This document shows positions 1-64,000 of a DNA stretch of 64,000 nt, piece by piece. The number at the start of each line of letters is the position of its first letter. The stretch's first letter is position 1. Under the pieces are notes generated by a model. That model had not been told where the DNA came from. It saw only the letters and a program-made list of their open reading frames with translations, and made no database searches. This DNA comes from Calothrix sp. PCC 7103 (GTDB taxonomy: Bacteria > Cyanobacteriota > Cyanobacteriia > Cyanobacteriales > Nostocaceae). Both the position numbers and the translations under genes were made by a program. The stretch lies in the NCBI RefSeq assembly GCF_000331305.1, contig NZ_KB217478.1, forward strand, positions 3,293,177 to 3,357,176, read 5' to 3'.

Positions 1-60
1 TTTTTCCGAATAAATTTTCGGGTGAGGCGCGGACTTTGTTAAGGGTGTGTAATATTAAGG

Positions 61-90
61 GCGGGCAAGGATGCCCACCCACAATAAATA
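61..90. repeat. Imperfect GGGCGGGCA/TGCCCACCC hairpin repeat
   Basis: A short imperfect inverted repeat, gggcgggca then tgcccaccc with a four-base loop, lies 45 bases past the stop codon of the minus-strand LysM/M23 gene. Related 'gtgcccaccctac' sequence occurs near 20.7 kb, so it is probably a dispersed intergenic repeat that may also help end transcription. It has no clear T-run. Confidence 0.4.
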
Positions 91-132
91 CATCCCACAG
101 GATGATTTATTAAGTTGAATACAGCTGGGTGT

Positions 133-2349
133 TTAGACTCGTGGAGGAAGCATCGCAATTGGGTTAACTGCGCCTTTACCTGCTTTGTGAATTTCAAAAT
201 GGGTATGGGGGCCAGTACTAAAACCAGTGCTTCCCATTAGGGCAATAATGTCGCCTTGGTTGACTTGTTGTCCAACTTGAGCAATCAGTTTGCTGTTGTG
301 AGCGTAACGAGTCATAGTACCGTCAGCATGACGAACCTCAACTAAGTTACCGTAGCCACCATTATTCCAACCGGATTTTTCAATCACACCAGATGCTACT
401 GCATAAACTGGTGTTCCAACGGAGTTTGCGACATCAATACCACGGTGCATTCTACCCCAACGCCAGCCGTAACCTGATGTTAAAACGCCTTTAGCTGGCC
501 AGATAAAAGCAGTGTTTCCAACCCCTGGCGCCCCAGGTACGATTGAAGGAGTGTTTTCATCAATTGCTCTTGGTAGATATCTATCAACCGCAGCCAAAGG
601 AGGTAGTTGTGGAGTTACTGTTACTCCTCGCATGTTACCTAGCGATTCGGAGGCATTGACAGTTGTTGGTACTGGTGGTATTAACAATCTGTTGTTATTA
701 CGTGTATTGCGCGCAGACCATTCTGATTTAACAGGCTCGGCACTAAAGTTAGGTGCCATAGGTGTTGGAACTGGAATAGGTATCGCTACAGTATTTGGTC
801 TGACTGTAGGAACTGGGATAGCGATGTTGTTACGTCTTGTAGCCGCAGGAATTGAAGGTACTGTTACAGCGTTTGGAGTATAGGTAGGAACAGGTACCGA
901 GACATTATTTAAGTTAGCTTGTGTCGGTACTTGACTGCCTGATTGTTGAGCGCGATATTTTTCACGTAAACGCTCAATTTCTGCTTGCAAACTGCGAAGA
1001 CCACGGTCTTGTTTTGCTTGCTTGCTTGTTGCGTTACGTTGGCGCATTTCAGCAAACACTTTAGGCGCTGTTTCACCACCTACACCGCTTGCTGTTGGGT
1101 CGATTGGTGTTGAATCTTCTTGAACTGTCGAAGCTTCGGTAGTTGCTACTGGTGTTGGAACTACTACTGGAGCTACTGTGTCATTCGATGCAACTGTACC
1201 TAATCGCGCTGGTGTTGGAATCGCTACGTTACTAGCTGTTGGTGCCGTCAGATTTGATGCTGTTACCGAAGGCGTAGCGGTTGTTGTAGGAACATTCGCT
1301 ACAGGGATATTTAATTTCTGATTAATTTTTAACTCGTTTGGGTTTTTAATCCCATTCGCTTTAACTATTTCATTAACTGAAGTACCGTTGCTGCTTGCAA
1401 TTACAGCCAGTGTATCTCCAGATTTTACTTCATAAACTTTAGATGCAGATGGTACCACTGCCCCTACAACAGTGTTAGGTATTTCTGCTACACTAGTATT
1501 GTTAGGAGTTGCACTTAATTCTGAGCTATTTGTTGCTGTGTTCTGTGACTGCTTGCTTGCTCCAACGGTCTCATTTTGCTGCTGCGAGGGTTTTTCGTCG
1601 CTAAGGCGCAACTTGTTTAGACTATTTCTTAGTCTGTCAGATTTTTCCTGTAATTTATTAATCGCAAACTCTTGCTGTGCTTTGAGTTGAGCATCCACAT
1701 CGCCATTATTGTTAGAATTTGTAAATGACGATACTGCTTGTGTGTTTGCTGTTAGCGATTGAGCAACTGTACCATTTGTAATACCGTAACTTGTTGGTAC
1801 TGGCGCCTGTGCAAGATTTTTTGTTTGCACTCTGGCAATTGCATTTCCTATTCTTTGACCTTTATTGGCTGTCTGAACATCGGAAACAAAATTATGTTCA
1901 GTAGTTGCCTTAGTAAAGGAAGAGGCGTTAGGAGCGAACTGCTCGCTGCTTGCCGCAATTTGCAATTTAGCACCAAGCCCAGGCACCTGTGAAATTGCTG
2001 TTGGCTCAACTACCGGAACGGGATTCTCTGGCGCGCTCACATTCGAGACGGCGGATATGCTTCCCATCTGGTTAGTGGTTGCTAATTTCACCCCAGTGTT
2101 ACCAGCAGCAGGAATAGCAGAAGCTGTATTTTGGTTGCCTACAGGTTCCGCTGCCAGGGCTTGGTCGCTTTGCCGAGTCACAAAAAGGCTACCTGCTCCC
2201 ATTGAGATTGCCAAGCCAAGCATGGCAGCACTTGTCCGCTTGCGGCGGTTTACTTTTTGACTTGGTAAATTCAAACTGTCCACCGTGGCATCCTCACTGG
2301 AGTTATTTTCTAGATTAGCCTTTACTTTACTTTTTAATACTCGTTTCAA
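133..2349 (-). CDS. LysM and M23 peptidase domain protein (murein hydrolase)
   Basis: A 738-residue envelope protein predicted to bind peptidoglycan and cut its peptide cross-links. The N-terminus is basic, followed by a hydrophobic segment at about 41-57 that should act as a signal or membrane anchor. A LysM motif (VKSGDTLAVIASS ... KINQKLNIP) lies near 305-350. A long low-complexity linker is rich in Ser/Thr/Asn and repeats V-P-x-P-T. The C-terminal M23 domain starts near 613 and has the zinc motifs HRGID (about 634-638) and HTHFEI (about 715). Such proteins act in septal wall remodelling and, in filamentous cyanobacteria, in cell-cell junctions; that role here is inference. It stands alone, with 0.8 kb of gene-free DNA upstream. 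Confidence 0.9.
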   Translation of the reverse strand: MKRVLKSKVKANLENNSSEDATVDSLNLPSQKVNRRKRTSAAMLGLAISMGAGSLFVTRQSDQALAAEPVGNQNTASAIPAAGNTGVKLATTNQMGSISAVSNVSAPENPVPVVEPTAISQVPGLGAKLQIAASSEQFAPNASSFTKATTEHNFVSDVQTANKGQRIGNAIARVQTKNLAQAPVPTSYGITNGTVAQSLTANTQAVSSFTNSNNNGDVDAQLKAQQEFAINKLQEKSDRLRNSLNKLRLSDEKPSQQQNETVGASKQSQNTATNSSELSATPNNTSVAEIPNTVVGAVVPSASKVYEVKSGDTLAVIASSNGTSVNEIVKANGIKNPNELKINQKLNIPVANVPTTTATPSVTASNLTAPTASNVAIPTPARLGTVASNDTVAPVVVPTPVATTEASTVQEDSTPIDPTASGVGGETAPKVFAEMRQRNATSKQAKQDRGLRSLQAEIERLREKYRAQQSGSQVPTQANLNNVSVPVPTYTPNAVTVPSIPAATRRNNIAIPVPTVRPNTVAIPIPVPTPMAPNFSAEPVKSEWSARNTRNNNRLLIPPVPTTVNASESLGNMRGVTVTPQLPPLAAVDRYLPRAIDENTPSIVPGAPGVGNTAFIWPAKGVLTSGYGWRWGRMHRGIDVANSVGTPVYAVASGVIEKSGWNNGGYGNLVEVRHADGTMTRYAHNSKLIAQVGQQVNQGDIIALMGSTGFSTGPHTHFEIHKAGKGAVNPIAMLPPRV

Positions 2350-3144
2350 AGACGACCTCCTATGATCGCTAGCGCTTAACTGACCTCGATTTTGTTTTCA
2401 GTCGGACAATAGTCAATGATTTAGATCACTACGAACGATTGATCAAGATCACATTCACCAGAGATACTTACGCAAGATTAACCTGGTTCTCTGATTTAGA
2501 CAAGTTCATATGATTCAAAAAAACTTAATTTTTTTTCTTTACTTGTCTTATTATTCCTCATAGCTCTACATGTCTCTCTCTTTACAGTTATCTCGTTATG
2601 TGCTGTTCTTCAGGATAAAACGAACGACAAACACATTGGCACGAAAAACGGCAAGCAATCGAAGACGCGCTTAACATCTGAGGAACAAACTATTATATAT
2701 GTCTTTTCGGTATATACCCTAAAATCGGTTCATGCACCCAATTTACTTCCGCTCCACGAGAATTTACGTTAATTATTCCCAAAAAAACAACCGTAGTAAC
2801 AGGGCAGGCACTTTTACACAAAAAAGTTTTTGCTTTTTTTGTTATTGGCTCAAATGCCTAATACGACTATATCCTGTCTCTTTTGTTCCAATAAAATCAA
2901 AGATCACAATTTATAAATCTCTATGTTTAAATATGGGATTTACCTCACAGTTTATATACAAATTTCTTATATAAACACACCGAGCTTTTTAAGTATAATC
3001 ACTCAGCTAACGCTCGTTTACATGGAAAACCCACTACAAAGCTACAGCAATTATACGTAAAAATAATTGTCTTTACAAAAAAAATACTTATTGACCTACT
3101 TTACTTGGCTTGTCTTTAAATAGTTAACTATTATACGAATAAAA
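2350..3144. other. Gene-free spacer upstream of the M23 gene
   Basis: About 0.8 kb of AT-rich DNA. It must hold the promoter of the minus-strand M23 gene. An 80-codon plus-strand reading frame at 2732-2974 looks like chance: composition is biased to Tyr, Phe, Lys and Asn and no motif is visible. No tRNA or strong hairpin was found. Confidence 0.5.
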
Positions 3145-3606
3145 TCACCCTAAATACCCTAACTGGCGCCGACATTCAAATAAACCAACTGCAACGCTTA
3201 CAGAAAGGTTTAAACTGCGAACTCCAGTCTCAGACATAGGTATATAAAGTGTTTCATCACATTTTTCCAACATTTCGGGTGGCAACCCATTGGTCTCACT
3301 ACCAAATAGCAACCAGTCATCTAATTCATACTCAAAGCGAGAATAATTATGGTTTCCGCGAACAGTGAATCCCAGAGAGCGACCAGAACGCTGCTGATGT
3401 ACCGATAGAAAATCTGCCAATGTCTCGTGATAATGCAATTTTACATATTCCCAATAGTCCAAACCAGCCCGTTTTAAGTAACGGTCGCTCAATTCAAACC
3501 CTAGTGGACCAACTAAATGTAATTCAGTACCTGTTGCAGCGCAGGTTCGGGCTATATTACCTGTGTTTGGAGGTATTAACGGATTGATTAGGACAACTTG
3601 AGGCAT
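3145..3606 (-). CDS. trmL: tRNA (cytidine(34)-2'-O)-methyltransferase
   Basis: A 153-residue SPOUT-class methyltransferase of the TrmL (YibK) family, which 2'-O-methylates the wobble base of tRNA-Leu isoacceptors using SAM. Family motifs are present in order: PLIPPNTGNIARTCAATG at the N-terminus, the central FGSETNGLPPEML, and the C-terminal knot-forming IPMSETGVRSLNLSVSVAVG. Length matches the minimal family form with no extension. The gene stands alone; the next gene upstream on this strand is about 2.3 kb away if trmL's own 5' side is followed toward gshA. Confidence 0.95.
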   Translation of the reverse strand: MPQVVLINPLIPPNTGNIARTCAATGTELHLVGPLGFELSDRYLKRAGLDYWEYVKLHYHETLADFLSVHQQRSGRSLGFTVRGNHNYSRFEYELDDWLLFGSETNGLPPEMLEKCDETLYIPMSETGVRSLNLSVSVAVGLFECRRQLGYLG

Positions 3607-3828
3607 CGAAGCTAGCTAATTCGTATGTATGTATTCAAATACACAGTGTATTGCTCATTGCGAATCTACCCTAAGATAGAGGTCAATGATAGTTTTTATT
3701 AATATTTGCTAATCTACCATGATTGATTAGAAATTTAAAACAGACGATGAATTGTTTTATAGAAACTTGACAATACAATATTGTGATAAATTGTATTGTC
3801 TAATACTGAATTTAAGGCATTTAATACA

Positions 3829-3897
3829 AAGAAACCGGGTTTTTACGCAAAATCGTTGTGTTTATTGCAAGATTTCAACTAAAAAATCCGGTTTATA
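3829..3897. terminator. Hairpin repeat downstream of gshA
   Basis: The sequence has gaaaccgggttttt and, about 40 bases on, aaaaaatccggttta, which are near-perfect inverse complements. It starts just past the gshA stop codon (read on the minus strand) and would fold into a long A/T-flanked hairpin. AGAAACC-type palindromes recur elsewhere in the window (61.05 kb), so it is a dispersed repeat that may serve as terminator. Confidence 0.45.
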
Positions 3898-3902
3898 GGA
3901 TT

Positions 3903-5045
3903 TTAGCCAACTAAGGAACAGATTTTGTCTTGTAATTCGATTTCACGGTCGCGTGTAGCAGCTATTGCTTGGGTAAGTACATTACGAGTGGAAATACCTA
4001 CGGAGTGAAGCTGGAGCCATTGCTGTGCTTCGTTACCTTCGCGGAGAATTTTTTGCAGCGGTGAAAGAAAACAGCTAAAACCATGCTGCTTGGCTGTCAG
4101 AATGGCGCCATCAGAAAGTTCACCAATCCAATCACGGGCAGTTATTGTTCTGCCGTCCTGCCAATGCTGAAGTTTCGCATCTAGACTCAGCGATGCCGCT
4201 GCCATTTCGTTGGCTGAAGTAATATCTATTAATTCCTCGTCTGTAAAGCTACTACTAACTAACGGGTCTAAATTCGGATTTTCGATTAACTGTAGTAAAC
4301 GTGCTTCGAGTAAGGCTGTTATGGAAAGTAAAGCAATGGGGTCTGTCACTAAATCGCAAATCCTCAACTCCAAGCGATTTAAATCATAAGGGCGTCCATT
4401 TCCATTTGGACGTACAGAAGCCCATAAATGACGAACATTTTGCATTGTACCTGCTGCTAATTGCTCTTCAACCCACTGAATATGATGGGCATGGCTGGTA
4501 AACAAAGGCACGCGCGCAGGTGTTTGTGGAAATACTCCCCAACGAGTCGAGTGATATCCAGTTGTGGCACCATCTATAAATGGTGATGCTGCACTAAGAG
4601 CTAAATATAAAGGTGCTTCAACACGAATTAACCGACAAGCACGCATTAATGTTTCTAAGTCACTAATGCCGACATTGATGTGAATGCTGGCAGTGACTAC
4701 TTTAGTGCCGTATGTTTTCTCAATATAATCATGATATGGGTTACTTGGGTCGGAACGGAAAAATTGATTATTACCTCCTAAAGACAAGGTACTTCCCGGA
4801 ATGATAGTATAGTCACCCAATTTGCTTAAATATGACCTTAACTGCTGCCGAGGGAGTAATAGGCTGCATAATAATTTTTCGTAATTCGCACTCGGTGCGG
4901 TTGTATACTCTACGTTACGACTATCTGGTTCACGGACAAACCCATCTGAAGCTAAAGACGCGACAATTTTGTCGGAGAGACCTACAACATCACCATTCGG
5001 CGTTCCAGTATACATTTCGACTTCAAAGCCTTTCAATAGCGCCAC
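3903..5045 (-). CDS. gshA: Glutamate-cysteine ligase, cyanobacterial type
   Basis: A 380-residue protein of the cyanobacterial glutamate-cysteine ligase family, which makes gamma-glutamylcysteine, the first and rate-limiting step of glutathione synthesis. Diagnostic blocks are the start MALLKGFEVEMYTG, the segment DSRNVEYTTAPSANYEKLLC, IPGSTLSLGG followed by DPSNPYHDYIEKTYG, the ASIHINVG core and the RLELRICDLVTDP segment. Length is usual for the family. No gshB is present nearby, so this is a single-gene unit. Glutathione would support redox balance in a phototroph. The start is firm because the conserved N-terminal block begins at the first Met. Confidence 0.95.
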   Translation of the reverse strand: MALLKGFEVEMYTGTPNGDVVGLSDKIVASLASDGFVREPDSRNVEYTTAPSANYEKLLCSLLLPRQQLRSYLSKLGDYTIIPGSTLSLGGNNQFFRSDPSNPYHDYIEKTYGTKVVTASIHINVGISDLETLMRACRLIRVEAPLYLALSAASPFIDGATTGYHSTRWGVFPQTPARVPLFTSHAHHIQWVEEQLAAGTMQNVRHLWASVRPNGNGRPYDLNRLELRICDLVTDPIALLSITALLEARLLQLIENPNLDPLVSSSFTDEELIDITSANEMAAASLSLDAKLQHWQDGRTITARDWIGELSDGAILTAKQHGFSCFLSPLQKILREGNEAQQWLQLHSVGISTRNVLTQAIAATRDREIELQDKICSLVG

Positions 5046-5141
5046 CTAAATATCTCCTAGTCTCTCCTTTACATATAAATTGTATCGAACATTACGATTA
5101 GGCGCCTATGCATTTTGGTTGAAATGTATGTTGAAATATAC

Positions 5142-5193
5142 GTAGAGACGTGATTAATCCCTACGGAAAAACCTCCGGTTTACACGTCTCTAC
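5142..5193. repeat. TGTAGAGACGCG-family inverted repeat, copy 1
   Basis: The arms gtagagacgtg and cacgtctctac are perfect inverse complements around an inner region that itself pairs (ccggaggt region). It belongs to a family with further copies at 13.2, 30.8, 39.75 and 41.3 kb. The TAG stop codon of the minus-strand deacetylase-like gene (5190-5192) lies inside the right arm, so the repeat forms the 3' end of that gene and may also terminate transcription. Confidence 0.7.
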
Positions 5194-6107
5194 ATTTTTT
5201 GCATGGTCATAACTTCTGTTGCTGCACGCAATACAAGGGAATGACGATAAACAAGATCCTTTAAATTATCTGCGTAACCACCCCCAATAACACAAGCAAC
5301 TGGATAACCTGCCGTAACACAAGTAGTTAGAACTTGCATATCGCGTTTAAAAATTCCTCTGTCTGTCAAAGCTAGCTTGCCAAGTTTGTCGGCAATGTGG
5401 GGGTCTACACCAGCATCGTACAAAACGATATCTGGTTTTACGTCTGATAATAAATCTGGCAGGTAACTCGCTAAAAGAAGCAAGTAATCATCATCTTCCA
5501 TCCCTACGGGTAGAGGAACATCTAAGTCACTTTTTTGTTTGGTACTAGGAAAGTTTACGTCGCAGTGCATGGAAAACGTAAAAACGCTATCATCTCCCTG
5601 AAAAATAAATGCCGTTCCATCTCCTTGATGTACATCTAAATCTACAATTAAAACTTTTTTTACCAAACCTTGTTTTTGTAAAACACGTGATGCAATAGCT
5701 AAATCATTAAAAATACAGAATCCAGAACCATAGCTTGGAAAAGCATGATGCGTCCCACCCGCAGCGTTACAAGCTAACCCAGATTGTAAAGCTAAAGTTG
5801 CCGCCTTAATTGTACCACCAACTGCTACACAAGTACGATTTACCAATGCTGGACTCCACGGTAAACCTATTCGTCGCTGTGCTTTTGCATCAAGAGTTCC
5901 CTGACAGTAAGCGTTTACATATGAGTTTGTATGAACTAACTCGATTAATTCTTGTGGTGGAGGCACCGGAGCCTGAAATTGCGTAAAATCAGCTACACCA
6001 TCTTTTAGTAATAATTCGTAGAGTAGCCGAAATTTTTCCATTGGGAAGCGATGACCGTCTGGTAATGGAACGACATAATTTGGATGATAAACGATTGGCA
6101 AATTCAT
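5190..6107 (-). CDS. Histone deacetylase superfamily hydrolase
   Basis: A 305-residue zinc amidohydrolase of the histone-deacetylase/acetoin-utilisation family, acting on acetylated amines or lysines. Visible motifs are GGTHHAFPSYGSGFCIFND (the active-site His pair and the Gly-Phe-Cys turn), the zinc ligands in IVDLDVHQGDGT, and DAGVDPHIADKLG near the C-terminus (further zinc Asp). The protein starts right at the conserved YHPNYVVPLPDGHRFPMEK block, so the start is credible. The true substrate in cyanobacteria is not established. The last codons and stop lie in an inverted repeat. It is divergent from the MscS gene with about 85 bases between starts. Confidence 0.88.
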   Translation of the reverse strand: MNLPIVYHPNYVVPLPDGHRFPMEKFRLLYELLLKDGVADFTQFQAPVPPPQELIELVHTNSYVNAYCQGTLDAKAQRRIGLPWSPALVNRTCVAVGGTIKAATLALQSGLACNAAGGTHHAFPSYGSGFCIFNDLAIASRVLQKQGLVKKVLIVDLDVHQGDGTAFIFQGDDSVFTFSMHCDVNFPSTKQKSDLDVPLPVGMEDDDYLLLLASYLPDLLSDVKPDIVLYDAGVDPHIADKLGKLALTDRGIFKRDMQVLTTCVTAGYPVACVIGGGYADNLKDLVYRHSLVLRAATEVMTMQKM

Positions 6108-6192
6108 GAAGAGTGACTTTGATACTGATATTTTTCGTTACTAACTGGTATTGTAGAAAATGGCTAGAGATATTGAGACATGAAAATTGCTT

Positions 6193-7197
6193 ATGTTGCA
6201 AATGCAATTAATAATACCGATACTATTCGTGTTTTTGGGCTTAATAGCAGGTCTAATCGGTGAAAATGTCATTTATAAGCGATTGAAAAATTTTGTAGCA
6301 AAGCGTCAGATACCAGGTAGCGAAATCATTATTCAATCGCTGCATCGGATGACACTACTTTGGTTTGTGCTTGCTGGTTGCTATGGAGCTATATTAGCTT
6401 ACCCTTATTTTACACCCGATGTTAATGGCGCCCTGCAAAAAATTATAACTATAGCTTTTCTGTATTCAGTAACAGTGGTTTTTGCACGTTTGAGTTCTGG
6501 GTTTGTAACTATTTACATTCGTAGGTCACAACTTGTATCAGCTTCACTGTTTGCCAATATTGCGAAAACAGCAGTTTTAGTTTTGGGGACTTTAATACTG
6601 CTGCAAACTGTGGGTGTACAAATTACTCCAATTATTACCACTTTAGGAATAAGCGGTTTAGCTGTTGGTTTAGCACTAAAAGATACGTTAGAAAATTTCT
6701 TTTCAGGATTTTATTTGATTTTCTCTAAACAAATACGAACTGGTGATTATCTAAAACTTGATGGTGGACATGAAGGTTATGTAACAGATATTACATGGAG
6801 GAATACAACAATTCAAGAGTTGACTAATAATATTATTATTGTGCCCAACTCTAAGTTAGCATCGGCTATTTTTACCAATTGCCATCTTCCAGTTAAAGAA
6901 ATTAGTTTAACTGTAAATGTTGGTGTAGATTATGAAAGTGATTTAGATTATGTCGAAGATGTAACTATAGATGTAGCTAAAGAAGTAATGCAAGAAGTGG
7001 CGCCAGAATTAATAAACAGTGAACCGTTTATCCGATATCAAAAATTTGCTGACTTTAGTATCGATTTTACTGTTTATATTCGAGTCAATGAATTTTTTGA
7101 TCAACGTATAGCTCGGCATATTTTTATTAAAAAATTGCACAAAAGATATCAAAAAGAAGGCATTAAAATTCCTTACCCTACATACGAATTGCATTGA
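6193..7197 (+). CDS. MscS-family mechanosensitive ion channel
   Basis: A membrane channel of the MscS family that opens under membrane tension to release ions and small solutes in osmotic downshock. It has four or so hydrophobic helices in the first half, and the pore helix with small residues ([20 protein letters not shown]) near residue 160, followed by the conserved beta domain ([20 protein letters not shown], then [11 protein letters not shown]). The C-terminal alpha/beta domain is present and length is normal. The frame is open from a TTG at 6187; I chose the ATG at 6193, with another ATG at 6202 possible. It is divergent from the deacetylase-like gene. Confidence 0.9.
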
Positions 7198-7224
7198 CAC
7201 AAAGGTTAGATCAACTTTTGTATA

Positions 7225-7482
7225 AATAGTTTCAACGAAATCACGTTGCTCTGTAGTCATTTCGGTATTTAATAGCAAAGTTGCCATTCCAGTTACCGAT
7301 GTAATAGGAGTACGAATTTCATGACTAATCATTGCCATAAATTGCTGTTTAGCAAGTTCTGCTTGTTTACGTTCGGTCATGTCGCGAACAATGTAAACGT
7401 AACCTTGAAAATGCTCAATATCGGTTTGCAGCATTGAACAAGAAACCGCAACAGGAATAGTTTTACCACTTTTGGTTTGACA
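7225..7482 (-). pseudogene. Fragment of a PAS-histidine kinase
   Basis: On the minus strand an 86-residue stretch reads as the end of a PAS/PAC domain ([13 protein letters not shown] ... [16 protein letters not shown]) followed by the phosphoacceptor helix [20 protein letters not shown] (His near 7322) and [10 protein letters not shown]. Both ends are abrupt. Upstream there is a stop codon at 7489-7491, and after ETI the sequence no longer resembles HisKA, running into the 3' end of the MscS gene on the other strand. No ATPase domain exists nearby. It is a decayed or transferred remnant of a hybrid kinase gene, probably not expressed as a working protein. Confidence 0.75.
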
Positions 7483-7828
7483 GCTAGATTACGTAAATAT
7501 TTACACTCAGTATTAAAGAGTGCTAAGTTCTGAGTAGGTATTTAAAACTCAGCACTCAGCAATTTTTACTGATTTTGTCACAAGTTTGTCACATCTTACT
7601 TTGTATATTAAATACATGGCTGATGTAAACAAAACTTCTAAGTAGCATCAACCACTACAGCACAATTAAGAGCTGAAAAAACCAAACTAGATTATCTATC
7701 GTCGTTTTTTCACCCGAAACCCCCAAAGTTTTGGGTTTTAATGTTGAAGGTACAGGTACGCTCCTGCCTGTGCTACTTGCTCAAAAAGCTTTTACAATAT
7801 ACTAATTACTTGCGAGCAACAATAAAAT
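7483..7828. other. Intergenic region with degenerate repeats
   Basis: It holds an AGTGCTAAGTTCTGAGT / ACTCAGCACTCAGCA stretch (7527-7560), a low-complexity family common between cyanobacterial genes, and a partial copy of the CTGCCTGTGCTACTTGC repeat (7765-7783). The promoter of the following signalling genes should be here. I see no RNA gene. Confidence 0.4.
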
Positions 7829-8629
7829 ATGCAAGAAGATATAGATATTGTGAGTAATACAAAGCTGCTGGAGTTAGTTCACATTCAAACCAGCACCTCG
7901 TTCGAGTTGCCTCTTCAAGATGTGATACGTATCGGTAAGCCAAACGACCTGATTATACCAGAAGTAAATGTATCCGGCTTGCCAGATACAGATATTGTGT
8001 CGCGTCAACACGCAGAAATTCACAGAAGTGAACATAGTTATTACATAGTTGATAATGGTAGTGTCAACGGTACTTATCTTAATGATGAGCTTTTAGAACC
8101 ATTACGGCGTTACTTGCTTAAGTTAGGTGATACAATTTCGCTGGGAAAGGGAAATAAAGTTGCTTTTATCTTACAGCACAAGCTACAGGCGCCTTCATCA
8201 AGTTATTTAGCAGCATCTCGAACAGTGTTTCAACCAGAAGCCAAAAAACTAGTACAACAAAAAAATCAGACAACCCAAGTTGATAAAACGAGCAAATTCA
8301 TTGGGTTAGCGTTGGTGGTTGCATCTGTAATAGTTTTTGCAGCTAATACTCAAGTAGGATTTTTTGTTCGTATTCCTGGCGTGTTACTATGTATTTCTGG
8401 TGGTGTCTTCCTACTTCAGAGACGATTTAACCGTAACTTTGGATGGATTTTGATTGCTTTGGGTATTGGTACAATAGCATTTACAGGTAATTTTTTTGCA
8501 TCAGTTAATTTATTAGCAATTCTTTGTGCATCAGCATTATTTGTTGTTGGATATTTGCTGATGACAACTGGTAAACTATTTGGTTATGGAATAGACACAT
8601 TACTAAAAGGAAAATTTTTTAAGAAATAA
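7829..8629 (+). CDS. FHA-domain membrane protein
   Basis: A 266-residue protein with an N-terminal forkhead-associated domain (phosphothreonine binding) and a C-terminal membrane part. The FHA core is clear: VIRIGKPNDLIIPE, then SRQHAEIHR (residues about 66-74), and DNGSVNGTYLND with the LLKLGDTISLGKG strand. A polar linker of about 40 residues follows, then four hydrophobic segments between about 155 and 255. It lies six bases upstream of the phytochrome gene, so the two are probably cotranscribed. Binding of a phosphorylated partner at the membrane is inferred from the domain. Which Ser/Thr kinase it serves is not visible, as none is encoded here. Confidence 0.85.
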   Translation: MQEDIDIVSNTKLLELVHIQTSTSFELPLQDVIRIGKPNDLIIPEVNVSGLPDTDIVSRQHAEIHRSEHSYYIVDNGSVNGTYLNDELLEPLRRYLLKLGDTISLGKGNKVAFILQHKLQAPSSSYLAASRTVFQPEAKKLVQQKNQTTQVDKTSKFIGLALVVASVIVFAANTQVGFFVRIPGVLLCISGGVFLLQRRFNRNFGWILIALGIGTIAFTGNFFASVNLLAILCASALFVVGYLLMTTGKLFGYGIDTLLKGKFFKK

Positions 8630-8635
8630 TTATAC

Positions 8636-10879
8636 ATGACGAGTAAAATATTTCAAGAACAAAACTATAACCATATTCATATACCTGGCTCAATTCAACC
8701 ACATGGAGTTTTAATTGCACTTTCGTTGTCGCTCTCAATTTTACAAGTTAGTGAGAACCTCGAAGAGTACTTAAATGTAAGACCAGAAGACTTACTTAAC
8801 CAACCATTATCTACTTTATTAGGCGCCGAATATATTCAAGCTCTTCAAGATTTACTGATATCAGCATCACAGACACCAACTAGCTTTAACTTTTTAAAAG
8901 TAACACTGAATACAGCAAATGGCGAAAAATATTTTGATGCTACGATTCATAAAAATGAAACAACTATTATCCTAGAATTAGAACCGACATTTTCAAAAAG
9001 CGAAATGAGTTTTTTGAATTTCCGTTCTTTGATTGGTGATGTTATATCACAAATTCAGCAAACATCTAAATTAAGTGATTTTTTAGATTTAGTTGTTTCA
9101 AAATTAAAAAATATTACTCAATTTGAGCGAGTAATGATATATAGGTTTGATGAATCTGGTGCTGGTTCAGTCGTAGCTGAAGCAAAACATCAAGAATTAA
9201 TATCATATTTAGGACTGCATTATCCTGAAAGCGATATACCAGAACCTGCAAGAAGATTATACAAACGCTGTTCGTTACGCTATATCCCAAATCTTAATAC
9301 AAAGCAGAGTAATTTGATTCCACGCGATAATCCCCACACCTCACAACCTCTTGATTTATCAAATGCAATATTACGGAGCATTGATAATTGTTGTATTGAG
9401 TATCATCAAAATATGGGTGTGAGCGCGCTTTTTGTAATTCCACTTATTTATGACCAAAAGCTTTGGGGATTAATTACATGTCACAATTCAAATCCCAAAT
9501 ATTTGACTTCGGAAGTTAGAACAGCTTGTGCATTTCTCGGACAAATTGTTTCACTTGAATTAGGGAACAAAATTGTTACCGAAGAATTCGATTATAAAAA
9601 TAAGCTTAAGTTAATACAATCACAATTTATTGCGACTATATCGAGTGCTGATAATTTTGTTGACGCATTAATTCACCCTCAACTTCGTTTACTTGATGTT
9701 GTTAGTGCCAACGGTTGTGCAGTTTGTTTTGATGATGAAATTACTTTAATTGGCGCCACACCTAGCCTGGAAGAGCTTCAGAAACTGATTGAGTGGTGTC
9801 AAAATACAATTGATGAAGATTTATTTTCGACTGACTCGCTTCCCAAAATTTATCCAGATGCTGAAGCTTTTAAAGATTTTGCCAGTGGCTTACTTGTATT
9901 ACGAATTTCTCGTATTCGTCGCTATTATATCCTTTGGTTTCGACCTGAAGTTATACAAACTGTAAACTGGGCAGGTGTCCCAAATGCTTTATATGAATTT
10001 AATGCTGATGGTAGTTTAAAACTATCGCCACGTAAATCGTTTGAAGTATGGAAAGGAATAGTGCGTTTAACTTCGCTGCCTTGGATACAATGTGAGCTTG
10101 ATAGTGCCATTGACTTGAGGAATGCTATGGTTGGAATTGTTTTAAACAAGACAGAAGAATTAGCAAAAATAAACTTGGAGCTTCAGCGCAGTAACCAAGA
10201 ACTCGACTCGTTTGCTTATGTAGCTTCTCATGACCTTAAAGAACCATTACGAGGGATTCATAATTACTCTAATATTCTCATTGAAGATTATGCTCATTTA
10301 TTTGACGCAGAAGGATTAGACTATTTAAATACCTTAGTTTCCTTAACTCAACGCATGGATACGCTAATTGACGTGTTACTGCGGTTATCTCAGTTAGGTC
10401 AAGCTGAATTAAGAAAACAATTTGTTGATTTGAATGATTTACTTAATAATGTTATAAACATATTTCGCGCAAGTCGCCAGGGAGATAATTTTCAGATTCA
10501 TATACCCCAACATCTTCCTGTTATAGAATGCGACCCAATTTTAATCAACGATTTATTTACTAACTTGATTAGCAATGCCTTTAAATATAATGAGCAGCCA
10601 CAAAAATGGGTTGAGATTGGTTATCTTGAGAGGCAAATTCAGAAAAACGACACAGCATCTTTTCCTGTGTTCTATGTTCGAGATAATGGTATTGGTATTC
10701 AACCCCATCACCAAGAGATTATTTTCCGTTTATTTAAGCGTCTTCACCCTAGAGAAAAGTATGGGGGTGGTACAGGCGCTGGTTTAGCAATCGCCAAAAA
10801 AATTGTGCAGCGTCACGGAGGCAAAATTTGGGTAGAATCTACCTATGGTCACGGTTCGACATTTTTGTTTATATTATAA
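8636..10879 (+). CDS. Cph1-type phytochrome histidine kinase
   Basis: A 747-residue bilin photoreceptor kinase: PAS (about 10-120), GAF (about 145-310), PHY (about 320-500), HisKA (His532 in ASHDLKEPLRG) and HATPase (C-terminal N box LISNAFKYNE, DNGIGI, GTGAGLAIAKKI). The PESDIP motif places the key Asp at 200, and the PHY tongue has SPRKSFEVWK. No Cys is present at the extreme N-terminus. Cys252 aligns with the bilin-attaching Cys of Cph1, so phycocyanobilin is expected. The residue after it, normally His (Cph1 His260), is Cys253, an unusual change at a chromophore-contact position. It sits between the FHA gene and an Rcp1-like regulator, its likely phosphorylation partner. Confidence 0.93.
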   Translation: MTSKIFQEQNYNHIHIPGSIQPHGVLIALSLSLSILQVSENLEEYLNVRPEDLLNQPLSTLLGAEYIQALQDLLISASQTPTSFNFLKVTLNTANGEKYFDATIHKNETTIILELEPTFSKSEMSFLNFRSLIGDVISQIQQTSKLSDFLDLVVSKLKNITQFERVMIYRFDESGAGSVVAEAKHQELISYLGLHYPESDIPEPARRLYKRCSLRYIPNLNTKQSNLIPRDNPHTSQPLDLSNAILRSIDNCCIEYHQNMGVSALFVIPLIYDQKLWGLITCHNSNPKYLTSEVRTACAFLGQIVSLELGNKIVTEEFDYKNKLKLIQSQFIATISSADNFVDALIHPQLRLLDVVSANGCAVCFDDEITLIGATPSLEELQKLIEWCQNTIDEDLFSTDSLPKIYPDAEAFKDFASGLLVLRISRIRRYYILWFRPEVIQTVNWAGVPNALYEFNADGSLKLSPRKSFEVWKGIVRLTSLPWIQCELDSAIDLRNAMVGIVLNKTEELAKINLELQRSNQELDSFAYVASHDLKEPLRGIHNYSNILIEDYAHLFDAEGLDYLNTLVSLTQRMDTLIDVLLRLSQLGQAELRKQFVDLNDLLNNVINIFRASRQGDNFQIHIPQHLPVIECDPILINDLFTNLISNAFKYNEQPQKWVEIGYLERQIQKNDTASFPVFYVRDNGIGIQPHHQEIIFRLFKRLHPREKYGGGTGAGLAIAKKIVQRHGGKIWVESTYGHGSTFLFIL

Positions 10880-10924
10880 GATGAATAATATTTATTTAAA
10901 AAAGTTTATTTACATTTATAACTC

Positions 10925-11377
10925 ATGATAGATGCAGTTCAAGAACCTTTGCTTGTCGTAGAAGACAGCAACGAAGACTTTAGGATATTGCAACGCTTGA
11001 TGCAGCGTTTTGAAGTCAAAAATCCAATATATCGCTGTAGCGATGGAGATGAGGTATTGAACTATCTTTACCACAAGGGTGCTTATGATAACCCAAGAAA
11101 GGCGCCTAGACCGTCGGTTATTCTCTTAGACTTGAATTTACCTGGGGTTGATGGACGTTATGTTCTTGAACGAATTAAGCAGGATATAACGTTTAGAGAA
11201 ATTCCTATAGTTGTATTTACCACATCATCTAACCCCGAAGATATTGAACTATGCTACCAAAAAGGCGCCAATGGTTATTTAATCAAACCGATGGATTACA
11301 AAGAACTTCACAATATTATGCGCGCGTTTGTCAACTATTGGTTGGAGGCGAATGTGGCACCAATGATAAAAGATTAA
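10925..11377 (+). CDS. rcp1: Rcp1-like single-domain response regulator
   Basis: A 150-residue receiver with no output domain. It has the acidic pair in LLVVEDSNEDF, the phosphoacceptor Asp in SVILLDLNLPGVDG, the Thr of VVFTTSS and the Lys of GYLIKPMDYKEL. The loop DEVLNYLYHKGAYDNPRKAPRPSVI between strands 2 and 3 is the family mark of Rcp1, the cognate regulator of cyanobacterial phytochrome kinases. It starts 45 bases after the phytochrome gene on the same strand, which agrees with that pairing. The phosphate flow from phytochrome to this protein is inferred from family and position. Confidence 0.92.
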   Translation: MIDAVQEPLLVVEDSNEDFRILQRLMQRFEVKNPIYRCSDGDEVLNYLYHKGAYDNPRKAPRPSVILLDLNLPGVDGRYVLERIKQDITFREIPIVVFTTSSNPEDIELCYQKGANGYLIKPMDYKELHNIMRAFVNYWLEANVAPMIKD

Positions 11378-11524
11378 AAAGCTAATAAATATTAAGAATT
11401 GATAAGTAATTACTATTATCATAGATAATATACGTATATTTTCTTTATAATTTATTTAGAATTGTTTCAAATATAGTGCAATCTATAAAAAAATTTGGGA
11501 GATAGATGTCTCCTTGTTACTGGT

Positions 11525-13171
11525 ATGACAGATAATAGGACGCTCCTGATCGTTGACGATTGTACGGAAGACCGAAAAGTATATCGCCGATACCTTTTAA
11601 AAGACCCTCACTTTAACTATGAGATTGTGGAGGCAGATTCAGCGGAAACTGGTTTGACGCTGTGGCAGCAGATGCAGTTCGATGTTGTTCTGCTTGATTT
11701 CTGTTTGCCAGAAATGAGCGGGTTTGAGTTTTTTCAGCTTCTTGCCTCTCAAACAGTTAATAATAGGCCTTGCGTGATTATGCTGACTGGTCATGGGGAC
11801 GAAGTGTTAGCAGTGCAGGCAATGAAGCTTGGCGTACAAGATTATTTAGTCAAAAACAATTTAAAATCGGATGTATTGCAGTTAGCGGTTAGAAATGCAA
11901 TTAAGCAATCGCACCTGCAAGCGCAGTTAAATAAAACTCTTGAACGGCAGCGCTTGATAGCAACAACAGCGCTAAGAATTCGTAAATCACTTGACTTAAA
12001 ACAAATTTTGTCTACGGCAGTTGCAGAGGTACAGCAGTTACTTCGCTGTAGTGTAGCAGTATATCAGTTCGCCCCAAATTTTTCAGTAGATAATATTACG
12101 AATTTGATTGCATCATCCAAGGAATCTACAATACCCCACGTTCAATTATTTGGCAGTTGTGACCAAGTTGATGCTGAAGGGAACAATCATCATTGGCAAT
12201 GTCAGGGTGCAATTAGCAATATTTATTCCGCAGGAATGAGGCACCCATATGATTTAGTACAAAAGAACGGTAAAACGCAAGCGAATTTAGTAATCCCTAT
12301 AAATTTAAGTCACGATAGTAAGCTATGGGGTTTGTTAGTTGCTCATCACAATGAAGAAGAAAGACTTTGGCAACCGGACGAGGTGGAAATTCTCAGCGAA
12401 GTTTCGGTGCAGTTAGCAATTGCAATTCAACAAGCTGAATTACTAGCTCAAACTCAGGCATCACTTATAAAAGAAAAGCAGTTGAATAAATTTAAATCAC
12501 AGTTTATTACTACAGTTTCTCATGAATATCGAACGCCTTTAGCTTCAGTTTTGGCAGCTGCGTCAACACTTCATAAACATGGTGACAAGTTAGATATACT
12601 AAAACAACAGCGTTTTTTGGAAATTATTGAGCAAAAAGCTCGACATTTGTCAAAACTCGTTGATGACATGCTGCTAGTTAACCAGATTGAACTCGATAAA
12701 ACCAAGTTTAAACCAGCGCCGCTTGACTTGATGCATTTTTTTTCCGATTTGATGGAACAGCAGCGTTTAGTGGTAACTGATGCTCACGAGTTAATTTTTA
12801 AAGTTACTGGTAATGCTCATTTGTTTTGGGGAGACAAAGGACTATTAAGACAAATATTTACAAATTTAGTATCAAATGCGATTAAATATTCTCCCGATGG
12901 GGGAAATATTGAGTTCCATTTGATAGATAAAGAAACCGAAATAATATTTCATGTTAAAGATGAAGGTATTGGGATTCCCCCTAGAGAGCTAGATAACTTA
13001 TTCCAATCGTTTAGCCGTGCTAGTAACGTTGATACAATTCCAGGTACAGGTATAGGATTATTTATTGCCAAAGCTTGTGTTGAATTGCATGAGGGCACTA
13101 TTACCCTTGACAGTCATGTCGAACAAGGCACTGTGGTTACTGTTCGTCTGCCGAAACGTCGAAATTATTAA
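11525..13171 (+). CDS. Receiver-GAF-histidine kinase hybrid
   Basis: A sensor kinase with an N-terminal receiver (LLIVDDCTEDRKVYRRYLL, phosphoacceptor in VVLLDFCLPEMSGFEFF, KNN variant near the conserved Lys), a GAF domain (about 150-310; IPINLSHDSKLWGLLVAHH resembles phytochrome-type GAF), HisKA (TVSHEYRTPLASVLAAAS) and HATPase (LVSNAIKYSPDGG, DEGIGIPP, GTGIGLFIAKA). No GAF Cys in the bilin context is evident. The frame is open from a TTG at 11495, but the ATG at 11525 starts right at the receiver and is preferred. It follows the phytochrome/Rcp1 pair by about 150 bases and may extend that relay. The input signal is unknown. Confidence 0.9.
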   Translation: MTDNRTLLIVDDCTEDRKVYRRYLLKDPHFNYEIVEADSAETGLTLWQQMQFDVVLLDFCLPEMSGFEFFQLLASQTVNNRPCVIMLTGHGDEVLAVQAMKLGVQDYLVKNNLKSDVLQLAVRNAIKQSHLQAQLNKTLERQRLIATTALRIRKSLDLKQILSTAVAEVQQLLRCSVAVYQFAPNFSVDNITNLIASSKESTIPHVQLFGSCDQVDAEGNNHHWQCQGAISNIYSAGMRHPYDLVQKNGKTQANLVIPINLSHDSKLWGLLVAHHNEEERLWQPDEVEILSEVSVQLAIAIQQAELLAQTQASLIKEKQLNKFKSQFITTVSHEYRTPLASVLAAASTLHKHGDKLDILKQQRFLEIIEQKARHLSKLVDDMLLVNQIELDKTKFKPAPLDLMHFFSDLMEQQRLVVTDAHELIFKVTGNAHLFWGDKGLLRQIFTNLVSNAIKYSPDGGNIEFHLIDKETEIIFHVKDEGIGIPPRELDNLFQSFSRASNVDTIPGTGIGLFIAKACVELHEGTITLDSHVEQGTVVTVRLPKRRNY

Positions 13172-13200
13172 ATGGGACCGTTGGTTGCCCATAATTATAT

Positions 13201-13230
13201 TGTAGAGACTAGACATGTTTAGTCTCTACA
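13201..13230. terminator. Inverted repeat between convergent genes (copy 2)
   Basis: The arms tgtagagacta and tagtctctaca form an 11-base perfect stem with an eight-base loop. It lies 30 bases after the kinase stop and 20 bases from the stop of the NYN gene on the other strand, so it may end transcription in both directions. It is a divergent member of the TGTAGAGACGCG family. Confidence 0.65.
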
Positions 13231-13249
13231 TTACATTATATTAATTTTA

Positions 13250-14011
13250 TTATTTTTGAATTTCTTCTCGCAGTTGCTCTAAATCAACATAACTATCAGC
13301 GACATCAATTAAACTTTCGCTTGTCATAGAACTTAAACTTACTACTTCTACCTGTACACCTTGGTATGCAACAGCGTTGACTGCATAAGCTAAATCACCA
13401 TCACCACTTAATAAAATTAAGGTGTCACAATATCTAGCTAATGTCAGCATATCTACTGTTATTTCTACGTCCATGTTGGCTTTTTTAGAACCATCGGGAA
13501 GGTACACTAAGTCCTTTGTGAATACACGATACCCATTGCGACGCATCCATAATAAAAACCCTTGCTGCTTATCATTGCCATTATCAACTGGAGTGTAAAA
13601 ATAAGCACGTAAAAGCTGACGCTGTTTAACTAAACAACGCAGAAGCTTGGTATAGTCAATTTCTAAATTGAGGTGCATTGCCGCGTAAAACAGGTTTGCC
13701 CCATCTATAAATATTGCTACCTTTTCTTCACTTGCCAAACCGCTTGACCTGAACGTGCGACGCTCGCGTCTCAATACTGCTGGAAAATTCTCAGCATTAT
13801 TCAGTCCAATAATTCCAGACATAATTGAATCTTCCATAGCCGACGCTGCACGAACTTTTGGGTAACTAGCTTCATGCTTTATATTACTTGTAATCTCTGC
13901 ATGACTCTCAATCTTTGATTCAATCTCTGAATAAGGCGCCATTTGCTGCGCGTTTGACTGTACTTTTAAAGGTAACTTTTTATTATTCCGAGGTTGTGGA
14001 AGCAACTGCAT
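13250..14011 (-). CDS. NYN/LabA-like (DUF88) protein
   Basis: A 253-residue protein with a variable N-terminal half (about 1-90, polar, no motif recognised) and a C-terminal NYN domain of the LabA/DUF88 family, a PIN-like nuclease fold. Acidic residues expected to bind metal are in VAIFIDGANLFYAA, KANMDVEITVDML and LILLSGDGDLAYAV. LabA-type proteins affect circadian output in cyanobacteria; RNA cleavage is suspected for the fold but not shown for most members. It is convergent with the kinase and follows patX on the same strand after a 1 kb spacer. An inverted repeat lies in its leader. Confidence 0.85.
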   Translation of the reverse strand: MQLLPQPRNNKKLPLKVQSNAQQMAPYSEIESKIESHAEITSNIKHEASYPKVRAASAMEDSIMSGIIGLNNAENFPAVLRRERRTFRSSGLASEEKVAIFIDGANLFYAAMHLNLEIDYTKLLRCLVKQRQLLRAYFYTPVDNGNDKQQGFLLWMRRNGYRVFTKDLVYLPDGSKKANMDVEITVDMLTLARYCDTLILLSGDGDLAYAVNAVAYQGVQVEVVSLSSMTSESLIDVADSYVDLEQLREEIQK

Positions 14012-14067
14012 AATCTTTATTGACGCTCCTAGGCGTATATTTTTTCACTCTTTCAAACGGCAATGGT

Positions 14068-14146
14068 GTAACTATAGCAGTTACAAGTAGCCTTCGCTCC
14101 AATTGACTCGCAGGCACCAAAACTACTAAGTCAATTTCACTGGAGC
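14068..14146 (-). promoter_or_regulatory. Hairpins in the leader of the NYN gene
   Basis: Two hairpins lie 57-135 bases upstream of the NYN start codon. One pairs gtaact with agttac (14068-14084). The larger pairs gctccaattgact (14096-14108) with agtcaat and tggagc (14129-14146), interrupted by a five-base bulge. They could mark a structured 5' untranslated region or a protein-binding site. The function is unknown. Confidence 0.35.
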
Positions 14147-15081
14147 AACAATAAACAGTTCGATTAACATCAACTTAATGATTTTATATTTTCTTTATTT
14201 TTGACTATTTTTTCGCAAAATTACTGTAACTGTTGCAAAATACATAAAAATTTTAATTCTTTTTTTACATAAAAATATCTTATTTTTCTTTACAACCATA
14301 AAAAATCAAGCATGTAGCTTGATAATATCATGTTATAGGCATCTTTACCATGTCAATGCAATAAAATAATATTTTTTAATTATTTCTTAATGTTAAACTT
14401 CGTATGGGGTATGTTTAGGCAAAGATTTTTAGTATAAATAATAACTTACATTCGGTTATCACGTAAATTATTTACGTCTACATTGCTTGCAGTATTAACA
14501 CTTATCCAAAATAGCATTTATTTTGGATATGCACATCTGCTGCATGATGATTTAAGCCAAATGTATATATGCGATTTAGTCCAGCATTTCGGCCGCCAGA
14601 CTAAAGCGTTGTTGATTAGGGACTTGCAAAAATTGAATTCTCCCTATTGTGAAATGGCAAGAAAGCCAGTTTCAGATGTGAGGCGGGTTTTTGATGCCCA
14701 CCCCACAAGAAATGAGTTGCTTATATTTCGGCTAGCCCTAAAAATCTAAATATTTTAGTGTGAACTAATTTATAGCGGTATTGATGCAGTTTCGTTAACT
14801 CAACTCGTGTTGTAGTGAAGTGCAATATACTTGCGAGTAATACGCGCTTTGATTACATTGTCGGTGCCATTCCGACATTATGTGTTCATAAGGTTAACAA
14901 ATCACACACTGCTCGAAATAATTGTAGCGAGCTATTGCGTAAGTAACTTATGTGTTAATTATTTTATTGTTTTAACGTAGCTAGTATTAGCAGTGTTAAT
15001 TTTAACATGCTAGTATATTTTTGGTGTGCATCTAATGCTACAACACGATATTAACCTATTAAGTACAGTTGATGGTACAAC
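14147..15081. other. Spacer between the NYN gene and patX
   Basis: Almost 1 kb without a convincing gene. Two close perfect hairpins stand out: acgtaaa/tttacgt at 14461-14477, and tatccaaaata/tattttggata at 14503-14529 (11-base stem, five-base loop). An 88-codon frame at 14483-14749 overlaps the second hairpin and a degenerate 'gatgcccacccc' repeat, so I do not call it a gene. The stretch could hold a small RNA or the NYN promoter. Confidence 0.4.
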
Positions 15082-15300
15082 TTAGACAGCAGGGAAGGTG
15101 CTGACTAAGTATTCTGTAAAGCTTCGGCGCCCGCTACCACGATGAGGAAAAGGTTGTGGTTGCTTAGGTCTCGCTTTTGATGAAGCTCTTGAGGCTATTG
15201 TGACTGGAGTAACAGACTCAGAGTGCAAGTTGTTTTGGCACTCTAACGATAGAGACCCGAAGAAAAATGTTGTTACCAAAAGTGAGATGACAGTACGCAT
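15082..15300 (-). CDS. patX: PatX-type RGSGR peptide precursor (heterocyst-pattern inhibitor)
   Basis: A 72-residue preprotein with a hydrophobic N-terminus (residues 4-18, TVISLLVTTFFFGSL) that looks like a secretion signal. A polar middle with basic residues and prolines (KARPKQPQPFP) leads to HRGSGRR at 53-59, then a 13-residue tail. RGSGR is the pentapeptide of PatS and HetN that inhibits HetR, the master regulator of heterocyst differentiation. The signal sequence plus C-terminal HRG(S/T)GR layout is that of the PatX family, known across HetR-bearing filamentous cyanobacteria. The RGSGR codons are at 15127-15141. A TCCGGA box lies 57-62 bases upstream of the ATG. Processing and export are inferred from the family. 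No good Shine-Dalgarno sequence is seen; GGAG lies 22 bases off. Confidence 0.82.
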   Translation of the reverse strand: MRTVISLLVTTFFFGSLSLECQNNLHSESVTPVTIASRASSKARPKQPQPFPHRGSGRRSFTEYLVSTFPAV

Positions 15301-15324
15301 AGCAGATGTTTATTTTAGAACTCT

Positions 15325-15362
15325 CCATCCACTAGTACTTAGTTTTATTTAGTGCATCCGGA
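15325..15362 (-). promoter_or_regulatory. DIF-type promoter of patX (TCCGGA box)
   Basis: Reading toward patX on the minus strand, TCCGGA lies at 15362-15357. About 15 bases later comes TAAGTACTAG, which could serve as the -10 region, putting a start site around 15325-15330. In Anabaena, promoters induced in differentiating cells and dependent on HetR (DIF+ class) carry TCCGGA around -35. The match of motif, spacing and gene product is the argument; transcription was not measured. Confidence 0.6.
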
Positions 15363-15404
15363 TGATTCAAAAAAAGTATTGTTTTTTACTTCGACAAAAA
15401 GTTG

Positions 15405-17192
15405 TTATTTTTCTATATGTTCTACTAGTAACCAGTTACCTGCTGAGTTATAACGACCCTGAAGCTGAAGTTGCTCACCGTTTACAAGCTTTTCAAGTGT
15501 CAAATCAATATGTGGATGTAAAGTCACAAGCTGCCAAGTTTGTCCTTCGTATTCAGATGGTGTTAAAACGGTAAATGCGTAATCTTGCTGACCATAAAAA
15601 TGAAAAGTTCCAACACATGAAATATTTATACGTGATTTTACTGAATTTATATGTAAGTCTAAATACTGGGATATATCAAGATTGGGACAAATACCAGTGG
15701 TTGGATAAGCTGTATGATTGACTGTATAATATTTTTGCCATTTTAACCATTCAGAATGTTCGAGAGTTAAGTTAAAAAATGGCACAATTAAAGAAGGTAA
15801 ATGTGAATTTTCGATTAAGGCATCTTGCAATTTTTCTACGTGTAAATTCTTGGGTGATTGATTATATTCAATACATAATGCTGCTGCCATACCTACAGCT
15901 TGACCAATATTCATAACAACAGGTTGGAGCCGAGTGGCGCCCGAAGCAATATGAGATACTGATATATTTTTTTCACAGGCAAAAAAACCATCGATGTATT
16001 CACTTACCAAACAACGATAAGGAATAGTAAAGGGTGTCCCTGTCCAACGTCCACCCCAACGAATCGATTTAGGTTGTAAAGGAAACTCTATACCCGGATA
16101 ATGATGGTCATTAGCATAATTACCTATGGCAATTGCATCTTTATGTAGCGGTGCTGCATTACCACCGTTCCTCGGTAATATATCTTGTTCGCGCACCGTC
16201 GTTATACCTATTAAACGACGACTCTCGCGATAGTAAGGATGTAATGCGAAACTTGTAGAGATCGAATTAATACGGTCTTCTCTACATTCAGGGAAGACGT
16301 TTGCTGCCAATCCGTAACGGCGCCCTAGTTGTGATTGAATAAAATGGGCGAAATTTTGACTATGCCAAAAACATTCCTGTAAAAATTCCTGCCGCTTTGC
16401 TTCTGATTCGATTAATCTGCCTACCTCTACACCCCAATCATTACCTTGCTGGGGCCAGTTAATCATAAATCGATTTCCTGGTAAGCGCCCATAATTCATA
16501 AACTTATCTGCACCATAATTATCCCAGGCGCCAATAAATAACGATTCATCATAATTAGGTGCTTTTGGTATTTCTGGAGCAGAGTCGCCAAAATCTTGCA
16601 TGACTACTACCCAAGTTGGCGCCTGTACAGGATATTTTTTAGTGAGAGAATTATATTCAATAGGGGCACTTATCTCACCAAATTCTGATTGAAGTTCCCA
16701 ACCCCAACGGTGCGGTATTTCTGCTAAAGCTAATAAATCACCTAGTTCAGTACCATCAATGGTTATTTTGGCATGAACAGTAAAATCTGCAAATTTCACA
16801 CCTGTAACGCAGTTACCTTGACGCATTACCTCTAAAGGTATATATCCAGAAATCCACTGTAAATTTGGTAATGCATTCACCCAGTCAGCAAATATCTGGG
16901 CACCGATGCGTGGTTCATAACTAAAAAAGCTCACCCAACTATTGTCTAATCCTCCAGGTTGCCGAGAGCGCAACTCACTTAAAAACTCACCCCACAAACC
17001 CGTTTGAAATGCTGCAAGCTCGTTACCATCAGGCGCCGTAACTCCTGCACTAGTCAGCATACCCCCCAGCCAAGTAAATTCACTCACTAATACTACTTTG
17101 GCACCGAGCCTTGCAGCAGTAATTGCTGCTGCGGTTCCACCTGTTCCACCACCAACGACCAATACATCTGTTGTATATACTTGATTATTCAT
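15405..17192 (-). CDS. FAD-dependent oxidoreductase (FAD_oxidored family)
   Basis: A 595-residue flavoprotein. The N-terminal dinucleotide fold is TDVLVVGGGTGGTAAAITAA with a Glu-containing second strand (VVLVSEFTWLGGMLT). A second conserved block, AKITIDGTELGDLLALAEI, and the later region HIASGATRLQPVVMNIGQAVGMAAALC complete the FAD site. The C-terminal ~100 residues form a separate part without a motif I recognise. Family members are annotated loosely (some as xanthan-lyase-like), with no defined substrate. No signal peptide is seen, so it should be cytosolic. It is divergent from the small secreted protein gene with about 140 bases between starts. Its stop lies 43 bases from the patX promoter box. 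Confidence 0.85.
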   Translation of the reverse strand: MNNQVYTTDVLVVGGGTGGTAAAITAARLGAKVVLVSEFTWLGGMLTSAGVTAPDGNELAAFQTGLWGEFLSELRSRQPGGLDNSWVSFFSYEPRIGAQIFADWVNALPNLQWISGYIPLEVMRQGNCVTGVKFADFTVHAKITIDGTELGDLLALAEIPHRWGWELQSEFGEISAPIEYNSLTKKYPVQAPTWVVVMQDFGDSAPEIPKAPNYDESLFIGAWDNYGADKFMNYGRLPGNRFMINWPQQGNDWGVEVGRLIESEAKRQEFLQECFWHSQNFAHFIQSQLGRRYGLAANVFPECREDRINSISTSFALHPYYRESRRLIGITTVREQDILPRNGGNAAPLHKDAIAIGNYANDHHYPGIEFPLQPKSIRWGGRWTGTPFTIPYRCLVSEYIDGFFACEKNISVSHIASGATRLQPVVMNIGQAVGMAAALCIEYNQSPKNLHVEKLQDALIENSHLPSLIVPFFNLTLEHSEWLKWQKYYTVNHTAYPTTGICPNLDISQYLDLHINSVKSRINISCVGTFHFYGQQDYAFTVLTPSEYEGQTWQLVTLHPHIDLTLEKLVNGEQLQLQGRYNSAGNWLLVEHIEK

Positions 17193-17335
17193 TTTTAGCT
17201 ATATCTAAAATAATTGAGTTTTATTCTGGCACACAGGCAACGTTAAATTCGTCTTTGTAAATGGCGTAACATCGGCATTTTGTAAAAGTGCTGATATAAA
17301 CATTACAGACAAGTCATTATTAGAGGAGATGAACG

Positions 17336-17722
17336 GTGAAAACAGCACTTATTAAAACACTTATAGCATCGGTTGGCTTTATGACTTTATTTTCGCCCCT
17401 GCGCGCGTCGGCACAACTTATACCTCAACCTTGGGTTTCTGTTGGTAGCAATGAAGGTGATGTTACTTACTCGGTTGGCGCCCGTGCTTTAGACTTAGGT
17501 GCCGAACTCGGTTTTGGACCAGATGGTTCTACTGGTGTGGATGTTTTGAAGTTCTTATCTTTACCATTTGTATCACCTTATGTTGGGTTAGGATACTATT
17601 CTGAAGATAAAGGTGTTGCATTTTCTGGTGGAGTTCAAGTTCGCGCAAGTGATAATTTTTTTGTAGGAGGCGGTTATAATTCTGTGCGTGGCTTTAACGG
17701 GCAGTTAGGAATTAGCTTCTAA
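17336..17722 (+). CDS. Small secreted or outer-membrane protein
   Basis: A 128-residue protein with a signal peptide (hydrophobic core LIASVGFMTLFSPL, probable cleavage after ASA at about 26). The mature part alternates polar and nonpolar residues in strand-like blocks (YVGLGYYS, VAFSGGVQVRA, FFVGGGYNSVRG) and ends in Phe (GQLGISF), as many outer-membrane beta-strand proteins do. At this size it could be a small barrel or a fragment of one. The start is GTG, preceded by a good ribosome site (gaggag, seven to twelve bases upstream). I do not recognise a named family. Confidence 0.75.
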   Translation: MKTALIKTLIASVGFMTLFSPLRASAQLIPQPWVSVGSNEGDVTYSVGARALDLGAELGFGPDGSTGVDVLKFLSLPFVSPYVGLGYYSEDKGVAFSGGVQVRASDNFFVGGGYNSVRGFNGQLGISF

Positions 17723-17764
17723 TTTGATATAATAACAACTTCCTAAAATTAATTAAAACTTATT

Positions 17765-17792
17765 TTCAAGTTCGCCAATTGGCGAACTTGAA
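17765..17792. repeat. Perfect 28-base palindrome
   Basis: The sequence from 17765 to 17792 is its own inverse complement (half site ttcaagttcgccaa). It lies 43 bases after the stop codon of the small secreted protein. It could form a terminator hairpin, although no T-run follows, or act as a dimer-binding site. Confidence 0.6.
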
Positions 17793-18301
17793 TTGCCAAC
17801 TTTCAGTGAACAAGTATTTAAAGTTATATAAATTACATACAGTACGTAGTTGTAAGGGCATTTAAAATCTTTTAAAGTTATCTTTACAGTAAATTTACAT
17901 ACAGAAATGCAGAAATGATGTGAATTGAAACAAGTAACGTCGATATAATGTTCTTGGAGTATCTCTAGCATCTTATAAAATTAAGTGGGTATCTATTCAG
18001 CAAGCTACTTGTCTTTATAGGCAATAGTGGGTAAAGTTTGTATGGTCAATACGGCCAATTCAAAAATAGTTTAGTTTGTAATGGGTTAAAATATATGTAG
18101 TGAGTGGACTGTAGAGATTTTGGTATAAATCTTGTAGGTAGGGGAATAATCCCGTATTGGGCACCCTGCAAATATAAGTGAAGTTCCAACAAAGTTCATA
18201 TAACTGGTGTTATTCCAGATTTACAGCAGCAATGAGTGAAGAGAAAGTAAAAGCTAGAAAAAAATCGTTATTAGTTTGATAAACTAAAATGGAAACTCCT
18301 T
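17793..18301. other. Spacer upstream of the WD40 gene
   Basis: About 0.5 kb, AT-rich. No convincing gene: a 72-codon minus-strand frame overlaps the palindrome and has an unnatural Cys/Tyr/Ile-rich composition. It should contain the promoter of the WD40 gene. Confidence 0.4.
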
Positions 18302-20656
18302 ATGGAGCAAGGACTAAGAGTATTAATACAGTTGGTGCTTGAATTTGCACCCGTAGTAGCAAATTTGGTACAAAAAAGGAACGAAGCAAGTTCAATGCTT
18401 GCGAAACTTCAACCACCGAATGAAGTTAAAGAGTTTCTTGAAGTTATAAATAATTCGGTTGTAGAGAGTAATGCTTCGGAATTAGCACAAGTTGAGTATC
18501 AACGGGAAAAGACAATTCAGCAGCAACTAGCTGTACATAACCGTCAAACTCAGTTGTATATAGCTAAGTACGAACGAGAAACTACACTAAAGTTACCTGA
18601 AGTCAACCGTATACTAGATAGTTGGCCCCTGCGGTTATATCCATCGCAAATTTTGGAGTCTCATAAAGATAATACAGTCAGGACTCCGCTAAAAATATTT
18701 GTGGCGCCACCCAAGATTCTATTTGATAAGTTTGATACTCGTGAAGGAGATATTTCTGAGATTGAACCGATGTTAGCAGAGGGTTTGCGTGATTTTTTGA
18801 ATTGCTATTACTCGCTGCATAACCCAGTTCGTCCAACTGAATTTTTAGCAGGCGCCTGGTATAGTAAAAGGTTTCATAGCGAATCGAGCATTAAAGCTTT
18901 GTTTGGAATGTTGAAATCGGAGCCGATACTTATATTAGAATCGGAAACTGACGGAGATTATATAAATTTTCGTATTGGATATTGGGGTTTAGGTCAAGAC
19001 AACTATTATTACAAAACTATTTCAAGAATATCTTACAGAGATATTGTTTATCAGTCGGCAAAAAACCGCGCCCTACAGTGGAGGCAAATCCGCGATGAAT
19101 TGATACTTCTGGGGGAAGACATAGATGAAATAAATCAAATGGGGGGAGATAACGTCTACAATTTAGACCTTTTAGAGCGCGAAAAAAAATGGAAAGATAA
19201 GGGAGTTGATACTAGTAAAATTGAACTAAAGTATCGAGTTAATCGCCAAGATTTTGAAAAGTTGTGTCAGGTGCTAACTAATTGTCACTGTTTGGTTGCT
19301 AGCTGGATATCTGATGTATATCACTTGATTCATCACGATGTTTCGCCACTGTTACCCGAATTATTGCCTTCTTTAGTAGAAGATGGTATTGATTTTCAAT
19401 CAGTAGGCGCCATTGCCGAAGGATACAAACAAGTTTATCAGGCATTGGAAAATGAACGAGGGCATTGGGTTCCGGAATTAGCATTACAATTGGCGAATAG
19501 TTTATCGGGCTTAAATGACCCAACTTGGGCAAGCGAACAAGTAAGTTATTCACTCGAAGCTTGGTTACAACTCCATCAAATTTCCCCGAAAGAGACTAGT
19601 AATCCGCTAACCGCAATGTTAAACGCAGTACGAATTGAAGATGAAAAATATATTAGTAATCTCAAAACTTATTTTACTGCGATTGGAGACTTGCCCAATC
19701 TTAATTTAGTGGAGGAAATGCTTTCGGCAATTAATGACTTAAAAAAGCTGCGTTCCTCTGAATATGCATACGTCGTCAATACTCTTACTGGACACGCTGA
19801 AAAAGTTACATCCGTTGTTGTTAGTCCTGATGGTGAAACAATTGTGAGTGGATGTGCTGACAAAACGGTGAAAGTGTGGAACCTTCACACCGGCAAAGTC
19901 ATTCGTACTATTTCAGGACATTCAGGTGAAATATCTTCTGTCGCAGTTAGTCCAGATGGCACCTTTTTAGCAGTAGGGATTAGTGATACACCTCGTAGTA
20001 ATGTTAAGGTTTGGCACCTTCAAACAGGCAAATTAATTCATACACTGCTTGGACACAACAAACCCGTTAACGTCGTAAGCATTAGTCCCGACGGTCAAAT
20101 ACTTGCTAGTGGCAGTAATAAAATCAAAATTTGGAACTTGCAAAAAGGAGATAGAGTTTGCACGCTTTGGCATTCATCGGCAGTTAACGCGACTGCTATT
20201 ACTTCCGATGGCACAATTTTAGTTAGTGGTACCAGCGACAACAAAATAAAACTTTGGAATCCTCAAACAGGTGAACCACTGCGTACCTTTATGGGACATG
20301 TGGGAGAAGTTAAAGCTTTAGCACTGCATCCAAACGGACAAATCTTAGTTAGCGGTAGTACAGACTGCACCATTAAAGTATGGGATTTAAACTCTGGTAA
20401 GATATTACACAATTTAATCGAACATACTAGCGAAGTAAGAAGTCTTGCTATTAGTCGCGATGGCAAATTAATTATCAGTGGAAGCAGTGATAAAACTATT
20501 AAAATTTGGCACTTACCATCGGGTGAATTACTGCAAACTCTTACCGGACATTTGGGCGCCATTAACTCTATCGCAATTACTCCTGATGACCGCTGTATAG
20601 TTAGTGGCTGTTCAGACAAAACCATCAAAATTTGGCAATTAACCGAAGATTCTTAA
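18302..20656 (+). CDS. WD40-repeat protein with unrecognised N-terminal domain
   Basis: A 784-residue protein. The last ~290 residues hold seven WD40 repeats, each ending in a K-(V/I)-W-x-(L/P) block (VKVWNL, VKVWHL, IKIWNL, IKLWNP, IKVWDL, IKIWHL, IKIWQL), enough for one closed propeller. The first ~490 residues carry no domain I can name. They begin with a hydrophobic helix (LIQLVLEFAPVVANLV), then a Gln/Glu-rich coiled stretch (about 55-100). A middle part has aromatic-rich segments (FLAGAWYSKRF, FRIGYWGLGQDNYYY). There is no kinase, NACHT or caspase motif, though these often precede WD40 in cyanobacteria. A scaffold or sensor role is inference. It stands alone on the + strand. Confidence 0.85.
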   Translation: MEQGLRVLIQLVLEFAPVVANLVQKRNEASSMLAKLQPPNEVKEFLEVINNSVVESNASELAQVEYQREKTIQQQLAVHNRQTQLYIAKYERETTLKLPEVNRILDSWPLRLYPSQILESHKDNTVRTPLKIFVAPPKILFDKFDTREGDISEIEPMLAEGLRDFLNCYYSLHNPVRPTEFLAGAWYSKRFHSESSIKALFGMLKSEPILILESETDGDYINFRIGYWGLGQDNYYYKTISRISYRDIVYQSAKNRALQWRQIRDELILLGEDIDEINQMGGDNVYNLDLLEREKKWKDKGVDTSKIELKYRVNRQDFEKLCQVLTNCHCLVASWISDVYHLIHHDVSPLLPELLPSLVEDGIDFQSVGAIAEGYKQVYQALENERGHWVPELALQLANSLSGLNDPTWASEQVSYSLEAWLQLHQISPKETSNPLTAMLNAVRIEDEKYISNLKTYFTAIGDLPNLNLVEEMLSAINDLKKLRSSEYAYVVNTLTGHAEKVTSVVVSPDGETIVSGCADKTVKVWNLHTGKVIRTISGHSGEISSVAVSPDGTFLAVGISDTPRSNVKVWHLQTGKLIHTLLGHNKPVNVVSISPDGQILASGSNKIKIWNLQKGDRVCTLWHSSAVNATAITSDGTILVSGTSDNKIKLWNPQTGEPLRTFMGHVGEVKALALHPNGQILVSGSTDCTIKVWDLNSGKILHNLIEHTSEVRSLAISRDGKLIISGSSDKTIKIWHLPSGELLQTLTGHLGAINSIAITPDDRCIVSGCSDKTIKIWQLTEDS

Positions 20657-20689
20657 TTAACTGCCATGCTCACGACCTGACCGGAATGC

Positions 20690-20733
20690 ACCTTATGTAG
20701 GGCTTGGTAAGGTGGACAGTGCCCACCCTACGT
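20690..20733. repeat. GTAGGG/CCCTAC hairpin repeat
   Basis: The arms atgtaggg (20695-20702) and ccctacgt (20726-20733) pair over a loop that contains a further ggtgg/cccacc pairing. It lies 39 bases after the WD40 stop and resembles the GGGTGGGCA repeat at 61-90. It is probably a dispersed repeat and may terminate transcription. Confidence 0.5.
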
Positions 20734-20953
20734 AACAATTAGAATTTTATTTTATCTTTAGGAAGTATAACTATATTCCGTAGCTTATATAGCAATATTA
20801 ATGATTGCTAGCAGTTAAACTAAAACATAATTGAAAGTAAAAGATAACAAAGCTTTTAGCTTGATCAAGCTGTATAATTTTTATCAATGAAATCAATTCA
20901 AGCAACAATTAAATACATTAGAAGCGTCGGTAAGTTTAAAATTCTTACACTGT

Positions 20954-21088
20954 ATGTGCCAATTAGTTGTAGTCAAAATTTTTACCAAGGAAAAGGTAGA
21001 TGAATCCCTAGTATTGAATGTTAGAGTCTCTTGTGATTATTTATCTAATCTACCACAACTAATTCAAATTACTACAACAGTAGAATAA
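20954..21088 (+). CDS. Possible 44-residue small protein
   Basis: An ATG-started frame of 44 codons with ordinary amino-acid composition (start MCQLVVVKIFTKEKVDES, end QLIQITTTVE). It is followed 43 bases later by a strong intrinsic terminator, the main reason to list it. There is no clear ribosome site. A frame one base off runs from an ATG at 20887 and stops at 20999-21003, so this could instead be the 3' part of a frameshifted gene or a non-coding transcript. I recognise no family. Confidence 0.25.
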   Translation: MCQLVVVKIFTKEKVDESLVLNVRVSCDYLSNLPQLIQITTTVE

Positions 21089-21131
21089 TTAGAAATTTTT
21101 GATATTGGCTCTTGAGTCTTAACTAAAATAG

Positions 21132-21167
21132 CCCACCGAAATCAAGTAGTTTCCGGTGGGTTTTATT
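21132..21167 (+). terminator. Intrinsic terminator
   Basis: A stem of cccaccg (21132-21138) and cggtggg (21154-21160), extended by aaa/ttt with one bulged base, is followed directly by ttttatt. The T-run is on the + strand, so it ends transcription from the left. It may also act on htpX from the other side. Confidence 0.7.
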
Positions 21168-21203
21168 AATTGATACTAAGATAGGCACCTGCCTACTAAA
21201 TAT

Positions 21204-22064
21204 CTAACGTGTAGAGAGTTGTTGCTCGATTTGAAGTAACGCTTCGATACGTTTTTCAGTTGTAGGGTGAGTTCTGAACAAATTAGCCAAAGACCCGCCC
21301 GAAAATGGGTTGATAATTAATAGTGGTTCAAATGCAGGATTTGCTGAGTCCATAGGCATTTGTTTTGCTGTCGCTTCTAAACGTTGTAACGCGCGGGCAA
21401 GGGCGCGAGGATTACCTGTAATACGCGCGGCACCAGCATCAGCGGCAAATTCACGAGTACGAGAAATAGCCATTTGAATAACAGTGGCACTTAAAGGCGC
21501 CAATATCATAGTTAATAACACACCGACAAAATTACCACCACGGTTTTCGTCGTCACGCGAACCACCACCAAACCAAAACAGGTTTTGCGCTAGAAAAGAA
21601 ATGGCACCAGCAACGGTAGCTGCAACAGCTTGTGTTAAAGTATCGCGGTTAGAGATATGAGTAAGTTCGTGTGCGATAACAGCTTCGAGTTCATCTTCGG
21701 GTAAAATGCTCATAATACCTTCAGTGACAGCAACTGCCGCATGTTCAGGGTCGCGGCCTGTAGCAAAAGCATTCGCTGTGGGACCAGGAACGATACATAC
21801 TCTTGGCATTGGTAGACCCGCACGTTGGGATAATTTTTGCACCATCCGATAAAGTCTAGGTGCCTGCGCTTCATTTACTTCTTGGGCGCCATACACAGTC
21901 AAAGCTATTTTATCTGACTGATACCAAGAAAATAAATTAGTAGCTGCCGCTAAACCAATACCGATTACTAGACCACCAGTTCCACCGATAAAGTAATAGC
22001 TAATTGCAATCAAAAGACCACTGAGCGCAGCAAGCAAACCTAGAGTTTTGAATTGATTTCCCAT
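21204..22064 (-). CDS. htpX: Zinc metalloprotease HtpX
   Basis: A 286-residue M48B membrane protease that degrades damaged membrane proteins. Two hydrophobic segments lie at the N-terminus (LGLLAALSGLLIAISYYF and a second near 30-45). The zinc motif is HELTH in VIAHELTHISNRDTL, the third ligand Glu is in TREFAADAGAARITG, and two more hydrophobic stretches lie between them. The active site faces the cytoplasm in this family. Length is typical. A strong ribosome site (aggag, 8-12 bases before the ATG) fixes the start. It stands alone. Confidence 0.95.
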   Translation of the reverse strand: MGNQFKTLGLLAALSGLLIAISYYFIGGTGGLVIGIGLAAATNLFSWYQSDKIALTVYGAQEVNEAQAPRLYRMVQKLSQRAGLPMPRVCIVPGPTANAFATGRDPEHAAVAVTEGIMSILPEDELEAVIAHELTHISNRDTLTQAVAATVAGAISFLAQNLFWFGGGSRDDENRGGNFVGVLLTMILAPLSATVIQMAISRTREFAADAGAARITGNPRALARALQRLEATAKQMPMDSANPAFEPLLIINPFSGGSLANLFRTHPTTEKRIEALLQIEQQLSTR

Positions 22065-22274
22065 ATTATTATATTCTCCTGAACACTGCTATATCATTTC
22101 TTAAGCTTTATAGCCAGTAGATCAATTTCAGCCACATCATCATTGTATCAACTCAAACATAAATTCAGGTAGAAATTGCGCCCTAATAGAGTACGGTTTT
22201 CCGTCTTATTCACTCAAAATAAATTAAGATGTAGATGATATCAATATTCAGTTATATTACCGAGGCAGGATATT

Positions 22275-22733
22275 ATGATGAAGTTACCGATACCGGATTT
22301 TAGAGAAAGACAAATGGGGCAAGTATTAGTTACTTTAGAGGTTACTAACCATATCGATCAAATTTTAGCCGAACGCGGTTTTATTTCAAAAGAAGAAGTT
22401 CGTTCCGTAACATTAACAAATGTTTTGGTTGATACAGGTGCCACACTATTATGTTTACCTTCATCTGTGATTACTCAATTAGGTTTAGCGCAATTTGGAG
22501 AAGCAAGTGTAGAAACAAGTGCAGGAATGAAACAAGGACGAATATTTAAAGACGTTGACTTGTGTATTGAAGGGCGCCAAGGTACTTTCAAATGTTTAGA
22601 ACTTACAGAAGTGTCTTACGCTTTATTAGGTGTCATACCAATGCAAGATTTAGGACTAGAGCCTGATTTAAAAAATCATCGCTTGCGATTATTACCAATG
22701 AATTCTGAACAAAGTTATCTAACAGCTTTGTAA
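22275..22733 (+). CDS. Clan AA aspartyl-protease-like protein
   Basis: A 152-residue retropepsin-like protein. The single catalytic motif is VLVDTGATLLCLPSSV near residue 56 and the conserved second half is SYALLGVIPMQDLGLEPDL, so a dimer would be needed for activity. There is no signal peptide. Such small proteins are common in cyanobacteria, often with unknown targets and sometimes as antitoxin-like pairs; no partner is evident here. The start has two adjacent Met codons at 22275. A truncated copy of the C-terminal block lies at 32540-32602. Confidence 0.8.
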   Translation: MMKLPIPDFRERQMGQVLVTLEVTNHIDQILAERGFISKEEVRSVTLTNVLVDTGATLLCLPSSVITQLGLAQFGEASVETSAGMKQGRIFKDVDLCIEGRQGTFKCLELTEVSYALLGVIPMQDLGLEPDLKNHRLRLLPMNSEQSYLTAL

Positions 22734-22873
22734 AAATTCTCAGATTACCAAATTTTCGACTTTTTTAATAAGTCGCTAACTAAAATACATCTAAAGATAG
22801 AGTTTTTTAACGGTTTAGGCTCGCTGTGCAGGGGGCAGGGATGCCTGTTCCACTAGATAATTTAATTTTTTAA

Positions 22874-24613
22874 TCAGGTTTTGGTGATTTCAAAACCTAA
22901 AATATGACGAGGTAAGTTTATTTGCTCTGGTTCAGGAAAAGTATTAGCTGTATACGAGTTGATACCATAAGTATTTACAGATAATGTTTTACCATCGGCG
23001 CCAATATCAAGCGTTACATAATTAAAAGTGTCTGGGCTGAAAAAATCTATTGGTTCGCGGTGTTGGTCTGCTTGTGGGTCTCCTTCGCGAAATACTTTTT
23101 GAAGTCCTGGAAATTTTGGGTCTAAACCAATAGGGTTAATACCTTTGGCTTTTTGTAAAGTTACAAGACCATCGGTTAAAAATTGAATTGTGTCAAAGTC
23201 GTGTTTAGTAAATTTATCTGGACCACTGGCGCCTATCGGCCCTGCGACAATGGTAAAAGCGTTTTGACTAACTTTACGAGTTTCAGGATTGTTAAAGTCT
23301 GTTAAGTACGTTAAATCGTTAATGCGGTTTTGATGGTCATCTGTTGAGAGAAAAACTACGTTCTCTATTTTGTTATCGTCGATAAACTTGAGTATTTCAT
23401 TACGTTCAGCACGATAATTACCATACCAAGATTTACCACTATCATTGCCTATTTGGTCAATTGGAGACGAAATAGCAACTATTTTCCAGGATATACGTTT
23501 TTTCTGGGCATCCAAAAGTGTTTGCTTAAACCAGTTTAATTGAGATTTACCTAACATGGTGCGCTTGGGATTATCTGCACGGGCACCAATATCATCTGCA
23601 CTTGCTGCTGTTTTGAGTCGAATATCGCGATAAGAACGGTCGTCTAAATTGATAAAAATACTATTTGCACCCCACTGCTGTGCAAAATAAAGCTGTTGTG
23701 TTTTATCTGTACGAGGGTCGTTTTTGACGGAAATCGTTTTCTCTCGAATTGGTTCATATTCACTATAAGCTTTAACTAGGGTTCTGAAACCCTGAGTTTG
23801 ATTGATAAATTTATTGGCAGTGTTGGCATCATATTGCGAGTTAGCAGCGTCTACACCAAAACCATCGGGAGTTCCCGCAGGCGCCCCACCGTTGATAAAT
23901 TGTTTATTAGCGAGTTCGTGGTTATCGAGAAGTGTATAATTACCGTTCGCAGCAAACAGCTTTTGTAAACCTGTAAAACCACCTGCTTTGACAGGTTCTA
24001 ACTGTTCGCGATATTTACGACGGTAGTCTAATAATGCTTGAGATGTATTTGTAAAGGGGTCAGCGGTTGCTTCAGATATGGCACTTTTTGTTTCGTAAAT
24101 TGCATCGCCCAGTAAAATAAAATAATCTAAATTAAGCTTGTCAAAGTTTTGCGTCGAAGGATATGGGCGCCATTGACCATCTGCATCTCCACTAAATGCT
24201 AAACGTATAGGTACTTTTGCACTATTTGATGGTGCCGTTTTAAAGGTACCAACTGAACTGATTTTATTTTTGGTTAAAAATCTGTAATAGTAGCGCGTAC
24301 CACTTTTTAACCCTTTTATATCTAGCTTGGTAGTATAATCTCGTTTGGGGTCTGTACTAGTTTTGGTAGAAGAAACGATATTGCGAAATTTGGAATCTGT
24401 GGCAATTTGAGCAGTTAAGCTAGTTACGATACCTTGGTTTGTAGCAGTATTGAAAGAGCGTGTCCATACAATAATGCTGTTTTGAGTGGCGTCTCCCGAT
24501 GCTATACCGTTAAAGCTGACGGTTGTTACAGCAAAGCTTGGAGCAACTACGATTAATATAGCGGTAGTTATTATGGCTAGACATATTATCGTTAAATGTT
24601 TGAGTCGGAACAC
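22874..24613 (-). CDS. phoD: PhoD-like alkaline phosphatase
   Basis: A 579-residue secreted phosphohydrolase of the PhoD family (phosphomono- and diesterase, Ca/Fe-dependent in known members). The N-terminal signal is KHLTIICLAIITTAILIVV and ends near 28 at SFA. A fibronectin-like N-terminal domain (SGDATQNSIIVWTR) precedes the metallophosphatase domain. Metal-site blocks are RLAFSGDADG, YFILLGDAIYE, NYTLLDNHELANK and VVFLSTDDHQNR. Expected export to the periplasm fits phosphate scavenging. I see no clear Pho box in the 200 bases upstream. It is divergent from the GT2 gene, with an AATCCCCCC repeat in between. Confidence 0.88.
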   Translation of the reverse strand: MFRLKHLTIICLAIITTAILIVVAPSFAVTTVSFNGIASGDATQNSIIVWTRSFNTATNQGIVTSLTAQIATDSKFRNIVSSTKTSTDPKRDYTTKLDIKGLKSGTRYYYRFLTKNKISSVGTFKTAPSNSAKVPIRLAFSGDADGQWRPYPSTQNFDKLNLDYFILLGDAIYETKSAISEATADPFTNTSQALLDYRRKYREQLEPVKAGGFTGLQKLFAANGNYTLLDNHELANKQFINGGAPAGTPDGFGVDAANSQYDANTANKFINQTQGFRTLVKAYSEYEPIREKTISVKNDPRTDKTQQLYFAQQWGANSIFINLDDRSYRDIRLKTAASADDIGARADNPKRTMLGKSQLNWFKQTLLDAQKKRISWKIVAISSPIDQIGNDSGKSWYGNYRAERNEILKFIDDNKIENVVFLSTDDHQNRINDLTYLTDFNNPETRKVSQNAFTIVAGPIGASGPDKFTKHDFDTIQFLTDGLVTLQKAKGINPIGLDPKFPGLQKVFREGDPQADQHREPIDFFSPDTFNYVTLDIGADGKTLSVNTYGINSYTANTFPEPEQINLPRHILGFEITKT

Positions 24614-24707
24614 AGTGTTTTATATTTATTGCTTGACTCAGTAATTATATTGTTCTAAAACGAACAAGCACTATAAATTTAGCTTTTTTTTATTCTACAC
24701 AGCGATG

Positions 24708-24738
24708 AATCCCCCCTAACGCTTAATAAGGGGGGATT
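24708..24738. repeat. AATCCCCC/GGGGGATT inverted repeat, copy 1
   Basis: The arms aatcccccct and aggggggatt form a 10-base perfect stem with an 11-base loop. Copies with shorter loops are at about 30.24 and 60.05 kb. It lies between divergent genes here, so it is a dispersed repeat and not simply a terminator. Confidence 0.65.
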
Positions 24739-24825
24739 AAATTAAACTAAAAAGTAACAATAAATTCATTTTAATCAAAATTTCGTATTACCCTGGATAA
24801 GTCAACAGGCTTGAGTAAGTCGCAA

Positions 24826-25521
24826 ATGCGTAGTCCGAACAAAATATCTATTATTATTCCAGTTCTTAATGAAGAAAAACATATATTAGCGGCTATTCTG
24901 ACTGCTCAAACAAGTACAAATACTGAAATCATTGTGGTAGACGCTGGTTCACACGATAAAACCTGTGATATAGCTTTAGAGACAGGTGTAAAAATTATTT
25001 CTTCTGAGCGAGGACGCGCAATACAAATGAATACAGGCGCCGCAGTTGCAAGTGGAGATATTTTATTATTTCTTCATGCTGATACACTGTTACCGCCTAA
25101 ATTTGATGATATGGTTCGTGAAATGTTACAAAGACCTCGTGTTGTGGCAGGTGCATTTCAATTAAAAATTAATGGTACACCTTGGGGTTTAAGATTGGTC
25201 GAGTGGGGAGTTGACATGCGCTCCAAATATTTTCAACTTCCTTATGGAGACCAAGCAATTTTTTTTAAAAGTGAGATTTTTAATAAAATAGATGGCTTTC
25301 CTGAATTACCGATAATGGAAGATTTTGAGTTAGTGCGACGTTTGAAAAGTATTGGAAAAATTGCCATTATCCCAGCACCTGTCCTTACTTCTGGGCGCCG
25401 ATGGTTGCTGCGTGGAATTTTAAGGACTACTTTAATTAATCAAATTATAATTATAGGGTATTTTATCGGTGTTTCTCCGACTCGGTTAGCTAATTGGTAT
25501 AGAGGAAGAAAATTAAGATAA
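24826..25521 (+). CDS. GT2 glycosyltransferase, TIGR04283-like
   Basis: A 231-residue family 2 glycosyltransferase of the group often called arsenosugar biosynthesis glycosyltransferase (TIGR04283). It has ISIIIPVLNEEKHI at the start, IIVVDAGSHDKT, the donor-binding DXD-type segment LLFLHADTLLPP and the family block PYGDQAIFFKSEIF. The IMEDFELVRRL motif (ED) is the catalytic region. The frame is open from a TTG at 24811, but the ATG at 24826 is better. It leads a three-gene run with a TVP38 protein and a disulfide-reductase-like flavoprotein. No radical-SAM ArsS is nearby, so an arsenosugar role is uncertain. Confidence 0.85.
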   Translation: MRSPNKISIIIPVLNEEKHILAAILTAQTSTNTEIIVVDAGSHDKTCDIALETGVKIISSERGRAIQMNTGAAVASGDILLFLHADTLLPPKFDDMVREMLQRPRVVAGAFQLKINGTPWGLRLVEWGVDMRSKYFQLPYGDQAIFFKSEIFNKIDGFPELPIMEDFELVRRLKSIGKIAIIPAPVLTSGRRWLLRGILRTTLINQIIIIGYFIGVSPTRLANWYRGRKLR

Positions 25522-25570
25522 GTTTAAGAAAAGTTTGAGTATTGTATTCAATTAACCATCATATAACTAT

Positions 25571-26263
25571 ATGGGCAAGCTAAAATTAGGATTGATTATT
25601 AAGATTTTATTACTATGTCTTATTATGGGTGTTGTGATTTTTATCGCAAAAGCTTTAAATTTTCAAAGTTTATTGCAGCAAGCTTTAATATGGGTACAAA
25701 GTCTTGGTGTGTTGGGACCAATAGCCTTTATGGTTATTTATAATTTAGCTACAATATTATTTATACCAGGTTCTGTTCTGACTTTAGGTGGGGGTGTGCT
25801 ATTTGGGGTGTTTTGGGGGTCGATTTATGTGTTTATTGCAGCTACAATTGGAGCTACAGTCGCATTTTTAATTGGACGCTATTTATCGCGCGATTGGGTA
25901 TCACGACAACTTGAGAAATATTCAAAGTTTCAGGCAATTGATTCTGCTGTCGCTCGTGAAGGTTGGAAAATAGTTTTTTTAACTCGCTTATCACCTTTAT
26001 TTCCATTTAATTTATTGAATTATGCCTTTGGTATCACCCAGGTTTCACTTCAAGATTACATACTAGGTTCAATTGGCATGGTTCCCGGAACTATTATGTA
26101 TGTTTATATTGGTTCGCTTGCAGGAGATATTGCGATGATTGGTATGAAGCAATCGACAAATCCAACATTGCAGTGGAGTGTTCGCATTGTTGGTTTTATT
26201 GCTACTGTAGCCGTCACAATTTATGTTACTCGTATTGCGCGAAATGCGTTAGAAAATAATTAA
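25571..26263 (+). CDS. TVP38/TMEM64 family (VTT domain) membrane protein
   Basis: A 230-residue multi-pass membrane protein of the VTT/SNARE-associated group (DedA relatives). The signature block is ILFIPGSVLTLGGGVLFGVFWG, followed by ATVAFLIGRYLSR and the second signature FPFNLLNYAFGITQV. About five or six hydrophobic helices are visible. Homologues are linked to lipid or metal homeostasis; the cyanobacterial function is not set. It starts 49 bases after the GT2 gene and 27 bases before the flavoprotein, a likely operon. Confidence 0.9.
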   Translation: MGKLKLGLIIKILLLCLIMGVVIFIAKALNFQSLLQQALIWVQSLGVLGPIAFMVIYNLATILFIPGSVLTLGGGVLFGVFWGSIYVFIAATIGATVAFLIGRYLSRDWVSRQLEKYSKFQAIDSAVAREGWKIVFLTRLSPLFPFNLLNYAFGITQVSLQDYILGSIGMVPGTIMYVYIGSLAGDIAMIGMKQSTNPTLQWSVRIVGFIATVAVTIYVTRIARNALENN

Positions 26264-26290
26264 TTATCTATCTACATTAAAAATATTATT

Positions 26291-27844
26291 ATGTCAAATT
26301 CTGATATTCCCAGTTTTAAATCTCACCCTATTTCTTTACGTCCAATGGACGAGTATAACCAAAGACTTGTTTCTTATACGCATCCGCCAGATTGGGTAAA
26401 TCCACAACCTGCTGATTATTACGATTTGGTTGTTATCGGCGCCGGAACTGCTGGTTTAGTTGTGGCAGCAGGCGCCGCAGGGTTAGATGTAGGGTTAAAA
26501 GTCGCGTTAGTCGAAAAGCATCTCATGGGTGGAGATTGCTTAAATTATGGCTGTGTACCTTCTAAAACCATTATTCGTTCCGCACGGGTAGTTGGAGAAA
26601 TACTTCGTGCTAGAGATTTTGGTATTTCTACTGCTCATTATATTGAAGTTGATTTTCCTGAAGTAATGCAAAGGATGCGAAGGATACGAGCTTCGATTAG
26701 TCATAATGATTCCGCAGAACGGTTTCAAAAGTTAGGTGTAGATGTTTTCTTGGGTAACGGGCGCTTTACTTCACGTGATACCGTGGAAGTTGCTGGAAAA
26801 TCGCTTCGATTCAAAAAGGCTGTAATTGCCACTGGCGCCAGGGCTGCTTCTTTAGAGATACCAGGAATTGAAGCAGCGAAATATCTAACAAACGAAACAG
26901 TGTTTTCATTAACCCAACGACCACACCGTTTTGCAGTAATTGGTGGTGGTGCTATTGGTTGCGAGATGGCACAGACGTTTAGACGCTTGGGTTGTGACGT
27001 GATACTGTTGCATAACAAGGCGCATATCCTGAATAAAGAAGATATAGAAGCTGCACAAGTTGTACAAAATGCTTTTATCAAAGAAGGGATACGTCTAGAG
27101 CTTAACTGCGAAGTCGAACGAGTTGAAAAAACGAGCGATGGTAAACGAATTTATTTTAGTAGCAAGGGAGAGCGCAATTCAATAACCGTTGATGAAATTT
27201 TAGTCGGTACTGGACGGGCGCCGAATGTTGAAGGATTAAATTTGGAAGCGGTCGGTGTTGACTACGACAAAAGCCGAGGTGTAGTTGTTAATGATTTTTT
27301 ACAAACAACAAATCCACAAATATATGCCGCTGGAGATATATGTATGGATTGGAAATTCACCCATGCGGCAGATGCGGCAGCTAGAATCGTCATTAAAAAT
27401 GCTCTATTCTCACCTTTTGGTTTATCAAAGCAGCGACTCAGCAGCTTAATCATGCCTTGGGTAACATACACCGACCCTGAAGTTGCACATGTCGGAATGT
27501 ATGAACATCAAGCAGGTAGTGGCGCCAATACCATTAAAATACCTTTTAGCAGCGTAGATAGAGCCATTGCAGATGGGGAAGAAGAAGGTTTTGTAAAAAT
27601 TCTTCTCCGTCAGGGTTCCGACGAAATTCTTGGTGCTACAATTGTCGCGCGGCACGCAGGTGAGATGATATCTGAAATTACAACGGCAATTGTTAACAAA
27701 CTTGGTTTAAATAAACTCACTACCGTTATTCATCCTTATCCAACTCAAGCTGAAGCAATCAGAAAAGCTGCTGACGCATACCGTCGAACCCTCCTCACTC
27801 TTAGAACCAAGAGACTTTTAGGACTTTTGACTAAGTTATCGTGA
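26291..27844 (+). CDS. Disulfide-reductase-family flavoprotein (mercuric-reductase-like)
   Basis: A 517-residue pyridine-nucleotide disulfide oxidoreductase. The FAD fold is DLVVIGAGTAGLVVAAGAAG, the redox disulfide is in GGDCLNYGCVPSKT, the NAD(P) fold is FAVIGGGAIGCEMAQ, and the C-terminal active-site base is in IHPYPTQAEAIRKAA. It is usually annotated as mercuric reductase. However, the C-terminal vicinal Cys pair that hands Hg(II) to the active site in true MerA is missing (ends LLGLLTKLS), and no merR/merT is nearby. It thus looks like a cyanobacterial reductase of unknown substrate. Close linkage to the TVP38 gene is a recurring arrangement, which suggests the two work together at the membrane. 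Confidence 0.9.
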   Translation: MSNSDIPSFKSHPISLRPMDEYNQRLVSYTHPPDWVNPQPADYYDLVVIGAGTAGLVVAAGAAGLDVGLKVALVEKHLMGGDCLNYGCVPSKTIIRSARVVGEILRARDFGISTAHYIEVDFPEVMQRMRRIRASISHNDSAERFQKLGVDVFLGNGRFTSRDTVEVAGKSLRFKKAVIATGARAASLEIPGIEAAKYLTNETVFSLTQRPHRFAVIGGGAIGCEMAQTFRRLGCDVILLHNKAHILNKEDIEAAQVVQNAFIKEGIRLELNCEVERVEKTSDGKRIYFSSKGERNSITVDEILVGTGRAPNVEGLNLEAVGVDYDKSRGVVVNDFLQTTNPQIYAAGDICMDWKFTHAADAAARIVIKNALFSPFGLSKQRLSSLIMPWVTYTDPEVAHVGMYEHQAGSGANTIKIPFSSVDRAIADGEEEGFVKILLRQGSDEILGATIVARHAGEMISEITTAIVNKLGLNKLTTVIHPYPTQAEAIRKAADAYRRTLLTLRTKRLLGLLTKLS

Positions 27845-27995
27845 CTCAATAGTTAGTTCGGCATTGCCCAGCACATGATTAAGTTTTGTAAAGGGGATAT
27901 TTCGATTTGTATCTATTTACGAATAAAATGTAAATATTACAGATAATTTAATGTTAATAACTTAAGATTGTTTTAAGGTTTACGGAAGCACTGCA

Positions 27996-28250
27996 ATGCT
28001 AAAAACAATTCCAAAGGCTAATGCAATGCGGGTATGTCCTATCAAGTCTTCGTTGCTACGCCAATTTTGGTCAGTGGTCGAAGATACTCAAACTAACATC
28101 CTTTTGGGTTTTAGCGATACGGAACTCGTTCAGCAGCTACTCAGACAACTTCAATACAACGGAATACTCAATACCGAAGAAATTACGGCGTTAAGTCTTT
28201 ACATAGATTCACGCTTGGTTTTAATACGTGATTTGGCGGCATCACGCTGA
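27996..28250 (+). CDS. Conserved-looking small hypothetical protein
   Basis: An 84-residue protein with no domain I recognise. The sequence is well composed, with a helical C-terminal half (ELVQQLLRQLQYNGILN ... EITALSLYIDSRLVLIRDLA) and no membrane segment. A purine-rich site (ggaag) about nine bases before the ATG supports the start; a second Met at residue 11 is possible. It stands alone between the flavoprotein and a repeat-bearing spacer. Confidence 0.6.
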   Translation: MLKTIPKANAMRVCPIKSSLLRQFWSVVEDTQTNILLGFSDTELVQQLLRQLQYNGILNTEEITALSLYIDSRLVLIRDLAASR

Positions 28251-28335
28251 GTATATAATTTGATTTTTTCAGGTAAGTGGGTAGCTTTTTTCGGTGCATT
28301 GTTTAAATTTATATATACTTAACACGGGTAAGAAA

Positions 28336-28402
28336 TGTCATTCTGAGCGTAGCGAAGAATCTCTAAGATGCTTCACTGCACTACGTTTCGTTCAGCATGA
28401 CA
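28336..28402. repeat. TGTCATTCTGAGCG dispersed repeat
   Basis: A 67-base element bounded by imperfect inverted ends, tgtcattctgagcg and cgttcagcatgaca (two mismatches), with internal gaagaatctctaagatgcttcactgca. This is a widespread bacterial intergenic repeat type. Its core is often mistaken for a gene; the 76-codon frame that crosses it is not real. Part of the right end recurs near 37.17 kb. Confidence 0.7.
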
Positions 28403-28589
28403 AAGTTTATATTCTACCCATTAGCAGTATATCTTATATATCGTTTGCTATCCACGATATATACATACTATTCGGTTTTACAAATAAAAGTACCCTAACA
28501 AGGGTATACAACATTACATGTTAAGTTCCAAAGTTTTGAACTAAGTGACACAATCGATTTAGAATTCTTAGTGCCACAAGTGAAAGCAA
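28403..28589. other. Spacer upstream of the dimethylformamidase-like gene
   Basis: With the repeat before it, this fills the gene-free stretch 28251-28589. It includes tatata-rich sequence but no hairpin or RNA gene that I can support. The promoter of the next gene is probably here. Confidence 0.35.
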
Positions 28590-30236
28590 ATGATACTTGG
28601 AACACAAATACAAGCTATTTACGGGTTATTGATTGTAGGATTACTGCCTATTATTACAGCCTTGTTTTTTATTCAGGCGCCAGTATTTGCAATCGATTTA
28701 CCACCTACAACTCTTAAGAATAATCCGATTCAAATCGAAAATATCAAACCTGGGACTTCTGACTGGCAGTTGAGGAAACCCGCGATAAATCATGAAATTG
28801 AAGGGTATGCTTCACTAACTAGCGTCAATCGTGGTGATGAAATCAAGCTGTTTGTCAAAACTAAAGACCCAGCTTACACAATTGAATTTTACCGCATGGG
28901 TTGGTATGGCGGCAAAGGTGGGCGCCAGGTAGCACCCGCAGTATTTCGTAAAGCCGTAAAACAGCCAGCACCAATTATTGATGAGGCAACAGGTTTAATT
29001 GAATGTGATTGGAAAGACCCATATATATTCAAGATACCAAATAATATTGATGACCCCTCGCAATGGGCAAGTGGGTTTTATTTAGCGAAGTTAACAGGAA
29101 GTCGAAGTGGTAAACAAAGCTATATTATTTTTGTTGTTCGCGATGATGGGCGCCCATCAGATATATTATTTCAATCGAGCGTAACAACGTACCAGGCATA
29201 TAACAACTGGGGTGGAATGTCGCTGTATCGGTGGAACAGTAGAGGTAAACAAGCGTCGAAAGTTTCTTTTAACCGTCCTTATGCAGCTAGTCCAAATAAA
29301 GCTGCTGCATACGGTGTGGGTGCTGGAGAATTTTTAACCAACGTTCAACCCAAACGTCGAACCTATAATGCCGGTTGGGAGTATAACATGGTGCGCTGGT
29401 TAGAAAAAAATGGTTATGATGTCACCTACTCTACTAATATAGATACTCACGAAAATCGTTTAGATGAATTGAGTGGTAAACCAGCGTTGCTACTGCACAA
29501 AGCATTTTTATCAGTAGGACACGATGAATACTGGTCTTGGAAAATGCGGGACAATGTTGAAGCAGCACGTGATGCGGGTGTAAGTTTAGGGTTTTTCTCA
29601 GCAAATACATGTTACTGGCAAATACGGTTTGAGGCAAGTCGTATCGGTCGAGACCTTAACCGGGTGATAGTTGGGTACAAAGAAGGTGAAGCGTTAGACC
29701 CATTTGCGCGCGATAGAGACACAAATAATGATTATCTTGTCACAACACGATGGCGCCAAAAACCAATTAACCGTCCAGAAGATGCATTAATTGGAGTTAT
29801 GTACGACACGTTTCAAGTAAACGCCGATATTGTAGTACCAAACACGGCGCCACAGTGGTTTCTCGCTGATACACAATTAACTCAAACTGCAAACCAAACA
29901 TCAAATAAGTTATTAGCCTTTTTATATCCAGATAAAAAAGAAATGCGGCTAACAGGCTTATTAGGATACGAAGTAGATAAAATGTTTAAATCGGCGCCAC
30001 CAAATACTATCCGTATAGCTCATACACCTTACCGTCATAGCGGTAGAACCAAATATTCAGATATGACAACTTATACAACTGATTCAGGAGCAACCGTATT
30101 TGCCACAGGTTCTATTCAATGGAGTTGGGGTTTAGATAATTTCAACGCACCACAACTACGTCCAAGCTTACTAAGTAAAGACGCGCAAGCAATAACGCGC
30201 AATGTGTTAGCCAAAATGATAAAGAAAAGGGAATAA
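28590..30236 (+). CDS. N,N-dimethylformamidase beta-like secreted protein
   Basis: A 548-residue protein with an N-terminal signal or anchor (LLIVGLLPIITALFFIQAPVFA). A short beta domain follows (IEGYASLTSVNRGDEIKLFV, IEFYRMGWYGGKGGRQV), then a region like the C-terminal part of the N,N-dimethylformamidase large subunit (TYQAYNNWGGMSLYRW, SVGHDEYWSWKMRDNVEAA, LGFFSANTCYWQIRFE). The HDEYW and related acidic/His residues could bind metal. Whether it cleaves amides is unknown, as most bacterial homologues are uncharacterised. It is convergent with the TPR gene across a CCCCC/GGGGG hairpin. Confidence 0.75.
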   Translation: MILGTQIQAIYGLLIVGLLPIITALFFIQAPVFAIDLPPTTLKNNPIQIENIKPGTSDWQLRKPAINHEIEGYASLTSVNRGDEIKLFVKTKDPAYTIEFYRMGWYGGKGGRQVAPAVFRKAVKQPAPIIDEATGLIECDWKDPYIFKIPNNIDDPSQWASGFYLAKLTGSRSGKQSYIIFVVRDDGRPSDILFQSSVTTYQAYNNWGGMSLYRWNSRGKQASKVSFNRPYAASPNKAAAYGVGAGEFLTNVQPKRRTYNAGWEYNMVRWLEKNGYDVTYSTNIDTHENRLDELSGKPALLLHKAFLSVGHDEYWSWKMRDNVEAARDAGVSLGFFSANTCYWQIRFEASRIGRDLNRVIVGYKEGEALDPFARDRDTNNDYLVTTRWRQKPINRPEDALIGVMYDTFQVNADIVVPNTAPQWFLADTQLTQTANQTSNKLLAFLYPDKKEMRLTGLLGYEVDKMFKSAPPNTIRIAHTPYRHSGRTKYSDMTTYTTDSGATVFATGSIQWSWGLDNFNAPQLRPSLLSKDAQAITRNVLAKMIKKRE

Positions 30237-30253
30237 TCCCCCGTAGGGGGGTC
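30234..30253. terminator. CCCCC/GGGGG hairpin between convergent genes (copy 2)
   Basis: The arms atccccc and gggggt pair around a gta loop, overlapping the stop codon of the dimethylformamidase-like gene and four bases from the stop of the TPR gene. It belongs to the AATCCCCC family and could end transcription both ways. Confidence 0.5.
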
Positions 30254-30256
30254 AAA

Positions 30257-30781
30257 CTACGCTGAAACTAGGCGCCGTAAAGATTCAGCGCGACGTTTTG
30301 CTACTGTGTTTTTTGCATCATATTTAAGTGCTTCTTCGTACATTTCTAACGCTTGTGCGGTTAGCTTTTTGCGTTCGTAAGCATGTGCTAGGTTGTTATA
30401 AGCAACAACGTAATCACTCTTAAATTTGATTGCTTCTTTGTATTGGCGAATCGCTAAGTCGTACTGTTCTTGAGCAAAGTATACGAACCCAAGTCCGTTA
30501 TAGATAGGGGCAACGGTATCCTCACCTTCTTCTTCAGCTGTCTTTAAAGCTTTTTGAAATAAGGAAATGGCTTGTGAGTATAGTTTCTTCTCGGAGTAAA
30601 TACTCGCAAGCTCATAATACTCTTGTGTTGTGCCCTTTTCTTTCGTGAGTTTGGTTCGCAGTTTCGAGAACGAGCTTTCAACTCGACGAGTTTTAAAAAT
30701 TTGCCGCACCACGTTAACCAGTGCGAATGCTAGTATCGCTACGAAAACAGAGAGATAAAAAACCGCTAATTTACTATCCAT
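30257..30781 (-). CDS. Membrane-anchored TPR protein
   Basis: A 174-residue protein with one N-terminal membrane helix (LAVFYLSVFVAILAFALVNVV) and about three tetratricopeptide repeats in the soluble part (YELASIYSEKKLYSQAISLFQKAL; YNGLGFVYFAQEQYDLAIRQ; YNNLAHAYERKKLTAQALEMYEEAL). This short anchored form is conserved in cyanobacteria. A scaffold role in protein assembly is a reasonable inference, with no partner shown. It lies 30 bases downstream of the solute-binding protein's 5' neighbour repeat on the same strand order. Confidence 0.85.
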   Translation of the reverse strand: MDSKLAVFYLSVFVAILAFALVNVVRQIFKTRRVESSFSKLRTKLTKEKGTTQEYYELASIYSEKKLYSQAISLFQKALKTAEEEGEDTVAPIYNGLGFVYFAQEQYDLAIRQYKEAIKFKSDYVVAYNNLAHAYERKKLTAQALEMYEEALKYDAKNTVAKRRAESLRRLVSA

Positions 30782-30811
30782 TGTTTTTATTAAACGTCAT
30801 CTTCGTTTTTA

Positions 30812-30872
30812 TTATCGCGTAGAGACGCGATTAATCGCGTCTCTACGACTCGCGTCTCTACGACTCGCGTCT
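30812..30872. repeat. TGTAGAGACGCG-family repeat, copy 3, inside a coding end
   Basis: A 30-base palindrome (30818-30847, half site cgtagagacgcgatt) is followed by two more tandem cgactcgcgtctcta units up to about 30872. The stop codon and last ~20 codons of the minus-strand solute-binding protein lie in it. Confidence 0.75.
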
Positions 30873-31666
30873 TGATCTAGAATACTGGAAGGTGGAAGTC
30901 CCCAGTACTTGATGCGTTCAGTTAACCACCCTGTTTCTTGATAGCTTGCGATTAATACGTCAATTTGGCGCCGGAGTTTATCGTTTTGTAAACCTTTGGG
31001 AATAACTACACATAATGGTTCTGTGGAAAGTCTAACGTTCAATAGTTGGTATTGGGGATATTGTCGTACCCAACCGCTAAGAACTGTTGCATCAGCGCCG
31101 AAAGCATCAATTTTATTGCCTTCCAGCAGGTTTTGAGCCTCGATATAAGAATTCACGCCAACTAAGTCAGCATTAGGTATAAAATATTTTATCCTAGCAA
31201 TTGTACTTGAGCCTGCTAAAATGGCTATTTTACGCTGTTTAAAGTCATATACACTTTGGAGCGATGTGTCTTTAGTAACTAAAACAGTGCTATCTAAATA
31301 GTAAGGAATACTGAAATTTACAATGCGTGCCCGCGATGGGGTAGCTGTGACTCTAGCAATGGCAATATCTACTTTATTATCTAAAACCTGAGAAATACGG
31401 TCACGATTTAGAACAGGTTTTAACTTAGAGGCTTTACTGGCGCCAAGTAAGTCTTGCGCTAAACGTTGCGCTAAATCTATTTCTAAACCCTGTAAATTAC
31501 CACTATGGTCACGGAATGCCAACGGGGGAAGGTTATCTTTAACGGCAATTCTAATATGACCGCGTTGCTGAATCTCTTCGAGTTGGGCGGCGCCACAAGG
31601 TTTTGTACAAGGTAAAAGGCAAAAGGCAAAAGTAAAAAATATGATTACTATAAACCGCATTTTCAT
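30812..31666 (-). CDS. ABC-type polar amino acid solute-binding protein
   Basis: A 284-residue periplasmic binding protein (family 3) with a signal sequence (IVIIFFTFAFCLLPC; the Cys suggests either Sec or lipoprotein processing). Family blocks are RGHIRIAVKDNLPPLAFRD, GNLQGLEIDLAQRLAQDL, VDIAIARVTATPSRARIVNFS and VLAGSSTIARIKYF. No permease or ATPase gene is adjacent, so it may feed a transporter elsewhere or act in sensing. Its last ~20 residues (DQDASRRDASRRDAINRV...) are encoded by a TGTAGAGACGCG repeat array, not by typical family sequence. So the original C-terminus has been altered by the repeat. Confidence 0.88.
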   Translation of the reverse strand: MKMRFIVIIFFTFAFCLLPCTKPCGAAQLEEIQQRGHIRIAVKDNLPPLAFRDHSGNLQGLEIDLAQRLAQDLLGASKASKLKPVLNRDRISQVLDNKVDIAIARVTATPSRARIVNFSIPYYLDSTVLVTKDTSLQSVYDFKQRKIAILAGSSTIARIKYFIPNADLVGVNSYIEAQNLLEGNKIDAFGADATVLSGWVRQYPQYQLLNVRLSTEPLCVVIPKGLQNDKLRRQIDVLIASYQETGWLTERIKYWGLPPSSILDQDASRRDASRRDAINRVSTR

Positions 31667-31793
31667 ACCTACACGATTGAAAATCGCATTCTAATCAAAA
31701 TACAAAGTGCATCTGAACTATGCCGATTAATCATAGCCTAGATAAGCAAACCTTGTTGGTAGTCTTTTACCTTTACCTTTGTCCTTCTACCTT

Positions 31794-32150
31794 TTATGAT
31801 GCTTGACTTGCCGCAATTTCAGCTACTTTGCTAAAACCTTGTGGGTCAAGAACAGCCATTTGCGCCAACATTTTACGGTTGAGGTTGATATTCGCTTTCT
31901 TGAGGGCACCGATAAACTTGCTGTAGCTCATTCCATGTTGACGTACAGCAGCGTTAATGCGGGTTATCCACAAACGGCGAAAATCACGCTTTTTCTTTTT
32001 GCGGTCACGATATGCACTGCGAAGTGCTTTCATAACCTGCTGGTTGGCAGTTCTAAACAGCGTTGAATGTGAACCGCGAAAACCCTTAGCTATCTTGAGA
32101 ATCTTTTTGCGGCGTTTGCGCGCGACATTACCGCGTTTTACCCGTGTCAT
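31794..32150 (-). CDS. rplT: 50S ribosomal protein L20
   Basis: A 118-residue L20 protein that binds 23S rRNA early in large-subunit assembly. The sequence is typical from end to end (start [16 protein letters not shown], then [34 protein letters not shown] and [17 protein letters not shown]). It is 41 bases downstream of rpmI on the same strand, the usual gene pair. infC, which leads this operon in many bacteria, is not present upstream. Confidence 0.98.
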
Positions 32151-32191
32151 AACTTAAATAGTCCTTGAGAGTTCCAAAATTTAACCTGAAT

Positions 32192-32389
32192 TTACAAATA
32201 AGGCAACATCATACGCACGTTTTCAGCATCGCGCTCATCCACAACTGGCATTTTGGACAAGTTACGCTTCTTCTTCGAGGATTTGTGTTCGAGAAGGTGG
32301 TTTTTGAAAGCTTTACGACGGACGATTTTACCGGTTCCTGTTGCGCGAAACCGTTTCGCCGCAGCTTTCCTAGTTTTTAGCTTAGGCAT
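32192..32389 (-). CDS. rpmI: 50S ribosomal protein L35
   Basis: A 65-residue L35 protein, basic throughout, with family blocks [20 protein letters not shown] and [15 protein letters not shown]. Length is normal. It is the first gene of an rpmI-rplT pair. Its leader (32390-32536) shows no obvious L20-type control structure by eye. Confidence 0.97.
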
Positions 32390-32539
32390 AATTGGCTTTA
32401 AAACGACACAATCTAATATGTTACTACGATTTTGTCGATTTTACCCCATAATCTCAATAAACCCAAACAAACCAGGTTTCTCTAGATTTGTAAAATCTCT
32501 CTGTATCATCCCTAACAGGTCATTGCGTTTAAAAGTCAA

Positions 32540-32602
32540 GATGCTTTATTAGGTGTTATACCAATGCAATTTCTAGGACTTGAGCCAGATTTAATGGTTT
32601 AA
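32540..32602 (+). pseudogene. C-terminal fragment of an aspartyl-protease-like gene
   Basis: Twenty codons read DALLGVIPMQFLGLEPDLMV and end in TAA. They match the conserved block YALLGVIPMQDLGLEPDL of the protein encoded at 22275-22733, both in protein and largely in DNA. The catalytic DTG part is missing and there is no start. It lies between rpmI and the helicase gene, on the opposite strand to both, and is a relic of a second gene copy. Confidence 0.75.
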
Positions 32603-32636
32603 TTTTTGGACTGCACAGACGCACGGAGTACTTATG

Positions 32637-35018
32637 CTACATAGATTTGGTGGAAATTGCTTGATCTACAATACTTTGGGGGAACTGGCGCCTTAATGCA
32701 TTAAATGCGGGACATGGATTTTGGTCTTGTAGGTTTTCTGGTTTACTCCATGTAAAGGGCGCCTTTTTAGCAGCGGACATCCATAGTAAACGTTTTGCGC
32801 GCGTCATTGCCACATATAATAAGCGATATTCTTCAGCAGTTTTGAGATATTTTGATTGTTCCCAAGCTTCGGTAACGCTGGGAATGTCTTCTTCGCCGTG
32901 AAGTGCTGCACGAATTTGAGCGCGTGCAACTTCGGAAAGTGTATAGTTACCCAGAAACTGTCCTTGTGGTGGTATCCAAAATTTTCCTGGTATCAAGTTC
33001 TCGTGTAGAAACGGTAGAAATACATAATCCCAATCTAGCCCTTTGGCTTTGTGCATGGTAATAATAGTAAGTTGTCCTGCACGGGTGTAGCGGGCTTCAA
33101 TGTCTTCGGTTTCGACGGCTTCAAAACGTTCGGAACTAACAATTTCGCTTAAAAAACCCAGCATTGAACCCATTGAATTAGTGCTAGCTATTTGCTGTGT
33201 GAGCCGTTCAGAAAGTTTATCGGCAGTTGCTAGTTCAGCTTGGTCGTAGTTGAGTGCTAAGGCAATAAAAGAAATTAATTGATACAACGGTAGTGCTAGC
33301 TTTGCTTGAAGTAAACTTCGACATAAACGTGCGGCTTTTTGGACGGGTTCAGGTTGTTCGGGAGCAAGTGGTCCTGGATATAAAAAGTCTTCAGGTTGTG
33401 CGGCAAGAGTATTAAGGTCTTGGGTTGGGACTAACTGACGCTTTACCAAAACATCAAGAGCTGCTTTGAGAAAATCAGGAGAGTGAGGACGGTCGCAAAA
33501 TTGTAGTAACGCTAAAATTTCAGCAGGCACATGGGAATGTCTATCTCGTTCGCCTGCATCATACAAAATTATATTATTGTCTTTACATACCTGAGCAAGT
33601 GCTTCAGCTAGCCATTTACCTTGACGGTTTTCGCGTACTAAAATCGCAGCGCGCGTTTTAGTTGGGTCTGGGGTAAAAAGCTCAACAATACGTTTACTTA
33701 ATAATTCAATAGTGTGATGAATATCGCGCGGAGTGCAAATTTCTAGTCCACGTCCCACATGAGGAGGGTTTGCATCTGTTTGTGGGTCATCTGGGTCAAC
33801 GGTGCGAATCATTTGTAGACGGAAAGGACTGGGAAAGTTATGAGTGCTGAGTGAGTCGTGCTGAGTTGAAGAAGTGGGATTTGTTTTTGCCCCGTAGAAA
33901 CTGTTGACCCAATTTAGTGTAAAGTTGGCGGCTTCGATAATGATACGGCTACTGCGTCCGGCACGGTCCATTGTGGCGAGTTGATTGGCGCCATCGCATT
34001 CTTCACAAAATTCGCGGAAGTATATAGGGTCTGCGGGAGTAAAGGTTGAATTAATTGCTTGATTTGGGTCGCCAACTCGAATTAAATTAACTTGTCCCCC
34101 TTGCGGTTCTGTGGCAAGAATTTCTAAAAGTCTCGTTTGCAAAGGACTTGAGTCTTGCGCTTCGTCTTCAAATACCGCAAATACTTGACCTTGTTCGATA
34201 CGTCGTGCATGAGGGTCATCTAAAACTCGCAATGCTGCTAAAATCATGTCGTCGTAGTCAATAAAGTCGCGCGCTTTCATTAAATTTTCGTACTGTTCGT
34301 ATAACCCAGCGGCAACGTTTAATATTCTATATTCATCGTCTATATACCTGCTCATATTTTGCAAGTTCTCTATAGATATGCCAGAACTTTTGGCTTCGTG
34401 AATTACTGTCGTTGCTAATTCGGGCAACACTTCGGTTCGTAGTACTGACTGGCGCCGCAATCTTTCAGTTTCTTCTCCGTCAAATTGGATACCTTCCAGC
34501 AACCGCATATAACGTCCTGGATTATATGCAATCCACTGTTCAACAGCATTCCGTATGAGACGGTGACTTTGGTTAGGAGTTATTAAAGTTACTTCGTTAA
34601 GCTGTAAATTGGAAAGTTCGGGGTGACGACTGGCTATATTTAACGCTAATCCATGCAGCGTATTGACAACAAACCCAGTTTGAGGTAGAGATAATTGGTC
34701 ACGCAGGTAATTACGAATTTTGATTTTAATATTAGCAGCAGCAGAACGAGTAAATGTAACGACAATTAATTGGCGCCGAGTATTGCGAAGACTAATCGCT
34801 GACTGTTCATACTGACGTGCAATCGCAATAGCTGCTGCTGCTGCCATCCCGGTTGACTTGCCGGCGCCAGGAACCGCAGAAACCGCGAGTTTCCCAGATG
34901 TCCAATCTGCCATTTGCTGCTGCCCCAGACGCAAACCATTACGAATGCTGTTAATTGCTGCATTTCTAAGTGCGGATGTATCTAGTGGCACTGAATTGGT
35001 AATATAAGCGTCTGACAT
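32637..35018 (-). CDS. UvrD/PcrA-family (SF1A) ATP-dependent helicase
   Basis: A 793-residue 3'-5' DNA helicase-like protein. Motif I is AVSAVPGAGKSTGMAA (residues about 49-64), motif Ia VTFTRSAAANIKIKI, motif II FAVFEDEAQDSSP (DEAQ form), motif III LIRVGDPNQAI, motif V ITMHKAKGLDWDYVFLP and motif VI YVAMTRAKRLLWMSAA. There is no C-terminal nuclease domain. The N-terminal ~45 residues precede motif I and hold the Q-motif region (GLRLGQQQMADW). It is shorter and more divergent than housekeeping UvrD, so it is probably an accessory repair or recombination helicase. It stands alone on this strand, divergent from the GT39 gene. Confidence 0.9.
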   Translation of the reverse strand: MSDAYITNSVPLDTSALRNAAINSIRNGLRLGQQQMADWTSGKLAVSAVPGAGKSTGMAAAAAIAIARQYEQSAISLRNTRRQLIVVTFTRSAAANIKIKIRNYLRDQLSLPQTGFVVNTLHGLALNIASRHPELSNLQLNEVTLITPNQSHRLIRNAVEQWIAYNPGRYMRLLEGIQFDGEETERLRRQSVLRTEVLPELATTVIHEAKSSGISIENLQNMSRYIDDEYRILNVAAGLYEQYENLMKARDFIDYDDMILAALRVLDDPHARRIEQGQVFAVFEDEAQDSSPLQTRLLEILATEPQGGQVNLIRVGDPNQAINSTFTPADPIYFREFCEECDGANQLATMDRAGRSSRIIIEAANFTLNWVNSFYGAKTNPTSSTQHDSLSTHNFPSPFRLQMIRTVDPDDPQTDANPPHVGRGLEICTPRDIHHTIELLSKRIVELFTPDPTKTRAAILVRENRQGKWLAEALAQVCKDNNIILYDAGERDRHSHVPAEILALLQFCDRPHSPDFLKAALDVLVKRQLVPTQDLNTLAAQPEDFLYPGPLAPEQPEPVQKAARLCRSLLQAKLALPLYQLISFIALALNYDQAELATADKLSERLTQQIASTNSMGSMLGFLSEIVSSERFEAVETEDIEARYTRAGQLTIITMHKAKGLDWDYVFLPFLHENLIPGKFWIPPQGQFLGNYTLSEVARAQIRAALHGEEDIPSVTEAWEQSKYLKTAEEYRLLYVAMTRAKRLLWMSAAKKAPFTWSKPENLQDQNPCPAFNALRRQFPQSIVDQAISTKSM

Positions 35019-35079
35019 ATCAAATTTAGAATTTTAGATTATTAATTAATTTATGCTTGAACGCTGGTAACTAAGCTGA

Positions 35080-36723
35080 ATGATAAAACGGAAAGTTTAT
35101 TTACATTACCAAATTTTACTGGGGGTTATTCTATTGGGCGCCTTCCTGCGGTTTTGGAATTTAGATTTTAAACCGCTATGGATGGATGAAGTAATCACCG
35201 CTATCTTTAGTTTAGGTAAAAATTACAAAGATTTACCTCTCGATAAGGTATTTCCATTAACAAACTTAACAGAGATTTTTAGCTATCAATCAGGAAAAAG
35301 TTGTCATAATATTGCTGCCAATCTCGCTTTGCAATCTACACACCCACCATTGTTTTTCTGCACTATGTACACTTGGTTGGGGTGGTGGCAACCGTTAGGA
35401 AATTGGATAGCTGAATTGCGATTTCTACCAGCTTTATTTGGTGTGGCGACAGTTTTTGTGATTTATTGGGTAAACCGGATTGCATTTTCAACTCAAGTTG
35501 GGTTAGCAGCAGCAGCTTGTATGGCTGTTTCTCCATTTGCTGTCTACCTTTCTCAAGAAGCGCGACATTATACTTTGCCAATGCTGTTAATTAGTTTAGC
35601 ATTGCTCTTTCTAGTTAAAATTCAGCAGGATATTTTTCGTCATCAAAGAATTCGCGTTTGGGTATGGGGCTGTTGGGCAATAGTCAATACCATTAGTCTC
35701 TACGTCCATTACTTTTGTATCCTGGCTTTAATCGCTCAAATAGTTACGTTAGTTTCACTACTAATATGGCAAAAAGCCAAGCACCGTCAAATTTGGTTAA
35801 CACTAACTTTTTCTATCACAGGTATTGCAGTTAGTTTTTTTCCTTGGTTCATGGTAATGCTGCATCACTCCAAGCGTTCCGAAACTGGTTGGTTAGAGGC
35901 GCCTCAACATGTAGCGCCGTTATACCAAACTATAATTAACTGGGTATTAATGCTAATTGCCTTTCCTGTAGAACAACAACCAATAGTCAACGCTGCTATC
36001 AGTGCTGTTTTTATGCTGCTTTGCGGAGTATGGTTTGTTCGTGAAGCAATAAAAGGATTAAGACAACTTTTAAAAAATCCAGACACTCAATTTTCTACCC
36101 TAACACTATTAGGTTTTACTGCTTGCGTAGTCTTAGAATTTTTTGCCATTATTTATTTAACTCAAAAAGATATTACCGTCGTACCGCGTTATAACTTTGT
36201 ATATTATCCTGGCTTTTGCGCTTTACTCGCTGTGAGTTTATTGGGGAGGGGTAAAGCGTTTCCTGCTGTTTTACTTGTTGGCATTGTTAGCTGTATATTC
36301 TTAAACTTCAACTTGGTTTTTCAAAAACCTTTCCAACCGGAACTAGTCGCGCGAAACTTTAACCAAGAACCTTCAGTTCCATTAATGGTAGTAGTCGGAT
36401 ACAGTGATTATCAAGATGTGGCTTTAGGATTAAGCTTTGGGTTAGCATTACAACAAATCAAAAGTAATTCTTTAACACCATACAATTTAGCCTTCTTTGA
36501 TAAAAAATCTAATTTTCAAGCAGTTATAGATAAATTAGCACAGTTACCAGCCCAGAAGGCGCCTTTAAATTTATGGGTTGTTGCTTCTGGTTTGCGAAGA
36601 CGCGATTTTCCTGAACAAATAAATGTTTCTTCGCAATTGGGTTGTAATAAAGATGAGAAAAAATATTACCGCATTGGTATTCCTTACCAACTTTATAGGT
36701 GTAGAAAATTGGCAACGGATTAA
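35080..36723 (+). CDS. GT39-like membrane glycosyltransferase
   Basis: A 547-residue protein with about ten membrane helices and the acidic first-loop motif FKPLWMDEVITAIFS near residues 31-45, followed by STHPPLFF in the same loop. This is the layout of PMT/ArnT-type transferases, which use polyprenyl-phosphate sugars and add them to lipid or protein on the outer face. The C-terminal ~130 residues form a soluble part ending RIGIPYQLYRCRK. The acceptor is unknown. Its last codons fall in a long inverted repeat (36708-36740) shared with the raf1 3' side. It is divergent from the helicase gene with 61 bases between starts. Confidence 0.85.
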   Translation: MIKRKVYLHYQILLGVILLGAFLRFWNLDFKPLWMDEVITAIFSLGKNYKDLPLDKVFPLTNLTEIFSYQSGKSCHNIAANLALQSTHPPLFFCTMYTWLGWWQPLGNWIAELRFLPALFGVATVFVIYWVNRIAFSTQVGLAAAACMAVSPFAVYLSQEARHYTLPMLLISLALLFLVKIQQDIFRHQRIRVWVWGCWAIVNTISLYVHYFCILALIAQIVTLVSLLIWQKAKHRQIWLTLTFSITGIAVSFFPWFMVMLHHSKRSETGWLEAPQHVAPLYQTIINWVLMLIAFPVEQQPIVNAAISAVFMLLCGVWFVREAIKGLRQLLKNPDTQFSTLTLLGFTACVVLEFFAIIYLTQKDITVVPRYNFVYYPGFCALLAVSLLGRGKAFPAVLLVGIVSCIFLNFNLVFQKPFQPELVARNFNQEPSVPLMVVVGYSDYQDVALGLSFGLALQQIKSNSLTPYNLAFFDKKSNFQAVIDKLAQLPAQKAPLNLWVVASGLRRRDFPEQINVSSQLGCNKDEKKYYRIGIPYQLYRCRKLATD

Positions 36724-36740
36724 AACGGATGTAACGGATG
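36708..36740. repeat. Left arm of a 32-base inverted repeat pair
   Basis: attggcaacggattaaaacggatgtaacggatg here is the inverse complement, apart from one extra base, of 37250-37281. It includes the final codons and stop of the GT39-like gene. Confidence 0.7.
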
Positions 36741-37249
36741 ATTTTTGTTGTGTCTTATACTTTAAAACTTACGCACTGTACAAACTAATTATCTTATAAT
36801 TCAACGTAAATACGTCGTTTCAGTATTTTAGGAATTACCCTTTTATTTAGTAGTGGCGCCTTCAGGTTAGCCAAAAAACAAGCCATAAGGCTGGAAAAGA
36901 GTACCTACTATTCCAACTTTTCTGTCAATGCGTAAGTCCTATACTTGTATAAAAGTTAATTAATTATTCAGCTTGTTTAGCAGAAAGTTAGGTTTCTTTA
37001 CAATATTCTTCTATTGCCTGCTTTATACGCTCTGGCAGGTAGTCCAAGATATTTTTGAGCGCGGTTGTGTCTTGTTTTTGCATACGCTAGAAGCGGTTAT
37101 AAGTTTACTTTAAAACAGAGTGACAATCTTGAAGATGCTACCTAACGGAAAAACAACATTTACGTTTCTCAGCATGACATTATGTTCTTGTGGGATGGGC
37201 GCCTATATTGCCCGTCCCAGTATCAGATTTAAATGTAAAACAGATCACC
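36741..37249. other. Spacer enclosed by inverted repeats
   Basis: About 0.5 kb between the two repeat arms. It holds two GGCGCC sites, a partial copy of the TGTCATTCTGAGCG repeat end (ctcagcatgaca near 37.17 kb), and a 31-codon minus-strand frame at 36988-37083 (start MQKQDTTALKNILDYLPERI). That peptide is well composed, so it may be the relic of a gene or the core of a small mobile element. No transposase is visible. Confidence 0.4.
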
Positions 37250-37281
37250 CATCCGTTACATCCGTTTTATCCGTTGCCAAT
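37250..37281. repeat. Right arm of the 32-base inverted repeat pair
   Basis: catccgttacatccgttttatccgttgccaat, the partner of 36708-36740. It ends one base before the stop codon of the minus-strand raf1 gene. Confidence 0.7.
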
Positions 37282-38370
37282 CTATTCTTCAATTTGCCAG
37301 GAGTCTTTGTTAAAGTCTTCGTCGAGTACTTTTTTCGCACGCACGATAACCGTAATTTTCCCTAATATTGGTACTTCCGGCTCCGTTTCAAACCATTGAA
37401 AGTCTAGTGTACCATTATTATCGATGACAAAATAGCTATTCTCATCCCACTGACGTTGGGCACGGTCGATAACGACTACCACTTGCTCTAATGGTGAATT
37501 TGCGGTTTGGTTGGGTAGTCTTTCAGTACTAGATAAAATAACTACAGGGTCTTCTATTGCTAGTACTACTTGCCAACCGGGTAGTGGTACCCATGCTTGT
37601 TCTCCTGAAACGCGCACCATGCGAAAGGCGCCTATTTCTTCAACTATTGGTACAGCTTTTAAGTCTTCGGGTTTTAATGGCATTTCACCTGCTACGGGTA
37701 AAATTCGTGCTAACTCGCTTGTTGATTCGAGACGGTAAAAAGGTAAAGTTGGCGCCGGACGTTTACTCACTACTGTAAAGTCTGTTAATAATTGCTCGAT
37801 TTGTTTACGTGCTTGGGGTGAGTGGGCAAAACGTAGTCCTTTCGCGATGAGACGCGAACGTTCTTGTAAGTCGGTGTATTGACGTGCAAGTTTCCAAGAT
37901 TGATAGGCAACTGCATCACCTGGGTGTGCGGTAAAACCTTCAGGAGGGTTACGGAAGCGGGAAAAATCTTTGATTGCTCGTGCAATTTCTCTAGCTTCGT
38001 CGCAGTCAAGTTGGTGTTTAAAGGCAAGTTCTCCCGCAGAAGCGCGTTCTTCTTGAGTCAATAACCGAAATTCGTATAGTACATCGCTAGCACGTTGACT
38101 AAAGTGGGATAATACTTCAGAGGAGGCGCCAACTTTTTCGATAGACGAATAAACTTGGGCGCCAACTGTGACTTGATTTTGCTGAACTGGCTCAAAACCA
38201 GTTTCTTCAAAAATTGTTTGGGGATTGTAACCAGATTTTTGCAACTGCGTAATGGCAGAACCCCATTCCACCCAATTACCTTGTTTCTGTCTGAGTTTTC
38301 GCAATAGCTCAGATTTCTCTTCGTAGCTCAAATTGTCGGGGTTTTGAGTATCTTGTGGTTGGGATGTCAT
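37282..38370 (-). CDS. raf1: Rubisco accumulation factor 1
   Basis: A chaperone that binds folded RbcL dimers and promotes assembly of the RbcL8 core before RbcS joins. The sequence has the N-terminal helical domain (SYEEKSELLRKLRQKQGNWVEWG; SGYNPQTIFEETGFEPVQQNQ), the middle helical segment (VLSHFSQRASDVLYEFRLL; ELAFKHQLDCDEAREIARAI) and the C-terminal beta domain (LPFYRLESTSELARILPVAG; WVPLPGWQVVLAIEDPVVIL). Length agrees with cyanobacterial Raf1. The frame is open to an ATG at 38403; I prefer the ATG at 38370, but neither has a clear ribosome site. It is convergent with the GT39-like gene. Confidence 0.92.
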   Translation of the reverse strand: MTSQPQDTQNPDNLSYEEKSELLRKLRQKQGNWVEWGSAITQLQKSGYNPQTIFEETGFEPVQQNQVTVGAQVYSSIEKVGASSEVLSHFSQRASDVLYEFRLLTQEERASAGELAFKHQLDCDEAREIARAIKDFSRFRNPPEGFTAHPGDAVAYQSWKLARQYTDLQERSRLIAKGLRFAHSPQARKQIEQLLTDFTVVSKRPAPTLPFYRLESTSELARILPVAGEMPLKPEDLKAVPIVEEIGAFRMVRVSGEQAWVPLPGWQVVLAIEDPVVILSSTERLPNQTANSPLEQVVVVIDRAQRQWDENSYFVIDNNGTLDFQWFETEPEVPILGKITVIVRAKKVLDEDFNKDSWQIEE

Positions 38371-38403
38371 AGAACGCTGGGCACTTTTACTAGTCAGATA
38401 CAT

Positions 38404-38774
38404 TCTACGGTAGGCGCCTGTACTCGTTCTTGATTACGCAACATATAGTTATGTAGCATCATAACTACGGGAAAATTAATGCTTAATTCTACACAATTTG
38501 TTATAGAAGCTCGTATAGAGCGATTTGGGATGTAACACTTGCCGACCGTGTATGATTGTGGTTATAAATAAAAGATACTCAATACCATAAGTATGTTTAC
38601 GTATTATTTCTTATGCTTGATCCGAAAATACTGATACTGCATTTAAAAATAAATACGTAATATCTGATATTCAAATTAAATAATTCAGGATATTCCACAA
38701 GTTAATACTTGTTTTTTTAAATTAAGCTTGGTATTGAATATCACAATATCAATAAGAATTAAAGGAATTATCTT
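38404..38774. other. Spacer between raf1 and the receiver-GAF gene
   Basis: A divergent promoter region of about 370 bases, AT-rich. Distant complementary segments ctcaatacca (38578) and tggtattga (38731) could pair, but I see no clear regulatory site. Confidence 0.35.
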
Positions 38775-39719
38775 ATGGATAATCCGATTCCTGAAATTGA
38801 TAAAATCTGTAGGCAATTAATGACAATAGAAAAACCTAAAAAACTTAAGCTTTTAGTCGTTGACGATGAGCCAGATAATCTCGATTTGCTCTATCGTACT
38901 TTTCGACGAGACTTTAATGTCTTAAAAGCAGACAGCGGTATCAACGCGCTTGAGGTTCTTGCTGCTGAAGGAGAAGTAGCTGTTATTATCTCTGACCAGC
39001 GAATGCCAGAAATGAAGGGAACTGAGTTTCTTAGTAAAACTGTACCTCAATTTCCTGATACCGTTCGCATTATCCTGACTGGTTTTACCGATATTGAGGA
39101 CTTGGTAGAAGCAATTAATGCTGGACAAGTTTATAAGTACATCACCAAACCGTGGGATCCTACTGAACTCAAGGCAGTGGTTCAACGTGCGGCAGAAACT
39201 TATGACTTACTCAAGCAGCGTACAGAAGAATTACGTCGTGCCAATGCCCAGATGGCACTTCTAACTTCTTTGGTCAATGTTACACAGCTATCAACTAGCT
39301 CTGATTCTATTCTCGAACCCCTTGCAAGGTCATTTGGAGAAAGTTTTGGTGCCGATGGTTGTATTTTACAAATGATTGACACGCAGGAACTGGCGCCGAT
39401 ACAAGGAAGTTACTCGACTGCTGGAAAAGTTGAGAACTGGCTAAGATCTGACCCACTAACTACCCAGGCAATAGCATCTGGTCAAATGCAAGTCTCAGTA
39501 AATGTGAGTAATGATGAAAAGCTAGCAGCAGTTTCACACTATTCAGATAATGGTGTTAAAGCGCATTTAATGGTACCTATTATCTATCGCAGTCAAACTC
39601 TTGCCGTGCTGTCGCTCCAATGGAAACAACCATTAGCTTTACGTGAAGACGAACTCAAACTTATTCATAGCTCTGCTCAACTTGCTGCTATAGCACTTAC
39701 TGCTACTCGCTGTTGCTAA
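38775..39719 (+). CDS. Response regulator with C-terminal GAF domain
   Basis: A 314-residue regulator. The receiver has KLLVVDDEPDNLDLLYRTF, the phosphoacceptor in VIISDQRMPEMKGTEFL, RIILTGFTD and YITKPWDPTEL, the PleD/RpfG-type pattern. A short coiled segment (LLKQRTEELRRANAQ) then leads to a GAF domain (about 165-310; LMVPIIYRSQTLAVLSLQW). No catalytic output is present, so it probably signals by partner binding or ligand sensing. A ribosome site (aaggaat) lies 8-14 bases before the ATG. No kinase gene is adjacent. A family repeat follows the stop. Confidence 0.88.
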   Translation: MDNPIPEIDKICRQLMTIEKPKKLKLLVVDDEPDNLDLLYRTFRRDFNVLKADSGINALEVLAAEGEVAVIISDQRMPEMKGTEFLSKTVPQFPDTVRIILTGFTDIEDLVEAINAGQVYKYITKPWDPTELKAVVQRAAETYDLLKQRTEELRRANAQMALLTSLVNVTQLSTSSDSILEPLARSFGESFGADGCILQMIDTQELAPIQGSYSTAGKVENWLRSDPLTTQAIASGQMQVSVNVSNDEKLAAVSHYSDNGVKAHLMVPIIYRSQTLAVLSLQWKQPLALREDELKLIHSSAQLAAIALTATRCC

Positions 39720-39753
39720 TACAGTGTTTACACTTTATTGTAAAAACCCCACG

Positions 39754-39789
39754 TGTAGAGACGCGCAATTCCGTGAATGCGTCTCTACA
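39754..39789. terminator. TGTAGAGACGCG-family inverted repeat, copy 4
   Basis: The arms tgtagagacgc and gcgtctctaca form an 11-base perfect stem with a 14-base loop, 35 bases after the receiver-GAF stop. It could end that transcript. Confidence 0.65.
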
Positions 39790-40218
39790 TTATTTATTTT
39801 GTATGTATCTGATTACATTTATACATTCTATAACGCCTCTACATTTAGATATATAACGCTCTATTTGTATAGAAAGATTGTTGCTCTTCAACTAAATTTC
39901 TTGACTAAATTTATTAATTATTGTATTATTGATGTAAGTGCTATAAAAAAATAAACTTGTAATCAAACAGCAAAGCTACTATTAAGTAACTTTATATTAT
40001 TAGTAGTCGAGGTGCGCTTTTATGTATAACTTTGGTGATGTTTTAGAAGGAATTCCTGATATATAGCTATTGGTAGATAGCTGTAACAAAGCTTGCTATT
40101 GAGAGTGCAGCGCTATATTTATATAAAGAAGAATTAGAAATTTGATAAATAATAATAGCAAGCGTTTCAAGCATTTTTGAAGTCGTAGGTAATACCCCTA
40201 TGCTTCACATTAAGAAAA
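39790..40218. other. AT-rich spacer before the EamA leader
   Basis: About 0.4 kb without a credible gene; a 76-codon frame over 39724-39954 crosses the repeat and is Tyr/Ile/Leu-rich without motif. No RNA gene recognised in this part. Confidence 0.35.
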
Positions 40219-40324
40219 AGAGACCAGAAAAACTTTCCAATGAGTGGAAATTAAGTAGAGGCATAATTTGTATTGTCTCTGGTTTTCTGCGAGCTAGCGT
40301 GGTTATCCACTAGCTAAAGGTCTC
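40219..40324 (+). ncRNA. Candidate structured leader of the EamA transporter gene
   Basis: Three pairings fit a compact RNA ending 18 bases before the EamA start codon. The outer stem gagacc (40220-40225) pairs with ggtctc (40319-40324). A hairpin tttcca-atgag-tggaaa lies at 40234-40250. A second hairpin has agcta/tagct and gtgg/ccac around ttat (40292-40315, two-base bulge). In addition, agagac (40219-40224) could pair instead with gtctct (40275-40280), which excludes the outer stem. That gives two alternative folds, as in a switch. It matches no riboswitch class I know. Six-base matches can arise by chance, so this is a candidate only. Confidence 0.35.
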
Positions 40325-40342
40325 GAACTACCAAAATTTTTT

Positions 40343-41320
40343 ATGACTCAGCTAGTAGAAAGTATAAAGAAAGATACGTTTGGGGAAGCTACGCTTTTAC
40401 CCATATCGACAACATTATCAACCAAACTATCAAAATTCCCAGCGGTTGGACTTGCAGTGTTATGTGCTGCTTGCTTCGGTGTAACGGTTCCAATGACGAA
40501 GCAATCGCTTGTTGATTTATCACCTTTAATGATTTTGGTAATTCAAGGTATATCAAGCATTATTTTTTTGTGGTCAGTTGTCTTATATCAAAAAGTTGAG
40601 ATACCAAAAAAATCAGTTGCTTGGAGTGCGAGTTTAATCGGTTTTTTAGAACCGGGTTTGTCATATATTTTCGCGACTATTGGCTTAAGTTTGACGACAG
40701 CAAGTAATGCGACACTCATTTCTGTCAGCGAACCAATTATAACTATTGCCTTAGCAGCGATTTTACTCAAAGAAAAAATTAGTTCACCACTTATTAAACT
40801 AGCACTCGTTGCTTGTGTCGGAGTTGGGATGGTCGCATCTCCAAGTATAACTAATATTACAGGTGATTCTTTAACTGGCGATTTTCTTGTAATGCTTGGG
40901 GTTGTATGCGCTTCACTATATGCGATTGTAGCTCGACCATTACTTAAAAAAGTGGCGCCGTTAGTTTTAGTAGCGCTTCAACAGTCGTTTGCACTGGCTT
41001 GGTTTGTACTAATTCTTACAATATTGCAGTTGATGGGTCAAAACCCTATTAACTTGGGGCAATTCCATTTTGAAAGTGTCTTGCTAGCAATAATTTCAGG
41101 TATTGTCGGACAAGGTTTGGCGTTTTGGCTATATTTACTCGCACTACGAACATCTGGTGTGAGTGTAACTTCGCTATATCTAACGCTTATTCCATTATTT
41201 GGTGTTGCGACTGCTTATGTGACCCTTGGAGAAAGACTTTCGTTAATTCAGACTTTAGGTGGTGGACTTATTCTAGTAGTCGTGCTGTTTATTTCTCAGT
41301 TACCTGAAGCAAAACATTAA
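40343..41320 (+). CDS. EamA/DMT-family transporter
   Basis: A 325-residue inner-membrane transporter with about ten helices in two EamA repeats. The first repeat contains FGVTVPMTKQSLVDLSPLMI and ASNATLISVSEPIITIALA; the second contains LVALQQSFALAWFV and SGVSVTSLYLTLIPLFGVAT with the closing GERLSLIQTLGGGLILVVV. The family exports or takes up amino acids, amines and other small metabolites, and the substrate is not predictable here. A possible structured leader precedes it. A perfect inverted repeat follows the stop after four bases. Confidence 0.88.
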   Translation: MTQLVESIKKDTFGEATLLPISTTLSTKLSKFPAVGLAVLCAACFGVTVPMTKQSLVDLSPLMILVIQGISSIIFLWSVVLYQKVEIPKKSVAWSASLIGFLEPGLSYIFATIGLSLTTASNATLISVSEPIITIALAAILLKEKISSPLIKLALVACVGVGMVASPSITNITGDSLTGDFLVMLGVVCASLYAIVARPLLKKVAPLVLVALQQSFALAWFVLILTILQLMGQNPINLGQFHFESVLLAIISGIVGQGLAFWLYLLALRTSGVSVTSLYLTLIPLFGVATAYVTLGERLSLIQTLGGGLILVVVLFISQLPEAKH

Positions 41321-41324
41321 ACGT

Positions 41325-41354
41325 TGTAGAGACGCGATTTATCGCGTCTCTACA
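41325..41354. terminator. TGTAGAGACGCG-family inverted repeat, copy 5
   Basis: tgtagagacgcgat and atcgcgtctctaca form a 14-base perfect stem with a two-base loop, four bases after the EamA stop and followed by ttttgg. It probably works as a terminator between EamA and menG. It is the best-preserved copy and gives the family consensus. Confidence 0.7.
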
Positions 41355-41393
41355 TTTTGGTATTGTTATAAAGGAAATATTTCTCCCTAATTC

Positions 41394-42083
41394 ATGAGCG
41401 AAGAAGTACGTGCTATTTTTAACCGCATTGCTCCTGTTTACGACGAACTGAACGACAAGCTAAGTTTTGGGCAGCATAAGGTTTGGAAAGAAATGACGGT
41501 GAAATGGAGCCAAGCTAAACCTGGTGATACATGTGTTGATTTATGCTGCGGTAGTGGCGATATCTCGTTACGGTTAGCGCGTCGTATCGGGACGGGAAAG
41601 GTATACGGGGTTGATTTTTCGAGTGAGTTACTAGCTGTAGCAGCATCGCGGACAAAAAGTTTGTATAAGCAACCCCCAGTTACTTGGATAGAAGCTGATG
41701 TTTTAAATTTACCATTTGAGGATAATTTCTTTGATGCTGCGACAATGGGGTATGGGCTACGAAACGTTGGCGATATTAAGCGCTGCTTAGAAGAAATTTA
41801 TCGTGTTTTAAAGTCAGGCGCCTCATGTGCGATACTAGATTTTCACCGTCCGAGTAACCCAATAATGCGCTCTTTTCAGCAATGGTATCTAGATAATTTA
41901 GTCGTGAGTACCGCTACACAAATGGGATTGAAGGAAGAATACGCTTATATTAGTCCCAGCTTAGACCGTTTCCCTATTGGTAGCGAACAAGTTGCCATCG
42001 CGCGCCAAGTTGGTTTTACTTCTTCCACACATTACCCAATTGCAAACGGTATGATGGGAGTATTAGTCGTTAATAAATATTAA
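41394..42083 (+). CDS. menG: MenG/UbiE-family quinone methyltransferase
   Basis: A 229-residue SAM-dependent C-methyltransferase of the UbiE/COQ5 family. In cyanobacteria it methylates demethylphylloquinone in the last step of phylloquinone (vitamin K1) synthesis, which supplies photosystem I. Motifs are FNRIAPVYDELNDKLSFGQH, the SAM site VDLCCGSGDISLRLARR, IEADVLNLPFEDNFFDAATM and GYGLRNVGDIKRCLEEIYRV. The start Met is followed at once by the family N-terminus. A DUF445 gene follows 28 bases later on the same strand. Confidence 0.93.
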   Translation: MSEEVRAIFNRIAPVYDELNDKLSFGQHKVWKEMTVKWSQAKPGDTCVDLCCGSGDISLRLARRIGTGKVYGVDFSSELLAVAASRTKSLYKQPPVTWIEADVLNLPFEDNFFDAATMGYGLRNVGDIKRCLEEIYRVLKSGASCAILDFHRPSNPIMRSFQQWYLDNLVVSTATQMGLKEEYAYISPSLDRFPIGSEQVAIARQVGFTSSTHYPIANGMMGVLVVNKY

Positions 42084-42111
42084 GTTAGTAACTCCTAACT
42101 AAATTAATCCC

Positions 42112-43347
42112 TTGGATTGGTCTCATCTCTGGCTTTACGTGTCCCCCCCGGTTCTCGGCGGAATTATTGGCTACTTCACTAACGATGTAGCCATAAAAAT
42201 GCTATTCCGTCCTTACCGTGAGCTTTATATCGGTCGAAAGCGTATCCCGTTTACTCCTGGTTTAATACCCCGTAACCAGGAACGTCTTGCTAAAAATATT
42301 TCGGATACGATAATGGGGTCGTTGTTGACACCCCAAGAATTGCAAAATTTGGCGCGGCGCCTTTTGCAAACAGATCGTGTTGAGGGTGCAATTCTTTGGT
42401 TGCTGCAATCAGCACTCGAACAAATAAAATTTGATAAAGACAAGAAAAGCGCCAAAATTCTAGCGAGTATTTTGCGTGACTTGCTCGGCGAGTCTTTACC
42501 GCGTCTGCTCAAAACTTTAGCGCATCGCGAAGATTTTTTAGAGACGCAAATCAACCAAATATTCGATCAAGTATTACTCGAATTTCAGCTTACCGACGAA
42601 CAAGCGAAACGTCTTGCTGATTGGTTGCTGCAAGTTGTTTTACCCCCTGATACTATTCGGTCGGCAATCGTTGATTTTTTAACTGACCGCACGATACAAA
42701 CTATAGATGAGAGTTTTCGCGAAAAAACCAGTGGTACTTACTGGGTGGTGGCAAACTTATTTGGGTTGCGAAATACCTTAACCCGTTTGAGAACTTTTTG
42801 CCTCGACGAAAAAGACGCAACAAACACCCGCTTACGCGAACTCACTCAAGATTTAAACGTCAACGACCGCATTAAAAGATTTTTGCTCGACCTGTCGCTA
42901 CAAAATCTCCCTATCGCCACAGTTCGCCAATTACGCAAAACAACGCGCGAGAGCGTTCGCCATTATTTGCAAACCAGTGGTGGAGAATTGTTACAAGGAC
43001 TAAGCGACTCAATGGACTGGGACAACATCGCAGCAGTACTTATTACCCGTTTAGGCACCTCACCAGTAGTAAGCGCTTCGCTCGAAACTGTCAGTAAAGA
43101 ACTCGCGTTAGTTCTCGAAAAATATTTAGAAAGAGATTTAGAAAAAATCGTAGCTCAAGTAATACCCATTCTATCCATCGACCAAGTTATCATCGACCGC
43201 GTAAAATCCACATCACCCGCCGACCTTGAAGCAGCCATCGAAGGAATCGTCAAAAACGAATTACAAGCCATCGTAAGTCTAGGTGGTATTTTAGGGTTCG
43301 TCGTCGGCTTACTCCAAACAGCCCTACTTTTATTCAGTGGGTCATAG
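42112..43347 (+). CDS. DUF445 family membrane protein
   Basis: A 411-residue protein with an N-terminal membrane segment ([20 protein letters not shown]), the DUF445 signature [15 protein letters not shown] and [20 protein letters not shown], a long charged helical body, and a C-terminal membrane segment ([20 protein letters not shown]). Function is unknown; the two ends suggest a hairpin anchored in the membrane. The start is a TTG at 42112, which begins right at conserved sequence. There is no ATG upstream in frame before the menG stop. Confidence 0.85.
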
Positions 43348-44298
43348 GCGCCTTTTATTAAATAGGCATCCTCTAGAGTCCCATCCCCACCCAATTTTAA
43401 AGAAAATATAAAGACACCGCTACTATATTTTAAAGTATTGATAAAGTTGAGGCTTGATTGAAAAATTCAAGCTGAAAAAGAAATTTATATCAGAAAAAGT
43501 CTGACAGCCGCTAAAATACGTTGTTTCTCGAATAAAGTTAGGAATTTGGTGCGTACAAGCAACACTCTGTAGAAGAGGGTGTATTTTTTAATGAGTATAT
43601 AACGAAATATATAAAAAAAGATACTTTTAATTTACTGTCACTATTAGTAATTCCATTGTATAAATTAATAACATCGCAGTTATCCGCACGCATAAGTTGA
43701 CAGCGATAGTGTCATGTAGATGAAATACATAATCATTTTGTCAATGACTTATTCACTACATAATTGTGATTCAAATCACAATTGTGACGCTACTATATTG
43801 ACGTGTCGTGTATACACTTAAGTAAATACAAAAATACTAGTTCTCAAGTAACCAGCATCTCAAATTTCCTTTCACGGCAATTAATGTGTATAAAAATACT
43901 TAATATTAATTTATTGCGTTTGAATATGTATTAAATAAAACTGTATAAAAAAATTCTGAAGTAGATAGTAACTTCTATGTACTTTAGCTGTAATACTATT
44001 TAAATTAAAAGTTAGATAAGTTTTGAATAACCTCGATTAGTTTGCATAGGAGTATACAACTGCTATATAATCATCATTGGTTATTCTTACTGAATTCTTA
44101 AATATTTAAGGGTGCTGTTTTGCCAACAAGGAGTTAACGTTTTAACATGAAGGAGAGAATAGTTAATGTAGTGTGTATGACAATTTCACATTGTTGATTG
44201 TGATAATCTCGCTTAGTATATAGAAGAACGCCAATTGATTATTCCTTGATTGACTGAAAAACGAATCAACCGTAGATACCAAGCATATTTTTTACAGC
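43348..44298. other. Long gene-poor region upstream of the polysaccharide cluster
   Basis: About 0.95 kb of AT-rich DNA with no gene I can support. Its main feature is a CRP-type site at 43765-43780. A T-rich block near 43.6 kb and several direct and inverted short repeats are also present. It and 44497-45135 together separate DUF445 from the polysaccharide genes. Confidence 0.4.
43765..43787. promoter_or_regulatory. CRP-type binding site
   Basis: TGTGA-ttcaaa-TCACA at 43765-43780 is a perfect match to the TGTGA-N6-TCACA consensus bound by CRP and by cyanobacterial cAMP receptor proteins such as SYCRP1. The outer bases extend the symmetry (aattgtgatt/aatcacaatt), and a second 12-base palindrome tcacaattgtga overlaps it (43776-43787). 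No gene starts within 500 bases, so the target is uncertain, perhaps an unrecognised transcript or the downstream cluster. Confidence 0.5.
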
Positions 44299-44496
44299 TT
44301 GAGCTATTTGTATCGGCGCCGTTCAAAAGTCGGGAACTATTTGTATAGCGTTATTCTAGGAGGTAAAACCTTTTTTAAAGTCAGTGAAACTAACGGACGC
44401 AAAATTACCAAAATTACGTCGATGTTAGAAATCTGCCAAACTGGCAACACAACTGTTTTAGATTTGTTATTAATGTATTTACGAGAGGCTCTGTGA
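44299..44496 (+). CDS. Possible 65-residue small protein
   Basis: A frame with TTG start and natural composition (start MSYLYRRRSKVGNYLYSVI, then LGGKTFFKVSETNGRK, end LLLMYLREAL). It contains a GGCGCC site, as genes here usually do. There is no clear ribosome site, and no motif is recognised. An ATG frame of 29 codons follows about six bases later. It may be a real small gene, a truncated one, or chance. Confidence 0.35.
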   Translation: MSYLYRRRSKVGNYLYSVILGGKTFFKVSETNGRKITKITSMLEICQTGNTTVLDLLLMYLREAL

Positions 44497-45135
44497 ACAA
44501 CATGCACTCAATCAGTACGGCATCTATTCCTTTAGACAGACAAGCAAAATTTATTACTTACTTTATTACTTACTTTATGAGTTGCTTGTGATATGTTGTG
44601 TATGCAGTGTTATTATGTTTGAGTAATGGCTTTTAAGATAACTGCATGATTATTTGAGGGTTATCAGGGAGAATGCTTTGAAAATTCACATAGTTTGTAG
44701 ATTTTTAAATCTGTGTGTGATTTTTTATTGAGATGAACTGAAAGACCTGTTTTAACTATCTAGCTGCAATCAAATAACCAATTGTTACGGATGGGGCTTT
44801 GACGGTCATTTTGATCTCGGTCTCTGGTCAAACCTTCTTCAGGGTCGTTTTTTGTGAAGATGGTGAAATGACAGAATTATTGTATAGATTTTTAAATACA
44901 TCATGAATACATCAATGTATGTTGATTAAGAACCACTTTTATCGCTTCACCCACTATTATTTGTTGGCGTAAACTATGTGAATAAAGGCATCCGCATTTG
45001 TGGAGTCGAAATGACGAGTCAGTAATTACTACTGTTACTCGCATTTTTTTGCGTCAAAATATTATTCTACTGAAAAATAAAATTGTATAACTCGTATGAA
45101 ATTTATGGCTGCTGACATGGTAAGCAGTTTGCGTT
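44497..45135. other. Spacer before the polysaccharide cluster
   Basis: AT-rich, about 0.6 kb. No gene, tRNA or strong hairpin that I can support. It probably contains the promoter of the polysaccharide cluster. Confidence 0.35.
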
Positions 45136-45162
45136 TTGTATTGCTGTAGGGGGTATCTAAAA

Positions 45163-45591
45163 TTGCTGAAAAGATGTGAACGAAACCGGAAACGCTCTAA
45201 GCGACGAGCGATATTTTGTCCAATACATGGATGCTATATCGATAGCGCTAGCCAAAAATATCCGCTATATGCTGATACACCTGGACAACTTCAGCAGCGC
45301 GGTGTACGCAGAAAAGAAGCCATGATATTGGTCGCATCTCAGACGGCAGTTAGTTTAGAAGGTGAATGGTTAGAAGCATTCTGGTGTGACCAATGCCAAA
45401 GAATTGAGTGGTACTATGTCAAGAAAAAAGACCGTATTTATGAAATATCGGTGGCGCCTGCTGAACTTTGGCAGCGCGCGATAGGAGTAATAAACCCTGA
45501 AGGAAATTCTTCTGTTGGAGAGTTTACCCGTAGACACGCGCGGATGACTGGTTACAATGTCAAAGAGGAATTTTATGTTCGCGGTACATAA
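45163..45591 (+). CDS. Conserved cyanobacterial hypothetical with Cys pairs
   Basis: A protein of about 142 residues, basic at the N-terminus (RCERNRKRSKRRAIFCPIHGC). Two cysteine groups, CPIHGC and CDQCQ, could form a zinc site. The middle has EGEWLEAFWCDQCQRIEWYYV. It ends TGYNVKEEFYVRG. I recall no named family, but its place just upstream of wzc-type genes suggests a link to polysaccharide export or its control. The frame is open from a TTG at 45136; the start at TTG 45163 is a guess because no ATG is available near the N-terminus. Confidence 0.7.
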   Translation: MLKRCERNRKRSKRRAIFCPIHGCYIDSASQKYPLYADTPGQLQQRGVRRKEAMILVASQTAVSLEGEWLEAFWCDQCQRIEWYYVKKKDRIYEISVAPAELWQRAIGVINPEGNSSVGEFTRRHARMTGYNVKEEFYVRGT

Positions 45592-45659
45592 CTATTGCAG
45601 ACCCTGGTTTGTTTGTTCAGGCGCAGCAATTAAAGTAATGAAGTAATTGAGATATCTGC

Positions 45660-47885
45660 ATGATAGATTCACTCCCAAACGTAGAAGAAATTGATTTTCA
45701 AAAATATTTACAGGTAGTACAGCGGCGTTGGTTGCCTGCTGTTGGGATTTTTGGAGTTATTGTCACTGCGGCATCAATATATGCCTTTTCATTGAAGCCA
45801 ACTTATGAAGCTCAAGGAAGTGTATTAATTAAAAGCGATAATACTTATTCTTTGACTGGGTTAGGCGAAAACTTGGGAAGAATTCAAGCTTTAACGCAAG
45901 AAGGTAGTCCATTAGAAACACAAGCAAAGATTGTAACATCAGTACCAGTGATTCAAGAAACTATCAAATCTTTAAATCTTAAAGATAAGGAAGGTAAAGC
46001 GATTGAAATTGAAGTATTAGTCAAAAAACTTAAAGTCAAAGGAGCCGTCGGTACTGATGTACTTGAAATCTTTTATACAGATGATGACCCGAAACTGGCA
46101 TCTCAAGTAGTAAACAAGGTTATCGACTTATATATCAACAGAAACGTTACAGATAATCAAGCAGAGGCGATTTCAGCACGTAAGTTTATTTTAAAGCAGC
46201 TACCAGAACGCGAGCAGGCTGTTAAACAAGAAGAGCTAACCTTGCGTAAATTTAAAGAAGATAATAAAGTTTTAGTGCTGCAAGAAGAAGCATCAAATGC
46301 AGTTACTATAATTTCGCAATTAGAAACAGAAATTACTAAAGCTCAAGCTGAATTAGTTGAGGTTGAACGAAAATTAGTAAATTTACGTAGTCAAGCCAAA
46401 GTTCAATCAGAGCAAGCTGCAACTTATGCTGATTTGAGTCAAATAAAAGGAACTCAAGATGTTTTAACTCAACTTCAACAAGCGGAAAGTCTGTTAAAAG
46501 TAGAGAAAACTCGCTTTCAGCCTGGACATCCAGCAGTGATAAATCTTGAAGAGAAGGTTGCTGCTCTTAAAGGTTTATTGAATGAGCGAACTACGCAAAT
46601 AACTGGTAGCAATAAGTCTGTTCCAGAGGGTAATATTCAAATTGGGGAATTAAGGCAGCAATTGATAGGAGAGTTAATCAGCACAGAAAATCAATATAAT
46701 GGACTTTCTGCTAAGATTTATCAACTACAACGGGCAAAATTTAATTATCAAAAACGCGCTCAAATTTTGCCTAAACTTGAACAAACTCAGCGTGAACTTG
46801 AACGGCGCCTTAAAGCAGCACAAACAACCTATGAAACGTTACTTACCAAACTACAAGAAGTAGATGTAGCACAAAACCAGAGGGTTGGAAATGCTCGAAT
46901 TATATCTAGTGCGCTTGTACCTAGTAAGCCAAGTGGCCCCCGCAGGATAATATTTATAGGCGCCGGGGCAGCAGCAGGAATAGTATTAGGTATAATCGCT
47001 GCGTTTGGGTTGGACTTGGTTGACAGGTCATTAAAGACAGTCAAAGAAGCAAGAGAATTATTCAAGTATACTTTGTTGGGGGTAATTCCAAATATCAGCA
47101 AACGGGCGCGAAATCGCTCCGAGCTTGATGTTGTTGAAGCGGCTATTCCTAGAGTTGCGACTGATTTTACGCACTATCCGCTAGGTGATTCTTATCAAAT
47201 GCTACGAGCCAACTTGAAATTTTTAAGTTCAGACCATGAACTGCGAGCATTTACTATAACAAGTTCTATATCTAAAGAGGGTAAATCTGAGGTTGCTGCA
47301 AACTTGGCTTTGGCAATGACCCAAGTTGGGCGAAGAGTATTAATCGTAGATGCAGATATGCGCCATCCGATTCAACATCATATTTGGTATCTCAACAATA
47401 ACATTGGTCTTTCTAATTTACTTGTAGAACAAATGGAAAGTGACAAAGTTATACAAGAAGTAATGCCTAACTTGTTTGTTCTACCATCTGGAGTTTTACC
47501 ACCTAATCCTTTGGCATTGCTCGACTCGATGCGAATGAGTGCATTAGTTGACGAATTTGTACGTGACTATGACTTTGTAATCTTCGATACGCCTGCTCTT
47601 GCCGGAACCGCTGATGCGGCTGTTATAGGTAATTTAACTGATGGCACTTTACTAGTGGTACGCCCTGGGGTGATTGATTACGCTAGTGCTAATGCTGCAA
47701 AAGGATTTTTAGCTCAGACAAGCCAGAAAATTTTAGGGATGGTTATCAACGGTGTAAATGTACGGCGAGAACCAGATAGTTACTTTTATTACAATACAAA
47801 CTCTGTTGAGTCATTGAAGGTGTTGCAAACTGATATCTTTAACAAAAGTAAGCGTATTGGCGGAGCAACAAGAAAGAATCAATAA
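45660..47885 (+). CDS. Wzc-like polysaccharide co-polymerase and tyrosine autokinase
   Basis: A 741-residue inner-membrane protein. It has a Wzz domain with the first membrane helix (WLPAVGIFGVIVTAASIYAF), a long periplasmic coiled-coil region (about 170-410), a second helix preceded by the Pro-rich motif (PSKPSGPRRIIFIGAGAAAGIVLG), and a cytoplasmic BY-kinase domain. The Walker A is ISKEGKSEVAANLA (Lys542), with Glu544 where most kinases have Thr. Walker A' is VLIVDADMRHP and Walker B FVIFDTPAL. The C-terminal tail has few tyrosines (YFYY). It controls chain length and export of capsule or EPS in the Wzx/Wzy pathway. It opens the cluster on this strand. Confidence 0.93.
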   Translation: MIDSLPNVEEIDFQKYLQVVQRRWLPAVGIFGVIVTAASIYAFSLKPTYEAQGSVLIKSDNTYSLTGLGENLGRIQALTQEGSPLETQAKIVTSVPVIQETIKSLNLKDKEGKAIEIEVLVKKLKVKGAVGTDVLEIFYTDDDPKLASQVVNKVIDLYINRNVTDNQAEAISARKFILKQLPEREQAVKQEELTLRKFKEDNKVLVLQEEASNAVTIISQLETEITKAQAELVEVERKLVNLRSQAKVQSEQAATYADLSQIKGTQDVLTQLQQAESLLKVEKTRFQPGHPAVINLEEKVAALKGLLNERTTQITGSNKSVPEGNIQIGELRQQLIGELISTENQYNGLSAKIYQLQRAKFNYQKRAQILPKLEQTQRELERRLKAAQTTYETLLTKLQEVDVAQNQRVGNARIISSALVPSKPSGPRRIIFIGAGAAAGIVLGIIAAFGLDLVDRSLKTVKEARELFKYTLLGVIPNISKRARNRSELDVVEAAIPRVATDFTHYPLGDSYQMLRANLKFLSSDHELRAFTITSSISKEGKSEVAANLALAMTQVGRRVLIVDADMRHPIQHHIWYLNNNIGLSNLLVEQMESDKVIQEVMPNLFVLPSGVLPPNPLALLDSMRMSALVDEFVRDYDFVIFDTPALAGTADAAVIGNLTDGTLLVVRPGVIDYASANAAKGFLAQTSQKILGMVINGVNVRREPDSYFYYNTNSVESLKVLQTDIFNKSKRIGGATRKNQ

Positions 47886-47967
47886 AAAGTATAATTAGAC
47901 AAAACTATTTGAGATTTTTCGCAAAATGCAAAAAAATCAATATTATAAATAATGGAGGGTAAATGCA

Positions 47968-49743
47968 ATGCTTAATAACTTTAAAAAATTTATTTATATA
48001 TTGGGTGATTCTAAGAAAAATTTGTTTTCGTTACTATCAGCATTTATACTTACTTCTGCAATAGAAGCCATTGGTATCGGTTTGATTGGACCATTTTTAA
48101 GTTTAGCTTTATATCCAAGAGCGGTTCAAAATATTCCAATTATAAATTGGATTTATCAACAATCTGGAATTTCAACAACACAATATTTTATTGCTCTTAT
48201 TGGTTTATTAATAGCTGTTGTATTTTGTTTTAAAGCAATATTGTACTTTTTTTTGAAATCATACATATATAAATTTATCTTTAGTCAAAAAGGAAGTCTT
48301 TGCTCGAAGTTGCTAAAAGCTTATTTACAGGCACCCTATACATTCTATTTACATAAAAACACTTCTCAAATAATTAGCAATATTGCCATAGAAACTGATA
48401 GATTCTGTTATGGATATACACTTCCTCTAATGGAAGTATTAACAAATTTTCTCATAGTTTTATCGTTGGTGCTGTTACTTGCTAAAACTGACATCATATT
48501 TTTAGTGATGGCATCAGCCGTCATCCTACCAGTTTTTGGTTTGTTCTACAAATTAAAAGATTCATTTAGCTATTTTGGGAAAGAAGCTTCAGAAGCTCGT
48601 AATGAGATGGTTAAAATTATTTCTCATGGGGTAGGAGGATTTAAAGAAACACGACTTATTGGTTGCGAAGAATACTTTGAGGTGCAAATGAGTTGTCAAG
48701 CTCATAGGCATGAAATATCTGAATCTCGCTTCCACAGTTATCAAATAATACCTAAAATTGCAATAGAGACAATTCTGGTTATATTCCTGTTGACGCTGGT
48801 ATCTGCCTACCAAGTTTTGTATCAAAAAGAAGTTCAAACGCTTATACCGACTTTGAGTGTATTTGCAGTGACTGCAATCAGACTTATACCTGCGGCTAGT
48901 ACAAGTATTGCAGGGCTTGGACAATTACAAAGTAATGGCTACTCTGTAAAACTAATTTACTATGATTTGAAGGAACTTGAAAAAGAAAGAGACAATAAAT
49001 CTTATATTATATCAAATTTACAAAGCATAAAAGACAAATTTACTTTTGAGAATCAAGTTAATATTCATAAAATAGCTTATCGCTATCCTAACGTGCAAAA
49101 TCTTGCATTATGCGACATATCACTTAAATTTAAAAAAGGAGAATCTATTGCGCTTATTGGCAAATCTGGAGCAGGAAAAACTACTTTAGTAGATGTTATA
49201 CTTGGTCTTCTTTACCCTGAATCAGGACAAATTACTGTTGATAATATTTCTGTATACGAAAACATCCGTGCTTGGCAGAATTTGATTGGTTATATTCCAC
49301 AAACTATTTTTCTAACTGATGATACAATCGAGCGAAATATTGCATTTGGAGTTCCAGATAATTTAATAGATTCTACAAAATTACAAAAAGCCATTGAATT
49401 GGCTCAACTAACTGAACTAATCAAGCAGCTTCCAAATGGGATTCAAACTACTGTTGGTGAACGAGGTGTTCGCTTGTCGGGTGGTCAGCGGCAGCGAATT
49501 GGTATAGCTCGTGCGCTGTATCATGAGCGAGAAATTTTAGTACTTGATGAAGCAACATCAGCTTTAGATAATGAAACAGAAAGTTTAGTTACAGATGCCA
49601 TACGCGCGTTATCTGGCAGTAAAACAATAATTATAATTGCACATAGACTTTCAACGATTGAGCATTGTGATCGCGTTTATATACTTGAATTTGGTCGCAT
49701 CGTAAAATCTGGAAATTACAACGAAGTTGTTGCCGCAATGTAG
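47968..49743 (+). CDS. ABC transporter, fused permease-ATPase (MsbA-type exporter)
   Basis: A 591-residue half-transporter. Six membrane helices lie in the first ~330 residues, followed by an ATPase domain: Walker A IGKSGAGKTTLVD (about residue 398), Q loop in GYIPQTIF, signature LSGGQRQRIGIARAL, Walker B ILVLDEATSALD and the switch His in IIIAHRLSTIE. In polysaccharide clusters such exporters flip lipid-linked glycans. No Wzx-type flippase is seen in the window, so this protein may fill that role. A ribosome site (ggagg) lies 11-15 bases before the ATG. Its DNA is AT-rich and lacks GGCGCC. Confidence 0.92.
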   Translation: MLNNFKKFIYILGDSKKNLFSLLSAFILTSAIEAIGIGLIGPFLSLALYPRAVQNIPIINWIYQQSGISTTQYFIALIGLLIAVVFCFKAILYFFLKSYIYKFIFSQKGSLCSKLLKAYLQAPYTFYLHKNTSQIISNIAIETDRFCYGYTLPLMEVLTNFLIVLSLVLLLAKTDIIFLVMASAVILPVFGLFYKLKDSFSYFGKEASEARNEMVKIISHGVGGFKETRLIGCEEYFEVQMSCQAHRHEISESRFHSYQIIPKIAIETILVIFLLTLVSAYQVLYQKEVQTLIPTLSVFAVTAIRLIPAASTSIAGLGQLQSNGYSVKLIYYDLKELEKERDNKSYIISNLQSIKDKFTFENQVNIHKIAYRYPNVQNLALCDISLKFKKGESIALIGKSGAGKTTLVDVILGLLYPESGQITVDNISVYENIRAWQNLIGYIPQTIFLTDDTIERNIAFGVPDNLIDSTKLQKAIELAQLTELIKQLPNGIQTTVGERGVRLSGGQRQRIGIARALYHEREILVLDEATSALDNETESLVTDAIRALSGSKTIIIIAHRLSTIEHCDRVYILEFGRIVKSGNYNEVVAAM

Positions 49744-49808
49744 TATTTAAATAAATCGTAAGTTTAAATAAGTTGTACAAATTTGACAATTGGAAATTTC
49801 ATTAATAT

Positions 49809-50939
49809 ATGGAGAATTTGAAAGTTTTTTTAATATTATCAAAGTTAGCAAATAACCCTTACAAAGATAGTTTATTAATAAATTTAAAGAATAAGGGTGT
49901 ATACGCAACCACAGATAGCGATAATACTTACAGCCGGGTTAAAATTTTTTTTATAAAACAAGTTTTAAGAAATGGAAAACCAGATATTCTGAATTTTCAC
50001 TTGTTGCATGATTTTTTTGTCTACAAAAAAGCTCATAATAGAATTTATTTTTATTACTATGATTTGATTCGTTTTATAAAGTTTTCAATTTTTATTTCTC
50101 AAATATTAATTTTGAAAATAATGAAAATTAAGATATTGTGGACTGTTCATGAGTGGCATGACAAATATGGAGGAAACCACATTCATAAGAGATGGGCTAC
50201 AATACTTGGAAAATTATTAGATGGTATTATTACTCATTGCGATACTACTCGTAAAGACGTTATTAAAGGACTAAACTTAGAAAAATCAAGTAAAGTATTT
50301 GTTGTACCTCACGCCAACTATATTGGTTCATATAAAAATCAAGTTTCTCAGTTAGAGTCTCGTAAAATATTAAATCTTCCTACAGACGGTTTAGTATTTC
50401 TCTTTTTCGGAAATATATTCCCTTCAAAAGGGATTATAGAGGCAATAGATAGTTTTATTAAATTACAAAGCAGCAAGGCTAGTTTATTAATTGCTGGTCG
50501 TCCGGTAGACGAAAAAATGGAAAAATTAATTAAAAATAAAATTGAAGGACGCAACAATATATTTCTGTTTCTCAAAGAAATTTCAGATGATGAAATCCAA
50601 TTTTATATGAATTCGTGCGACTGCATTTTACAACCATATAAAGTGTTTACAACGTCAGGAGTAACTATATTGTCAATGTCTTTTGGTAAAGTGTGTATTG
50701 CACCACGAGTAGGCTATTTCAATGATGTATTAGATGAGGCTGGATCTTTTTTGTACGACACAAGCTATGAAGATGGTTTACTAAAAGCGATGAAACTTGC
50801 AGATGAAAATCATAAGTACTTAGCTGAAATGGGCAAATATAACTTGCAAAAAGTTCAACAGTGGAATTGGAATTATGTTACTGACGAAATTATCAAAATA
50901 TTCCACACAAGTATAAATAGACAAGAAAGTAGATTATAG
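49809..50939 (+). CDS. GT4-type glycosyltransferase
   Basis: A 376-residue transferase with GT-B fold features. The acceptor-domain start is LKVFLILSKLANNPYKDSLL, WTVHEWHDKYGG gives the conserved histidine, and the donor-domain has LVFLFFGNIFPSKGIIEAI, LLIAGRPVDEKM and the late block DCILQPYKVFTTSGVTILSMS. In that block the usual E-x7-E is replaced by a less typical sequence, with Ser/Thr at the first position. The sugar and acceptor are unknown. The gene is strongly AT-rich (long runs of A and T), without GGCGCC, and unlike flanking chromosomal genes. Confidence 0.82.
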   Translation: MENLKVFLILSKLANNPYKDSLLINLKNKGVYATTDSDNTYSRVKIFFIKQVLRNGKPDILNFHLLHDFFVYKKAHNRIYFYYYDLIRFIKFSIFISQILILKIMKIKILWTVHEWHDKYGGNHIHKRWATILGKLLDGIITHCDTTRKDVIKGLNLEKSSKVFVVPHANYIGSYKNQVSQLESRKILNLPTDGLVFLFFGNIFPSKGIIEAIDSFIKLQSSKASLLIAGRPVDEKMEKLIKNKIEGRNNIFLFLKEISDDEIQFYMNSCDCILQPYKVFTTSGVTILSMSFGKVCIAPRVGYFNDVLDEAGSFLYDTSYEDGLLKAMKLADENHKYLAEMGKYNLQKVQQWNWNYVTDEIIKIFHTSINRQESRL

Positions 50940-51062
50940 CTCAATTATTTTATAATTTTTTCATAGTGCTGACTAAATGAAAAAATTGATGTATTAAAAT
51001 ATTTGAGTAAAGCTTGATTCACACAAACTGAAAAAAATCAAACGCAAATTTATTTTATATTT

Positions 51063-51869
51063 ATGGATTGCCTTAATCTTGGTTGCGGTTCTCGCTTTCA
51101 TTCCACTTGGACGAATTTAAATTTTACCTCAACTAGTAAGGAGGTTATTGCTCACAATTTAACCAAAGGAATTTGCTTTCCTGACGCGAGTTTTGATTTA
51201 GTCTATCACTCACATGTATTAGAACACTTTTCCCAAGCTGACGCTGAAGTCTTCTTACAAGAATGTTGGCGTGTATTACGCCCTCAAGGTGTTTTAAGAG
51301 TTGTAGTACCAGATTTAGAACAAATTGTTCGTACTTACTTAATTGCGCTTGAAAAAGCTAATAATGGCTCTGAAGAATGGGCAGCTAATTATCAGTGGAT
51401 TTTATTGGAAATGTTTGATCAGTTAGCAAGAAATGAGAATGGAGGAGAAATGAAGAAATATCTTTATCAACAACAAATACCTAATGAAAAGTTTATTATT
51501 CAACGCTGTGGCATTGAAGTCAAAAATCTAATTGAGATGTCAAAGCAAAAACGCAACAAAAGCAATAACTTGAAGCATATCCATGATTTATTTATTAAAC
51601 TTAGTAAATTTATGCTACAGTCTTTACCAGGTAAGATATATAGTAATTTTAAAATAGGAAGCTTTCGCCAAAGTGGCGAGATTCATCAATGGATGTATGA
51701 TCAATATTCATTGTCGCTTCTTCTAAAAAAGTGTGGTTTCCAAGATATTACTAAGCGTACAGCAACTGAAAGCTTTGTACCTTACTGGACAAGCTATAAC
51801 CTTGATACAGAGCCAGATAATAGTGTTTATAAACCCGATTCTTTATATATTGAAGCTCTTAAAAAATAA
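51063..51869 (+). CDS. SAM-dependent methyltransferase of the polysaccharide cluster
   Basis: A 268-residue class I methyltransferase. Motif I is LNLGCGSRFHSTWTNL at the very N-terminus; later motifs are FPDASFDLVYHSHVLEHF (about residues 40-57) and ECWRVLRPQGVLRVVVPDL. The C-terminal half carries a long insert and the block YDQYSLSLLLKKCGF typical of methyltransferases in glycan clusters. It may methylate a sugar of the repeat unit; the target is inferred from context. About 120 bases separate it from the gene before and 275 from the next. Confidence 0.85.
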   Translation: MDCLNLGCGSRFHSTWTNLNFTSTSKEVIAHNLTKGICFPDASFDLVYHSHVLEHFSQADAEVFLQECWRVLRPQGVLRVVVPDLEQIVRTYLIALEKANNGSEEWAANYQWILLEMFDQLARNENGGEMKKYLYQQQIPNEKFIIQRCGIEVKNLIEMSKQKRNKSNNLKHIHDLFIKLSKFMLQSLPGKIYSNFKIGSFRQSGEIHQWMYDQYSLSLLLKKCGFQDITKRTATESFVPYWTSYNLDTEPDNSVYKPDSLYIEALKK

Positions 51870-52144
51870 ATACAAGTAAATCTGTTGAAAAAGTAAGCTT
51901 ATGTTACAAAACTTAAAGAAACATGACATTTTAGAATCTAAATTTTTAGAGTTATGATGAGACCAGACGTACATTTGTTGGTGAGCATCCAGTTTTGACA
52001 AAACCAAAACTGAATGCTTCCCATTTGTTGAGCATACCAACAACTTACTTGTATCGAGATAAAATTATTAGAAGCTTCTAAACAATTTATAGTTTTTATG
52101 TTTAGATATTTGTAAATGGATTATTAAATACACATTATTTTAAT

Positions 52145-53461
52145 ATGTTTGAGATGACAAATAAATTATCAAGACTAAAAAAAAATGATTTAGAAAAGGT
52201 AGAAAGAGGGATTACTTTTTTATTACTTTTTTATTATTTAGGATTTAATATTCCAGAAGTAGCAACTCAAAGTTGGGCAGCATTTGGTTTCTTGGCTGTT
52301 CCTCTATTAATTCTTGTTTTATGGAGAAGATTCTTTTGGGTTTTAACAAGAGACTTACCATTATTATTGCTTATTATAGTTGTGCCTATATCGGCAATAT
52401 GGTCTGCAAATCCTACTTATACTTTGGCATATTCTAGAGCTTTTTTGTGTTCAACAGCATTTGGTATATATTTAGCTGCTCGTTATTCTCCAAAAGAACA
52501 AATGTGGCTTTTGACCTGGTTGTTTGGTATATCAATTTTTTTAAATTTCCTAGTCCCATTAGCTATACCATCTTATGGGATAGACGGAGGTTGGCGAGGT
52601 ATCAACCGTCATAAAAATGAATTGTCTGGAGCGATGGCAATAAGCGCTACTTTTTTCTTAACTAATGGCATTTATAGCAGTAGATATCGTTGGATCGCTT
52701 TAACTGGAGCAGGTTTTGCATTTTTTATTCTATTGCTTTCACAAGGGAAAGGAAGCCAAGGAATATTTTTCTTGCTACTACCTCTTCTGAGTGTTTATAA
52801 AATAGCTCAACAAGAGTACCGATTGAAGACTTTTTTAGGTATTAGTAGCATTCTTATTGGTGGGATTATAATTGTATCTGTTTTTGTGAACATCCAGTTT
52901 ATAGTGGTGGAGCTTTTAGGGAAGGACATGGGAGGTAATGGACGTGACTTGCTGTGGGATTATTTAATCAATAGAGGTCTGGAGAGACCTTGGCTTGGTT
53001 ATGGTTACGGTGGCTTTTGGACAAATCCAACTGAGGGGTTGGGGGTTGCGCTCAAAATACCTTGGTTAGCTGCTGGAGGTGCAGGAGAAGGAGGAGGTAA
53101 TGCTCATAGCAGTTATATTGATGTATTTTTACAATTAGGCTGGCTTGGATTGTCATTAGTTGGGATTAGTTTTTTAAAAGTACTGGTAAGAGTACTGTTG
53201 CTACTAGGTTTAAGCAAAGACAGAGAATATTTTTGGATGCTTCAATGCTTGCTAATAATTGCAATTACAAGTATTTACGAATCTTATGGAGGATTTTTAA
53301 CTTATCGACATTTATTTTGGGTTTTATATGTATCACATGCTTACTCTAGCGCGATTCATCTGCATAGAGTTTTTAGAACGGGTAATAAATTTATAAATAT
53401 ACAAGCAGAAAATAGTTCTTTAAGCTTATTTAAACTAAAACAATCTAAAATTGCAGAGTAA
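52145..53461 (+). CDS. O-antigen ligase/polymerase-family membrane protein
   Basis: A 438-residue protein with about ten to twelve hydrophobic helices and the large outer loop and motif typical of Wzy/WaaL-type enzymes. The motif is GWRGINRHKNELSGAMAI near residue 155, with further blocks LLLSQGKGSQGIFFLLL and WLGYGYGGFW, and the His-bearing NAHSSYIDVFLQLGWLGL. It probably polymerises the lipid-linked repeat units on the periplasmic side. It has no GGCGCC. The first Met-rich start (MFEMTNKLS) leaves a second Met four codons in. Confidence 0.88.
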   Translation: MFEMTNKLSRLKKNDLEKVERGITFLLLFYYLGFNIPEVATQSWAAFGFLAVPLLILVLWRRFFWVLTRDLPLLLLIIVVPISAIWSANPTYTLAYSRAFLCSTAFGIYLAARYSPKEQMWLLTWLFGISIFLNFLVPLAIPSYGIDGGWRGINRHKNELSGAMAISATFFLTNGIYSSRYRWIALTGAGFAFFILLLSQGKGSQGIFFLLLPLLSVYKIAQQEYRLKTFLGISSILIGGIIIVSVFVNIQFIVVELLGKDMGGNGRDLLWDYLINRGLERPWLGYGYGGFWTNPTEGLGVALKIPWLAAGGAGEGGGNAHSSYIDVFLQLGWLGLSLVGISFLKVLVRVLLLLGLSKDREYFWMLQCLLIIAITSIYESYGGFLTYRHLFWVLYVSHAYSSAIHLHRVFRTGNKFINIQAENSSLSLFKLKQSKIAE

Positions 53462-53522
53462 TATAACAATTTTGAGCGGAAAAGCTGAAATATTTATTTA
53501 AACTATTTGAGAGAAATCATCT

Positions 53523-54782
53523 GTGAAAATTATACATATAAGTACTTATGATATTGCAGGAGGTGCTGCCCGTGCTGCCTATCGATTGCATCAAGGTCTT
53601 CAGGCAATTAATCTTGATTCTAAGATGCTGGTGCAGGATAAGTTTGGTGATGATACAAATGTTTTTGCCCCACAAACCTCTTTGGAAAAAGGCATTGCTA
53701 AATTCGGGCATTTTTTAGACTCTGTGCCCCCACGTTTCTACCGTAGGCGCCAGCAAAGTGAATTTTCTACTCAATGGGCGCCAGATAGAATCATCCCTCA
53801 ATTAAATCGACTGAATCCAGATATAGTTAACCTTCATTGGATTAATGAAAGCCATTTGCAAATTGAGACAATTGCAAAGTTAAAAAAACCTGTTGTATGG
53901 ACTTTACATGATATGTGGTCTTTTACGGGTGGATGTCATTACACTCAAAACTGCAATAAATATATAAATTCCTGTGGTTCATGTCCTTTGCTTGGCAGTA
54001 ATAATGACTTTGATTTATCTCGAAAAATATGGCAAAGAAAATTCAATGCTTGGAAAAATACTAATTTAACCGTTGTATCTCTTAGCTCTTGGTTGGCTAA
54101 ATGTGCAAGCTCTAGTTCTCTGTTGAAACACCAAAGAATTGAGATTATACCTAATGGAATTGATACACATAGATATAAACCTATGAATCGACAAATTCTT
54201 AGAGAAATACTCAATTTGCCCCAAGATAAAATGTTAATATTATTTGGGTCTATTAATCCAACAAGTGCCCCTCGCAAAGGATTTTATTTTCTTGAGCTAG
54301 CTCTACGAGATTTATGTAAAGCTGGATGGCAAGACAAATTAGAATTAGTCGTAATTGGTTCTTCAAAACCACATAATCAAAAAGACTTTGGCTTAAAGAC
54401 TCATTATTTGGGTTGCTTAAGTGATGATATTTCATTATCTCAAATTTATGCAGCAGCAGATATTTTTATCGCACCTTCAATACAAGATAACTTCCCTAAT
54501 ACTGTATTGGAAGCCCTTGCTTGCGGTACACCTTGTGTCGCTTTCAATATTGGCGGTATGCCAGATATGATTGAACATCAAGGGAACGGTTATCTAGCTC
54601 ATCCTTTTGAAGTGAAAGATTTAGCTCAAGGAATATCTTGGGTTTTAGAAAATAGAGAACGATATCAAAAATTATGCCGACGCGCTCGCGAAAAGGCTGA
54701 ACAAGAATTTACTCAAGAAATACAAGCACGTCGTTATATCTCGTTATACAGCGAAATTTTATCTGAACATAAAGCATATTAG
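53523..54782 (+). CDS. GT4 glycosyltransferase
   Basis: A 419-residue GT-B transferase. The start is KIIHISTYDIAGGAARAAYRL, a type common in cyanobacterial clusters. WTLHDMWSFTGGCHYTQNC is a Cys-rich acceptor segment, the donor domain starts near IIPNGIDTHRYKP, and the E-x7-E region is PSIQDNFPNTVLEALACGTP. The nucleotide-sugar and acceptor are not predictable. The start codon is GTG, with gagaga upstream. GGCGCC sites reappear in this gene (near 53.75 kb), unlike in the four before it. Confidence 0.9.
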   Translation: MKIIHISTYDIAGGAARAAYRLHQGLQAINLDSKMLVQDKFGDDTNVFAPQTSLEKGIAKFGHFLDSVPPRFYRRRQQSEFSTQWAPDRIIPQLNRLNPDIVNLHWINESHLQIETIAKLKKPVVWTLHDMWSFTGGCHYTQNCNKYINSCGSCPLLGSNNDFDLSRKIWQRKFNAWKNTNLTVVSLSSWLAKCASSSSLLKHQRIEIIPNGIDTHRYKPMNRQILREILNLPQDKMLILFGSINPTSAPRKGFYFLELALRDLCKAGWQDKLELVVIGSSKPHNQKDFGLKTHYLGCLSDDISLSQIYAAADIFIAPSIQDNFPNTVLEALACGTPCVAFNIGGMPDMIEHQGNGYLAHPFEVKDLAQGISWVLENRERYQKLCRRAREKAEQEFTQEIQARRYISLYSEILSEHKAY

Positions 54783-55056
54783 ATTAGTCGCACAAATTTA
54801 CATTTTGAACATACATTTCGCAAATTTTTAAATTATTTTCAAATTACGTAAATCTGGGTATTCACTATGTTGAGCCAATTTATCGGTTATATCAGTTATA
54901 ATAAATGGTATTTTTGTTTGAAAAATTATTTTTAAAGTCAGGTAAAAAGAGTATAAGCAGATATCATTTTAAGCTCAAAAGAGACTTGCTGAGGCAGGCC
55001 GCTTTTATATTTTTAATATCAATATAAACATCTTGTTTGTAAAAGGAAAATATAAG

Positions 55057-56256
55057 ATGAAAATTCTCCAAGTTCACAACGCCTACCAACACTTAGGTGG
55101 TGAGGAAGTTGTTGTTAATGCTGAGTACGACATGCTCAAAGATTACGGGCATAATATTCATCAGTGGATTGTTCAAAATTTAGGCATTGATAATGTTAAT
55201 ATCTTAAAAAAAGCAAATATTGCATTGCGATCAGTTTGGTCTGATAAATCTTATCAGCAAGCTTATAAGAAATTACAAGAATTTAAACCAGATGTGGTTC
55301 ACGTACATAACACAATACCATTAATTTCACCCTCTATATATACTGCTTGTAATGATGTAGGTATTCCTGTTATCCATACTTTGCATAACTACAAACTCAT
55401 TTGTCCAGGAGCTTATTTATATCGCCAAGGTCAGGCCTGCGAAGATTGTGTTGGGAAAGCTGTTGCATATCCGAGTATAGCCAAGGCCTGTTATCGCGGA
55501 AGCTGTTCTCAAAGTGCAGTTACAGCTACAGGTTTAGCGTTCCATAAACTGCTAAAAACTTACCAAAAAAATATAGATATTTATATTACTTTAACAAGAT
55601 TTGCACGTGAAAAGTTTATTCAAGGTGGCTTACCTGCTGAAAAAATAGCTGTTAAACCCAATTTTGTATCCTCAGATATTCAAGTCGGAGAACATAAAGG
55701 ACAGTATGCATTATTTGTAGGAAAACTAGTAGAGTATAAAGGCATAGAAACGCTTCTCAAAGCTTGGCATTTATTAGATGAAAGCATCCCATTAAAAGTT
55801 GTTGGGCAAGGACCATTGGAAATTTTGCTCAAAAGCAATTTACCCAAAGGACTTGAATACCTAGGCACCCTTCCTAGAGATAAAGTTATCCATCTCATGC
55901 AAAACGCTAGCGTGTTGATATTTCCTTCTGAATGGTACGAACCTTTCGGTATGGTAGCAGTTGAAGCTTTTGCAACTGGATTACCTGTGATTGGGAGTCG
56001 TGTTGGTGGTATTTCAGAAATTGTTAAGGAAGGATACTCTGGCTGGACTTTTACTCCAAAAGATGCCCAAGATTTAGCTAGAACAGTCAAACTTGCTTGG
56101 TCAGATATTGCAGAACTGCGGCGCCGAGGTGTAATGGCACGTAAACAATACGAGGACTGCTACTCTCAAGAGCAAAATTATCGAATGATGATGAATATTT
56201 ACGAAACTGCTATTCAATGGCATCAAGCAGGACGTAAATCATTAACAGTTTTTTAG
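55057..56256 (+). CDS. GT4 glycosyltransferase
   Basis: A 399-residue GT-B transferase. It has KILQVHNAYQHLGGEEVVV at the start, VVHVHNTIPLISPSIY, HTLHNYKLICPGAYLY with a Cys-rich insert (GQACEDCVGKAV), LFVGKLVEYKGIETLL in the donor domain and FPSEWYEPFGMVAVEAFATG as the donor-sugar binding block. An upstream TTG in frame (55033) would add eight residues, but the ATG at 55057 has a good ribosome site (aaggaa) and begins the conserved strand. It follows 250 bases of AT-rich spacer. Confidence 0.9.
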   Translation: MKILQVHNAYQHLGGEEVVVNAEYDMLKDYGHNIHQWIVQNLGIDNVNILKKANIALRSVWSDKSYQQAYKKLQEFKPDVVHVHNTIPLISPSIYTACNDVGIPVIHTLHNYKLICPGAYLYRQGQACEDCVGKAVAYPSIAKACYRGSCSQSAVTATGLAFHKLLKTYQKNIDIYITLTRFAREKFIQGGLPAEKIAVKPNFVSSDIQVGEHKGQYALFVGKLVEYKGIETLLKAWHLLDESIPLKVVGQGPLEILLKSNLPKGLEYLGTLPRDKVIHLMQNASVLIFPSEWYEPFGMVAVEAFATGLPVIGSRVGGISEIVKEGYSGWTFTPKDAQDLARTVKLAWSDIAELRRRGVMARKQYEDCYSQEQNYRMMMNIYETAIQWHQAGRKSLTVF

Positions 56257-56297
56257 CTGACACAATATTCATTTAGAAACAAGGAAAATCAAATTTA

Positions 56298-57137
56298 ATG
56301 AAAATTTCAATTATAACTCCCGTTTACAATGGTGAAAAAACGATTGAAAGAACAATCTTAAGTGTTATCAATCAACAACCTGAATCACAAATTGAATACA
56401 TTATTATAGACGGTGCCTCCAAAGATGATACTCTCAAAATTATTAATAGATATGCCAATAAAATTAATGTTATAGTTTCAGAAGAAGATAAAGGTGTCTA
56501 CGATGCTATGAATAAAGGCATATCACAAGCAACAGGCGATATTATCGGTATTATTAATTCTGATGATTGGTATAACGAAGGCGCCCTAAAAGCAGTAGAA
56601 AAAGCATTTCTAGAAAAACCAGATGTTGCCATTGTTCATTCTCCTGTAAAAAATTATGTAGAAGACCAGCTTTTTAGTACATTTTTGCCAGGAGATTTAG
56701 AATATCTACCCTTTAAAATGACCATTGCCCATCCTAGTTGTTTTGTTAAAAAGGAAGTTTATAAAAAAATAGGTTGCTTTGACCTAAGCTATTCAATGGC
56801 TGCAGATTACGACTTTATCTTGCGAGCTTATGCAAATTCATATAAGTTTTATCGCATTGATAATGCATTAGCTTCTTTTTCACTGAATGGTATGACTGGT
56901 AACTGGGCTAACCGACTTAAATTAATAAGAGAAAGCTGGCAATGTACTACTAAATTTGTAATTCAATATCAGAAACATCTGAAAATTCAACATCATTTTT
57001 TTTATTTTAAGCGCTTTTTGACAGAAATGATTTTAATTCCAATTAAATTTATAGACCCACATATTATAATTAAAATCAAAGGTTTTGTTCGACAGCGCTT
57101 TGGTAAACTATCATCAGACCGATATGGCGCTTGGTAG
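56298..57137 (+). CDS. GT2 glycosyltransferase
   Basis: A 279-residue family 2 transferase with ISIITPVYNGEKTIERTI, EYIIIDGASKDDTL, the segment EDKGVYDAMNKGISQATGD typical of WcaA-like enzymes, and the metal-binding INSDDWY. The acceptor part has HPSCFVKKEVYKKIGCFD and the catalytic AADYDFILR. It would add one sugar during repeat-unit assembly on the inner face. A ribosome site (aagga, 15 bases upstream) is adequate. It lies 41 bases after the previous gene. Confidence 0.9.
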   Translation: MKISIITPVYNGEKTIERTILSVINQQPESQIEYIIIDGASKDDTLKIINRYANKINVIVSEEDKGVYDAMNKGISQATGDIIGIINSDDWYNEGALKAVEKAFLEKPDVAIVHSPVKNYVEDQLFSTFLPGDLEYLPFKMTIAHPSCFVKKEVYKKIGCFDLSYSMAADYDFILRAYANSYKFYRIDNALASFSLNGMTGNWANRLKLIRESWQCTTKFVIQYQKHLKIQHHFFYFKRFLTEMILIPIKFIDPHIIIKIKGFVRQRFGKLSSDRYGAW

Positions 57138-57191
57138 TGATTAATTCATTTTAAATATACATTCCTAACTTTTGGCTTAAATTCATATTTT

Positions 57192-57977
57192 ATGAGCGAT
57201 TCAACAAGAGTCAATATTTGCAACGTTCATATCGATAAATACTCCTTTGATGAGGTTGTAGAGCGAATTATACATCATGCGCTTTCAAGAAACTCTCCTC
57301 AATATGTGGTGACACCAAATGCACAACATGTTGTCACCCTACAACGCGATTCTCTTTTTCGTTCTATTTATCGAAAAGCTTTTCTTGTAGTACCAGACGG
57401 TGTTCCACTTCTTTGGGCAGCTAGACTTTTCAATACACCACTCTCAGGTCGAGTGAATGGAACAGATCTATTTGACCAGTTATGTCAAGCGAGTGCAGAC
57501 AAAAGGTTAAAGGTGTTTTTGCTAGGTGGTCGTCCTGGTGCAGCCCAAAAAGCTGCATATACGTTAAAAAACAAGTACTCTAACTTAAAAATTGTTGGCA
57601 CTTACTGCCCACCCTATGGCTTTGAGTCTGATCTGTCTGAACTGCAAAAAATTAATTTGGCTATTCAGACGGCATCTCCTGATATTCTTTTCGTTGGTTT
57701 AGGTGCCCCAAAACAGGAGTATTGGATATATCACAATTATCAAAAATTGAATGTACCTGTATCACTTGGTATTGGAGTCAGTTTTGAATTAATTTCCGGT
57801 ATGGTAACAAGAGCGCCATTAGTAATGCAAAAATTAGGTCTGGAATGGTTATTCCGCTTAATTGTTGAGCCTAGAAGATTATGGCGACGTTATGTTATTG
57901 GTAATACCATTTTTTTGCTGTTAGTAATACGGCATAAGCTCAGACAATTTAGATATAGTGAACCAAAAATTTTTTAA
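57192..57977 (+). CDS. WecG/TagA/CpsF-family glycosyltransferase
   Basis: A 261-residue GT26 transferase, the family that transfers N-acetylmannosaminuronic acid or related sugars to a lipid-linked acceptor. Signatures are YVVTPNAQHVVTLQRD, LVVPDGVPLLWAARLF, GRVNGTDLFDQL and KVFLLGGRPGAAQKA, followed by ILFVGLGAPKQEYWI, and the C-terminal LEWLFRLIVEPRRLWRRY amphipathic block that holds it at the membrane. It lies 54 bases after the GT2 gene. Confidence 0.94.
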   Translation: MSDSTRVNICNVHIDKYSFDEVVERIIHHALSRNSPQYVVTPNAQHVVTLQRDSLFRSIYRKAFLVVPDGVPLLWAARLFNTPLSGRVNGTDLFDQLCQASADKRLKVFLLGGRPGAAQKAAYTLKNKYSNLKIVGTYCPPYGFESDLSELQKINLAIQTASPDILFVGLGAPKQEYWIYHNYQKLNVPVSLGIGVSFELISGMVTRAPLVMQKLGLEWLFRLIVEPRRLWRRYVIGNTIFLLLVIRHKLRQFRYSEPKIF

Positions 57978-58172
57978 TATATGGCTGCAATTTAGTTATC
58001 TAAGTTAATTAAAGTGTTCCTTTTTATCTCAAATTATAACTGTTAGATTTCTCTTGACAGTATGAGCAATAAGTGTTCCAACTTGGCTTTAAATATCGGT
58101 TAATTAATGTACTAGATAAATCAGATCAAGTGCAATTTAAAAAGCTTAATACATTTTTATAACGTGGAAATT

Positions 58173-59600
58173 ATGGTCTTAAAGTCGCTATCATTTTTCA
58201 GTATTAAACCGGATTTAAGGTCAGCAAAAGGCACTCATATTCAGCGAGGATTCATAGTCAGATTACTCCGGGTAATCACATTAGTGGTTTTAGATACTGT
58301 CTCGTTAGCTTTTGCATGGAGACTAGCAATATATTTCGGTACTCCAATTCAATCACCTTGGACACAAGAAGTCTCTTTTCTCTTATTGAATGTCACTGTT
58401 GCACTTAGTATATTTTTTACGTCTGGTTTGTACAAAGCAGGTACTAATCGTCGTAACTATACGCGCGTTATTCAAGCCATTTCACTTTCTTCTATTCTGC
58501 TGCTACTAATTGGTTTTTTATATGCTCCTGAAGTGTATGTATCCCGCTCGATTTTCTTGCTCTCTTGGTTATTATCTGTAATTTTTACTTGTGCTTCTCG
58601 CTTTGCTTTTGATACTAGTACCAAACTTCTCCGTAATCAAGGTGCCGTTCGTCACGCCATCTTTCTAATTACTGATTTAGAAGAACAACAAGAGCAAGTT
58701 AACTTAATTGAAAAAGAAAATTGCTACATAGTTCAAGGTGTTGCTGATTCGAGTTGTCTTGATTTAGCTAATCGCGAACAGACACTTCAGTATCTACGCG
58801 AACTCGGTGTAGTAGAAGCTTTTGTTTCTTGGAGTTCTATTAAAGATCGCTTGTACATTTGCTGGCATTTTTACACCGCTGGCATCACAATTCGTATACT
58901 CCCAAATAAGCACGAGCTATATCACCCCAAATCTCAAGTTTGGATGCTGGGCGACCTTCCTTGTCTGACTATTCCGGCGCCTATTCTTGCTGGTAGTGAT
59001 TTTTGGCTGAAACGAATTTTTGATTTGGTTTGTTCGACAATACTATTAATCGGTTTTTCGCCACTGTACATTAGTATTGCTATACTCATCAAACTTGACT
59101 CTCCAGGGCCTATTTTCTTTAAACAAGACCGAGTGGGGTTGCATAGTAAAAAGTTTAAAATTTGGAAGTTCCGAACAATGGTGACGAATGCGGAAAAACT
59201 ACAAGCTGCATTAGAAGCCAAAAATGAAATTAAAGATGGGGTACTTTTTAAACTTAAAGATGACCCGCGTATTACTAAGGTTGGTAAGTTTCTACGTCGC
59301 TATAGTCTTGATGAGTTGCCACAGTTATTTAATGTGGTACTTGGTGAAATGAGTCTTGTTGGTCCGCGTCCACTTCCATTGCGTGATGTGGAACGTTTTA
59401 AGACTATGCATTTTATTCGTCAGGAAGTTCTGCCTGGTATAACTGGTTTATGGCAAGTGTCTGGACGTTCGGATATTGATAATTTTGAAGAGGGTGTGCG
59501 ATTGGATATTAGTTATATTGAAAATTGGTCGGTTTGGCTTGATTTGAAGATTTTGTTCAAAACTGTTGGGGTTGTGTTTAATAAGACTGGGGCTTATTAA
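58173..59600 (+). CDS. Polyprenyl glycosylphosphotransferase (WcaJ/WbaP-type)
   Basis: The initiating enzyme of repeat-unit synthesis: it moves a sugar-1-phosphate onto undecaprenyl phosphate. Four N-terminal membrane helices and a Rossmann-like middle domain precede a fifth hydrophobic segment (LVCSTILLIGFSPLYISIAI). The catalytic domain follows with SPGPIFFKQDRVGLHSKKF, KIWKFRTMVTNAE, RYSLDELPQLFNVVLGEMSLVG split by conserved Asp-Glu, and PGITGLWQVSGRSD. The frame is open from a GTG at 58164; the ATG at 58173 with ggaa six bases upstream is favoured. It closes the cluster. Confidence 0.93.
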   Translation: MVLKSLSFFSIKPDLRSAKGTHIQRGFIVRLLRVITLVVLDTVSLAFAWRLAIYFGTPIQSPWTQEVSFLLLNVTVALSIFFTSGLYKAGTNRRNYTRVIQAISLSSILLLLIGFLYAPEVYVSRSIFLLSWLLSVIFTCASRFAFDTSTKLLRNQGAVRHAIFLITDLEEQQEQVNLIEKENCYIVQGVADSSCLDLANREQTLQYLRELGVVEAFVSWSSIKDRLYICWHFYTAGITIRILPNKHELYHPKSQVWMLGDLPCLTIPAPILAGSDFWLKRIFDLVCSTILLIGFSPLYISIAILIKLDSPGPIFFKQDRVGLHSKKFKIWKFRTMVTNAEKLQAALEAKNEIKDGVLFKLKDDPRITKVGKFLRRYSLDELPQLFNVVLGEMSLVGPRPLPLRDVERFKTMHFIRQEVLPGITGLWQVSGRSDIDNFEEGVRLDISYIENWSVWLDLKILFKTVGVVFNKTGAY

Positions 59601-59617
59601 ATAATTGATAGATGTGT

Positions 59618-59645
59618 GTTGGGTTGCGCTGGCGCTACACCCAAC
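59618..59645. repeat. GTTGGGT/ACCCAAC hairpin repeat
   Basis: gttgggt (59618-59624) and acccaac (59639-59645) pair around tgcgctggcgctac. It is a common cyanobacterial intergenic repeat, lying between the convergent sugar-phosphate transferase and the small minus-strand gene, where it may act as terminator. Confidence 0.6.
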
Positions 59646-59654
59646 CTACGATTA

Positions 59655-59912
59655 TTAGAGTGAACCTGCTGTGTCCGGCGCCACTACTTCACCTGTGCCA
59701 ATTTCGAGTATCATGTCTTGGTCGGTGATTAATTCGCTTAGTTCTTTTACTTGTAGGTTCATTTCTTCGCAAGCTTTTCGTAAGTCTCTGGCAAACTCAT
59801 TTAAATTATCACCATAACCGCATTGTCGTGCGGCAGTTTCTATTCCTTGTTTGGCATTCGCACGCGCGCAGTCTACTAGTTCTGTACCTTGTAATTTTTC
59901 TAGAGATGCCAT
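59655..59912 (-). CDS. Small conserved cyanobacterial protein
   Basis: An 85-residue soluble protein (start MASLEKLQGTELVDCARAN) with Cys residues at two places (VDCARAN, ARQCGYGDN) and a helical run (LNEFARDLRKACEEMNLQV), ending in an acidic tail (ILEIGTGEVVAPDT). I recognise no characterised family. The frame is open to 59945, but the Met at 59912 has a strong ribosome site (aagga, about ten bases upstream) and is preferred. It is convergent with the last cluster gene and 150 bases from the SDR gene on the same strand. Confidence 0.7.
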   Translation of the reverse strand: MASLEKLQGTELVDCARANAKQGIETAARQCGYGDNLNEFARDLRKACEEMNLQVKELSELITDQDMILEIGTGEVVAPDTAGSL

Positions 59913-60033
59913 AGCTTTTTCCTTATTTATATTTCGCCACTTCAATTAAAGTAATAATTATTATTTATTAAGTCTTCTTTCTTATGGTTGAAATTTTGGC
60001 ACCACTGATGTTAAAAGAATTGACCTTTATATA

Positions 60034-60061
60034 GAGTAATCCCCCTGTTGGGGGGATCAAA
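60034..60061. repeat. AATCCCCC/GGGGGATT inverted repeat, copy 3
   Basis: atccccc (60039-60045) and gggggat (60051-60057) pair around tgttg, directly next to the stop codon of the SDR gene (minus strand). It is the same family as at 24.7 and 30.24 kb and is a likely terminator for SDR. Confidence 0.6.
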
Positions 60062-60916
60062 TTACCCATTAACAACGGCGCCACCATTTGGATGCAATAC
60101 TTGGCCTGTTATGTATGATGAGTCGTCTGAGGCTAGGAATACATAGCTTGGCGCCACTTCTTCGGGTTGTCCTGGTCGCTGCATTGGTACTTGTTTACCA
60201 AAGCTAGCAACTTTTTCTTCAGGGAATGTTGCGGGAATTAATGGTGTCCATATTGGACCAGGTGCAACACCGTTAACGCGAATCCCTTTTTCTACCAAAT
60301 TTTGCGATAACGAACGGGTGAAAGCTACAATGGCGCCTTTAGTAGAAGAATAGTCAAGTAGTTCAGGACTACCTTTATACGCTGTAACAGAAGTAGTGTT
60401 AATAATTGCACTACCTTCATGTAAATGCTTCATAGCAGCTTTGGTCATGAAGAACATTGAAAAAATGTTTGTACGGAAGGTTTTTTCTAATTGTTCTTCG
60501 GTAATATCTTCTATACTTTCTTGCGGATGCTGTTCGGCAGCGTTGTTGACTAAAATATCTAGCTTGCCAAATTCGTCTACTGTTTGCTGAACTGCTTGCT
60601 GGCAAAAGGATTCTGAACCAATATCTCCAGCTATTGTAACCGCGCGACCACCGTATTTCTCAACTAGATGCTTTGTTTCTTTGGCATCTTCGTGTTCGCT
60701 TAAGTAAAGAATTGCTACGTTGGCGCCTTCTTTTGCATATGCTATTGCAACAGCACGCCCTATACCACTATCGGCGCCTGTAATTAATGCAACTTTATTT
60801 TCTAACTTACCACTACCCCGATATTTTGAATCATCAGCTTGAGGCTTTGGAGTCATTTGCGCTTCAGAACCTGGTAACTCTTGGGATTGTGGTGGCTGTA
60901 ATTGTTCTTGTGGCAT
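60062..60916 (-). CDS. SDR-family oxidoreductase
   Basis: A 284-residue short-chain dehydrogenase of the YghA/YhdG-like group, with a polar N-terminal arm (Pro/Gln-rich, about 35 residues). The NAD(P) site is ALITGADSGIGRAVA, the NAAEQ block is DILVNNAAEQHP, the catalytic Tyr and Lys are in LDYSSTKGAIVAF, and the Ser in INTTSVTAY. The C-terminus is SSYITGQVLHPNGGAVVNG. Members of this group are often stress-induced and reduce aldehydes or sugars, but the substrate is not known. It stands alone. Confidence 0.92.
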   Translation of the reverse strand: MPQEQLQPPQSQELPGSEAQMTPKPQADDSKYRGSGKLENKVALITGADSGIGRAVAIAYAKEGANVAILYLSEHEDAKETKHLVEKYGGRAVTIAGDIGSESFCQQAVQQTVDEFGKLDILVNNAAEQHPQESIEDITEEQLEKTFRTNIFSMFFMTKAAMKHLHEGSAIINTTSVTAYKGSPELLDYSSTKGAIVAFTRSLSQNLVEKGIRVNGVAPGPIWTPLIPATFPEEKVASFGKQVPMQRPGQPEEVAPSYVFLASDDSSYITGQVLHPNGGAVVNG

Positions 60917-61232
60917 AACAAAACTTAAAATTAATTAACTATCAGCCGCAATTAAAAACTAAACCTTGGATTGATTACTCTCTCCAAGGTAATAAAGATG
61001 TGTGTGTCCTATGTGCATTGCTAGTTAGCAAATATCTCAACCTTGAGATATAAGAAACCTGGTTTCTAGCGTTTTTTGAGCAAAAGTGTTTCTTTAGAGT
61101 AATTGCCAACGTTACATTCATGTTCGAGATTTATATAATGTGACTTAAACACAGCAAGCATCCGCGCGCTTGTCGAGGTATACCTTTGTGTTGAGCATCT
61201 AATTGGGAGTATATGAGTGAGGCACAAGTGCT
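60917..61232. other. Divergent promoter region with two hairpins
   Basis: Two adjacent perfect hairpins, tatctcaa/ttgagata (61033-61050) and agaaacc/ggtttct (61053-61067, one-base loop), are followed by a T-run (gttttttg). AGAAACC-type palindromes are a dispersed cyanobacterial repeat. They lie between divergent starts, so a terminator role is doubtful. Confidence 0.45.
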
Positions 61233-62834
61233 ATGCAAACCTTTGATAGTTCGGATGTAATAGAGCAGGTTGATACATTCCGCGACTTGCAAACAACTTT
61301 ACGCGACCGTTGGAAAACCATTGAGTTATTCGACAACAGCGATGCTGATATTCTTGTCATCCCCTCGCTGAGTATCGACCAACGCGAACTCATGAAAATT
61401 GAAGGTTGTGAACATTATGAAGAACGATTATTATTCTCTTTAATTCGCTTGCAAAATCCTCGGACGCGCTTAGTTTACGTGACTTCAATGCCATTGCATC
61501 CGAGTGTTGTTGATTATTATTTACAGTTATTGCCAGGAATTCCCTTTTCTCACGCACGTAACCGTCTGTTACTATTATCTACTTACGACTCATCGCAAAA
61601 GCCCCTTAGTCAAAAAATTTTAGAACGTCCCCGTTTGCTTGAGCGGATTCGTCAAGCTTTGCGTTTAAACAAGTCATTTATAACGTGCTATAATTCTACC
61701 GATTTAGAGGCTGAATTATCTATAAAGTTAGGTGTCCCTTTATATGCTCCTGCTCCTGACCTACAAATCTGGGGAACAAAAAGCGGCAGTAGGCAAGTTT
61801 TCGCAGAGTCAAATGTACCTCATCCTGATGGAAGTGCTTTGGTTAAAACTGTTTCGGAGTTAGCGGAAGTTGCTGCACAGTTATGGGAGCGTCAACCAAC
61901 ATTACAACGTATGGTTGTTAAACTCAACGAAGGTATTTCTGGTGAAGGTAATGCTTTGTTGGACTTGCGACCAATATCTCATCTGGCGCCACCAAACGAG
62001 ACACATTCATCTCGTGTTGCAGCAATTAAGGACAATTTTTCGCTACTGCGCTTCCAAGCAAGCCAAGAAAGTTGGGATAATTTTTCTGGACGTATTGCAG
62101 AACTTGGTGCCATCGTCGAAGCGTTTGTAGAAGGAGAAATCAAACGTTCTCCTAGTGTTCAAGGACGCATTACTCCCAGTGGGGACGTCGAAATTTTATC
62201 TACTCACGACCAAATACTAGGTGGACCCGATGGGCAAATATACTTAGGTTGTGAATTTCCTGCTGATGAAGCATACAGGTTGCGCTTACAGCAGTTGGGT
62301 TTAAAAGTTGGTCAGAATTTAGCAGAAAAAGGCGCCTTAGAGCGTTATGGTGTTGACTTTATTACCGTCCAAAAAGAAAATGGCGAGTGGGATATTCAAG
62401 CAATTGAAATTAACTTGCGAAAAGGTGGTACAACTCACCCATTCATGACGTTAAAATTACTAACGAACGGTCGTTATAATCTTTCAACAGGTTTATTTTA
62501 CAGCCAACAAGGGCGCCCGAAATACTATATTGCTACCGATAACCTACAAAAAGACCGCTATAAAGGATTATTACCGAATGACTTGATGGATATTATTGCC
62601 CATCACCGTTTGCACTTTGACTCTGGAACCGAGACGGGAACAGTATTCCATTTAATGGGCTGTTTGTCACAGTTTGGAAAATTAGGGTTAACAAGTATTG
62701 GTGACTCACTCCAAGAAGCTGAAGATATTTATAATAAGGTCACGAAAGTTTTGGATGCAGAAACTAGTAATAAGAACCGTGATTTTTCTGCTATTTCAGA
62801 ATATACTTTGCCTATTTCTTGGGAAGAAGGTTAA
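61233..62834 (+). CDS. PGM1-like ATP-grasp ligase
   Basis: A 533-residue protein with a pre-ATP-grasp N-terminal domain (FDNSDADILVIPSLSIDQRE; LLFSLIRLQNPRTRLVYVTS) and an ATP-grasp domain (from about 190). The latter has the Lys/Glu segment MVVKLNEGISGEGNALLDL, GAIVEAFVEGEIKRSPSVQG and the metal-site block IQAIEINLRKGGTTHPFMT. It is related to the carboxylate-amine/peptide ligase PGM1 (pheganomycin pathway). The ATP-grasp fold joins an acid to an amine, but this protein's substrate is unknown. It is convergent with an NRPS/PKS-type protein that ends 73 bases on. The start at the ATG lies just after a short upstream spacer with no strong ribosome site. Confidence 0.82.
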   Translation: MQTFDSSDVIEQVDTFRDLQTTLRDRWKTIELFDNSDADILVIPSLSIDQRELMKIEGCEHYEERLLFSLIRLQNPRTRLVYVTSMPLHPSVVDYYLQLLPGIPFSHARNRLLLLSTYDSSQKPLSQKILERPRLLERIRQALRLNKSFITCYNSTDLEAELSIKLGVPLYAPAPDLQIWGTKSGSRQVFAESNVPHPDGSALVKTVSELAEVAAQLWERQPTLQRMVVKLNEGISGEGNALLDLRPISHLAPPNETHSSRVAAIKDNFSLLRFQASQESWDNFSGRIAELGAIVEAFVEGEIKRSPSVQGRITPSGDVEILSTHDQILGGPDGQIYLGCEFPADEAYRLRLQQLGLKVGQNLAEKGALERYGVDFITVQKENGEWDIQAIEINLRKGGTTHPFMTLKLLTNGRYNLSTGLFYSQQGRPKYYIATDNLQKDRYKGLLPNDLMDIIAHHRLHFDSGTETGTVFHLMGCLSQFGKLGLTSIGDSLQEAEDIYNKVTKVLDAETSNKNRDFSAISEYTLPISWEEG

Positions 62835-62862
62835 ATAGTGTCTTGTGAGTCAATGTCTTGTG

Positions 62863-62908
62863 GGTCAGGCATCCCTGCCTGACCACTGCACAGGCAAGAT
62901 GCCTGTGC
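62863..62908. terminator. Two tandem hairpins between convergent genes
   Basis: ggtcaggca/tgcctgacc (62863-62884, four-base loop) and gcacaggca/tgcctgtgc (62888-62908, three-base loop) are both perfect nine-base stems. The second carries the first base of the thioesterase stop codon (62908-62910). They resemble dispersed GCCTGTGC repeats and probably terminate transcripts from both sides. Confidence 0.7.
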
Positions 62909-64000
62909 TACAATTGCGCCAAGCGTTCTGCTAACACTTGTACATGAGGTTCCAATACGCATGTGTAATGATTACCAGGAACATCAATGATTGTTATATC
63001 TTCTGCGTCCATAATAGAGAAAAATTCTACCCATACGAGAGTTGGGTCAGGCGCCATAATATGCTTTTCTTTAGCTCTAAATACGGTAACTTTTCCTGGG
63101 TATGGCTGTTTGACGTAGGAATAAGTTGCTTTTAGGGTGCCAACTAATACATCGACGATGCGTCGGTTTTGTTGGCTTTGATTTGATGGTGGTAATATTT
63201 TGGCTTCTACTGCTTTGTCAAGGATGTAGTCGATTTGTTCAAGAGCATTCAAGTGCTTCATTTCATTACTGTTTACCAAATTATCTTGACCTAACATTCC
63301 CCCAAAATACCTCGAAAGGGCGCCAACTAAATAAGGAGCATCAATTTTCTTATTTTTGTCTAAGAGAATTGGAATATAGGAGTCTACTATTGCTAACAAA
63401 GAGACTTCATGTCCCATTTTGTGTAATTGCTGCGCCATTTCATATGCGACAACTCCCCCAAATGACCACCCACCAATATAATATGGCCCATTTTGTTGAA
63501 ATTTCTGAATAGCCTCAATATACACGCTAGCCATATCTTCGACTCGCGTTAAAGGTTCTTCTCCATTAAATCCTTGTGCTTGTAAACCATAAAATGGTTG
63601 GTCGTTACTTAAGTACTGTGCCAATTTCAAGTAACTCATAACATGACCACCTGCGGGATGTACGCAGAAAAATGGCGCCTTGTTACCTTTTGGCTGGATG
63701 GGAATTAGGGGAGAGTTATCAAAAGTATCTGTGGTATTAAGAAGTACAGCAAATTCTTCAATGGTAGGATTGGTGAGTAGTGTTGAAATCGGTAATTCCT
63801 TACCAAACTGCTGCCCAATCGCTGCTATCAAGAATATTGCTGAAAGAGAACTTCCACCAATTTCAAAGAAGTTATCTTTAATACCTATTGGTTGAATGTT
63901 TAAAATCTCTGACCATACTTTTGCCAATCTCTGTTCGGTGTCATTGCGTGGTACTATAAATTCATCGTGTTGGCTAAAGCTTGAAGCTTTTGGCTTTGGC
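62908..64000 (-). CDS. NRPS/PKS C-terminal carrier and thioesterase domains (partial)
   Basis: The frame runs off the right edge, so only the last ~364 residues are seen. At the edge, FIVPRNDTEQRLAKVWSEIL begins a peptidyl/acyl carrier domain whose phosphopantetheine Ser is in DNFFEIGGSSLSAIF. A type I thioesterase follows: PFFCVHPAGGHVMSYLKL, nucleophile in YIGGWSFGGVVAYEMA, and catalytic His in IDVPGNHYTCVLEP. The thioesterase releases the finished product as acid or macrocycle. The upstream modules lie beyond the window. The first in-window TTG is not the real start. A PGM1-like ligase is convergent next door, which hints at a peptide-natural-product locus. Confidence 0.92.
   Translation of the reverse strand, partial: PKPKASSFSQHDEFIVPRNDTEQRLAKVWSEILNIQPIGIKDNFFEIGGSSLSAIFLIAAIGQQFGKELPISTLLTNPTIEEFAVLLNTTDTFDNSPLIPIQPKGNKAPFFCVHPAGGHVMSYLKLAQYLSNDQPFYGLQAQGFNGEEPLTRVEDMASVYIEAIQKFQQNGPYYIGGWSFGGVVAYEMAQQLHKMGHEVSLLAIVDSYIPILLDKNKKIDAPYLVGALSRYFGGMLGQDNLVNSNEMKHLNALEQIDYILDKAVEAKILPPSNQSQQNRRIVDVLVGTLKATYSYVKQPYPGKVTVFRAKEKHIMAPDPTLVWVEFFSIMDAEDITIIDVPGNHYTCVLEPHVQVLAERLAQL

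Follow-up and report, generated by a model that had tools for sequence, protein, structure and literature searches.

The window analysed here, a 64,000-nucleotide stretch of the genome of Calothrix sp. PCC 7103, carries on its minus strand a short gene that is, judging from its sequence, an ordinary ortholog of patX; it confirms known biology and represents no new kind of gene. Our essential contention is that this gene is driven by NtcA, HetR and HetZ, and that its product is exported and trimmed to an HRGSGR peptide that inhibits HetR. Taken as one joint explanation, we hold this to be very probable (roughly 95%). Membership of the PatX family, selection on the reading frame, the promoter elements and the presence of a HetR with its binding residues are established here; expression, export, processing and inhibition of HetR would apply to the window protein by analogy with work on Anabaena/Nostoc PCC 7120.

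The coding sequence occupies positions 15082..15300 (minus strand; 72 amino acids plus stop, with an ATG start) and the frame, read from 15300 to 15082, translates to MRTVISLLVTTFFFGSLSLECQNNLHSESVTPVTIASRASSKARPKQPQPFPHRGSGRRSFTEYLVSTFPAV. Its RGSGR codons (15141..15127, CGT GGT AGC GGG CGC) stand in the context HRGSGRR, and with the preceding histidine codon they form the hexapeptide (15127..15144, minus strand) that is the presumed HetR ligand; the preceding residue is histidine in 26 of 35 members from the same GTDB family and tyrosine in nine. The first-pass annotation had described a 72-residue frame with HRGSGRR near its C-terminus and RGSGR codons at 15127-15141, and on re-reading the open frame agrees to the base and the codons lie at the same positions. 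Fourteen residues follow the pentapeptide, the middle of the protein contains proline, and codons 3-19 (15244..15294, minus strand) encode a hydrophobic N-terminal stretch that resembles a signal peptide by hydropathy, the only measure by which export was judged, with a mean Kyte-Doolittle value of 1.86 for residues 3-19 against -0.68 for residues 21-72.

The RGSGR codons by themselves are not above chance in this genome: the degenerate RG[S/T]GR codon pattern has 117 matches against 196 for the same pattern reversed, and the form of the RGSGR pattern with AGY serine has 26 against 38 for its control. What does exceed chance is the conserved combination of the frame with TCCGGA at a fixed distance. 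The pattern counts would be compatible with a chance frame that happens to contain a chance RGSGR, but we regard this as practically inconceivable and rule it out on the evidence of a match to a curated family, selection on the frame, and a promoter and neighbouring gene that are conserved across many genomes.

The curated NCBIfam model for the heterocyst-inhibiting protein PatX (NF047413.1) matches residues 1-60 of the 72-amino acid protein with 52.7 bits, above its cut-off of 30, which bears out the PatX-type identity that had been proposed at the outset. It had also been suggested that automated annotation could miss the gene or call it hypothetical; this expectation does not stand, since the curated model catches the gene and annotation using NF047413.1 would therefore name it. 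The model scores over its cut-off in 43 of 60 genomes and in none of 14 control genomes, and 46 of the 60 have a match at E up to 0.01. Direct protein searching finds relatives in 30 of the 60, Calothrix sp. PCC 7103 included, and a PatX scan of the named genome collection returns six loci, all in Calothrix or Dulcicalothrix records. In G023, a family genome with a HetR_C match, the PatX model finds nothing at E up to 0.01. Pfam gives nothing above cut-off for the window protein (the only match, PsbI at E 0.15, is below its own cut-off) and PHROGs gives no match. When the gene is compared with seven relatives, dN (0.012-0.48) is lower than dS (0.10-1.44) and third codon positions change most in every pair, although larger distances still change many residues, as with G001, where 31 of 42 changed codons alter the amino acid. 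This pattern of substitution indicates that selection acts on the whole patX frame. Conservation outside the pentapeptide, on which the first-pass annotation had staked its reading, is evident in the direct-search relatives, in the alignment of PatX rows and in dN < dS; together with PatX identity and the presence of hetR, it supports the original view of the gene as encoding a heterocyst-pattern signal or a related HetR-controlled signal.

PatX was reportedly first described in a 2018 paper. The window protein has in common with it a hydrophobic N-terminus, a proline-containing middle, HRGSGR near the C-terminus and a DIF1 promoter, whereas the PatX of PCC 7120 is reported to have RGTGR in place of RGSGR (PMC7761841). 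The 'alternative PatS' of Mastigocladus has been equated with PatX (PMC7761841), and 'alternative PatS' is described as having prolines before H/Y-RGSGR (PMC5812504). PatS (model NF047415.1) shares RGSGR with the window protein and, in PCC 7120, is likewise reported to have a DIF1 promoter (PMC7377430). However, the PatS of PCC 7120 is given as 17 amino acids (PMC12756182) and ends with RGSGR, while the window protein has 72, begins with a hydrophobic stretch and continues beyond the pentapeptide. Identity as PatS is ruled out by this length, by the 14 residues after RGSGR and by the lack of any match to the PatS model at E up to 1. HetN resembles short-chain dehydrogenases, and identity as HetN is ruled out by the lack of a short-chain dehydrogenase Pfam match. 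In some strains HetN is reported to carry RGSGR also (PMC5812504), and by eye we saw no RGSGR-bearing short-chain dehydrogenase in 32 hand-picked stretches (33 pattern sites) and two additional sites. These stretches were picked from 100 of the 117 RG[S/T]GR places; the TCN-serine and ACN-threonine forms among the other 17 lay outside the inspection.

Upstream sequences were compared in 47 PatX rows from 43 genomes, aligned by start codon with the first ATG of each frame taken as the start; a 25-amino acid chance frame in G014 and an empty row (G046b) were left out, and the rows represent 46 loci because two of them share locus L076. The DIF1 box of the window gene, TCCGGA at 15357..15362 (minus strand), lies 57-62 nt before the ATG, exactly where the first-pass annotation had placed it, and this distance is conserved in the family. 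The distance from the start of TCCGGA to the start codon is 61-64 nt in 37 of the 47 rows; in the GTDB family 34 of the 35 rows have the box, at 62-63 nt, the exception being G025 with TCCGGG. TCCGGA is lacking at this place in ten rows. In eight of them, G025 and seven from outside the family (five of these with TCCTGA), a box with one mismatch occurs 58-64 nt upstream, and neither form is found in the range inspected for G043 and for G036a, whose start is probably set too far upstream. Altogether, the 46 loci contain 53 TCCGGA in 155,551 bases; the window contains two against 5.65 expected, making the hexamer rarer than expected, and the second of these, at 19471, is inside a 784-amino acid frame (18302-20656).

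The consensus for NtcA is GTA-N8-TAC, and a box of this type at 15376..15389 (minus strand), overlooked in the first-pass annotation, is exact in 28 of the 35 family members, has one mismatch in six and is missing in G019, while no exact copy occurs within 200 nt upstream in any of the 12 rows from outside the family. Its restriction to the family in exact form suggests nitrogen control of patX. A plausible -10 element had been noted earlier also; candidates do occur downstream of TCCGGA but they are weak, the first being TACTAG (15332..15337, minus strand), a possible -10 assigned from the alignment and separated from the DIF1 box by a 19-nt spacer, and the alternative being TAAGTA (15336..15341, minus strand), with a spacer of 16 nt. 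From the predicted transcription start to the ATG there is a conserved stretch (15301..15326, minus strand), in which 17 of 26 columns are at least 91% identical among 34 family members; to judge by this alignment, the conservation of these 26 nt exceeds what a promoter needs. Rfam has nothing at gathering score across 14000-16000, and a generic scan for sigma-70 promoters and terminators over 14900-15450 gives no minus-strand promoter, no terminator and one plus-strand promoter-like site.

The upstream neighbour of patX (15405..17192, minus strand) is an FAD-dependent oxidoreductase (PF12831, 328 bits). Using tblastn, a relative of this gene is found upstream of patX in 38 of the 47 rows. In 37 of these it lies 68-145 nt from the patX start, and in the remaining one, whose locus also supplies another row, 923 nt. 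Proximity to hetR is more variable. By a count of coordinates, six genomes from outside the family have a HetR_C match within 1.5 kb of the PatX match, and among the 35 family genomes that have PatX such a match lies within 15 kb of it in 13; hetR is near patX in none of the seven genomes of the window's genus, where the two genes are either 2-4 Mb apart on one contig (three genomes, among them Calothrix sp. PCC 7103 with 2.6 Mb) or on different contigs (four). Of the two arrangements, the FAD-patX pairing is thus the more stable, and patX keeps this neighbour despite its great distance from hetR; their adjacency may result from shared history or from read-through.

The first-pass annotation had made its reading depend on the presence of hetR, and a single HetR_C match (162.5 bits) is present in the genome. 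This HetR, of 299 amino acids, keeps R223, E253, E254, D256, D270 and D278, residues whose mutation is reported to weaken or abolish PatS6 binding (PMC4649674). The genome also has nifH over cut-off, although the nifH model also responds weakly in all 14 control genomes, exceeding its cut-off in three of them. With hetR, its intact peptide-binding residues and nifH, the organism therefore has, so far as tested, what the published pathway needs, and the sequence elements of the PatX-HetR module, its NtcA-type and DIF1 boxes included, are present in a large Calothrix-type genome. A second nifH-like set consists of three minus-strand pieces (G000:C7:2257286-2257717, 2378062-2378226 and 2473177-2473422; L172-L174, in the same genome, G000) that match profile positions 130-273, 78-133 and 1-81 and lie about 95-120 kb apart in gene order; apparently two large inserts interrupt a second nifH. 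At the break between its middle and C-terminal pieces lies a 13-nt repeat, GGCGGTTTCGCTA, and a short repeat in this position recalls heterocyst excision elements.

The mechanism that we favour would begin with nitrogen shortage, when the NtcA/HetR/HetZ circuit would turn patX on in prospective heterocysts by way of the NtcA-type box and the DIF1 promoter. The hydrophobic N-terminus would export PatX, trimming would occur outside the cytosol, and the HRGSGR so released would bind the hood domain of HetR and remove HetR from DNA, so that neighbouring cells would not differentiate. In Nostoc PCC 7120, a Sec signal is reported to direct the export of PatX and PatP to process the protein, and HRGTGR is reported to bind HetR (Kd 88 nM), releasing it from DNA (PMC12756182). 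Both patX and patS are described as having DIF1 promoters from which they are induced 6-8 h after nitrogen step-down (PMC7761841), and the DIF1 promoter of patX as dependent on hetZ (PMC7377430). The patX mutant of PCC 7120 is also reported to have a normal pattern without combined nitrogen (PMC7761841), and so the role of PatX in spacing may be minor.

A conventional PatS is not apparent in the genus, within the limits of the pattern used. The E-RGSGR-stop pattern has a single match in Calothrix sp. PCC 7103 and this reads ERGRGS-stop. Among 60 genomes, our own included, the PatS ending D/E-RGSGR-stop with AGY serine occurs at 27 sites in 21 genomes, against eight for the reversed control, and it has no match in the seven genus genomes or in G025; among the other family genomes in this set it is present in 18 of 29. 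Of twenty such sites that were inspected, some have short, PatS-like frames that begin with a hydrophobic stretch, and others look like chance. The absence of PatS from the genus holds for this ending with AGY serine only, as TCN serine or another preceding residue would escape it.

While the window's patX is correct and ordinary, the part worth following is a 37-amino acid peptide with two RGSGR units, MMIFFDCERGSGRVDAVMFSSDDRGSGRINTIMNTNS, which lies outside the window at G000:C7:7860027-7860137 (L107, L114) and was found in one of the 32 stretches selected by eye among the RG[S/T]GR matches. It has relatives in all seven genus genomes examined, the window's included, and four other genomes matched only at E 0.18-0.55 in the first search. 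A second genus has four units in G025 (L120) and three each in G082 (L155) and G083 (L154). RGSGR is invariant in both units across a nine-row alignment, one row of which was joined by hand. Applied to 217 family genomes, a profile of the tandem peptide matches 14 at E up to 0.01; seven belong to the genus, three to the second genus and four are something else: G086, G087 and G146 have frames with one motif only, and G224 has a repeat within a long frame. The PatS model gives the peptide 24.0 bits, below the cut-off of 30. Codon evidence for the frame is weak: most changed codons are non-synonymous, though the RGSGR units stand.

At 154-156 nt upstream of the tandem frame there is TCCGGA in four of the seven genus genomes, TCCTGA in our own, TCCGGG in G003 and TCCGGT in G001, and a conserved TGTAAT follows this DIF1-like box in all seven; the inexact box in our own genome counts against the promoter reading there. 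None of the seven has GTA-N8-TAC in the 250 nt upstream of the frame, and there is no TCCGGA within 800 nt upstream in G025, G082 and G083. Among the papers listed, which cover few subscription papers, titles and the beginnings of abstracts contain no description of such a peptide. We tentatively propose, at somewhat less than even odds, that the genus uses PatX beside a cytosolic 'multi-warhead' tandem-RGSGR PatS that replaced the single-motif PatS. One transcript from the DIF1-like promoter would then yield several HetR-binding peptides after cleavage, so that changes in the number of repeats could alter how strong lateral inhibition is in the course of evolution. If real, the peptide would amount to a bacterial morphogen whose dose varies in nature, and related strains could be used to test how heterocyst spacing depends on the dose of inhibitor.

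These observations bear on what PatX itself might do, because if another RGSGR peptide does the spacing then the window gene could be a true PatX ortholog whose main role in the genus is the restraint of HetR in vegetative growth, or the control of necridia or hormogonia. We think this rather unlikely. In its favour, the loss of PatX in PCC 7120 is reported to show in nitrogen-replete medium and to be masked by PatS without nitrogen (PMC7761841), PatX is described as older than heterocysts (PMC12756182), and the second RGSGR peptide, with its two units, recurs throughout the genus genomes examined. Against it stands the distribution of the exact NtcA-type box (28 of the 35 family rows, none of the 12 others), which suggests nitrogen control.

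Several other frames carry the motif. A mini-frame, MIKKIFTLLSHRGSGRFQV, at G000:C12:696784-696858 (L163, L166-L171) has relatives in six of the seven genus genomes, our own included, with RGSGR kept in five and RGSGK in G005; the sole DIF-type match in the stretch read around it (TCCTGA) is downstream of the frame. Locus L074 (G043:C156) has a PatX-model match in a frame from 2004, of 201 amino acids with 11 RGSGR copies, in a genome with no HetR_C match. At L156 (G224:C148), a 15-residue unit with RGTGR, EEDERGTGRVNSILG, occurs four times in tandem within a long open frame. Finally, a protein that by eye is HEAT-repeat-like (L106, G000:C7:6753310-6754523) has SRGSGRRS at the end of its frame.
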